A stretch of 44,428 nucleotides of DNA, from contig JACDCV010000003.1 in the NCBI GenBank assembly GCA_013817375.1, forward strand, positions 1-44,428, read 5' to 3'. Within the stretch, counting starts at the first letter, position 1. Each line of letters starts with the position of its first letter. Below the pieces are notes generated by a model. The model did no database searches, was not told the origin of the DNA, and saw only the letters and a list, made by a program, of their open reading frames with translations. Origin of the DNA: Sphingomonas sp. Its GTDB lineage: Bacteria; Pseudomonadota; Alphaproteobacteria; Sphingomonadales; Sphingomonadaceae. The translations under genes were made by a program, and so were the position numbers. This document shows, one piece after another, positions 1 through 44,428 of the stretch.

Positions 1-1
1 G

Positions 2-1081
2 TTCAAGAAGAACAAGATCGAATGGCTGAAGGGCCAGGCGAGCTTCGAGGACGCGCACAAGGTGAAGGTTGGCGATCGCACTGTCACGGCGAAGGACATT
101 GTCATCGCCACCGGATCGTCGGTCACACCACTGCCGGGCGTGACCGTCGACCAGGAGCGGATCGTCGATTCCACCGGCGCTTTGGAGCTTGGGCAAGTGC
201 CCGAGCATCTCGTCGTCATCGGCGGCGGAGTCATCGGGCTCGAGCTCGGATCGGTGTGGCGGCGCCTTGGCGCGAAGGTGACCGTCGTCGAGTTCCTCGA
301 CCAGATCCTTCCCGGAATGGACGGCGAGGTCCGCAAGGAAGCGAACAAGATCTTCAAAAAGCAGGGTTTCGAATTCAGGCTCGGGACCAAGGTCATCGGC
401 GCCAAAGCCAGTGACGGCGGAGTGACGCTGACGGTGGAGCCTTCAAACGGCGGCGATCCCGAGACCATCGAAGCGAGCCACGTACTGGTGTCGATCGGCC
501 GCCGGCCGAACACCGAAGGCCTCGGCCTCGACAAGGCAAAGCTCGAGCTCAACAAGCGCGGGCAGATCGAAACCGACCATGAATTCCGCACTTCGGTCGA
601 CGGTATCTGGGCGATCGGCGACGTGATCCCGGGGCCGATGCTCGCCCACAAGGCCGAGGATGAAGGCATTGCGGTGGCCGAGAATATCGCCGGCCAGACG
701 GGAATCGTGAATCACGACGTGATCCCCAGCGTCGTCTACACGATGCCCGAGATCGCCGGGGTCGGCCTTACCGAGGAAGAGGCCAAGGACGGCGGCGAGG
801 TGAAGGTCGGCAAGTTCCCGATGCTCGCCAACAGCCGCGCCAAGACCAACAAGGAGCCCGAAGGCTTCGTCAAGGTGATCGCCGACGCCAAGACCGACCG
901 CGTTCTGGGCGTCTGGGTGATCAACTCGGTCGCCGGGACGATGATCGCGCAGGCTGCCCAGGCGATGGAGTTCGGAGCAACGTCGGAAGACATCGCCTAC
1001 ACCTGCCACGCCCACCCGACGCATTCCGAAGCGCTGAAGGAAGCCGCGATGGCGGTGACAGGCAAGCCGATCCACGTCTGA
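2..1081 (+). CDS. lpdA: Dihydrolipoyl dehydrogenase, 5' truncated by window edge
   Basis: Translation contains IATGSSVTPLPGV, VIGGGVIGLELGSVW, AIGDVIPGPMLAHKAEDEG and C-terminal HAHPTHSEALKEAAMAV, typical of E3 subunits. Confidence 0.95.
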   Translation, partial: FKKNKIEWLKGQASFEDAHKVKVGDRTVTAKDIVIATGSSVTPLPGVTVDQERIVDSTGALELGQVPEHLVVIGGGVIGLELGSVWRRLGAKVTVVEFLDQILPGMDGEVRKEANKIFKKQGFEFRLGTKVIGAKASDGGVTLTVEPSNGGDPETIEASHVLVSIGRRPNTEGLGLDKAKLELNKRGQIETDHEFRTSVDGIWAIGDVIPGPMLAHKAEDEGIAVAENIAGQTGIVNHDVIPSVVYTMPEIAGVGLTEEEAKDGGEVKVGKFPMLANSRAKTNKEPEGFVKVIADAKTDRVLGVWVINSVAGTMIAQAAQAMEFGATSEDIAYTCHAHPTHSEALKEAAMAVTGKPIHV

Positions 1082-1152
1082 CGGCCAGTTCACGCCGGGC
1101 GAAGGCGGGCGTCCCGCTGGCGACGCCGCAAATCTTGGGCTAGCATTCGCTT

Positions 1153-1782
1153 ATGAGGGGCAAGGAAACAGGAGCGCTGATTGCAGCAGCTATGCTGCTT
1201 GCCTCCTGCGGCCCGAAGACTCTCGTCCTCCCGGAAGAGCCGGTTGACCGAGCGGCAACCTGTGGCGCAGTCGCCGCCGCGTCGGGGCGTTTGGCGACCG
1301 GAGTCGCCGCTCCGCTGCCGCTCGAAGCGATTGGCAAAGTACTCCATTACCCGATGCTCGCTGGCTCTGCCGGCGACAGCTTTTCAACCGACACCGCAAC
1401 GCAGGTGCAAGACCGAATGGCGGAGCTTCAGGACTCGATCGGAGAGGGCAAGTGGCAGGAGCTGATCCCGGCCTGCCAGGCCGCCTTTCCGGCCACGGCC
1501 GTCGACGAGGTGATTCTTCCAGCCGACACGCGCACTGCCCGGCTCGGGTGTGACGAGCTTGGCGACTTCCTTCGTTCGGCGCTCAAGGTGCAGGAGGAAT
1601 ATGCCAAGGAGCTGGGCGAGTATCGACGGCTCAGCAATGAGTTCGAGCGCAGGGCCGGCGGACGCAGCAGCGGCTCGAGCCGGGCCGCAGCCAAAAACGA
1701 GCAGGACAAAGCCTTGGCGACGATGGTCAAGGCCGGCCCGCCGGTAGCGGTAATGCGGCAATGCCTGAAGCGCTTCGGCTGA
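1153..1782 (+). CDS. Putative lipoprotein of unknown function
   Basis: 209-aa ORF; N-terminal MRGKETGALIAAAMLLASCGPK has a lipobox (LASC). Confidence 0.7.
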   Translation: MRGKETGALIAAAMLLASCGPKTLVLPEEPVDRAATCGAVAAASGRLATGVAAPLPLEAIGKVLHYPMLAGSAGDSFSTDTATQVQDRMAELQDSIGEGKWQELIPACQAAFPATAVDEVILPADTRTARLGCDELGDFLRSALKVQEEYAKELGEYRRLSNEFERRAGGRSSGSSRAAAKNEQDKALATMVKAGPPVAVMRQCLKRFG

Positions 1783-1798
1783 CTCACGGGATCAATCA

Positions 1799-2488
1799 AT
1801 GAGACTTCGCTCAACCCTTCGCCGATGGCACATCTGGCTCGGCTGGATCGTCGGGATTCCATTCCTGTTTTGGGTGATTTCGGGACTGGTGATGGTCATC
1901 CGGCCGATCGAAGAAGTGCGCGGGACCGATCTCCTGAGCGAACCGCGGCCGGTGCAGCTCCTGTCCGCTCCCGTGCCACCGATAATTGAAGGCATATCGC
2001 TGCGATCACTCACGCTCGAGCAACGCGCTTCCGGCCCTCGCTGGGTCGCCACCCTGCCCGATGGGACGAAGCGCTCGGCGGACCCGGCAAGTGGCGCCTG
2101 GCTGCCCGAGGTCGCAGCCGTCGGCGCAGCGGCGGAAGTAACGACTCGATACACCGGCCCGGCAAGCGTCGAGAGCGTCAAACGCACCGACGCCGACAAT
2201 CCGCCGCTCGACCTTCGCCGCGAAATCCCGGCCTGGCAGGTGAAGATGGACGACGGTACGCACTTTTATGTCGATGCCCGAACCGGCGAGATCGCCGCCA
2301 CCCGCACTCGCTTCTGGCGGATCTACGACTGGATGTGGGGGCTCCACATCATGGACCTGAAAACCCGCGAGGACACCCACAACCCGCTGATCATCGGCTT
2401 TGCGATCGTCGCGCTGGTGACGACCATCCTGGCGTTGATCATGCTTCCGCTGACGATCAGGCGCCGTCGGCGGAAAGGCTCAGAATAG
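1799..2488 (+). CDS. PepSY-domain/PepSY-TM-like membrane protein
   Basis: N-terminal RRWHIWLGWIVGIPFLFWVISGLVMVIRPIEEV and DDGTHFYVDARTGEIAATRTRFWRIYDWMWGLHIMDL motifs. Confidence 0.75.
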   Translation: MRLRSTLRRWHIWLGWIVGIPFLFWVISGLVMVIRPIEEVRGTDLLSEPRPVQLLSAPVPPIIEGISLRSLTLEQRASGPRWVATLPDGTKRSADPASGAWLPEVAAVGAAAEVTTRYTGPASVESVKRTDADNPPLDLRREIPAWQVKMDDGTHFYVDARTGEIAATRTRFWRIYDWMWGLHIMDLKTREDTHNPLIIGFAIVALVTTILALIMLPLTIRRRRRKGSE

Positions 2489-4342
2489 CCACGCCCTCAA
2501 CGCTGCCATGAAGCTGAGATCCTCTGCCTTCACCCGCGCCGGGGCGCTTGACGGGCATTCGAGGCAACGCACCTGAATGCGCGGTCCAGCGAGGATCGAC
2601 CGAAGGTCGGTGAGCGCGCTGACGAGACTGGTGTCGGGGCTGAGCACCGCGAACGCATCCTGCGGCGGCGCCGGGCTCGCCTGGTCATTGGCGAGAAGCT
2701 CCAGAATCTGCTCCTCGAAGCTTACGGGCCGCTCGAGATATCGCACCTTGTCCTGCGGATCGGTGATTTTCGCGAGCTCGCCCGCCTTTGCGATTGCCTC
2801 CTCCATTCCGCCGAAACCGTCGACCAGGCCGAGCTGGCGCGCAGTCCCGCCGTCCCACACCCGCCCCTGGGCGATCTGGTCGATGGCGGCAGGAGGCTTC
2901 TTGCGCGATTGGGCGACGATGGCGAGGAACCGCTGGTAGACCGAATTGACGCCGGCCTGGAGGAATTGGTCCGCCTGTTCAGAAGGCCCGTTCAGAAGGT
3001 CCGGCTCCCCGGACAATGGGGTGGTCTTGATGCCGTCGGCGCCGAGCCCGAGCTTCTGGAGCGTGCCCTCGAAACTTGGAAGGATTCCGAATACTCCGAT
3101 GGAGCCCGTCACGGTCGACGGCTCGGCGTAGATGAAATCGGCGGGGGTCGAGACCCAATAGCCGCCGGATGCAGCGACATTGCCCATTGAAACCACTATC
3201 GGCATGTCGCGCCGCTTGGCGTTGAGGATCGCCTGGCGGATCCGCTCCGACGCAAGTACCGAACCGCCGGGGCTGTCGACGCGCACCACCAGCGCCTCCA
3301 GCCCGCCCTTTCGGACAGCCTTTTCGATGATTGCGGCGATACTGTCGCCGCCGGCGGTGCCCGCTGACGCCTGGCCGTCGACGATCATGCCGGCGACCGT
3401 CACCACCCCGATCGACCCGCTGTCATCATCGCTGACGCTGTCGTTGACATAAGCAGCGAGCTTGATTCGCTTGTATCCCGTTTCCTCATCTTCGCCGCCG
3501 AGTTCGGCGAGCCGCGCTTCGAAAGCGTCGCGGGTGGCGATCTTGTCGACCAGTCCCAAACCGATCGCGGCCCGGCTGAGCTCACCCCCGGCGGCGTTCA
3601 AGGCGCCCACCGGATCGCGCATATAGGGGTCGATTTTCGCCTTGGGCCGGTTCTTGGCAACCGCCTCGCGCCAGCTTTCGAGGAGCGCGCCGCCCAGCGC
3701 CTGGGCATTCTGCTCCGCCTCTGGCGACATGTCGTTGCGGATGAACGGCTCGACCGCTGCCTTGTGGGTGCCAACCCGGTAGACGTTCGGAGTGATTCCC
3801 AGCTTGTCGAGCAAGCCCTTGTAATAGAGGTTGTTTCCGCCCGGCCCGGCGATTGCCACCGCGCCCAGCGGATCGAGCCAGATTTCCGAAGCCGCCGAGG
3901 CGACCATGTAGCTGTCGTCGCCATAAGCGGGAGAATAAGCGATCACCTGCTTGCCCGACTCGCGGACCCTGCGAACCGCCTCGGCAAGGTCGATCATCGC
4001 CACCTGGCCGCCGCCGGTGAAGCGCTCCAGGTCCAATGCCACCGCCTTCACTCGATCGTCCTCGCGCGCTGCGTCGAGCGCTGCGACAAGGTCGCGGAGC
4101 CGGTATTCGCGGGTCGCCGCAGTCCCGCCGGATGCGAGTTCGGTCAAACCGGGCTTGCTCGGCTGCTCGACGACCGCTCCTTCAAGCTCGAACGCGAGGA
4201 TCCCGTCCTTCACCGGCGCCGGCCGCGAGGACAGGCCTGCGTAGATCAGGCCAAAGAACAGCAGCATGAAGATGAGGACGAGGACGTCCTTGACCCCGAC
4301 CAGCAGCTTCCAGATTGCCCGTGCAAATTTCATGTGTTTCAC
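2480..4342 (-). CDS. sppA: Signal peptide peptidase SppA, 67-kDa type
   Basis: 620 aa; VRVDSPGGSVLASERIRQAI and GNVAASGGYWVSTPADFIYAEPSTVTGSIGVFG catalytic motifs. Confidence 0.93.
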   Translation of the reverse strand: MKHMKFARAIWKLLVGVKDVLVLIFMLLFFGLIYAGLSSRPAPVKDGILAFELEGAVVEQPSKPGLTELASGGTAATREYRLRDLVAALDAAREDDRVKAVALDLERFTGGGQVAMIDLAEAVRRVRESGKQVIAYSPAYGDDSYMVASAASEIWLDPLGAVAIAGPGGNNLYYKGLLDKLGITPNVYRVGTHKAAVEPFIRNDMSPEAEQNAQALGGALLESWREAVAKNRPKAKIDPYMRDPVGALNAAGGELSRAAIGLGLVDKIATRDAFEARLAELGGEDEETGYKRIKLAAYVNDSVSDDDSGSIGVVTVAGMIVDGQASAGTAGGDSIAAIIEKAVRKGGLEALVVRVDSPGGSVLASERIRQAILNAKRRDMPIVVSMGNVAASGGYWVSTPADFIYAEPSTVTGSIGVFGILPSFEGTLQKLGLGADGIKTTPLSGEPDLLNGPSEQADQFLQAGVNSVYQRFLAIVAQSRKKPPAAIDQIAQGRVWDGGTARQLGLVDGFGGMEEAIAKAGELAKITDPQDKVRYLERPVSFEEQILELLANDQASPAPPQDAFAVLSPDTSLVSALTDLRSILAGPRIQVRCLECPSSAPARVKAEDLSFMAALRAWLF

Positions 4343-4422
4343 CTCGTTGCAGCTGAGCTAGCCGAGGGTTGCCGACGCCGCCAAATCTTTTCGACGGGCG
4401 GGCGCACGGCTAGGGGCGCCCA

Positions 4423-5814
4423 ATGACGATTGCGACCAACACACGCATAAGCGACCTGACGCCGTGGAGGAGCGAGCTTCGCTCCACGTTGGCGCTTGCC
4501 TGGCCGCTGATCGTCGCCAACCTCACCCACCAGGCGATCCAGGCAACCGACGTGCTCCTGCTCGGCCGCCTCGGCGCGACGGAACTCGCCGCAGCGACGC
4601 TGGCTCTAAACCTCACCTTCACCTTCAATGTCCTGTTGCTGGGCCTTCTGCTCGCCTCGTCGCCGATGATGGCGACCGCTCTCGGCAAGCGAGCGAACGC
4701 GATCCGCGAGGTCCGGCGGACGTTTCGCGCCGGAATGTGGCTTTTGGCGATTGCGATGCCGCCATATTGGCTTCTGCTTTGGCACTCGGAACCGGTCATG
4801 CTCGCGCTCGGCCAGCCGGCGGAGTTGGCGCAAGCGGGCCAAAGCTACCTTCGAGCCTATATGTGGTGCACGGCGCCGTGGCTTTTGTTTCAGCTGCTTC
4901 GCAATTTCGTCGCGGCGCTGGAGCGGCCGGCGGTCGTGCTCTGGCTGAGCTTCGCGGCAATCGCGCTCAACGCGCTGCTGAGCTGGGCGCTGATATTCGG
5001 GAAATTGGGGATGCCGGCGCTGGGCGTTGCCGGGGCCGGTCTCGGAAGCACGCTGACGTGGCTGATCGCAACGGCCGCACTGATCCTGGTCGTCCAGGGC
5101 GACCGCCAGTTTCGACGATTCCATTTGTTCGGCCGCTTCTGGCGCCTCGATTACGAGCGCACGGTGGAAATGGTCCGGCTCGGCTGGCCGATCGGAATCA
5201 CGATGGCGCTTGAGATGGGCGTGTTCGCCTTGGCGGCGGTCTTCATGGGTTGGATCGGTACGCCGGCCGTCGCCGCGCATGCAGTTGCTCTTCAGATAGC
5301 CGCCTTCACCTTCATGGTGCCCCTCGGAGTGGGCCAGGCAGCGACGGTGCGTGTCGCCCGAGCGCTCGGCAAAGGCGACTTGGCCGGAATCACTCGCGCC
5401 GGCTGGACCTCCTGGGGGCTTGGCGTCGGATTCATGGCGGCAATGGCGCTATTGATGTGGCTCTTCCCGAGCGAACTCGTCGGGCTGTTCTTCGGTCCGA
5501 CCGTGGGATCGGAGACTCGCGACCTTGCGATTGCCTTCCTTGCGGTCGCGGCCGCCTTCCAGATCGCCGACGGGGCGCAGGTGATCGGCGCCGGAATGCT
5601 TCGCGGCCTCCACGACACGCGCTGGCCACTGGTCTTCGCGCTGGGCGGTTACTGGCTGTTCGGCCTCGGCATCGGCACCTGGCTGGCGTTCGGGCGCGAC
5701 TGGAAAGGGGTCGGGATCTGGGTTGGCCTGGCAAGCGGGCTCGCTTTGGTCGGCGTCCTGATGCTCGGGCGCTGGATTCTTCGGGAGCGGCTCGGCCTCA
5801 CCCGGGCAGCCTAG
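4423..5814 (+). CDS. MATE family efflux transporter
   Basis: 463-aa polytopic protein; PLIVANLTHQAIQATDVLLLGRLG and DGAQVIGAGMLRGLHDTRWPL motifs. Confidence 0.9.
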   Translation: MTIATNTRISDLTPWRSELRSTLALAWPLIVANLTHQAIQATDVLLLGRLGATELAAATLALNLTFTFNVLLLGLLLASSPMMATALGKRANAIREVRRTFRAGMWLLAIAMPPYWLLLWHSEPVMLALGQPAELAQAGQSYLRAYMWCTAPWLLFQLLRNFVAALERPAVVLWLSFAAIALNALLSWALIFGKLGMPALGVAGAGLGSTLTWLIATAALILVVQGDRQFRRFHLFGRFWRLDYERTVEMVRLGWPIGITMALEMGVFALAAVFMGWIGTPAVAAHAVALQIAAFTFMVPLGVGQAATVRVARALGKGDLAGITRAGWTSWGLGVGFMAAMALLMWLFPSELVGLFFGPTVGSETRDLAIAFLAVAAAFQIADGAQVIGAGMLRGLHDTRWPLVFALGGYWLFGLGIGTWLAFGRDWKGVGIWVGLASGLALVGVLMLGRWILRERLGLTRAA

Positions 5815-5902
5815 CTTGGGCGCCAGCTGCCGGCCCCACTAAAATATCGTTCCAGTGCACCTGTTGACGGATGATGGGTGCACAACCATATCCCCGCTGT
5901 CG

Positions 5903-5929
5903 CTGGCACTCTTGGACCGAGAGTGCCAG
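5903..5929 (+). promoter_or_regulatory. CIRCE operator (HrcA-binding inverted repeat)
   Basis: CTGGCACTC-N9(TTGGACCGA)-GAGTGCCAG, perfect 9-bp inverted repeat with 9-nt spacer, 37 nt upstream of groES; close to consensus TTAGCACTC-N9-GAGTGCTAA. Confidence 0.92.
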
Positions 5930-5965
5930 AACACCAGGTTCAACATAGCAAATAGGGACTATAAC

Positions 5966-6253
5966 ATGGGCTTCAGGCCGCTTCATGACCGAGTCCTCGT
6001 CCGCAGGGTCGAGGCCGAAGAAAAGACTGCTGGCGGGATCATCATCCCCGACAGCGCGCAGGAAAAGCCGCAGGAGGGTGAAGTGCTCTCCGTCGGTTCC
6101 GGCAACCGCGACGAAGCGGGCAAGCTGGTTCCGCTGGACGTCAAGGACGGCGATCGAATTCTGTTCGGCAAATGGTCCGGCACCGAGGTCAAGATCGACG
6201 GCGAAGACCTGATCATCATGAAGGAAAGCGACATTTTGGGAGTCGTTGGCTGA
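5966..6253 (+). CDS. groES: Co-chaperonin GroES
   Basis: [40 protein letters not shown]; start at internal ATG 5966 rather than ORF-track start 5855. Confidence 0.97.
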
Positions 6254-6264
6254 GGCCAGCGAAG

Positions 6265-6328
6265 CTCGACCCCGGCGCGAGGCCGGGGCCAGTCAAACTC
6301 AAATCTCGACCCCGGTCCTTTCCGGGGC
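6265..6328. repeat. Two tandem GC-rich palindromes (REP-like) in groES-groEL intergenic region
   Basis: Direct repeat CTCGACCCCGG at 6265-6275 and 6305-6315, each starting a hairpin: CCCCGGC-GCGAG-GCCGGGG and CCCCGG-TCCTTT-CCGGGG. Confidence 0.7.
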
Positions 6329-6336
6329 ACAAATAA

Positions 6337-7992
<1,656 letters not shown>

Positions 7993-8019
7993 AGTCTGCC
8001 CACGCTCAGTTGAAAATAC

Positions 8020-8050
8020 GGGCCGGGGGAGCGATCTTCCGGCCCTTTTT
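8020..8050 (+). terminator. Rho-independent terminator after groEL
   Basis: GGGCCGG...CCGGCCC stem followed by TTTTT. Confidence 0.8.
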
Positions 8051-8057
8051 CTAGCCC

Positions 8058-9440
8058 CTAGCCGGCAAGGCGGCGGAGCAGCTCCTCCCAGATCGGCACC
8101 TGGCCGTGGAAGCCTTCGATCAGCACGCGCTCGTCAAGCCCGTGCGCTCCCGACGATTCGCCCAGGACACCCCACAGCCCGCCGGCGCCATAGACTGGAA
8201 TTCCGACGGCTCGGAGGTGGGCTCCATCGGTCGCTCCGGCCGACATGACCGGAACGATCTGGACATTGGGGAAGCGGGTGGCAACGGCGGCCCGATAGGC
8301 CTCGGTCACATCCTCGCGCATTGGCGAGGGCGCGGTTTCCGGGGTCGTGGATGCCTCGTCGGTGGTCACGGTCACGTCGGGGCCGGCGATCGCCTGAAGT
8401 TGCTGCCGAACCGTCTCGATCTTCACTCCGGGGAAGATCCGGCAGTTGACGTTCGCTTCGGCGCGCTGCGGCAGCGCATTGGGTGCATGCCCGCCCGACA
8501 ATTGGGTCGCGACGCAGCGGGTGCGGGTGTAGCCGGGGGCGTTGGCTTCCAGCAGGTCGGCGGTCTCGCGGTCCTGTGGATTGCTCAACCATTTGCGCAC
8601 CAGTTCGCCGTAGCGGCCTTTGTCGTCGGCTGCGATCCGTCCGAAATATGCGCGCGTCGCATCATTGATCTTCGGCTCGAAGCGATAGTCTTCAAGCCGC
8701 TCGAGCGCGCCGGTCAGCGCATAGATCGCATTGTCGGGCCGCGGCGAGGAGCTGTGGCCGCCCTTGTTGGTCGCGACGAACTTGTAGTCGGCATAGGTCT
8801 TCTCGGCGATCTGCATGTAGAAGGCGTCGATCCGGCCATCCTTGTAAACGGTGCCTCCCCCGGCATCACCGTTGAGCACATATTCGGCGTCGATCAGGTC
8901 GCGCCACTCGGTCGCGGCGCGGCGCACCGAGTTCATGTTGGTCTCTTCGTCGCCGGTGAACAGGACGATGATGTCGCGGGTCGGCTGAAACCCGGAGCGC
9001 TTCAGTTCCTGCAGTGCAAGCACTATCCCGGTCAGAGCCGCCTTGTTGTCGCTGGCGCCGCGGCCAAGATAATAGCCGTCCTGCTCGCGAAGCTCGAACG
9101 GCGGGTTCTTCCAGTCGGCCGGATTGGCTTCGACGACGTCCATGTGGGCGAGCAGCAGGATCGGCTTCTTCCCGCTTGGCCGAGCCGCCGGCCAGCGAGC
9201 TATCAGGGTCTGGGTGCCGTCATGGTCCTTTACCACCACATTGGTGATCCCCGCCTTCCGGAATTCGGCGGTCAGAAGCCTGGTGAGCTTCCGGAACTCG
9301 TCGATCCGGCCGTAGACGGTGGGCGTTTCGACCACTTTTTCGAACAGGTCGCGCTCGGCCGCGCGCCGGGCATCGTTCGCCGGCTGCGCCGCAGCAGCAG
9401 TGGAAAGCAGAGCCGAGATGATGAAGCCGCGAACCAGCAT
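8058..9440 (-). CDS. M20 family metallopeptidase, exported
   Basis: Signal peptide; LLLAHMDVVEANPADW, YYLGRGASDNKAAL, GDEETNMNS motifs. Confidence 0.9.
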   Translation of the reverse strand: MLVRGFIISALLSTAAAAQPANDARRAAERDLFEKVVETPTVYGRIDEFRKLTRLLTAEFRKAGITNVVVKDHDGTQTLIARWPAARPSGKKPILLLAHMDVVEANPADWKNPPFELREQDGYYLGRGASDNKAALTGIVLALQELKRSGFQPTRDIIVLFTGDEETNMNSVRRAATEWRDLIDAEYVLNGDAGGGTVYKDGRIDAFYMQIAEKTYADYKFVATNKGGHSSSPRPDNAIYALTGALERLEDYRFEPKINDATRAYFGRIAADDKGRYGELVRKWLSNPQDRETADLLEANAPGYTRTRCVATQLSGGHAPNALPQRAEANVNCRIFPGVKIETVRQQLQAIAGPDVTVTTDEASTTPETAPSPMREDVTEAYRAAVATRFPNVQIVPVMSAGATDGAHLRAVGIPVYGAGGLWGVLGESSGAHGLDERVLIEGFHGQVPIWEELLRRLAG

Positions 9441-9491
9441 GTCTGAAATCCCCCGATAGATTGCGTCAGGCTAGGGCGCGCCCAAGCGCCG

Positions 9492-10601
9492 TCAAGCGGC
9501 GAGGCCGTGCCCCTCGGCCAGATAGTCGGCGCTTCGCATCTCCTCCAGGCGACTGACGGTGCGCTGGAACTCGAAGCTGCCGTCTCCCGCAGGGTAAAGT
9601 TCCGCGGGCTGCGCATCGGCCGCTGCGAGCAGTTTCACGCGATGCTCGTAGAGTGCGTCGATCAAGGTCACGAACCGCGCCGCTTCGTTGCGCATGTCGC
9701 GGCTCATCACCGGAATTCCGACGATAATGACCGTATGGTAGCGCTGGGCGATGGCCAGATAATCGGCCGCGCCGCGCGCTTCGCCGCACAATCGCTTGAA
9801 CGAGAAGACCGCTACACCCTTGAGGCTCTTGGGCACGTGGAGAGTGCGCGCGCCGGCAACGTCGAGCTCCTCGCTCGGAACCCTGGCGCGGTCCTCGACC
9901 GGATAATCGGTCAGCTTGAAGAAGGCCTGGCTCAGCGCCGCGGTCGCTTGCCGTCCGTTCGGCACGTGCCACACCTGGATTCCCGAAAGCCGGTCGAGCC
10001 GGTAATCGGTGGGGCCGTTGACCTCGACGACGTCGAACCGGCTTTCGACCGTTGCGATGAACGGCAGGAACAGCTCGCGGTTGAGCCCGTCCTCGTAAAG
10101 GTCGGCGGGAGGCCTGTTCGACGTAGCTATTACCCGCACCCCGCGCTCCAGGAGCTTGTCGAACAAGCGCGACAGGATCATCGCGTCGGCGGGGTTGGTT
10201 ACCTGCATTTCGTCGAAGGCGAGCAGTTTGGCCTCGCTGGCGATCGTTTCGGCAAGCTCGTCCAGCGGGTCGCCCTCCTCACTCTCCCGCGCCACCTTCA
10301 GCCGCTTGTGGGTTTGGAGCATGAAGGCGTGGAAATGCACCCGCCGCTTGGGCTCGGACGGAATTGCGTCGAACGCCAGGTCCATCAGCATCGACTTGCC
10401 GCGCCCGACCCCGCCCCAGAGATAAACTCCGCATGTGCCGCCGCTGCGCCTTCCGAACAGTCCGAGGAAACCACGGCTGCTGCTGGACAAAGCGGAGGCC
10501 AGCCGGTCGAGCGCCTCGACTGCCCGCTGCTGCGCCGCGTCGGGCTTGAGCTCGCCGCCCGAGACGAGCTGCGCATAGGCACGGCCGACAGGGCCGCTCA
10601 T
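9492..10601 (-). CDS. zapE: Cell division protein ZapE (AFG1-like ATPase)
   Basis: GVYLWGGVGRGKSMLMDLAFDAIP, LLAFDEMQVTNPADAMILSRLFD, VIATSNRPPADLYEDGLNRELFLPFI; start chosen at [11 protein letters not shown]. Confidence 0.9.
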   Translation of the reverse strand: MSGPVGRAYAQLVSGGELKPDAAQQRAVEALDRLASALSSSSRGFLGLFGRRSGGTCGVYLWGGVGRGKSMLMDLAFDAIPSEPKRRVHFHAFMLQTHKRLKVARESEEGDPLDELAETIASEAKLLAFDEMQVTNPADAMILSRLFDKLLERGVRVIATSNRPPADLYEDGLNRELFLPFIATVESRFDVVEVNGPTDYRLDRLSGIQVWHVPNGRQATAALSQAFFKLTDYPVEDRARVPSEELDVAGARTLHVPKSLKGVAVFSFKRLCGEARGAADYLAIAQRYHTVIIVGIPVMSRDMRNEAARFVTLIDALYEHRVKLLAAADAQPAELYPAGDGSFEFQRTVSRLEEMRSADYLAEGHGLAA

Positions 10602-11098
10602 GCCGGTGCGTTTCGGTCCCGGATGCGCTTCAGCGTTCCGGAGAAGCTGTAGCAAGCCTCGCCGTCCTGCCGGACAACGCCCTGAAGGAAGACGAAGCCG
10701 CGGGTCTGCTTGACCAGCTCGACATGCGCATCAAGCGGCACCCCCTGCCGGCCGCGCGCCAGGAAGTGGGTCGTCATGTCGAGCGTGACATAATGGCCCT
10801 CGGCCATTCCCGCGCAGCGACCGCCCGCGAACAGCGCCATGTCGATGAAGCTCATCACCGCTCCGCCGTGGAGAGACCCGCCCATGTTCTGATGTGCTTG
10901 CGTCGGGAAGATTCGGCAGACACCGCGGCCCGGGCCGTCGGGTTTGAACAGCAGCCGGCCGGTCGCCGCGGCGAACGAGCCGCTCGGGAAATCGCCCCAG
11001 CTATACCAGCCGGGGTGATCCGGATCCTCGCGAGGGCCGGTTGGAAGACCGACATCTTCAAGCCCGCCGCTCTCGAGAGCATGTCCGTCGTCGCTCAC
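10598..11098 (-). CDS. PaaI-family acyl-CoA thioesterase
   Basis: [24 protein letters not shown] hotdog motif; GTG start overlaps sdhB stop (GTGA). Confidence 0.85.
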
Positions 11099-11874
11099 GC
11101 GGTCCGTTCTGCGATCAGCTTCTTGGTCTCGGCGATCGCCTTGGCCGGTGACAGCCCCTTGGGGCACACGTTCGCGCAATTCATGATCGTGTGGCAGCGA
11201 TAGAGGCGATACGGATCCTCGAGCTGGTCGAGCCGCTCGCCGGTCGCCTCGTCGCGGCTGTCGGCGATGAAGCGATAGGCCTGGAGAAGCACCGCCGGCC
11301 CCAGGAATTTGTCGGCGTTCCACCAATAGCTGGGGCAACTGGTCGAGCAGCAGAAGCACAGGATGCATTCATAGAGCCCATCGAGCTTCGCCCGGTCCTC
11401 GGGGGATTGCAGCCGCTCCTTGCCCGAAGGCGGCGAGGTGACGGTCTTCAGCCAGGGCTGGATCGACGCATATTGGGCGTAAGCATGGCTGAGGTCGGGA
11501 ACGAGGTCCTTGATCACTTCCATGTGTGGCAGCGGAGTGATCTGCACCTCGCCCTTCACGTCGGCGATCGGGGTGGTGCAGGCCAAACCGTTGCGGCCGT
11601 CCATGTTCATCGCGCAACTGCCGCAAATCCCTTCGCGGCACGAGCGGCGGAAGGTCAAAGTCGGGTCGATCTCGGTCTTGATCTTGATCAAGGCGTCGAG
11701 GACCATCGGCCCGCATTTCGCGAGATCGATCGTATAATGGTCCCAGCGCGGGTTGGCGCTATTGTCAGGGTCGTAGCGGTAGATCTTGAGCGTCTTCAAC
11801 CGCTCGCCGGCCTCCGCCTGGTGAGTCCGGCCCTTGGTGATCCTGCTGTTCTTGGGAAGCGTGAACTCGGCCAA
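11095..11874 (-). CDS. sdhB: Succinate dehydrogenase iron-sulfur subunit
   Basis: [21 protein letters not shown] and [38 protein letters not shown] cluster motifs. Confidence 0.97.
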
Positions 11875-11959
11875 CGCGCGATGCTCCTACTCGGGTTGCG
11901 GCGGCGCTAGCACGACCGCGAGATCAGTTTCAAATCGACGATGCATGCTGTCGCACCGG

Positions 11960-12427
11960 TCAGGCGGCGGCTTGCTCCCGAACGGCGGCGAGCACCTCCT
12001 GCGCATGGCCCGGCACCTTCACCTTGCGCCATTCCGTCTTCAGCGTACCGCCGGCGCCGATCAGGAACGTCGAGCGCTCCATTCCCATATATTTGCGGCC
12101 GTACATCGACTTCTGCACCCATGTTCCCAAAGCGTCTGAAACCCGTCCCTCCTCGTCCGAGACGAGCGCGACGCTCAGCTCGTATTTGTCGATGAACTTG
12201 TGGTGCTTCTTCATCGGGTCTCGCGAAACTCCAACGACCATTGCTCCGGCCTTTTCAAAGTCGACTGCGAGCGCGGTGAAATCCTGAGCCTCCCGCGTGC
12301 AGCCGGAGGTGTCGTCCTTGGGATAGAAGAACAGCACCAGCGGCGATCCGGGGTTCGCCAGGTTGATCTTGCGCCCGTCGCTGGTCTCGACCACGATATC
12401 CGGTGCCCGGTCGCCTGCTGCGATCAT
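11960..12427 (-). CDS. bcp: Peroxiredoxin (thiol peroxidase, Bcp type)
   Basis: LVLFFYPKDDTSGCTREAQDFTAL; start at MIAAGDRAPD. Confidence 0.93.
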   Translation of the reverse strand: MIAAGDRAPDIVVETSDGRKINLANPGSPLVLFFYPKDDTSGCTREAQDFTALAVDFEKAGAMVVGVSRDPMKKHHKFIDKYELSVALVSDEEGRVSDALGTWVQKSMYGRKYMGMERSTFLIGAGGTLKTEWRKVKVPGHAQEVLAAVREQAAA

Positions 12428-15117
12428 TACGAAGCCGCTCCTTTCACGCGTTCCCACAATATTGAAATGCTGTGCCGCGCCGCGTCGTGGCGGGCAAGTA
12501 GCTGCGGCCAGCTATCGGCTCCGCAGGCCTTCGCCATCAGCTCGCAGCTTTCCTCGCTGGGGCTCGTGGTCTCCGGCGCGACAAGACGGATCGTCACTAA
12601 CATCTTGATCAGCAACTTTTGTGCATCGGCAATCTTTTCATGCAGCAGGCCAGCTTGCGCCAGCTGCTCCACTGCCCTCTCCAGCCGAGGCTCGAGCCCC
12701 TTCTTGTGAAGGAGCTGAAGGGTGTGGACAGCGAATTCGAGATCGACGAGTCCGCCGGGTCCAAGCTTCACGTCGAGCGGACCCGAAGCCGGCTTGTTGC
12801 GAGCGATGTCGTCGCGCATTTTCACCGCGTCGGCGATCAGCTTCTCACCATCATGGGGGCGGTTCAGTATTTCGGAGACCAGCGCTTCGGCCTTGCTCCG
12901 GGCAGCGGCCGATCCGAACACCGGGCGCGCCCGGCACAGCGCCATATGCTCCCAGGTCCAGGCCTCGTTGCGCTGATAGTCGCCAAATGCGTCGAGCGAC
13001 ACCGCAAGCATCCCCTGCTCGCCCTGCGGCCGAAGCCTGGTATCGACGTCGTAGAGTGGGCCCGCGGGCGTAGGGACGCTGAGCGCCGCATTCACCCGGT
13101 TGGCGAGCCGGTTGAAATAATCGGCAGGTCCGAGAGGCTTGCGCCCATCCGACGAATCCGCCTCCGGCCTGGTGAACAAATAGATGATATCGAGGTCGGA
13201 AGCGTGGGTCAGCAGGCCTCCCCCCAGCCGGCCGAGGCCAAGGATCAGCAATTCGGCTCCGGGAAAGCGGCCATGCGCCTCTTCGAACTCGCCTACCGCA
13301 GCATCGGCGAGAGCGACGATCGCGCCCTCCGCAACCCGCGAATATCCCTCCCCGACCGACAGCGGGTCTTCGCGAAGGTCGATCAGCTGCACGCCAAGAG
13401 CGAAGCGGCGTTCGTTGATCAGCCGCCGGGTGCGGTCGAGCGCCAGGTCGTAAGGCAGGCTGCGCGTTTCCTGCTCGAGGAGCTCGGCAAAGTCGGCCGA
13501 ATCCTGCGGCGGATCGAAGCAGGAGGAATCCAGCAACGTGTCCAATAGTGACGGCCGCCGCGCCAGCTGGTCCGACAGCGCCGGAGCATGGGCGAGGATT
13601 CTGGCGAACAAGGTGGTGAGCGCCGGCCGCGCCTCGAGAAGCCGGTAGAGGTTCACGCCGCTGGGTATCCGTTCGACGACGTCGCTCAGGCGATTGAGCG
13701 CCCGCATCGGGTCGGCGCTCTTGGCGATTGCCTTGAGTAGCGCTGGAAGCATGCCTTCGAAGGCGTCGGTCGCAGCCGTCGAACGAAGCGATCGCGGTCG
13801 GCCCGAGCGCCATTCGGCAATCCTTCGCATCGCCGTCTCGATTTCCGGAAAGCCAAGCTCTTCAACCTTCTCGCGGAGCAGGTCGGAATTGCTTGGAAGC
13901 CGCTCCGATCCGCCCTCGGCGAGCTCGTCGAACGCCTCTCCCACCTGTTCGACACAGGGACCAAGCCAGCCCAGCAAGTCTCCTCCGCAGCCGAAACCGT
14001 GAAGCCGCGCCACATTGTCCAGGGCCGCTTCGTCGCAAGGAAGCAGGTGAGTCTGCTGGTCGCCGACCATCTGCACTCGGTGCTCGGCGGTTCGAAGCCG
14101 GCGATAGGCATCGGCCAGCACCCGGCCAAGCTCCGGCTTCAAATAACCGGCACGCTCCATCGCCGTGATCGCGTCGAGCGTTGGCGCCACTCTGAGCTCC
14201 GGCTCGCGCCCGCCGTGAACAAGCTGGCTTGCGTGGATGTAGAATTCGACTTCGCGAATCCCGCCACGGCCGCGCTTGAGATCGAAGCCGGGCCCAAAGC
14301 GCTGCCGTTCCGAATAATGGTCGCGGATCTGCTGGCTGACCGACCGGATTTGCTCGATCGCACCGAAGTCGAGCGCCCGTCTCCAGACGAACGGCCGGAT
14401 TGCGTCGAGGAAGCTTTCACCCAAAGCGCGGTCGCCGGCGCAGCAGCGGGCCCGGATGAACGCCGCCCGCTCCCACCCCGCGGCCGACGATTCATAATAA
14501 GAGATTGCGGCGTTCACCGGCAGGACGATGGGCGTTACCTCCGGCGACGGGCGGAGCCTGAGGTCGACCCGGGCGACATATCCGTCTTCGGTTCGCGTCT
14601 GCAGCAGTTCGACGATGCGTCTGCCGAGCCAGACCGCTGCTTCGCCGGACTCGTCGCGCTGGCGGCGGGGCAGTGTCCCGGGATCGAACAATAAAAGCAG
14701 GTCCACATCCGACGAGAAATTTAGCTCCCCGCTTCCAAGCTTGCCAAGGGCGATAACGGCGAGGCCGCGCGGCGTCTCGCCGGGGGTGCGTTCTTCAATC
14801 GCGGCCCGGACGGCGCGCTCGATGCTCTCTTCGGCGAAGCTGGAAAGACGCTGCGTAACCTGCTCCAGGTCAAACTCCCCGGAGAGGTCTCCCAGCGCTA
14901 CGGTAAGTGCGAGACCCAGCCTTCGGCGCCGCAGCTCCGAACCGACCGTTGCGCCGCCCGCCTGAAGAGCCTGGTCACAAGCCTCTCCAGCGCCCTTTGC
15001 CACGAAGATCTCGACGAGGTCCGGCCGGGCCCGCATCGCATCGCGAAGAAAGGGAGCGTGGGCATGCGCACGAGCAATCGCGCCCTTGCGGCCACCTGTC
15101 GTTTTTGCGCTGTTCAC
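12427..15117 (-). CDS. glnE: Bifunctional glutamine synthetase adenylyltransferase/deadenylyltransferase
   Basis: Two nucleotidyltransferase domains (GELNFSSDVDLLLLFD; GGGLLTHASDLDIIYLF); likely GTG start at 15117, TAATG junction with bcp. Confidence 0.93.
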   Translation of the reverse strand: MNSAKTTGGRKGAIARAHAHAPFLRDAMRARPDLVEIFVAKGAGEACDQALQAGGATVGSELRRRRLGLALTVALGDLSGEFDLEQVTQRLSSFAEESIERAVRAAIEERTPGETPRGLAVIALGKLGSGELNFSSDVDLLLLFDPGTLPRRQRDESGEAAVWLGRRIVELLQTRTEDGYVARVDLRLRPSPEVTPIVLPVNAAISYYESSAAGWERAAFIRARCCAGDRALGESFLDAIRPFVWRRALDFGAIEQIRSVSQQIRDHYSERQRFGPGFDLKRGRGGIREVEFYIHASQLVHGGREPELRVAPTLDAITAMERAGYLKPELGRVLADAYRRLRTAEHRVQMVGDQQTHLLPCDEAALDNVARLHGFGCGGDLLGWLGPCVEQVGEAFDELAEGGSERLPSNSDLLREKVEELGFPEIETAMRRIAEWRSGRPRSLRSTAATDAFEGMLPALLKAIAKSADPMRALNRLSDVVERIPSGVNLYRLLEARPALTTLFARILAHAPALSDQLARRPSLLDTLLDSSCFDPPQDSADFAELLEQETRSLPYDLALDRTRRLINERRFALGVQLIDLREDPLSVGEGYSRVAEGAIVALADAAVGEFEEAHGRFPGAELLILGLGRLGGGLLTHASDLDIIYLFTRPEADSSDGRKPLGPADYFNRLANRVNAALSVPTPAGPLYDVDTRLRPQGEQGMLAVSLDAFGDYQRNEAWTWEHMALCRARPVFGSAAARSKAEALVSEILNRPHDGEKLIADAVKMRDDIARNKPASGPLDVKLGPGGLVDLEFAVHTLQLLHKKGLEPRLERAVEQLAQAGLLHEKIADAQKLLIKMLVTIRLVAPETTSPSEESCELMAKACGADSWPQLLARHDAARHSISILWERVKGAAS

Positions 15118-15190
15118 GGGCTCAGTCTGTGCCCCAAAGCGACGAACGAGGAAACTCCGGCGGCAACTCAGTCGTTGGGAGGCGGAAGTT

Positions 15191-15367
15191 ATGGATAAGA
15201 ACAAACAAATGACAACGGCCACGATGGATATAGACCGACGACCGATCCGGATCGACATGCCGCCCGAGCATGCCGGCGTGATGGCGGCCCTTCGGCGCGC
15301 GTTTCAGGCCGCCGCCAATGAGCCGAGCGACCGCGATTTCGCAGAACTGCTGCGCAAACTTAACTGA
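15191..15367 (+). CDS. NepR-like small anti-sigma factor candidate (58 aa)
   Basis: MDKNKQMTTATMDIDRRPIRIDMPPEHAGVMAALRRAFQAAANEPSDRDFAELLRKLN; GGGAGG Shine-Dalgarno; gap-free C-terminal alignment to the window's nepR product with 10/27 identities. Confidence 0.6.
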   Translation: MDKNKQMTTATMDIDRRPIRIDMPPEHAGVMAALRRAFQAAANEPSDRDFAELLRKLN

Positions 15368-15434
15368 TTGCTTCATCGGGCCCGCTGCCGTTTTCGCGCA
15401 GGATCGGGCACACTCCAAACAGACTATTCGCAGA

Positions 15435-16112
15435 TTATTCGAGGTCGCGGCTTAGCTCGTCGACCTGGCCCATGATCGTCTGGAGCGCCGATTTGTCGGG
15501 ATCGCTCTTGTGCTGCCGCCGCGACGGCAGCTTGCCGTTCGTCAGCAAGGTTTCCAGCGCGACCCGGCCGCGGGCGACCCGGCTCTTGATCGTTCCGACC
15601 GCGCAGCCGCAGATTTCCGCCGCCTCCTCATAGGCAAACCCGCCCGCGCCGACGAGGATCAGAGCCTCGCGCTGAGGTTGAGGCAAATGCATCAGTGCCC
15701 GCTGCATATCGGCCAGCTCCACATGCCGGTCCTGGCTTGCGGGAGCGGCGAGGATTTTGGACGCTGTCAGCTCGTCCCATTCGCCCTTGAAACGGGCGCG
15801 GCGCATCTGGCTGAGGAACAGGTTGCGAAGGATGATGAAGGTCCAGGCACGCATGTTCGTGCCTGCCTGGAAGCGCTTGCGGGCGGCCCAGGCTTTGAGA
15901 AGCGTTTCCTGAACGAGATCATCGGCGAGATCCCGGCTTCCCGACAGCGACCGGCCGAAGGCGCGCAGGTGCGGGATCACCGCCGCCAGCTGATCCTTGA
16001 AATCCGGATCGGATAGCGGAACCGGCTCTTCCCGAACTTCGGGTGCCTCTTCGTCATCGTCTACCGCGGCCATCGTCCCCCACTCGCTATACTCGCGGCG
16101 CTTTGCCACCAA
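15435..16112 (-). CDS. ecfG: ECF sigma factor, EcfG type
   Basis: Region 2 SRDLADDLVQETLLKAWAARKRF, region 4 LPQPQREALILVGAGGFAYEEAAEICGCAVGTIKSRVARGR; adjacent to phyR/nepR. Start may be internal ATG at 16073. Confidence 0.88.
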   Translation of the reverse strand: MVAKRREYSEWGTMAAVDDDEEAPEVREEPVPLSDPDFKDQLAAVIPHLRAFGRSLSGSRDLADDLVQETLLKAWAARKRFQAGTNMRAWTFIILRNLFLSQMRRARFKGEWDELTASKILAAPASQDRHVELADMQRALMHLPQPQREALILVGAGGFAYEEAAEICGCAVGTIKSRVARGRVALETLLTNGKLPSRRQHKSDPDKSALQTIMGQVDELSRDLE

Positions 16113-16160
16113 TATGCTGAACCTGGAATTATCACTGAATTTGCTACAGAATCCAGACTG

Positions 16161-16319
16161 CTACGCCTCGGCCCCGATAAAGAAGATGATCGCGAAGATT
16201 ATCACGACCAAGCCCGTTCCGAAAATCAGCACATAGCGCGCCATGTGCCCAGTCGCCCCGGCACGCGCCTCCGTTGTCGTTTCGTGGATCGCTCCATCGC
16301 TATCTCGTCGTTCGGTCAT
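16161..16319 (-). CDS. 52-aa putative single-pass membrane protein, not in ORF track
   Basis: MTERRDSDGAIHETTTEARAGATGHMARYVLIFGTGLVVIIFAIIFFIGAEA*; ~19-residue hydrophobic C-terminal segment; lies directly behind an EcfG-type promoter. Confidence 0.65.
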   Translation of the reverse strand: MTERRDSDGAIHETTTEARAGATGHMARYVLIFGTGLVVIIFAIIFFIGAEA

Positions 16320-16353
16320 TCTGCTCTCGTTACGAATCAGGGTTCCATCGGCA

Positions 16354-16379
16354 AACGCGCCTGCCGGAACCCTTGTTCC
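16354..16379 (-). promoter_or_regulatory. EcfG-type promoter (GGAAC-N17-CGTT)
   Basis: Minus strand: GGAAC AAGGGTTCCGGCAGGCG CGTT; 34 nt upstream of the 52-aa ORF, which precedes ecfG. Confidence 0.8.
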
Positions 16380-16380
16380 G

Positions 16381-16425
16381 ATGAGCAGGTCCGGACTGCT
16401 GGGGGCAGTCCGGCATACTGCTCAT
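16381..16425 (-). other. Long interrupted hairpin between phyR stop and the EcfG promoter
   Basis: Minus strand ATGAGCAG-TATG-CCGGACTGC-CCCCA-GCAGTCCGG-AC-CTGCTCAT: 8 bp + 9 bp stems; no U-tract. Confidence 0.7.
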
Positions 16426-17222
16426 CAAGCCGGGACCGTCGCCGCGTCGAAAAACAAGGCTTGAGCGATCGCTGCCTTAACAGTTGAGCGCTGGAATGGC
16501 TTGGTGATCAGGAACGTCGGCTCCGGCCGGGTTCCGGTCAGTAGCCGCTCGGGGAACGCCGTGATGAAGATCACCGGCACCGAGAATTCCGCGAGAATAT
16601 CGCGAACCGCATCGATTCCGCTCGAATCGTCGGCGAGCTGGATGTCGGCGAGCACCAGCCCCGGCGGGCTTTGGCGAGCCATCGACACCGCTTCGTCGCG
16701 AGTGACGGCAACGCCGGTGACAGTGTGCCCGAGGTCGCGAACGATCGTCTCGATGTCCATCGCGATGATCGGCTCGTCCTCGATGATCAGAACATCGGTC
16801 AGGGTCTGGCGCTCGATCTCGCCAAGCGCTTCGGCGACCAGCGAATCCACATCGTCCGGGCTCGCCCCGATCAGATAGCCGGCGTCGTCGGAGGAAAAGC
16901 CTTCGAGCGAGGTCAGGAGAAGCGCCTGGCGCGACAAAGGCGTGATCTTCGAAAGGCGGGCGTTGGCGATCCCTTCGGCGCCTGAAATCTCCTGAGACGG
17001 CTCTTCGCCTTCCTCGATATTGGCGGTCGACCAAATCGCGTGGAACGTTTTATAGAGCCCCAGCCGCGGATCGACGTCGCGGGGAAACTCGTCGGGCTGG
17101 GCGACGATGGCTTCCAAAGTCGCACGCACGAAAGCATCGCCATGGGTCTGACTGCCGGTCAGAGCGCGCGCGTAGCGGCGCAGGAAGGGCAGATGGGGCG
17201 CAAGTTCCTGTCCAAGGGACAT
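16425..17222 (-). CDS. phyR: General stress response anti-anti-sigma response regulator PhyR
   Basis: N-terminal sigma-like domain (ELAPHLPFLRRYARALTGSQTHGDAFVRATLEAI) fused to C-terminal receiver (DVLIIEDEPIIAMDIETIVRDLGHTVTGVA... VLADIQLADDSSG... LITKPF). Confidence 0.96.
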   Translation of the reverse strand: MSLGQELAPHLPFLRRYARALTGSQTHGDAFVRATLEAIVAQPDEFPRDVDPRLGLYKTFHAIWSTANIEEGEEPSQEISGAEGIANARLSKITPLSRQALLLTSLEGFSSDDAGYLIGASPDDVDSLVAEALGEIERQTLTDVLIIEDEPIIAMDIETIVRDLGHTVTGVAVTRDEAVSMARQSPPGLVLADIQLADDSSGIDAVRDILAEFSVPVIFITAFPERLLTGTRPEPTFLITKPFQRSTVKAAIAQALFFDAATVPA

Positions 17223-17348
17223 CAGATTTGAATCTCCTAATAATCGGGCGCGCTTCCCCTTTGGGCAGGCACCGTGTTCGTTGCAACCCTCGAAGGACCG
17301 GCTATGTTGCTCCGGCGCAAATCCCCCACAGAGAAATGGTCAGAGGCT

Positions 17349-17373
17349 GGAACAAAGCATTGGCCATTTGGTT
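17349..17373 (+). promoter_or_regulatory. Candidate EcfG-type promoter upstream of nepR
   Basis: GGAAC-N16-GGTT (one mismatch in -10). Confidence 0.5.
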
Positions 17374-17541
17374 TCCGCCCCTGTGGTGGGGTCCCCGCAT
17401 CGTCGTTGACGAGACGGGAGCGCCAAAGTTAGGGCAGGAACTGGCGCTCTTCCAACGGGCATTCGCGAACCGTTGCGCCTCATTTCCATGGCTCGCTGGC
17501 AAGGCGGCGCACGCACCCGCTCAATGGGGGGGGACGAAAGG

Positions 17542-17730
17542 TTGAGTGACAGGAAAGTGGCCGGTTCAAAGGGTCCAGAAGGAAAAGGTGATACAACTGC
17601 GCCTGCTGCCACCCTCAAAAAGAAGCAGAAGGCTGCCGACATCGGCCGGGCATTGCGCTCCGTCTATGACGAGACCCTTCGTGAAGAGGTTCCCGACGAT
17701 TTCTCCGACTTGCTCGGCAAGCTCAGCTAG
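17542..17730 (+). CDS. nepR: Anti-sigma factor NepR
   Basis: ...ADIGRALRSVYDETLREEVPDDFSDLLGKLS; divergent from phyR. Likely TTG start (L/MSDRKVAGS) preceded by a G8 tract; alternative in-frame ATG at 17524. Confidence 0.88.
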   Translation: MSDRKVAGSKGPEGKGDTTAPAATLKKKQKAADIGRALRSVYDETLREEVPDDFSDLLGKLS

Positions 17731-17757
17731 GGCTCGCCTCCGGGACCGGGCCTGAAT

Positions 17758-19287
17758 ATGTCGACCGCCGCCGAACGCTTCGCCAGGCTCTCCACGCCGG
17801 CCAAGCTGCTCCTGATCCTGACCGCAGCCCTGCTTCCCATCGGGTTCGCACTGGTTTTCGTCGCATATGGCGAAATCGAGGAGGCCAACGAGGCCCTGAA
17901 GTCTCAATCCGACGAGCGGGCGCGGATCGCCGCCAAAGCCGTCGAAAGCCTCCTCGCACGTAACGCGCTGGCGCTCCGGATCGCGACCAACGGTCGCCTG
18001 GACCTTCCCGACCCTTGCGCGCGGGTTCAGCGGTCGCTCGGCATAGCTCCGGCCGTCGCCCAGAACTTCGAGCTCAACGCCCCCGACGGGCGAGAATTGT
18101 GCAGCGTCGGCGACATCGGCGACCTCAGCATGCTTCCGCCAATTGCCCCTGGAGACATCCAGCTTCGGGTCGCTCCGCAGGAGGACCTGCTGCTCGTGCG
18201 TGTCGGGGTCGTCGGCGGGATGGCAGCCACGGTCATCTCCAGCGATGAAATCCGCGCAGCTGCGCTCGGTGAGAATATCGAGGGGCTGGTCGTTCGCGAC
18301 GGCAGGCGCGAGATCGTGATCGGCGATCGCGACTCGGCAATGACGCCGGGCGAAAGGGCGTCGATTACAAATTGGCCCGTCGCCAACGGGCGGCTGACGG
18401 TCGATGTCGAGGGCCGCGTTCCGGCCGTCACCACCCTCGACAGGCTCGTCATCCTGCTCCCGGTGGTGATGTGGTTTATCGCCGCGCTGATGACCTGGCT
18501 CCTGGTCACCAGGCTTCTGATCCAGCCGCTACGCCGCCTTCAGCAGGCAGTCTCCAGCTACGAACCCGGCGATCCCGCCCTCGAGCTTCCGAACAAGCTT
18601 GGGCCCGCGACCGAAATCCAGGGGCTCCGCGATGCCTTCGCCCGAGCGATGACGAGGGTTCAGGACTCCGAACGCGATATGAGCACGGCACTCGACGGAC
18701 AGCGCCGGCTCGTCCGCGAAGTCCATCACCGGGTGAAGAACAATCTCCAGGTGATCGCCTCGCTTCTCAACATCCACGGGCGAAGCGCCGAGACCGCGGC
18801 GGCCAGAGATGCCTATTCGTCGATCGGCCGGCGGGTGGGTGCGCTCGCGATCGTCCACCGCAATCATTATGCGGAGATGGAGGAAAACCGCGGCATATCG
18901 CTTCGGCCTCTGCTTGCGGAACTTGCCGCCGAACTTCGCTCCGGTGCGCCCGATTCGGCGCGCGGGCTGAGGATCGATCTCGATATTGAATCGGTGCACA
19001 CGACCCAGGACGTGGCAGTGTCCGTCGCCTTCCTGCTCACCGAAGTTATCGAATATGCGATGCTCCACCGCCCCGACGAGCCGGTCGAGATCGCAGTCAG
19101 GCGAGTGAGCGAGCTGACCGGCCGACTCACACTCGCAAGCCCGATCCTGATCCCCGACGAAGATCAGGAACGGGAGAAGGTGCAATTCGAGCGGATTATC
19201 TCGGGACTCGCAAAGCAGCTGCGATCGAGCCTCGACCGAAAGCTTGGCCGCTACAGTGTCGATCTGCCCGTGTTTCCGCCGCGCTGA
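17758..19287 (+). CDS. PhyP-like membrane sensor histidine kinase/phosphatase (HWE/HisKA_2 type)
   Basis: N-terminal TM, extracytoplasmic domain, HAMP-like segment, phosphoacceptor LVREVHHRVKNNLQVIASLLNIHGR; C-terminal ATPase domain lacks recognisable N/G boxes. Confidence 0.85.
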   Translation: MSTAAERFARLSTPAKLLLILTAALLPIGFALVFVAYGEIEEANEALKSQSDERARIAAKAVESLLARNALALRIATNGRLDLPDPCARVQRSLGIAPAVAQNFELNAPDGRELCSVGDIGDLSMLPPIAPGDIQLRVAPQEDLLLVRVGVVGGMAATVISSDEIRAAALGENIEGLVVRDGRREIVIGDRDSAMTPGERASITNWPVANGRLTVDVEGRVPAVTTLDRLVILLPVVMWFIAALMTWLLVTRLLIQPLRRLQQAVSSYEPGDPALELPNKLGPATEIQGLRDAFARAMTRVQDSERDMSTALDGQRRLVREVHHRVKNNLQVIASLLNIHGRSAETAAARDAYSSIGRRVGALAIVHRNHYAEMEENRGISLRPLLAELAAELRSGAPDSARGLRIDLDIESVHTTQDVAVSVAFLLTEVIEYAMLHRPDEPVEIAVRRVSELTGRLTLASPILIPDEDQEREKVQFERIISGLAKQLRSSLDRKLGRYSVDLPVFPPR

Positions 19288-19328
19288 GATGATCGTTTCG
19301 GCGGCGGCGAAAAAAAAGCAGGGATTCT

Positions 19329-19354
19329 GGAACCGGCGTAAAAGAAGGGGCGTT
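19329..19354 (+). promoter_or_regulatory. EcfG-type promoter (GGAAC-N17-CGTT)
   Basis: GGAAC CGGCGTAAAAGAAGGGG CGTT, 42 nt downstream of the histidine kinase stop, with no gene starting downstream on this strand. Confidence 0.85.
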
Positions 19355-19360
19355 ATGATG

Positions 19361-19464
19361 TTCGGATAGTGACTTTTGCCCCCCCGCTCTCGCTATCCGA
19401 TTAAATGGGCCCGGAACCGCCAACCCTCCCCCCCCCGGTGGCGCTTCCGGGCCCTCACTTTTTT
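19361..19464 (+). ncRNA. Putative EcfG-dependent small RNA with C-rich loops
   Basis: Perfect EcfG promoter; hairpin 1 (11 bp UCGGAUAGUGA/UCGCUAUCCGA, loop with C7); hairpin 2 (10 bp GGGCCCGGAA/TTCCGGGCCC plus 5 bp upper stem, loop CCCUC9) ending in TTTTTT. Confidence 0.72.
19407..19464 (+). terminator. Rho-independent terminator of the putative sRNA
   Basis: GGGCCCGGAA...TTCCGGGCCC then TCACTTTTTT. Confidence 0.85.
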
Positions 19465-19484
19465 CAACTCCCCCCTCACCAGCT

Positions 19485-20248
19485 TCATCTGAAACGGCCG
19501 CCGAAGCGCGCCTCGACGCGCGCCAGTGAGTCACCCGGATCGCGACGATCGCAAGCTCGTAGAGCGCCGCCAGCGGGATCGCGAGCATGAGCTGGGAAAT
19601 GGCGTCGGGCGGGGTAAGCACCGCCGAAATCGCGAATGCAGCGACGATCGCATAGCGGCGGCCCTTCACCAGCTGCTCGCGAGTAACGACGCCCGCTCGC
19701 TCCAGGATCATCAGCATTATCGGCAGCAGGAAGGCGACTCCAAAGCCGAACAGGAACCGCGTGCAGAAGCTCAGATAATTGCCGATCCCCGGAAGCGCGT
19801 CCTTCTGAACTCCGCCGACTTCGCCCTGGAAGCTCAGCAGGAAGTGAATCGCCCAGGGCATGGCGACGTAATAAGCGAAGGCCGCTCCGCCGGTGAAGAA
19901 CACGGGCGTCAAAAGCAGGAAGGGCAGAAGCGCCTTCTTCTCCTTCGCGTAGAGCCCGGGTGCTACGAACTTCCACAGCTGGATCGCGAAAAAAGGAAAG
20001 CCGAGCATCAGCGCGGTGAACAACGCGACCTTCACATCGACGAAGAAGGCCTCGAAGATGTCGGTAAATATCACCCTGCCCTGCCCGGCCGCGAGCAGCG
20101 GCTGCACCAGGAAGCCGAAAATGGCTTGAGCGAAATACAAACTCACGAAGAACAGCACCGCAAGCACGACGACCGACCACAAAAGTCGGCGCCTGAGCTC
20201 GATCAGATGCTCCATCATTGGCGCCTTGGTGTCGTCGATATCGTTCAC
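19485..20248 (-). CDS. tatC: Sec-independent translocase TatC; 3' end uncertain
   Basis: MEHLIELRRRLLWSVVVLAVLFFVSLYFAQ, VAFLLPIMLMILERAGVVTREQL, LTPPDAISQLMLAIPLAALYE. The ORF-track frame runs on to 19196 through the sRNA and antisense to the kinase; another frame stops at 19485. Confidence 0.85.
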
Positions 20249-20610
20249 GGCAACTCGCGGGCATCAGGCGGGCGCGGCGCTGGCGGCGTGTCGCCGGGCG
20301 GGTCGGGAGGCGCCGGGGGCAAGTCCTCAAGCGGGAGCGCCGGCTCGTCGGAGGTCAGGTTCTGGCCGGGAAGGGCCGGAAATTCGCGCATGATACGCTC
20401 ATTCTCTCCGCGCCACTTCTTCTCCATATCCTCAAGCTCGGCCTCGTGGATCATCGCCTCGACGCCGGTTTGGAAATGGCGGGCCATCCCCCGGACTTTG
20501 CCTACCCAGCGCCCGACGGTGCGAAGCGCCACCGGGAGGTCCTTGGGCCCGATCAGGATCAGCGCCGCGACCGCGACGATGATGAGCTCGGTGGAATCGA
20601 CGCCGAACAT
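20245..20610 (-). CDS. tatB: Sec-independent translocase TatB
   Basis: MFGVDSTELIIVAVAALILIGPKDLPVALRTVGRWVGKVRGMARHFQ. Confidence 0.93.
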   Translation of the reverse strand: MFGVDSTELIIVAVAALILIGPKDLPVALRTVGRWVGKVRGMARHFQTGVEAMIHEAELEDMEKKWRGENERIMREFPALPGQNLTSDEPALPLEDLPPAPPDPPGDTPPAPRPPDARELP

Positions 20611-20627
20611 CGGCTCGGCAGCCCTGC

Positions 20628-20897
20628 TCAGCCGCGCGTCTGGCTGTCGCTCGGCGGAGCCTCGCGGCTACGCGGTTCTGGAGTGACGTCGATCGGCCGC
20701 TCCGGGGCGCGGCTCTGGGGCGGAAGCTGGCGCCCTTCATCGGCGGGGCGCTCGTCCTCGTCTTCCGAGATGCCCTTCTTGAAGCTCTTCAGCCCCTTTG
20801 CGACGTCGCTCATCATCGCCGAGAAGCGATTGCCGCCAAATAGCAGCAGGATGATCACGCCAAGAATGATCCAGTGAATGAGGCTGAACGAGCCCAT
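20628..20897 (-). CDS. tatA: Twin-arginine translocase TatA
   Basis: MGSFSLIHWIILGVIILLLFGGNRFSAMMSDVAKGLKSFKKGI. Confidence 0.93.
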   Translation of the reverse strand: MGSFSLIHWIILGVIILLLFGGNRFSAMMSDVAKGLKSFKKGISEDEDERPADEGRQLPPQSRAPERPIDVTPEPRSREAPPSDSQTRG

Positions 20898-20926
20898 GAG
20901 CGCACTCCAATCGGTTCAAGCGCTAT

Positions 20927-21517
20927 CTAGTCGGCTTCGTCTTCGCTTTCCAGTCGCTCGTCCACTTCCCCGTCGAGCTGAAGCTGGAACACCCCTTCGT
21001 CGAGCGGATCGAGCAGGCCCGCGGCCTTGAGATCGTCGATTCCCGGAAGGTCCCTCCGCGACGTGAGTCCGAAGTGGGTCAGGAACTCCGTTGTGGTCGC
21101 ATAGAGCAGCGGCCGCCCCGGCGACTCGCGCCGCCCGGCAGTCCGAACCCACCCTGCCTCCATCAGCACGTCGAGCGTTCCCTTGGAAATCTGAACTCCG
21201 CGGATTGCCTCGATCTCCCCCCTGCTGACCGGCTCGTGATAGGCGATGATCGCCAGCGTCTCGGTCGCCGCCCTCGAAAGCCGCCGAGGCTCCTCGCGGG
21301 TCCGGCGAAGTAGGTGAGCGAGATCGGCCGTGGTCTGGAAATGCCAGCGGCCGCCGCGCTCGACCAGCTCGATTCCATGGCCCTGGAAGCGCTCCGCGAG
21401 CTCTGCGAGCGCCGCAGCCACGTCGCCCTCGCCGACATGAGCCGAGATTTCAGCCACGCTCAGCGGCTCGGCGGAGGCGAAGACGGTGGCTTCGACGGAG
21501 CGCAGCAACTCGTCCAT
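20927..21517 (-). CDS. scpB: Segregation and condensation protein B
   Basis: LSRAATETLAIIAYHEPVSRGEIEAIRGVQISKGTLDVLMEAGWVRTAGRRESPGRPLLYATT. Confidence 0.95.
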   Translation of the reverse strand: MDELLRSVEATVFASAEPLSVAEISAHVGEGDVAAALAELAERFQGHGIELVERGGRWHFQTTADLAHLLRRTREEPRRLSRAATETLAIIAYHEPVSRGEIEAIRGVQISKGTLDVLMEAGWVRTAGRRESPGRPLLYATTTEFLTHFGLTSRRDLPGIDDLKAAGLLDPLDEGVFQLQLDGEVDERLESEDEAD

Positions 21518-22269
21518 CAGGCCACCTTCAGGCGCAAGGGAGCGAACGGCTCCCGCTGGTCAAGCTCGATCCGGCCGCGGCGGGCAAGCTCGAGCGCCGC
21601 GAGGAAGCTGGAGGCCAATGCCGAGCGCCGGAGCAGCGGATCGTCGGTCATCGGCAGGAATGCCTCGATGTCGGTCCATTCGACCGCCATGCCGAGCATG
21701 TGGCTGAGCCGGTCGAGCGCTTCCTCGAGTGTCATCACCGAGCGGGGGTGAACCACGTGCATCGGCGGCGAAGTGCGCGCCTTGACCGTTCCATAAGCGG
21801 CGAACAGATCGAACGCGCTCGCCTGCCACGCCGATTTGCGGACCAGCCGGAGCCCTTCGGGAGAGACACGCTGGAACACGTCGCGGCCGAGCCGGTCCCG
21901 CCCCATGAGCCGTGCCCCAGCTTCGCGCATCGCATCCAGCCGCAACAGCCGCATCTGCAGCCGAAGCGCAATTTCCTCCGGGCTTGGATCGGCCTCGGGG
22001 TCCTTGGGGAGAAGCAGGCAGGACTTCAGATAGGCAAGCCAGGCTGCCATCACGAGATAATCGGCGGCGATCTCGAGCTTCAGCTCCCGAGCCTCGTTCA
22101 GATAGGTCAGATATTGCTCGACCAGCTCGAGGATCGAGATCTGCGCGAGGTCGACCTTCTGCGACCGCGCGAGGCTCAAAAGCAGGTCGAGCGGCCCTTC
22201 CCAGCCGTCGAGGCTGAGATTGAGCTCGTCGCCTTCGCGGCCCGCGCTGTTCAGGGAGACAACCGCCAC
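21517..22269 (-). CDS. scpA: Segregation and condensation protein A
   Basis: LDGWEGPLDLLLSLARSQKVDLAQISILELVEQYLTYLNEA. Confidence 0.95.
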   Translation of the reverse strand: MAVVSLNSAGREGDELNLSLDGWEGPLDLLLSLARSQKVDLAQISILELVEQYLTYLNEARELKLEIAADYLVMAAWLAYLKSCLLLPKDPEADPSPEEIALRLQMRLLRLDAMREAGARLMGRDRLGRDVFQRVSPEGLRLVRKSAWQASAFDLFAAYGTVKARTSPPMHVVHPRSVMTLEEALDRLSHMLGMAVEWTDIEAFLPMTDDPLLRRSALASSFLAALELARRGRIELDQREPFAPLRLKVA

Positions 22270-22310
22270 GAGGGAAGCTTAGCCAGACAGGCGGATATTG
22301 AAAGGAAACA

Positions 22311-22365
22311 CGTCATTGCGCGAAGCGTCAGCGACGAAGCAATCCACAATTTTGTGGATTGCTGG
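22311..22365. repeat. REP-like intergenic repeat with palindrome
   Basis: CGTCATTGCGCGAAGCGTCAGCGACGAAGCAATCC plus palindrome GCAATCCACAA-TT-TTGTGGATTGC (22339-22362), abutting the nagZ stop codon. Confidence 0.7.
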
Positions 22366-23376
22366 CTACGCCAGCGCGAGGAGTTCGTCCCGTTTCGCCA
22401 CTGCTTCCTCAAAGCTCAGGCCGTCCGGGTCCACGGCGATCGATTCCATGGCTCGCTTGAGGCGTTTTTCGCCCTCGGCACTCATCGCCGGCACAGCGGC
22501 CGCAATCGCGACCATTTCATCCATCTTGCCCGAACAGTGAAGCGCGACGTCACAGCCTGCCGCAACGACTCCCGCCGCCCGCTCGCCAAAGCCGCCCTTG
22601 AGCGCCTCCATCCCAAGGTCGTCGCTCATCAGCCAGCCGTCGAACCCAATTCTCCCGCGGACAATGTCCCGGATCACCGTCTTCGACTGGCTCGCCGGGC
22701 GCTCCTTGTCCCAGGCGGTGAAGATTACGTGCGCCATCATCCCCATCGGCGCCCAGTTGAGCGTCTTGAACGGTTCGAGGTCGGTCGCGAGCTCCTCATC
22801 GGACGCTTCCACGACCGGCAGGGCCTTGTGGCTGTCGCACAAAGCGCGGCCATGTCCGGGCAGATGCTTGATCACCCCGGCCACCCCGCCCGACCGGAGC
22901 CCGTCAAGCACGGCCCGGCCGAGCGCCGCAACCTGCATCGGCTCCGACCCGAGTGAGCGATCGCCGACGATTTCGTCGCCTTCCGGCCGGCGGACGTCGA
23001 GAAGCGGCAGGCAGTCGACGTTGACCCCGCTTGAGCGAAGCATCAGCGCAAGCGCCCGCGAGTTCGCCTTCGCCGCCGCGATCGCCGACGATGGCGCGCG
23101 TTCGTAGAGCCGGGCAAAGTCCCAGCCGCAGGGGAAGGCCGGCCATTCGGGCGGCTTCATCCGGGCGACCCTTCCGCCTTCCTGGTCGATGAGAACCGGC
23201 AGATCCGGTCGGCTCGAGATTCCCACCAACGTATCGGTAAGCGCCTGCACTTGGGCCGGGTTCAGGCAATTGCGCTTGAACAAAATGTAGCCGGCAGGGT
23301 CCGAATCCTTGAAGAACGCCCGCTCGTCTTCGGTGATGACCGGTCCGGAAAGGCCGTAGATTGCAGCCTGCATCAA
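22366..23376 (-). CDS. nagZ: Beta-N-acetylhexosaminidase
   Basis: LIDQEGGRVARMKPPEWPAFP, GVIKHLPGHGRALCDSHKALPVV, LMSDDLGMEAL. Confidence 0.95.
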   Translation of the reverse strand: MMQAAIYGLSGPVITEDERAFFKDSDPAGYILFKRNCLNPAQVQALTDTLVGISSRPDLPVLIDQEGGRVARMKPPEWPAFPCGWDFARLYERAPSSAIAAAKANSRALALMLRSSGVNVDCLPLLDVRRPEGDEIVGDRSLGSEPMQVAALGRAVLDGLRSGGVAGVIKHLPGHGRALCDSHKALPVVEASDEELATDLEPFKTLNWAPMGMMAHVIFTAWDKERPASQSKTVIRDIVRGRIGFDGWLMSDDLGMEALKGGFGERAAGVVAAGCDVALHCSGKMDEMVAIAAAVPAMSAEGEKRLKRAMESIAVDPDGLSFEEAVAKRDELLALA

Positions 23377-23379
23377 AAC

Positions 23380-24087
23380 CTACCTGGCAATGAAGCAGCT
23401 TTCGCCGGCCGCTTCGAGGGATTGGCAAACCTGCCGGGCCTGATCGGGCGAGGTAGCCGAGGCGCGCAGCCGATAGCCGCTGCTTCCGCCGGCAGAATAA
23501 GGAACGACGATCTTCGTCAGTCCTGCAACGGCAGGGAATCGGGTGCTTAGCGCAGTCCAGGCGCGCTCCGCCTGGGCGGTGTTCCGGTAGGCGCCGAGCT
23601 GGACGACGCTGCCCTGGGCTCCCGAAGGCCGGAGCTCGGGCTCCGGCGCCTGCGGCGTCTCGGCCGGAAGCGGCTCCCTGGTCTCGCCTGGCGGAATGCG
23701 CTTGGGCTCCACTTCCGGCTCCACCTCGGGCTCAGCCTCCGGCTGGCCGGCGAGACGCGAATCCACATCCTGTCCAGCGCTGGTCTCGAACGCGGTCTGG
23801 CTGTCGCCCGCGACGTCGAGCCCGCCCGGGTCTTGGGGTTTCACCTTGTAAGGGCCTTCCGCCGCCCGGATCAGCTCCGGAGCGCCTGGAACTCCGCTGT
23901 CGCTCCGCCCCAGCCAAAAGAAGGTCCCCGCGATGGCGGCCGCGGCGACGAGTACGATTACAAGACCGGCAAGCATCCGCCGCGCCGAAATTCCGCTCGG
24001 CGCATCCTCGTCGTCGACCTCCTGGAGCCAGGGAAGGTCCGTGTCGTGCGCTCTGCTGTCGCTCACCGCTCTATTTTCGCTTTCCAA
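23380..24087 (-). CDS. SPOR-domain membrane protein
   Basis: N-terminal TM; C-terminal GSVVQLGAYRNTAQAERAWTALSTRFP...VVPYSAGGSSGYRLRA. Confidence 0.85.
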   Translation of the reverse strand: MESENRAVSDSRAHDTDLPWLQEVDDEDAPSGISARRMLAGLVIVLVAAAAIAGTFFWLGRSDSGVPGAPELIRAAEGPYKVKPQDPGGLDVAGDSQTAFETSAGQDVDSRLAGQPEAEPEVEPEVEPKRIPPGETREPLPAETPQAPEPELRPSGAQGSVVQLGAYRNTAQAERAWTALSTRFPAVAGLTKIVVPYSAGGSSGYRLRASATSPDQARQVCQSLEAAGESCFIAR

Positions 24088-24845
24088 GCCAGTCCAATCA
24101 CTGCGCAGCTATAGTCTATTCTTTGCATCCGCTGACAGAGGACTTCGGAATGCGCATGCGACGTGGTTCCAATCTGAAAGCGGTAGAATTTCCGGTCCTT
24201 CGAGTTTCGAGCATCGACGACGACCGCAGGAAGCGTTCCGACAGCCGGATAGGAACGCTGCATGCGTCTCCAGCCGAGCTTCGCTTGCCGACGCGTTGCG
24301 AATGCGCCGATCTGCACGAGGCGGCCGCCCGCACCCGCTGCCTGGCGCGACGGCCACAGCTGTCGCGGCTGGACCGCAGGCGCAACGGCCGGCGCTGCAA
24401 CTGGCACAGGCGCGCTCGGACTTGCGACTGCGCTGGCCTGCGGCGCCTCGGCCGCCTGATTTCGACTGACGGGTGCAGAGTTCTGCCGCCTGGGTGGCGT
24501 CTTCGCCTGGCGCGCAGGCTTCGCCTCCGGGCCCTGGGGCACTGAAGCGGCTTCCAGGCTAAATGCCTCGCGCTCGCTTGCAGAAGGCGGCTGCGGCTCC
24601 GACTGAGCGACCACCGGCGCTGCCTGCGGCCGGGGAAGCGGCACCGTCTGTGCCGAAACCGCCGGCGCCGGAGCCTGCGAATTGCGCTCCTGGATCAGTG
24701 TCACACCGCCGAACAGGATCGCCGCCGAAGCCGCGCCTGCGACGAAGATCGCGGCGCGCGAAAAGCCGCGTTTGGCTGCCACTGTGGCAGGCGCCTGGTC
24801 ACTGAGCCACGGCAATCGATCCGTGGCCGAAAGCGCATCGGACAT
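24063..24845 (-). CDS. SPOR-like membrane protein, tandem with preceding
   Basis: N-terminal TM; C-terminal GRLVQIGAFATRRQAKLGWRRMQRSYPAVGTLPAVVVDARNSKDRKFYRFQIG. Confidence 0.8.
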   Translation of the reverse strand: MSDALSATDRLPWLSDQAPATVAAKRGFSRAAIFVAGAASAAILFGGVTLIQERNSQAPAPAVSAQTVPLPRPQAAPVVAQSEPQPPSASEREAFSLEAASVPQGPEAKPARQAKTPPRRQNSAPVSRNQAAEAPQASAVASPSAPVPVAAPAVAPAVQPRQLWPSRQAAGAGGRLVQIGAFATRRQAKLGWRRMQRSYPAVGTLPAVVVDARNSKDRKFYRFQIGTTSHAHSEVLCQRMQRIDYSCAVIGLAWKAKIER

Positions 24846-26579
24846 TCAACGCATCTCCTCGGCGGCTTCCACCCCCATCAGGTCCAGTCCGCTTCGGATA
24901 ATCTGCCCGATGCCCGTCGCAAGTTCCAGACGGCTCCGAGAAAGTTGTGGATCGTTTTCAACGAGAAAGCGCCGCTCCGGATCGTCGTTGCCGCGGTTCC
25001 AGAGAGAGTGGAACCCGGCCGCCAGATCGTAAAGGTAGAATGCGATCCGGTGCGGCTCGTGAGCGACGGCCGCGCTCTCTACCGTCCGCGGATATTGCGC
25101 GGCGAGCTTGACCAGCCCCAGCTCCTCTTCATCCAGCAATGCAAGGTCGGCGGGCGCAGCGACATCGACGCCGGCGTCAGCGGCCTTGCGCTTGAGCGAG
25201 CTGATCCGCGCGTGGGCATATTGGACGTAGAACACCGGATTGTCCTTCGACGCCTCGACCACCTTGGCGAAATCGAAGTCGAGCGGAGCGTCGGCGCGGC
25301 GGGTCAGCATGATGAACCGGACAACGTCCTTGCCGACTTCATTAACCACATCGGCTAAAGTGACGAAGGTGCCGCCGCGTTTCGACATCTTCACGGGCTC
25401 ACCGGAACGGAACAAACGGACCATCTGAACGATCTTGACGTCGAGATCGACGCGGCCGTCGGTCAGCGCCTTCACCGCCGACTGGACCCGCTTGACCGTG
25501 CCGGCATGATCGGCGCCCCAGATGTTGACCAGATGATCGGCCGTCTGCGCCTTCTCCAGGTGATAAGCCGCATCGGATCCAAAATAGGTCCAGCTCCCGT
25601 CCGACTTCTTCATCGGCCGATCCTGGTCGTCGCCGAACTGCGTGGACCGGAACAGGCTCAGCTCGACCGGCTCCCACTCGTGATGTTCGTCAAGGCTCTT
25701 GGGCCGTTCGAGAACGCCCTGGTACACCAGTCCCTTGGCGCGGAGCGTGTCCATTGCCTTCTCGACGGCTCCGGCCGCCTGGAGCGCCGCTTCGGATGCG
25801 AACTTGTCATGGCGGATGTCGAGCAAAGCCAAATCAGCGCGGATGAAATCGAGCATCGCCGCCACCGCTCGCTTGCGGAACAGATCGAGCCACTCGTTCT
25901 CCGGCGCCGTCGCATATCTGTCACCAAATTCGGCGGCGAGCTCGGCACCGATCGGAACCAGATAGTCGCCCGGATACATGCCTTCGGGAATGTCCCCGAC
26001 GTCCTCGCCGAGCGCCTCGCGGTAGCGCAGGTGAACGGAGCGGGCGAGCGTCTCGACCTGCGCGCCCGCGTCGTTGACATAATATTCCGTGGTTACGCTG
26101 AACCCCGCAGCCTTGAGCACCCGCGCCAGCGCATCGCCCACTACAGCGCCCCGGCAATGACCCATGTGAAGCGGCCCGGTGGGATTGGCCGACACATATT
26201 CGACGTTCACTCGCTCGGCCTTGCCGACGTTCGAGCGCCCATATTCGTCGCCCTTGCGAAGGATCGTCCGCAGCTCGTCGCGCCAGGCATCGGACGAGAG
26301 CTTCAGGTTGATGAAACCGGGTCCGGCAATCTCGACCGACGTCACCGCCGGCACTGCCTCCAGCCTGGCCCCGATCAGCGTTGCCAGCTCGCGCGGATTG
26401 TAGCGCGCCTGCTTGGCCAGCACCATCGCTGCATTGGTCGCAAGGTCGCCGTGCGCAGGGTCGCGCGGCGGCTCGACCGCGACATTGCGCCGGTCGAGCT
26501 CAAGCGGCAGGCTACCGTCGGCCTGAAGGTCGTCGAGCACTCCGTCGAGGAGCGCCGAATATTGCGCGTAAAGGCTCAT
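24846..26579 (-). CDS. argS: Arginyl-tRNA synthetase
   Basis: VEYVSANPTGPLHMGHCRGAVVGDALARVL; KMSKRGGTFVTL; C-terminal DALR region. Confidence 0.96.
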   Translation of the reverse strand: MSLYAQYSALLDGVLDDLQADGSLPLELDRRNVAVEPPRDPAHGDLATNAAMVLAKQARYNPRELATLIGARLEAVPAVTSVEIAGPGFINLKLSSDAWRDELRTILRKGDEYGRSNVGKAERVNVEYVSANPTGPLHMGHCRGAVVGDALARVLKAAGFSVTTEYYVNDAGAQVETLARSVHLRYREALGEDVGDIPEGMYPGDYLVPIGAELAAEFGDRYATAPENEWLDLFRKRAVAAMLDFIRADLALLDIRHDKFASEAALQAAGAVEKAMDTLRAKGLVYQGVLERPKSLDEHHEWEPVELSLFRSTQFGDDQDRPMKKSDGSWTYFGSDAAYHLEKAQTADHLVNIWGADHAGTVKRVQSAVKALTDGRVDLDVKIVQMVRLFRSGEPVKMSKRGGTFVTLADVVNEVGKDVVRFIMLTRRADAPLDFDFAKVVEASKDNPVFYVQYAHARISSLKRKAADAGVDVAAPADLALLDEEELGLVKLAAQYPRTVESAAVAHEPHRIAFYLYDLAAGFHSLWNRGNDDPERRFLVENDPQLSRSRLELATGIGQIIRSGLDLMGVEAAEEMR

Positions 26580-26647
26580 CTTCTCTCGCGAAAGCGGGGA
26601 GCGAGCGCCTCTAGCGCAGCACCAGGGCGTCGTCACCTGTTCGGGCT

Positions 26648-26677
26648 AGTGTCCGCTTTCGACCCATTGCGGACATT
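26648..26677. repeat. Palindromic repeat copy 1
   Basis: AGTGTCCGCTTTCGACCCATTGCGGACATT; related copies at 27625 and 27965. Confidence 0.75.
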
Positions 26678-26763
26678 GGCAGTTACGGTGAACCAAGAGT
26701 AGTTCCCGACCGAGGATTGACAGTCGCGCAGTGGACAGGCCGACTTGCCGCGAGCGTGTGACC

Positions 26764-26788
26764 GGAACGTGGCGTGGCCGCAGCAGTT
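26764..26788 (+). promoter_or_regulatory. Candidate EcfG-type promoter upstream of cupin gene
   Basis: GGAAC-N16-AGTT (one mismatch in -10), 32 nt upstream of the ATG. Confidence 0.4.
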
Positions 26789-26820
26789 CAGTTGACGGTG
26801 CGCGAATGAGGAGCAGGAAG

Positions 26821-27153
26821 ATGACGGTCACCGTCACTCGGAGAGACGAGGCGAGCGAGGCCGACGCTCTGACCGAACTCAGCAACGCCGGCTTTTCGGC
26901 CGAAGCGAAGGATTATCCGCCAGGCACGACCAAGCCCCATCAACATGACTACGACATTTGCCTTCACATAATAGAAGGCGAGTTCCGGCTGAACCTCGTG
27001 GACGACGGCGATGTCCGCAGGTGCCGCCCAGGGGACCGGGTTTATGTTCCCGCAGGCACTGTGCATTTCGAGGACCACGGGCCGCTGAGGATAATCGTGG
27101 GCCGGCGCCCTGCGACCGAGGGGTCCGAATTCAGCAACTCGAAAGGCGCTTAG
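26821..27153 (+). CDS. Cupin-domain protein
   Basis: PHQHDYDICLHIIEGEFRLNLVDDGDVRRCRPGDRVYVPAGTVHFEDHGPL. Confidence 0.85.
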   Translation: MTVTVTRRDEASEADALTELSNAGFSAEAKDYPPGTTKPHQHDYDICLHIIEGEFRLNLVDDGDVRRCRPGDRVYVPAGTVHFEDHGPLRIIVGRRPATEGSEFSNSKGA

Positions 27154-27154
27154 C

Positions 27155-27580
27155 ATGCGCGACGATGTCGCTGGCCGGCTTTCCCTTTGCCTGTTGTTCC
27201 TGAGGTTGAGCCTTGGCCTGGTGATGATGGTGTGGGCGTTCGACAAGATCCTGAACCCCGGTCACGGCGCGGCGGTGCTCGAAGGCTTCTATGGGATCGA
27301 AGGCGTTGGCGAGCAGGTCGTCCGAACGATCGGTATCGTTCAAGGCGTGATCGTGCTGGGCTTCCTCTTGGGCATTGCCAAGACCTGGACCTACGGTGCC
27401 GTGCTCCTGATGCACACGGTCACGACGCTGGTCTCCTGGAGCGCCTATCTTGAGCCGCTGGAGAACATCCTCTTCTTCTCGGCCTGGCCGATGCTCGCCG
27501 GTTTCGTGACCCTGTTTCTGCTCCGCGCAGAGGACGGGACCGCGACCTTGGGTGGGAAAGCAGACCCGCCTTGCAAGTAG
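27155..27580 (+). CDS. DoxX-like integral membrane protein
   Basis: Four hydrophobic segments; LRLSLGLVMMVWAFDKILNPGHG...GIVQGVIVLGFLLGIAKTWTYGAVLLMHTVTTLVSW. Confidence 0.65.
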   Translation: MRDDVAGRLSLCLLFLRLSLGLVMMVWAFDKILNPGHGAAVLEGFYGIEGVGEQVVRTIGIVQGVIVLGFLLGIAKTWTYGAVLLMHTVTTLVSWSAYLEPLENILFFSAWPMLAGFVTLFLLRAEDGTATLGGKADPPCK

Positions 27581-27624
27581 TCCCGCCTTACGCTTTGCTG
27601 CCGGCGGCCTCGATCACGGCCTTT

Positions 27625-27652
27625 AGTGTCTGCTTTCCGCCATTGCGGACAT
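27625..27652. repeat. Palindromic repeat copy 2
   Basis: AGTGTCTGCTTTCCGCCATTGCGGACAT. Confidence 0.75.
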
Positions 27653-27693
27653 CAGCAGCTTAGGTCGTGCTCGGCAGATTGCGAGCAGCCGAA

Positions 27694-27730
27694 CTAGAAA
27701 GGGGCGCACGCTCTTCCGAGCGAACACCCC
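27694..27730 (-). terminator. Terminator downstream of small secreted peptide gene
   Basis: Minus strand GGGGTGTTCGCTC-GGAA-GAGCGTGCGCCCC-TTTCTAG: 13-position stem with one mismatch and a GGAA loop. Confidence 0.65.
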
Positions 27731-27755
27731 CTGTTAGTCCCCTCAGTGGACCCAA

Positions 27756-27872
27756 TTAGCAGCAGGGAAGGCCGCACGCCTTCGCGAGAGCGTGAACTGC
27801 CTCGGGCGCAGCCGCATATGCCGCTGTACCCGAGAAAGCCAACATGGCTGCTGCCACGAACAGTTTCTTCAT
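27756..27872 (-). CDS. 38-aa putative secreted cysteine-containing peptide
   Basis: MKKLFVAAAMLAFSGTAAYAAAPEAVHALAKACGLPCC*; signal peptide with AYA-A cleavage motif; GGAG 6 nt before ATG; TATATT -10 upstream; own terminator. Confidence 0.65.
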   Translation of the reverse strand: MKKLFVAAAMLAFSGTAAYAAAPEAVHALAKACGLPCC

Positions 27873-27964
27873 AGGAGACTCCATTGCTCGCCTAGCCAAT
27901 ATAGGTCGGCGTCCATTGGAATGCCAGTGGCCGCTCGCCTTCAGGCACCTTCGCCCGAGCGCCC

Positions 27965-27995
27965 AATGTCTGCTTTCCACCCCAAAACGGACACT
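27965..27995. repeat. Palindromic repeat copy 3
   Basis: AATGTCTGCTTTCCACCCCAAAACGGACACT, at the dgt 3' end. Confidence 0.75.
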
Positions 27996-29154
27996 AGAAA
28001 CGGTCCGGAAGCTCGACCGGGCCGATCAGTTCCTCATGCTGCGCCACCGCAAAGCGATCGGTCATTCCGGCAATGAAATCGCCGATCCGGCGGACCTGCT
28101 CGACACCGCCTTCCCCGCTTTGCCAGTAAGGCGGAAGCAGTGACGGGTTCGATCGATAGGCATCGGCAAGGCCGGCGACCACCCGCTGCGCCTCGACCCG
28201 GACGGGGATCAGCTCCGGCGCATTATAGAGCCGCCGATACAAAAAGCGCTTCAGCGCCTTCTCCTCGCCCGCAAGCCTTTCCGAGAAGCCCGCAAGCGGC
28301 CGTCCCGCCGAGCGCACCTCGTTGATCGTGTCGACATTGCTTTCGCTCACCCGCCGTTCAACCTCGGCGATGACGTCCCCGACCATGGTCCCGATCATGT
28401 CGCGGACCAGCGCCCGCTGCATCTTGTCGCGGGGGATCTCGCCTGAACGCTCGACGATGTGGCGCCAGTGGCGCTCGACGAGCGGCACATCCAGAAGCGC
28501 GTCCAGGTCCAGAACGCCGGCCCTCAGCCCGTCGTCGATATCGTGATTGTCGTAAGCAATGTCGTCGGCGATCGCCGCGACCTGCGCCTCGAGCGACGGC
28601 CAGCTGTCGAGCTCCAGATCGAACTGCTCAGTGGCCTCGGCAAGCGCCCAGCCGGCCGCTTCTACCGGACCATTATGCTTGGCCAGCCCCTCGAGCGCTT
28701 CCCAGCTCAGGTTGAGCCCGTCGAACCCGACGTAAGGCGTTTCCAGCGCCGTCACGATCCGGATCGTGTGGCCGTTGTGGTCGAAGCCGCCGGCACCAGC
28801 CATTGCTTCTTCGAGCGAATCCTCGCCGGCGTGACCGAACGGCGGATGTCCCAGATCGTGGGCGAGGCACAGCATCTCGGTCAGGTCCTCGTTCAGTCCG
28901 AGCGCTCGCGCGATGGTCCGGCCGATCTGGGCAACTTCGAGGCTGTGAGTCAGCCGCACGCGATAATGATCGCCGTCGGGAGCGACGAATACCTGGGTCT
29001 TGTGGCGCAGACGCCGGAAGGCGACCGAATGGATGATACGGTCGCGGTCGCGCTGGTAGATGTCGCGGGGTCCGCGGGGGCCGCTGTCGCTTTCCCGATG
29101 GGCCCTCCCGCGCGACTGTGATGGCTGCGCGGCGAGGCTGGCGACGAGAGTCAC
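27994..29154 (-). CDS. dgt: Deoxyguanosinetriphosphate triphosphohydrolase-like protein
   Basis: HSVAFRRLRHKTQVFVAPDGDHYRVRLTHSLEVAQIGRTIAR; CLAHDLGHPPFGHAGEDSL; ADDIAYDNHDIDDG. Confidence 0.93.
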   Translation of the reverse strand: MTLVASLAAQPSQSRGRAHRESDSGPRGPRDIYQRDRDRIIHSVAFRRLRHKTQVFVAPDGDHYRVRLTHSLEVAQIGRTIARALGLNEDLTEMLCLAHDLGHPPFGHAGEDSLEEAMAGAGGFDHNGHTIRIVTALETPYVGFDGLNLSWEALEGLAKHNGPVEAAGWALAEATEQFDLELDSWPSLEAQVAAIADDIAYDNHDIDDGLRAGVLDLDALLDVPLVERHWRHIVERSGEIPRDKMQRALVRDMIGTMVGDVIAEVERRVSESNVDTINEVRSAGRPLAGFSERLAGEEKALKRFLYRRLYNAPELIPVRVEAQRVVAGLADAYRSNPSLLPPYWQSGEGGVEQVRRIGDFIAGMTDRFAVAQHEELIGPVELPDRF

Positions 29155-30437
29155 TGCGTGGCGATTTGCCGGACTTGCTGCCCTGGCTGGCTGACCCAGC
29201 GAAAGGAATCGATTCTGACCGTTTCGAGCGCGTCACCGAACAGGCGGGCGTCCTGTTCCGAGTGGAATGGTCCGATCAGCAACCGCTTGCGCTCCCCGCT
29301 TTCAGCAACGAAGCCGATGATCCCCTCGAACATAGAAGGCTTCTTGGAGCGAATACGATCGAACTGCCCCGGAAGCTCGCCTTCATCGCTTCCGCTTGCA
29401 AGCTGGAGCCATATCTTCTTGCCGCCCGGCGAGGATTCCACCCGCTGGGTCTCGATCAGCTTGTTGCTGGGCGATGCGGCCTTTTCAATCTTGGTGCGGG
29501 GTATCGAAGCGAGCTGGATCCGTGGCGGCTGCGCAACCGCCTGCGGCGCCGGGGCGCGTGAGGCGTAGCGGTCTAGCGACGTCTGCTCCGCGTCTGGCTT
29601 GCCGGATGACAATAGCTGATCGACCGAAGCGAGACGGTCACCGCCCCGCGGCTGCTGGACCAAGGGCGTGGCCGAGGCCATTGCAAAGCCGCTGTCGGGG
29701 AAGATGCCAAGATGCACCGCTGCCGCCTTCTGCGGTGAGCTCAATGCCGGCAGAACCCGAAAGAAGGGCCCCATCGCGGCGGCCGAGCCTGGCATCCGCG
29801 CATTCAGAGTCTGTTTTGCAGCCTCCGTATCGCCGCCGAGCGCAAGCACCAGGGCGCGGCAGCGGGCTGCTCCTGAATCGCCGCGCGCCATCAGCGGAGC
29901 GAGGGTCGTCAGGGCAAGGTCCTTCTTGCCGGTAATTGCGAGGCTTAGCGCCAGCCTTCGGCGCGCCTCGTCGCGATCGGGGCCGGCAAGCGCTGCGCGA
30001 TAATCGGACTGCGCGGCGACATGGTTGCCCAGCAAGTCGAAGGCGAGGCCGCGGTCGGCGCCGAGGCTGACGGCGCTTGCGCCGAGCCGCTGCGCCTGGG
30101 CAAAATAATTGAGCGCCGCATTGGGATCACCGCTCATCACCAGCGCGGCGGCCATTCCAGCCTTTGGAAGCGGACTTGCCGGATGGACCTCTTCAGCGCG
30201 GCCGAAGAAGCCGGCCGCGGACTGCTCGTCGGCAAGCTGAAGAGCGGCCTTGCCGGCACCGACCAGAGCGGCGAAGTCTTTCGGGCTGTCGGCGAGGATC
30301 CGGACGTTGCGTGCAAGCGAGTCCGAAGAACTTTCGGCATAGACCGGGATCGCCTGCGCCTGCACAGCCGACGGCACCGCCGGGAATGCTATTCCCGCGC
30401 CAATCACCATCAGTGCGACGCCGCGCACGCGTGACAT
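29151..30437 (-). CDS. Exported TPR/SPOR-domain protein
   Basis: Signal peptide MSRVRGVALMVIGAGIAFPAVPSAVQA; C-terminal KKIWLQLASGSDEGELPGQFDRIRSKKP...KRLLIGPFHSEQDARLFGDAL; ATGA overlap with dgt. Confidence 0.75.
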   Translation of the reverse strand: MSRVRGVALMVIGAGIAFPAVPSAVQAQAIPVYAESSSDSLARNVRILADSPKDFAALVGAGKAALQLADEQSAAGFFGRAEEVHPASPLPKAGMAAALVMSGDPNAALNYFAQAQRLGASAVSLGADRGLAFDLLGNHVAAQSDYRAALAGPDRDEARRRLALSLAITGKKDLALTTLAPLMARGDSGAARCRALVLALGGDTEAAKQTLNARMPGSAAAMGPFFRVLPALSSPQKAAAVHLGIFPDSGFAMASATPLVQQPRGGDRLASVDQLLSSGKPDAEQTSLDRYASRAPAPQAVAQPPRIQLASIPRTKIEKAASPSNKLIETQRVESSPGGKKIWLQLASGSDEGELPGQFDRIRSKKPSMFEGIIGFVAESGERKRLLIGPFHSEQDARLFGDALETVRIDSFRWVSQPGQQVRQIATQ

Positions 30438-30585
30438 TGGATTCCCCACCACCATTGATCTCACCCGTGGAGCAGAGAATCTTGCCCGAACCTTTCTGCA
30501 TAGCCCTTTAACGACGAACCGTTGCTGCGGGGGGATGAAGTGGCCAGGAGTTGCATCTTTTCTGCGCAAATTTAACATGGCGGGT

Positions 30586-31928
30586 ATGAAGGTCAGAGCG
30601 CTCCTCCTTGCGGTCGCGGCGTCGGCCTCCACTGCTTCGCTCGCGCAGGGCTTCGACCCCGCCCCCTGGCTCGCCGATCTGGAGCAGGCGCGGCAGGCGT
30701 TTTACAGCAGATATGCGAACCTGGAGTGGCTCGAGCAGGAACGCGAGGTGAAGGTCGACGCGCTGTTCGACGACCTTGCGCAACGGCTTCGAATGGCGCC
30801 CGACGAGCAAGCGGCCAGAGCTGTGTTCGAACGGCTGGAGCGCCGCGTCGGCGACGGTCACGTTCGCATCGAATGGCCCATGCCGGCTCGACCCGCGGCT
30901 GCCGCCGCCGCGGCTTCGCCACAGCCGGACCTGTGCGCCAGCATTGGCTATGACGCCCGCCAGAATGGGCCAGGCACGGCCGACAGGCTCGCTGGTTACC
31001 AGCCGCTGCAGCCAGCGGATGGCAATGCTTTTGCCGCCGGCACATTCGCATCCGCCGGGGTCCCGGTCGGAGCCGTCCGGATCGGCGTGTTCCAGCCGCA
31101 AGGATATCCGGAGCTTTGCCGAAGCGCTGTTCAGGCACTTGCGATTCCTGTTGGCAAGCCGTGCGACGACGAGTGTCAGAACCGAATTGTTACCTGGGCC
31201 TATCGGCGAATGGGTGAGATGCTCGAGCAACGGTTGCGCCAGCTCAAAGCTGCGGGGACGAAGTCCTGCTCATCGATATCAGCCGGAATGGCGGGGGCTC
31301 CGAGTGGACGGAAGCGGCAGCCCGGATGCTAACGGCGCGGCAGCTCGTGTCGGCGCGCATGGGTTTTGTTCGGGGCGAACATTGGGTGAAGCAATGGCGC
31401 GGCCTCGCAGCCAATTTGCGCGGACATGCCGCCAAGGCCTCGCCCGATGACCGGCAACGGCTGCTCGGCTGGGCGGCCGACGCGGACTCGGCCGGGCGGG
31501 TAGCGCAAACCCCGTGCCCGCCTGCCAGCCCATCGTGCAGCAATGTCGCGATGGCCGGCTTCTCGACCGGCCTCGTCGGCACCGCTCCGGCAGGGAGCTT
31601 CGCCGGCAAGGATTGGGGCGTGTACGTCTTCAATCCGGCGCAGCATTATTATTCCGACGGCGTCTGGTCGGGGCCAGTGATCGTTCTCACCGACGAGGAA
31701 ACCTGGTCGGCGGCTGAGCAGTTCGCGGCACTTCTGCAGGACAATCGCGTGGCGGTGGTTTTGGGCGCCCGGACCGGCGGCGCTGGATGCGGCTACACGT
31801 GGGGCGGCCATCCGACGACCCTGAAGAACAGCGGCGCGGTGCTTCGGCTTCCGGACTGCGTTCGCTTCCGTGCCGATGGCTCCAACGAGGTGCGCGGAGT
31901 CATGCCCGACGGGAGCGAGAGCCACTGA
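30586..31928 (+). pseudogene. S41-family (C-terminal-processing-like) peptidase interrupted by one frameshift
   Basis: Signal peptide in frame of 30535-31332; S41 motif LLIDISRNGGGSEWTEAAARML and LTDEETWSAAEQFAALLQDNRVAVVLGARTGG in the next frame; shift near GCGGGGAC at 31252-31259. Confidence 0.75.
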
Positions 31929-32017
31929 CGGTGCTGGCCTGCGAGCGCGGCTTACCGCCGAGCGCTTGCCCGCGGCGATCGCTCAGGCGCGGGCGCTGAA
32001 CGCAGGTAAATAAAGCA

Positions 32018-32044
32018 GGGGCCGCTTCCCGGCGGCCCGCTTTT
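32018..32044 (+). terminator. Terminator between S41 gene and ftsZ (possibly bidirectional)
   Basis: GGGCCGC-TTCCCG-GCGGCCC-GC-TTTT. Confidence 0.65.
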
Positions 32045-33455
32045 ACTGGTTGTTCTGCCGGTTGAGGAACCGCGGAATGTCGATCGGCTCGCTGGCGAAA
32101 CCGGGCGACGGCTGATCGGTGTCGAGCTGCGCCTTGGGAGCGCCACGGGCAATGTTCGACATCCGCTCGAACAGGGTGCCGCCGCTCGCCGAAGCGCCTT
32201 TCGGCTGCTCCGCCGGCTGTTGCTCGATGTCTTCGAACGCGCTGACGTCGCCCTCGTCGTCCGATGGCGGAGCGATGGGTGCCGAACCGACCGGGCTGGT
32301 CAGGATATCGTCGGAATCGAGCACAAGCTCGTCACCGGTTTCCTCGACATTCTCGTTCGACAGCTCCAGCGTGTCGTCGTCATCCTCGGCAGGATCGTTC
32401 AGCGCTAACGGTGCTGGTGCAGCTGCGACGGGTGCGGCGTTGCGAGTCGGGAAGGTGAACACCTTCGCCGGCTGCGCCTGGCCTCCTGCCTCCGCTTCGA
32501 TTCCGGTCGCGACCACGGAGACCCGGATCTTGCCCTCGAGATCATTGTTGAACGCCGATCCCCAGATGATGTTGGCGTCGGGATCGACCAGTTCCTTGAT
32601 GTGGCTGGCGGCCTCGTCGACCTCCATCAGGCGCATGTCCTCGCCGCCCGTGATGGAAATGATCACGCCCTTGGCGCCTTTCATGGACACGCCGTCGAGA
32701 AGCGGGTTGGAGATCGCCTTTTCGGCGGCCTCGATCGCGCGATTGTCGCCTTCGGCTTCGCCGGTGCCCATCATCGCCTTGCCCATCTCGCCCATCACCG
32801 AGCGGACGTCGGCGAAGTCGAGGTTGATGAGGCCAGGCATGACCATCAAATCGGTGATCCCGCGGACACCCTGCTGGAGCACCTCGTCGGCCATCTCGAA
32901 CGCCTCCTTGAAGGTCGTCTCCGAATTGGCGAGGCGGAACAGATTCTGGTTGGGAATGACGATGAGGGTATCGACGTGCTGCTGAAGCTCCTCGATACCC
33001 GAATCCGCCGATCGGCCGCGCCGAGCGCCCTCGAACGCAAACGGCTTGGTGACGACGCCAACGGTCAGGATACCCTTGTCGCGGGCCGCCTTGGCGATCA
33101 CCGGAGCAGCACCGGTGCCGGTGCCGCCGCCCATTCCGGCGGCGATGAAGCACATGTGCGCGCCTTCGAGCGCCTGCTCGATTTCCTCGATCGTTTCCTC
33201 GGCGGCGGCGCGCCCGATTTCCGGCCGCGAACCGGCGCCGAGACCTTGAGTGATCTTGAGGCCAAGCTGGATCCGGCGATCCGCCGATGAGGTGTTCAGG
33301 GCCTGGGCATCGGTATTGGCGACGATGAAGTCGACACCCTGCACATCGGCGCCGATCATGTTCGCAACTGCGTTGCCGCCGGCGCCGCCGACGCCGATGA
33401 CGCTGATTCTCGGGCGAAGTTCGTCAACTTCCGGTCGAATGAAATCGATGCTCAT
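32043..33455 (-). CDS. ftsZ: Cell division protein FtsZ
   Basis: [34 protein letters not shown]-terminal [13 protein letters not shown]. Confidence 0.98.
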
Positions 33456-33579
33456 GGTCCCACCCCCGACGATGCAACGCTTTGATGCGTCTGTGTGAAT
33501 CTTTGAATCATCGCGAGTCGCAAGCCAAGCGAAAACGTCACTCGGGGGTCAAAAAAGTGGGGAAAGCGACTCATTGGGC

Positions 33580-34833
33580 TCAATAACCCTGGCGGAGGGC
33601 GTTGATCAGGCGCCCGACAACCCCCTTCGCCTGCCTCCCCTGAACGGCCGTGCCGATGGCGATGTCGCGAATGTCGCCGCTTCCAGAGCCGGCGAGGCGC
33701 GCAAGCCCGACCAGTGTTGAGAAGGCTGGCCCGCTGTGCGCCTCGGGCAATCCGGCAAGCGTCCTGGGCCGTCCAACGCGAACGGTTCGGCCGAGCACCC
33801 CCTGCATATAATCGGCGATGTTCTTCAGTTCAGCGCCGCCACCGGTAAGAACAACCGGACGGCCTATGGGGCCGCCGAAACCAAGGTCTTTCAGAGCGGT
33901 ATCGATCTGGCCGGTCAGCTCCTCCACCCGGTGGCGGATCACCATCATCAATTGCGCCCGGGTGATCCGAACCGGCTCGGCACCGTCGTCGGCGCCGTGG
34001 TTGGCGTCGATCAGCTCGTGATTGTCGCGCGGGGACGTCATTGCCGAGCCGTAGAAGCATTTCAGCCGCTCGGCGTCGCGGCGGTTCACTCCGAAAGTCG
34101 CGGCAATGTCGTCGCTGATGTCCTTGGCGCCAAGCGGGATCGAACGAAGTCCAACCAATATTCCGCCATAGTGAAGCGAAACGTTGGTCACTCCGGCGCC
34201 GAGCTCGACCAAAGCCACTCCAAGCTCCCGCTCCTCATCGGTCAGGCAGGCGAGCGCGGCAGCGATCGGAGATGCGACGATCGCCCTTACCCCGAGATGC
34301 GCGGCGCGGATGATATAATCGAGGTTTCGAAGCGGCGGAGCGTCGGCGGCGATGACGTGGATGTCGACTCCGAGCCGGTCGGCGTGGAGCCCGACCGGCT
34401 GCTGGACCTCATGCGCCCCGTCGATCGTGTACAGCGCCGGGTGGGCGTGGAGGACGACCTTGCCGCCGCGGTCGATCGCCTGCCGCCCCTGGCTGAGCAG
34501 CGCCTCGATATCGGACGGTTCGACCTGGTGGCCGCCAAGCTCGACGTCGACATTGGCGACTTCGCTGGTCAGGCCACCGGCGCCATAGCTCGCCCACACG
34601 TCATCGATGGTCACTCCCGACATTCGCTCGGCGAGCTCGACCGCCTCGCGAACGGCGAACTCGCTGGCCTCGATATCGGTGATGTAGCCGCGCTTGACGC
34701 CACGGCTCTCGCGCTGGCCGGTGCCGAGCACGCGCAGCCGGTCGTCGCCGTCGGTAGTAGCAATCAGCGCGCTCACCTTGGACGAGCCGATGTCGAGCGC
34801 TGCAATCAGCGGCTGCTCGGTCGCCTGTGCCAA
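33580..34833 (-). CDS. ftsA: Cell division protein FtsA
   Basis: ALDIGSSKVSALIA; VELGAGVTNVSLHYGG; VVLTGGGAELKNI. Confidence 0.96.
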   Translation of the reverse strand: MAQATEQPLIAALDIGSSKVSALIATTDGDDRLRVLGTGQRESRGVKRGYITDIEASEFAVREAVELAERMSGVTIDDVWASYGAGGLTSEVANVDVELGGHQVEPSDIEALLSQGRQAIDRGGKVVLHAHPALYTIDGAHEVQQPVGLHADRLGVDIHVIAADAPPLRNLDYIIRAAHLGVRAIVASPIAAALACLTDEERELGVALVELGAGVTNVSLHYGGILVGLRSIPLGAKDISDDIAATFGVNRRDAERLKCFYGSAMTSPRDNHELIDANHGADDGAEPVRITRAQLMMVIRHRVEELTGQIDTALKDLGFGGPIGRPVVLTGGGAELKNIADYMQGVLGRTVRVGRPRTLAGLPEAHSGPAFSTLVGLARLAGSGSGDIRDIAIGTAVQGRQAKGVVGRLINALRQGY

Positions 34834-34836
34834 GGA

Positions 34837-35709
34837 TCAGCCCCCGGTTGCTGGCGCGGCGAGGGCCTCGCCCGGAGCGCGCGGAAGCCGGACAATCATC
34901 TTGCCCGGAAGCCTGAGATCGAAGCGCAACAGCCCCCGCCCGAGGAGGCCGGTCGCCTTGTCGAGCTCGGCGAACTTGGAGAGCGCGACCTTCGCCGCCT
35001 GCTGGCCCTCCGGCAGTGCGATCGTCTCGCCGGTCTGGAGCGCAAGGTCCCAGCGCCGGTCGCCGACCCAGCTTGCGGACACCAGCTGCGGCTTGATCGT
35101 CGGCGCGGCAGCGAGGAGGGAATCCAGCTCGCGCCCGTGGAGGTTCGCACCCGGCCCTGTCAGCAGCGGCAGGTCCGGCATCTGAGTGACCGACACGCGG
35201 TCGATGACCACCCCGTCGGCATCGATCAGCGCCAGCCGGCCCCGGTCCTGCCACAGTGCCGAGGGCTTGCGCTCGACAATGTCGATCGACAGCGTGTCGG
35301 GAAGCCGCCGCGAAACGCGCGCGTCCTTGACCCAGCCGAAGCGAAGAAGCTGCTGGCGCATGTCTTCGACATCGACCAGCGGCATTGCCATAGACTGCTG
35401 CTGGAGCGCGATCTCGTAGACGGGCGCGCTATCCATGTTCTTGAGGCCAACGACGTCGATACGCTTCACCGCAAAGCCGGCGCGGCCGATCGCCTCGCCC
35501 GCCGCGTGCCTCGCCATCGCCGGTACTTCGAGGGCGACAAGGACCACTGCCGCGATCAGTGTGAGGAACAAACCGAAGGCAATCGCTGCGACACGGTTCA
35601 CCGGCGACTGCGCGGCCGTTTTGCGAGCGCCCTTCCTCCCCGCAGGCGCTCGCCGCGACTGCTTTCGCGCCGCCGGAGAATTTGTTCGCCTGACTCGTGC
35701 CGCGCTCAC
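34837..35709 (-). CDS. ftsQ: Cell division protein FtsQ
   Basis: TM plus POTRA (IDVVGLKNMDSAPVYEIAL); position between ddlB and ftsA; GTG start overlapping ddlB stop. Confidence 0.9.
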   Translation of the reverse strand: MSAARVRRTNSPAARKQSRRAPAGRKGARKTAAQSPVNRVAAIAFGLFLTLIAAVVLVALEVPAMARHAAGEAIGRAGFAVKRIDVVGLKNMDSAPVYEIALQQQSMAMPLVDVEDMRQQLLRFGWVKDARVSRRLPDTLSIDIVERKPSALWQDRGRLALIDADGVVIDRVSVTQMPDLPLLTGPGANLHGRELDSLLAAAPTIKPQLVSASWVGDRRWDLALQTGETIALPEGQQAAKVALSKFAELDKATGLLGRGLLRFDLRLPGKMIVRLPRAPGEALAAPATGG

Positions 35710-36632
35710 CCAAGCGCCTCCTCGATCAGGGTTTCCACCAATTGGGGATAGCTGATCCCCCGCTGCTTTGCCTGCTCGGGAACCAGACTGAGCGGAGTCA
35801 TTCCAGGCTGAGTGTTGACCTCGAGAAGGTAGAGGCCCGCTTCGCCGCGTTCGTCGTCCCAGCGGAAATCCGCTCGCGACGCGCCCTTGCAGCCAAGCAG
35901 ACGGTGCGCTCGTATCGCCATGTCCATCATTGCCCGGGCGATTTCGTCCGGCACTTCGGCCGGGCACACATGCTCGGTCAGGCCATCGGTATATTTGGCG
36001 TCATAATCGTAGAAACCGGCGACTGGCTTGAGCTCGGTGACGCACAAGGGCTCGTCGCCAAGAACCGCGACGGTGAGTTCCCGGCCTCTGATGAAAGGCT
36101 CGGCGAGAAGCCGCTTGAAATGGTGCCACGGACCTTCGACGTCGCGGCCGATCGGGCAGCCGTAATTGCCTTCCGCAGTGACGATGGCGACTCCGACCGA
36201 CGAGCCTTCGTTGACCGGCTTGAGCACATAGGGGCGAGCCATCGGGTCGCTCTCGAACAGACTCTCGCTTTCGACCATCTCGCCTTCGGGCATTCGGATG
36301 CCGTGCGGCACCAGCACCATCTTGGTCAGCTCCTTGTCGATGGCGATGACCGACGTTTCCAGCCCGCTATGCGTATATTTCAGACCCATCAGGTCCATCA
36401 TGCCCTGGACGCTGCCGTCTTCTCCGGGCGTCCCGTGAAGCGCGTTGAACACCACATCGGGCTTCAGCTCGGCAAGCCGCTGGGCGACGTCGCGGCCCAT
36501 GTCGAGCTCGGTCACCCGGCTCCAGCCATTGTCGCGAAGCGCCTGCGCCACTCCGCGGCCGCTCATCAGCGACACTTCGCGCTCGGCGGACAGGCCGCCC
36601 AGAAGCACGACGACATGAAGGTCCCGGTTCAA
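35706..36632 (-). CDS. ddlB: D-alanine--D-alanine ligase
   Basis: VVVLLGGLSAEREVSLMSGRGVAQAL; FNALHGTPGEDGSVQGMMDLM; EVNTQPGMTPLSLVPEQAKQRGISY; TTG start overlapping murB stop. Confidence 0.95.
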   Translation of the reverse strand: MNRDLHVVVLLGGLSAEREVSLMSGRGVAQALRDNGWSRVTELDMGRDVAQRLAELKPDVVFNALHGTPGEDGSVQGMMDLMGLKYTHSGLETSVIAIDKELTKMVLVPHGIRMPEGEMVESESLFESDPMARPYVLKPVNEGSSVGVAIVTAEGNYGCPIGRDVEGPWHHFKRLLAEPFIRGRELTVAVLGDEPLCVTELKPVAGFYDYDAKYTDGLTEHVCPAEVPDEIARAMMDMAIRAHRLLGCKGASRADFRWDDERGEAGLYLLEVNTQPGMTPLSLVPEQAKQRGISYPQLVETLIEEALG

Positions 36633-37528
36633 TCGAAATCCCCGATTCGCTGAATTTCCCACTCGAGTTGGATGTTGGTCCTTTCGACCACCCTCCGGCG
36701 CACTTCCTCGCCCAGCTCCTCGATTTGGGCACTTGTGGCGTTGCCTAGGTTGAGCAGGAAATTGCAATGCTTTTCCGAAACTTGAGCATCGCCGTGAGTA
36801 AGGCCGCGGCAGCCTGCGGCATCGATCAGCGCCCAGGCCTTGTGGCCAGTCGGGTTCTTGAAGGTCGAGCCGCCGGTGCGCGTGCGCAAAGGCTGCGATT
36901 CCTCGCGGCTGGAGGCGATACGGTCCATCTCTTCCTGGATCGCGTCCGGCTCTCCAGGCGCTCCCCGGAAGGTCGCCGACAGCACCACCGCTTGTGGCGG
37001 CAGGTCGCTGTGGCGGTAGGAATAACCAAGTTCCTCGACGGACAATGTCCGGCATTCGCCCGAGCGAAGAACGATGTCGCACTCGACCAGGATCTCGCAT
37101 GTCTCGCGGCCGTAGGCACCGCCGTTCATTCGAACGAAGCCGCCGACGGTGCCAGGGATGGAGCGGAGGAATTCAAGGCCGCGGATGCCGGCGTCGCGGG
37201 CGCTCGACGAGACCAGGATCCCGCTGGCGCCGCCGCCGCAGCGCAAGGTCACCGGGTCCAGCTGCTCGACCTTGGCGAAGGGCTTGCCGAGCCGCACCAC
37301 CACGCCGGGCACGCCGCCATCGCGGACGATCATGTTCGAACCCAGGCCAAGCGCCATCACCGGAACGTCGGGTTCCAGCTCTTTGAGGAAAGCGCACAGG
37401 TCACCGGCATCCGCCGGCTCGAACAGCCATTGCGCATTGCCTCCGGACTTGAACCACACCAAAGGCGCAAGCGGAGCGTCGGCGGTCAGCTTGCCGCCAA
37501 CCGCGGGCATGGTCGCGACCTCGCTCAC
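36629..37528 (-). CDS. murB: UDP-N-acetylmuramate dehydrogenase
   Basis: [46 protein letters not shown]-like C-terminus; GTG start overlapping murC stop (alternative ATG 37510). Confidence 0.95.
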
Positions 37529-38970
37529 TTGTTTGCCCTCGCCGCGCAGATACCGTCGGCGATTGCCGCCGCCCACTTGGTGATGTCGCCAGCGCCCATG
37601 CAGACAATGATGTCGCCGTCAGCGGCGAGATCGCGAAGTGCGTGGCACAATTCGTCGAGGCTGGAGACGCCCTTCACCATTCGGTGCCCCCGCGCCCGAA
37701 GCCCGTCGATCAGCGCATCGGAATCCACACCCTCGATCGGCTCCTCGCCGGCCGCATAGAGCGGAGTTACGAACACCACGTCAGCATCGTTGAAGGCGCT
37801 CTGGAAATCCTCCATCAGCGACTGCAGGCGCGTGTAGCGGTGCGGCTGCATCACCGCGATGACGCGGCCCCCGCCGGCGCCATCGGAAGCGGAGGGTCTG
37901 GACGACAGCGCTTCCCTTGCCGCAGAAAGTACCGCCCGAATTTCGACAGGGTGGTGCGCATAATCGTCGATGATCGTCGCGCCGTCGGCCTCGCCGACGT
38001 TAGTGAAGCGCCGCTTCACGCCCTCGAACCGCTCGAAGCCGGTTACGATCTTTTCGTCGGGGATTCCGAGCTCTATTCCAACGGCGACTGCCGCAAGCGC
38101 ATTCTGGACATTGTGCCGGCCGGGGATCGGGATGTGAATTCCCTCGATCGTCCGCCGCTCGCCGTCGCGCTCGAAAATCACCGCGTCGAAGCGGCTTCCG
38201 ATCCCGTCGGGCTCGACGTTCTCGGCGCGAACGTCGGCAAGGGCGGAAAAGCCGTAAGTGACGATCCGCCGGTCCTGGATCCGGCTGAGGATGCTCTGGA
38301 CCTCGGGGTGATCCACGCACAGCACCGCAAGGCCATAGAAAGGGACGTTCTCGATAAACTCGCAATAGGCCTTCTTGACCTCGTCGAAGCCCCCGTAATG
38401 CTCGAGATGCTCGGGATCGATGTTGGTGACGATCGCGATCGTCCCGTCCAGCCTCAGGAAGCTGCCGTCGCTCTCGTCGGCCTCGACGACCATCCAGTCG
38501 CTCTTGCCGAGCCGGGCGTTGGACCCGTAGCGATTGATGATCCCGCCATTGATTACCGTCGGGTCGATCCCGCCGGCGTCGAGCATCGCCGCGATCATCG
38601 AGGTCGTGGTCGTCTTTCCGTGCGTTCCCGCGACCGCGATCGTCTTTTGCATGCGCATCAGCTCGGCGAGCATTTCAGCGCGTTTGACGATTGGAAGCCG
38701 CCGCTCGACCGCCGCTTCGACTTCCGGGTTACCGCGGCTGACGGCCGACGATGTCACGACGACCGTAGCATCGCCCAGATGATCCGCGCTGTGCCCGATG
38801 GTTACCGGAATGCCCGCCTTGCGAAGCTTTTCCACGACGTAGCTGTCGGCAAGGTCGGAGCCTTGCACGCTGTAGCCGAGCTGGTTCATCACCTCGGCAA
38901 TGCCGGACATGCCGATCCCGCCGATTCCGACGAAGTGGATCGTCCCGATGTCGGTTCCCAGCGCCTTCAT
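37525..38970 (-). CDS. murC: UDP-N-acetylmuramate--L-alanine ligase
   Basis: [48 protein letters not shown]; start at MKALGTDIG. Confidence 0.96.
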
Positions 38971-39001
38971 GTTTGAAGGGGTCCCATCGAAAGGCTCGCC
39001 T

Positions 39002-40162
39002 TCATGCGGGAAGGCCATTTCCGGCGAACGCCGACTGGGGCCGAGGAGTAAGCACCGGTCCGACCGGCAGCGGCGAAAGGCCGCCGCCGACCCGCTCGAC
39101 CAGGTCTGCAAGGTCGCGAGCCGCATGCGGCCGTCCGACCGTCAGCGATCTGGCGGCCGCATTGGCCAGCGCCTGCGGGTCGGACGCGATCGCCTCGATC
39201 TGCCGGGCAAGCGTCTCTGGAGTGAAGTCGCTCTCTGCAATAGCCCGTGCGCCTCCGGCCTTCGTCATCTCGCGAGCGTTAGCGGTTTGATGGTCATCCG
39301 TCGCAGCGGCGAACGGGATCAGGATCGCCGGCCTGCCCGCCGCCGTCAGCTCGGCGATGCTCGAAGCCCCGGCGCGGCTGATCACCAGATGCGAGTCGCC
39401 AAGCTTGACCGGCATGTCGACGATATAGGTCGTCAGTTCGGCTGGAATCCCGAGTTCGGAATATCGCGCGCGAATGTCCTCGATACCCTCGGGCCTGCAC
39501 TGCTGCACCACCTGCAGGCGCCGGCGAAGTGAAGACTCGAGCATTCCAAGCCCGCTTGGGACCACCTTGCCCAGGATCGTCGCGCCCTGGCTTCCGCCGG
39601 TGACCAATATCTTGAGCGGAGCGGTTTCGTCGAACGGGGGCAAAGGCATCTCGCCGATCCGGACGATCGCTTCGCGCACCGGGTTTCCGACCAGCACGGC
39701 CTTGGCCAAATTTGCCGGCCGCAGCCGCTCGATCTTCGAATAAGCGCTGCCGATCGCAGTCGCCCGGCCGGCAAGCAGCCGGTTGACCCGCCCAAGCACT
39801 GCATTCTGCTCGTGGAGAATTGTTGGAATGTTCATTGCCGTGGCGGCAAGCAGCGACGGGAAAGCCGGGTAGCCGCCGAAACCGATCACTGCGTCGGGCC
39901 TGTGGTCGCGATAGATGGCCTTGGCCTCGCGCCGCCCGGCAAGGATGGCGAAAGCCGCCTTCATCCAGGCAATCGGGTTTCGGCCAAGCTGGCGAGCAGC
40001 GAGCACATGCACCGATATCTTGTCGAACAGGCCGGGGATTTTCGCTCCGCGCTCGTCGGTGATCACGAGCACTCCGTGCCCCCGAGCTACAAGCTCGGCA
40101 GCGAGCGCATGCGCCGGGACCATGTGCCCGCCCGTCCCACCAGCGGCCAAGACAAAATTCAT
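39002..40162 (-). CDS. murG: UDP-GlcNAc transferase MurG
   Basis: [48 protein letters not shown]. Confidence 0.96.
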
Positions 40163-41379
40163 GCGGGCTGGCTCTCTCCGCTCCACTTCACGACATAAGG
40201 CGAGCGGGTCAGATACGGGTTGCGGCGAGTGAATGCGAGCAGCAATCCCATGCCGATCGAAAGCGCCAGCATCGAGCTTCCGCCATAGCTGATGAACGGC
40301 AGGGTCATTCCCTTCGACGGAGCGATCTGGACGTTGACCGCCATGTTGATCAGCGCTTGCAGGCCGAACTGGATCACAAGCCCCGCGGCGGCAAGGATCG
40401 CGAACGGCGAATCCTCGTCGAGAAGCTTGACCAGCACTCGAGCGACGATGGTGAGGTAGAGGAGCGCGATCGCAAGGCACGCGATCAGGCCGAACTCCTC
40501 GCCGATGACCGAGAAGATGTAGTCGGTGTGCGGCTCCGGCAGGCCGAACTTGCGGGTGCCCGCCCCCGGGCCCATCCCGAACAGCCCTCCAGCGGTAAGC
40601 GTTCGCATCGCATTGTCGGTCTGGAACGTGTCGCCCTGGCCAAACAGGAAGCCGTCGATCCGCAGGGTGGCCACGTCGTAGAAGAAGTAGGCCATCACCA
40701 CTCCGACGACCGCGGCGGCGGCGAGGAGGCCGAGCATTCGAAGCGACACCCCGGCAATCGCCAGCATCGCGATCCACACGGCTGCGAAGATGATCGTCGA
40801 GCCGAAGTCCGGCTGCCTCATCAGGAGGAAGGCGATCGCTCCTGTCAATATCGCGGAAATCGCATGGACCGGAAGCGACTTGTCGGTTTCCCTGAGCCCC
40901 AGCAGCCAGGCCATGGCGACGACGTAGAAGGGCTTCAGGAACTCGGACGGCTGAAGCTGGCCGACGCCGGTCTGCAGCCAGCGCCTTGCGCCGTTGATCT
41001 CGGGACCGAGCAGCGGGACGAAGAGCAGGAGCACGAAGAAGAAAGCTGCCCCGAACAGCGAGAAGCGCCGGGCGCGCTCGCGCGACAGCATCGAGATACC
41101 GATCATCACCGGAATGCCGACCGCGATCCAGGCGATCTGCCGGTAGAAATAATAGAGTTCGGGAAAGCTCACCGACCCGCCCGAATAGCGCACCGCGGCA
41201 GCCGGCGAAGCGGCTGCGACCGCGATCAGCCCGATCCCGATCAGCGCTGCGATCAGCAACAGAAGGACTCGGTCGATTTCCCAGAACCAGCGGCCCATCG
41301 GCGACCGGTCGGACCGGCCATAGCGGTTCGCGTCGACCGTTATCTTCGCCTTCAGTCTGTCGGAAATCAGTCCCGTCAT
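40159..41379 (-). CDS. ftsW: Putative peptidoglycan polymerase FtsW
   Basis: SEDS protein; LGPEINGARRWLQTGVGQLQPSEFLKPFYV; PHTDYIFSVIGEEFG; FISYGGSSMLALSIGMGLLL. Confidence 0.95.
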   Translation of the reverse strand: MTGLISDRLKAKITVDANRYGRSDRSPMGRWFWEIDRVLLLLIAALIGIGLIAVAAASPAAAVRYSGGSVSFPELYYFYRQIAWIAVGIPVMIGISMLSRERARRFSLFGAAFFFVLLLFVPLLGPEINGARRWLQTGVGQLQPSEFLKPFYVVAMAWLLGLRETDKSLPVHAISAILTGAIAFLLMRQPDFGSTIIFAAVWIAMLAIAGVSLRMLGLLAAAAVVGVVMAYFFYDVATLRIDGFLFGQGDTFQTDNAMRTLTAGGLFGMGPGAGTRKFGLPEPHTDYIFSVIGEEFGLIACLAIALLYLTIVARVLVKLLDEDSPFAILAAAGLVIQFGLQALINMAVNVQIAPSKGMTLPFISYGGSSMLALSIGMGLLLAFTRRNPYLTRSPYVVKWSGESQPA

Positions 41380-42752
41380 AACGCCCCCACCAGGCTTTTG
41401 AATTGATCGCCGCGATCTTCGAAGTCGCGATATTGGTCGAAACTCGCGCACGCTGGCGACAGCAGCACGATATCACCGGCCTTTGCATCCGCAGCGGCCG
41501 CGCGGACCGCAGCGTCGAGTTTTCCACAATTTTTCACCGGCATGTGCGGCTTCAGCAGCTTCTCAAACAGTTCCGCCGCTTCGCCGATCGTGTAGGCCGA
41601 GCGGACGTTGCCGAAATAAGGAGCGCATTCGTCCAGGCTATCCGTCTTGGCCTGGCCGCCAAGAATCCAGCGGATGCCGTCGAAGGAGGCAAGTGCAGGC
41701 GCGGTCGCTGTCGGGTTGGTTGCCTTGCTGTCGTTGACAAACAGGACTCCATCCTTTTCCCGCGCACATTCCATCCGGTGTGGTAGGCCGGGGTAGGTGC
41801 GAAGCCCTCGCTCGATTGCGTCCTCGTCCATGCCTAGAGCCCGGCACGCCAGGATTGCTGCCGCCGCATTCTCGGCATTGTGGGGCCCTGGCAAAGCAAG
41901 CCAGTGCTCCTGCGGAGGCAGGAGCCCAGTCGCGCGAAGCGCTCCTTGGCCAACGCCGGCAACGGCTTCGCCGGTCTGGGCCCCTGCCTTCGCAGGGGCA
42001 CCGATGCGCACGCCACTCGACATCTCGAACAGGCGAAGTTTGGAAGCAGCATAGGCCTCGAAACCCTCATACCGGTCGAGATGGTCGGGAGTGATGTTGA
42101 GAAGCACCGCGACCTCGCAGTCGAGACTCTTGGTGAGGTCGATCTGGTAGCTCGACAGCTCCAGCACATAGACGCCGCCGTCCGGCAGCGGGGCTTGGGC
42201 AAGGATCGGCAGGCCGATATTGCCGCCCATCGCCGCCGGCACGCCGGCCGTCTCGAGGATATGGTGGATCAGCGCGGTCGTTGTCGACTTGCCGTTGGTG
42301 CCGGTGATGGCAACCACTTTGTGCTCGGGAAGCTCGGGCCTCGCTCGGGCGAACAGCTCGATATCGCCGATGATCTCCACGCCCGCCACTCGCGCGCGCC
42401 GAGCGATCGGGTGCTGGTTGAGCGGAAGTCCCGGAGTGACGACGAGGGTGTCGAACTGCCCGAGGTCGGCCTCATCGAGATCGGCGACGGTCAGATCCTC
42501 CCCGGAACGGGGAGGGGGACCATCCGGAGGATGGTGGAGGGGGCGTGGGGCCACGCTCAGACCCCCCTCCGTCAGCGCTTCGCGCTGCCACCTCCCCGTT
42601 TCGGGGAGGAGCTTTTGCCGCGCCTCTTCCTTGCCGTCCCACGCGGTCACCTTCGCGCCGCTGGCGAGCAGCGCCTCGACTGTCGCAAGGCCGGAGCGCG
42701 CGAGCCCGTACACCGCATAATATTTCCCGGCGAAAGCGCGTGCAGTGATCAC
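41376..42752 (-). CDS. murD: UDP-N-acetylmuramoylalanine--D-glutamate ligase with two in-frame palindromic repeat-derived segments
   Basis: [70 protein letters not shown]. Confidence 0.94.
41904..42001. repeat. Palindromic repeat element B inside murD
   Basis: Hairpins GCTCCTGC-GGAG-GCAGGAGC and GCCCCTGC-CTTC-GCAGGGGC at the two ends; GTGCTCCTGC...GCAGGGGCAC also forms an imperfect outer palindrome. Confidence 0.75.
42496..42610. repeat. Palindromic repeat element A inside murD
   Basis: Terminal hairpins CCTCCCCG-GAA-CGGGGAGG and CCTCCCCG-TTT-CGGGGAGG; internal hairpins ACCATCC-GGA-GGATGGT and AGCGC-TTC-GCGCT. Confidence 0.78.
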
Positions 42753-43819
42753 CGCAGCTTCAACGTGCTGAGGCCGGCCAGCGCAAGCACGAAGCTGATG
42801 ATCCAGAAGCGGATGACGATGGTCGGCTCCGACCAGCCCTTATGCTCGAAATGATGGTGGATCGGCGCCATCAGGAACACGCGCTTGCCGGTGCGCTTGT
42901 AGACCGCGACCTGGACCACCACCGACAGCGCTTCGACCACGAACAGGCCGCCGATGACCGCAAGCACGAATTCGTGATGCGTCGCGACCGCGACCGCGCC
43001 GAGCGCCCCGCCCAGGGCCAGGCTTCCGGTGTCGCCCATGAAAACCGCCGCTGGTGGCGCATTGAACCACAGGAAGGCGAGCGAAGCGCCGACGATCGCA
43101 AGCAATAATACGGTCAGGTCGCCGACTCCGCGCAGGTGCGGGATTCCGAGATATTCGGCGAAGCGGAAATTGCCGACGAGATAGGTGATCAGAAGGAAGG
43201 CGAGGCAGGCGATGACCACCGGCATTGTCGCAAGGCCGTCGAGCCCGTCGGTCAGGTTTACCGCATTGCCGAAGGCGACGATCACGAAGGCTCCGAAGAT
43301 GATGTAGAAATAGCCAAGGTCCAGCACCGGCTCCTTGATAAACGGGAGGTGCAAATTGCTGTGCCCGACCTCGATCATGATCCAGGTGGCGACACCAGCG
43401 ATCACGAATTCCAGCGCCAGCCGCACCTTGCCCGGAATGCCGGCGTGGTGCGACTTTCGGATCTTGTCGTAATCGTCGAGGAAACCGATCAGTCCGAAGC
43501 CGGCGGTAACCAGAAGGCACGCCCAGACATAGGGGTTGGACAAGTCCATCCACAGCAAGGTGGAGACCGATACCGAGATCAGGATCAGCAGCCCGCCCAT
43601 CGTCGGAGTGCCGCGCTTGGCGAGGTGGGTCTGCGGCCCGTCGGCGCGGATCGGCTGTCCCTTTCCCTGCCGAACCCGAAGGTAGGAGATGAACCAGGGA
43701 CCGAGGAGAAGCCCGATCAGAAGCGCAGTCGCGGTCGCCGCGCCGGCACGGAAACTGATGTAGCGAATGAGGTTGAGGATGCCGGGAAAGTCCAGCTCCT
43801 GCGCGATCAGGTAGAGCAT
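42749..43819 (-). CDS. mraY: Phospho-N-acetylmuramoyl-pentapeptide-transferase
   Basis: [54 protein letters not shown]. Confidence 0.97.
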
Positions 43820-44428
43820 TCGGCCAGCCCCTCTGTCAGCCGTTCGACCACGCGCGCAAGCCCGACCGAGTTCGAGGCTTTCACCAATATCGCATCGCCG
43901 GGCCGAAGCATTTCGAGAACGGCTTGAGCCGCCTGCTCGGCGTCATCGGCGCGGGTCACGTTCATCCCGTCGCGGACCGCATTCTCGAGCGGCTTGGTTT
44001 CGGCTCCGACCAGCACCAACTCGTCGATATGCGCGTCGATCAGCATAGGCGCCAGGCCCGCGTGCAGCTCATCGCTCTTGGGTCCAAGCTCGCGCATGGC
44101 CCCTAGCACCGCGATCCGCCGCTCGACGCCTCGCTCGGCGCCAAGGCTCTTGATCGTCGCCGCCATCGACGCCGGGTTGGCGTTGTAGCTCTCGTCGATC
44201 ACCAGCGCCTCGCCTCCCTCGATGGCAACATGGTGCCGCTCGCCCCGCCCCTTGAGCCCGCCGAGGTCGGCAAGAGCCAGGCCGGCAATCCCGGCATCCC
44301 CGTGGACTGCCTCGACCGCTGCAAGGACGGCGAGCGAGTTCGACACCCAATGATCGCCGCGCTGCGAAATGGTGAAGGTCACGTCGCTGGCGAGAAGAGC
44401 GGCTGTGATCAGGCTTCCGCCCTGGTCT
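43807..44428 (-). CDS. murF: UDP-N-acetylmuramoyl-tripeptide--D-alanyl-D-alanine ligase, truncated by window edge
   Basis: [58 protein letters not shown]; open frame continues to 44428. Confidence 0.94.

Follow-up and report, generated by a model that had tools for sequence, protein, structure and literature searches.

A conserved two-hairpin RNA with an EcfG-type promoter and C-rich loops in the GSR locus of sphingomonads

Results

An unannotated RNA gene downstream of the GSR kinase

We identified an unannotated small RNA gene in the window (the whole stretch of 44,428 nucleotides analysed here), located between the GSR histidine kinase gene and tatC. That this sRNA is a conserved structured RNA we regard as practically certain, and we are highly confident that it is an independent, EcfG-dependent sRNA, with both its transcription and its EcfG dependence being inferred. 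The explanation that accounts best for the whole of the data, and which we consider probable, is that of a trans-acting sRNA of the GSR regulon that pairs with G-rich ribosome-binding sites, nepR being the likeliest local target. The finding adds a well-supported, previously unannotated family of EcfG-linked RNAs, spread over about 40 genera within the sphingomonad family, Sphingomonas included, the genus of one model GSR organism. It combines a stress-sigma promoter with a two-C-loop architecture like that of 6C RNA, and its covariance model is ready for use.

The window belongs to a fragmented assembly (2.2 Mb in 253 contigs). Pfam identified the genes neighbouring the sRNA as ecfG, phyR, nepR, a HisKA_2/HWE kinase and tatC. 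The features of the locus are as follows.

15435..16073, minus strand: ecfG sigma factor (Pfam)
16354..16379, minus strand: EcfG-type promoter, with a 52-aa ORF and ecfG downstream
16425..17222, minus strand: phyR (Pfam)
17526..17533, plus strand: G8 run in the region where nepR translation starts; the C-loops may pair here (inferred)
17542..17730, plus strand: nepR, anti-sigma factor (Pfam NepR)
17758..19287, plus strand: HisKA_2/HWE histidine kinase of the GSR locus (Pfam)
19329..19354, plus strand: EcfG-type promoter (-35 GGAAC at 19329-19333, N17, -10 CGTT at 19351-19354)
19361..19464, plus strand: sRNA gene, predicted transcript of about 104 nt (fold, conservation in the genus, covariance)
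19362..19400, plus strand: hairpin 1, 11 bp, loop CUUUUGCCCCCCCGCUC, C7 at 19379-19385
19407..19454, plus strand: hairpin 2, up to 15 bp, loop with C9 at 19428-19436
19459..19464, plus strand: T6 tail, terminator-like in the window species only
19488..20248, minus strand: tatC, convergent with the sRNA, frame open to 19196 (Pfam)

Both ends of the transcript are inferred, the 5' end being placed 6 nt past the -10 element. The start of nepR is probably a TTG, as inferred from the conserved sequence GGGGGACGAGAGG-TTGAG, and that of ecfG is probably the ATG at 16073, preceded by GTGGGGGACG. On the minus strand, positions 16161-16379 hold an EcfG-type promoter followed by the 52-aa ORF, which has a probable membrane helix and lies upstream of ecfG; this ORF is possibly an autoregulated leader gene of the sigma factor.

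The promoter is conserved at a fixed distance from the RNA

The initial annotation had proposed a perfect GGAAC-N17-CGTT promoter on the plus strand, and the sequence bears this out. Since 0.63 such GGAAC...CGTT motifs are expected by chance per window and 2 were found, the motif alone is not significant, and the significance of the promoter comes from its conservation. The form GGAAC-N16/17-CGTT is perfect in all 59 aligned copies from the same genus, and GGAAC-N16/17-NGTT is kept in 45 of the 48 copies from other genera. The distance from the -10 element to the first position of the RNA is 6 nt in 59/59 same-genus copies and in 41/45 copies from other genera, while within the genus the promoter spacer varies and the RNA does not. 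One criterion for belonging to the EcfG regulon, a conserved transcript whose promoter is kept at constant spacing, is thus fulfilled.

Compensatory changes support both hairpins

The sRNA was found in 59 of the 61 same-genus genomes, the window included; the two genomes without a strong match are 77% and 79% complete. The strong matches start at the predicted 5' end, except for one that is cut by a contig end. The genus alignment comprised 59 copies from 58 genomes, as one genome (G003) carries two copies on two contigs, which may reflect duplication or contamination. Every aligned copy adjoins the kinase gene, and also tatC wherever the contig permits the check. Mean pairwise identity within the genus is 91% for the RNA versus 68% for the kinase DNA beside it.

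Two hairpins with C-rich loops had been predicted to follow the -10 element, and both are present at the positions listed above. Hairpin 1 has an 11-bp stem and the loop CTTTTGCCCCCCCGCTC, and hairpin 2 consists of 10 bp, a mismatch and a further 4-5 bp below a poly-C loop. The minimum free energy of the 107-nt stretch is -49.7 kcal/mol, compared with a mean of -27.5 for dinucleotide shuffles (z = -7.6). Within the genus, two-sided compensatory changes occur in 9 of the 25 base pairs, with 41 cells versus 8.9 in shuffles. Across genera they occur in 22/25 pairs (165 cells versus 38 shuffled), and in the widest set every one of the 25 pairs covaries (217 two-sided cells versus 49 shuffled); in this last set, structures slid along the alignment score far lower than the real one. 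The later alignments were fitted to a model and lean towards the structure, but the first was a plain sequence alignment of the genus, and it already shows the compensatory effect. The proposal of an EcfG-dependent sRNA would have been refuted had related genomes not conserved the promoter and the two hairpins; the comparison was run and found them conserved, decisively. Short of expression data, this proposal is strongly supported by the joint conservation of promoter and hairpins.

The only C-runs of at least 7 in the 44 kb window are those in the two sRNA loops, whose bases are predicted to be unpaired. The loops are nearly invariant among the genus copies, and in loop 1 conservation extends past the C-run (UUUUG...GCUC). 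The C-runs themselves differ in length by single bases, from 6 to 9 in loop 1 and from 7 to 11 in loop 2.

The 3' end is less certain. The annotation had placed an intrinsic terminator here, and the T6 is indeed present in the window, but the T-run is species-specific: just 20 of the 59 genus copies have T4 or longer past hairpin 2. A simple terminator scan did not flag a terminator at the sRNA site. Thus, the structure of hairpin 2 is conserved and intrinsic termination is not a conserved property; because the poly-T is not conserved, the 3' end of the sRNA remains uncertain. In many genus copies (for example L005, L012 and L024), TGTCTGG or a similar sequence replaces the T-run. Its function is unknown; it could be another type of terminator, a processing site or an element belonging to the tatC side.

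The RNA is confined to one family

Our model R1 detected the sRNA in contigs from named Sphingomonas (Ag1, IC-11, YR710 and S. soli) and across many of the family's genera. Broader covariance models matched 131 of 301 family genomes and 46 of 89 genera at E up to 0.01, and 127/301 genomes and 41/89 genera at E up to 0.001. These counts include some doubtful weak members: among 20 weaker family matches that we inspected, the promoter was present in 15 and absent in 5. We did not count as members the promoterless L324, L326, L327, L329 and L330, nor the ahpC-linked L133, L134 and L153. With models R2 and R3, no credible match was found outside the family among 387 class genomes; the class-level matches in G715, G506, G791, G612, G519, G551 and G524 lack an EcfG promoter and were rejected.

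The PhyR proteins of carrier genera are mostly 68-85% identical to that of the window, and those of most non-carriers about 57%. The presence of the sRNA therefore largely follows one clade, with exceptions.

No Rfam 15 family reached its gathering score in the window. A literature search, incomplete in its coverage, found no earlier report of the sRNA.

Resemblance to GsrN and to 6C RNA

The initial annotation had ascribed to the sRNA a logic like that of GsrN. In Caulobacter, GsrN is a sigma-T-dependent sRNA of about 100 nt with a C-rich 5' loop, and its targets are G-rich, the katG leader included (PMC5869019). The present sRNA shares with GsrN the length of about 100 nt, the promoter for a general-stress ECF sigma factor, a conserved and exposed C-rich loop, and a location usually near ecfG/nepR/phyR (it adjoins the GSR kinase in the genus, a linkage lost in some genera). 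It thereby satisfies three of the criteria for GsrN, namely a sigma-T/EcfG promoter (here on sequence evidence only), proximity to GSR genes and an exposed C-rich loop on the 5' side. The likeness therefore holds for promoter, locus, loop and length, but homology to GsrN has not been demonstrated. GsrN has one 5' C-rich loop and a terminator hairpin, whereas the present sRNA has two C-rich loops, is linked to tatC, is limited to one sphingomonad family and has no detected sequence relation to GsrN. By BLASTN, gsrN itself was found only in Caulobacteraceae, and Erythrobacter litoralis has no apparent gsrN-like gene (PMC5869019).

In its two-loop architecture the sRNA is nearer to the actinobacterial 6C RNA (Rfam RF01066; B11 in mycobacteria), which likewise has two hairpins with at least 6 loop C each. 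All 75 positions of the RF01066 model align to the sRNA, but with 16.1 bits the match stays below the gathering score of 47. 6C RNA belongs to Actinobacteria and has no EcfG promoter there, and the resemblance looks convergent. B11 represses a target with a G6 tract in its 5' UTR through either loop (PMC10470900). Membership of the present sRNA in the GsrN or the 6C family has not been shown. The alphaproteobacterial ar14 and cuckoo/CcsR RNAs also carry C-rich hairpin loops that are stress-linked or resemble an anti-Shine-Dalgarno sequence. The ar14 model scored 12.8 bits, below its gathering score of 58.8. RpoH promoters drive transcription of the CcsR RNAs together with a DUF1127 gene (PMC10253847), whereas the present sRNA has an EcfG-type promoter and no adjacent DUF1127 gene.

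nepR is the best predicted local target

Our model suggests that PhyR would free EcfG from NepR, and that RNA polymerase carrying EcfG would then transcribe the sRNA of about 100 nt. The RNA would fold into two hairpins exposing single-stranded poly-C, CCUUUUGCCCCCCCGCUC in the 5' loop and ACCCUCCCCCCCCC in the 3' loop, and these loops would pair with G-rich ribosome-binding sites, altering translation of the target mRNAs. That the sRNA acts through pairing of its C-loops with G-rich mRNA sites is a prediction only, one that we find fairly likely.

The sole G-run of at least 7 in the window lies at 17526-17533, just 5' of the probable TTG start of nepR. Among the window's 37 start regions, the loops pair most strongly with that of nepR (-28.1 kcal/mol), and that of ecfG ranks fifth. 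Averaged over 40 related genomes, the loop duplex energy comes to -19.2 with nepR and with ecfG alike, and lies between -10 and -12 with the starts of phyR, the kinase gene, tatA, tatB and tatC. A common start motif of nepR in the genus is GAGGGGGACGAGAGG-TTGAG; in the window, the G8 run is predicted to lie in the loop of a hairpin whose stem contains the start codon. With a different choice of start, the nepR leader averaged -21.5 within the genus; the mean was -20.1 for other carriers and -14.8 for 11 non-carriers. This comparison was run through ecfG, and the contrast between carriers and non-carriers may go back to just one split between clades, with few independent changes.

The specificity tests did not support a dedicated interaction. 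Across 21 genomes, co-evolution between the loops and the nepR leaders was not significant, each genome's own pairs being no better than permuted ones (1022/5000 and 1558/5000 permutations as good). The 5' heptamer of the loop beat only 84% of its permutations against nepR, 17/105 being as good or better, and with random heptamers the figure was 18/400; over permutations, the non-C part of the loop has only a moderate advantage. When three genomes were searched for the pattern GCGGGGGG ahead of ATG, the matches were mostly intragenic and no target was shared. A G-run is absent from some nepR leaders, starts rich in G are not rare, and such start sites may have a simpler cause. Because the specificity tests are unsupportive and this simpler cause is conceivable, we keep nepR as a candidate only; that it is a real target is a prediction we hold to be less likely than not. 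By prediction alone, ecfG is a second, weaker candidate.

If the sRNA did block the start of nepR, less anti-sigma factor would be made and the response would be prolonged. We therefore offer only as a speculation, slightly more doubtful than nepR being a target at all, that the sRNA made by EcfG blocks the nepR start and tunes ecfG in a feedback that prolongs or sharpens the GSR. No earlier report of RNA control of nepR was found in the literature search, whose coverage was incomplete, and the family opens to experiment the question of whether the GSR acts back on its own anti-sigma factor by means of RNA.

The failure of the best predicted target to show co-evolution would also suit an EcfG-driven RNA that binds a protein without pairing to mRNA, for example as a decoy for a C-rich-RNA-binding or cold-shock-type protein, and two exposed C-rich motifs on conserved hairpins do resemble a titration RNA. 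However, GsrN and 6C/B11, the C-loop sRNAs whose mechanism has been published, act by pairing with G-rich mRNA (PMC5869019, PMC10470900), and loop 1 is conserved beyond the C-run. We consider protein binding alone improbable, and retain the trans-acting sRNA that pairs with mRNA as our preferred explanation.

The sRNA persists apart from the stress genes, mostly beside tatC

In three genomes (G186, G250 and G283) the sRNA and phyR are on separate contigs, and about 24 kb lie between them in G396; the promoter is kept in all four. That the sRNA is retained even when the stress genes are elsewhere shows it to be an independent unit. Some genomes carry second, diverged copies: L331 (G920), L332 (G924), L152 (G320) and G943:C2:475146. 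The three that were inspected (L331, L332 and L152) each have their own GGAAC...GTT promoter, and L331 and L332 carry a similar loop 1 on different stems.

Adjacency to tatC is retained more often than adjacency to GSR genes, for an unknown reason. It is seen in distant genera (L314-L316, L321-L323, L325 and L333), even with the stress genes elsewhere. In the window genome no stop interrupts the tatC frame before 19196, and it therefore passes through the sRNA on the opposite strand; this open frame (19196-20248, minus strand) would encode a C-terminal extension antisense to the sRNA.

An alternative to a trans-acting sRNA is an RNA that acts in cis, antisense to the 3' end of tatC, or a terminator placed between the convergent kinase and tatC genes. 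Nearly all copies are convergent with tatC, several of them with the GSR genes moved away, and the tatC frame enters the sRNA in 40 of the 58 genus copies, with varying end points; however, it does so in none of the 38 copies from other genera, and the copies away from tatC (L317-L320, L331 and L332) retain the promoter. A terminator would need neither an EcfG promoter nor invariant loops, and the poly-T is not conserved. We judge either of these roles very unlikely, and again favour the trans-acting sRNA. Short ORFs do occur in the region, but the chance that the RNA is a small-protein mRNA or a fragment of the kinase 3' UTR is negligible, given single-base changes in C-run length that break any frame, an RNA-like pattern of compensatory pairs, a conserved promoter of its own and its separation from the kinase gene in several genera.

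A separate hairpin with a C-rich loop

L134 and L153 near 2001 (genus g50), and likewise L133 (g59), contain a strong hairpin whose loop is rich in C, GGCCCGGAAAGCCT-CTCCCCCTCCCCCT-GGCTTTCCGGGCC. It has no EcfG promoter and lies directly past a stop codon, the upstream peptide ending in ...SLDLVGKI. This ending resembles that of AhpC, and the start 3' of the hairpin may resemble that of AhpF. Possibly the hairpin derives from a 3' UTR or serves as an attenuator in a peroxide-defence operon.
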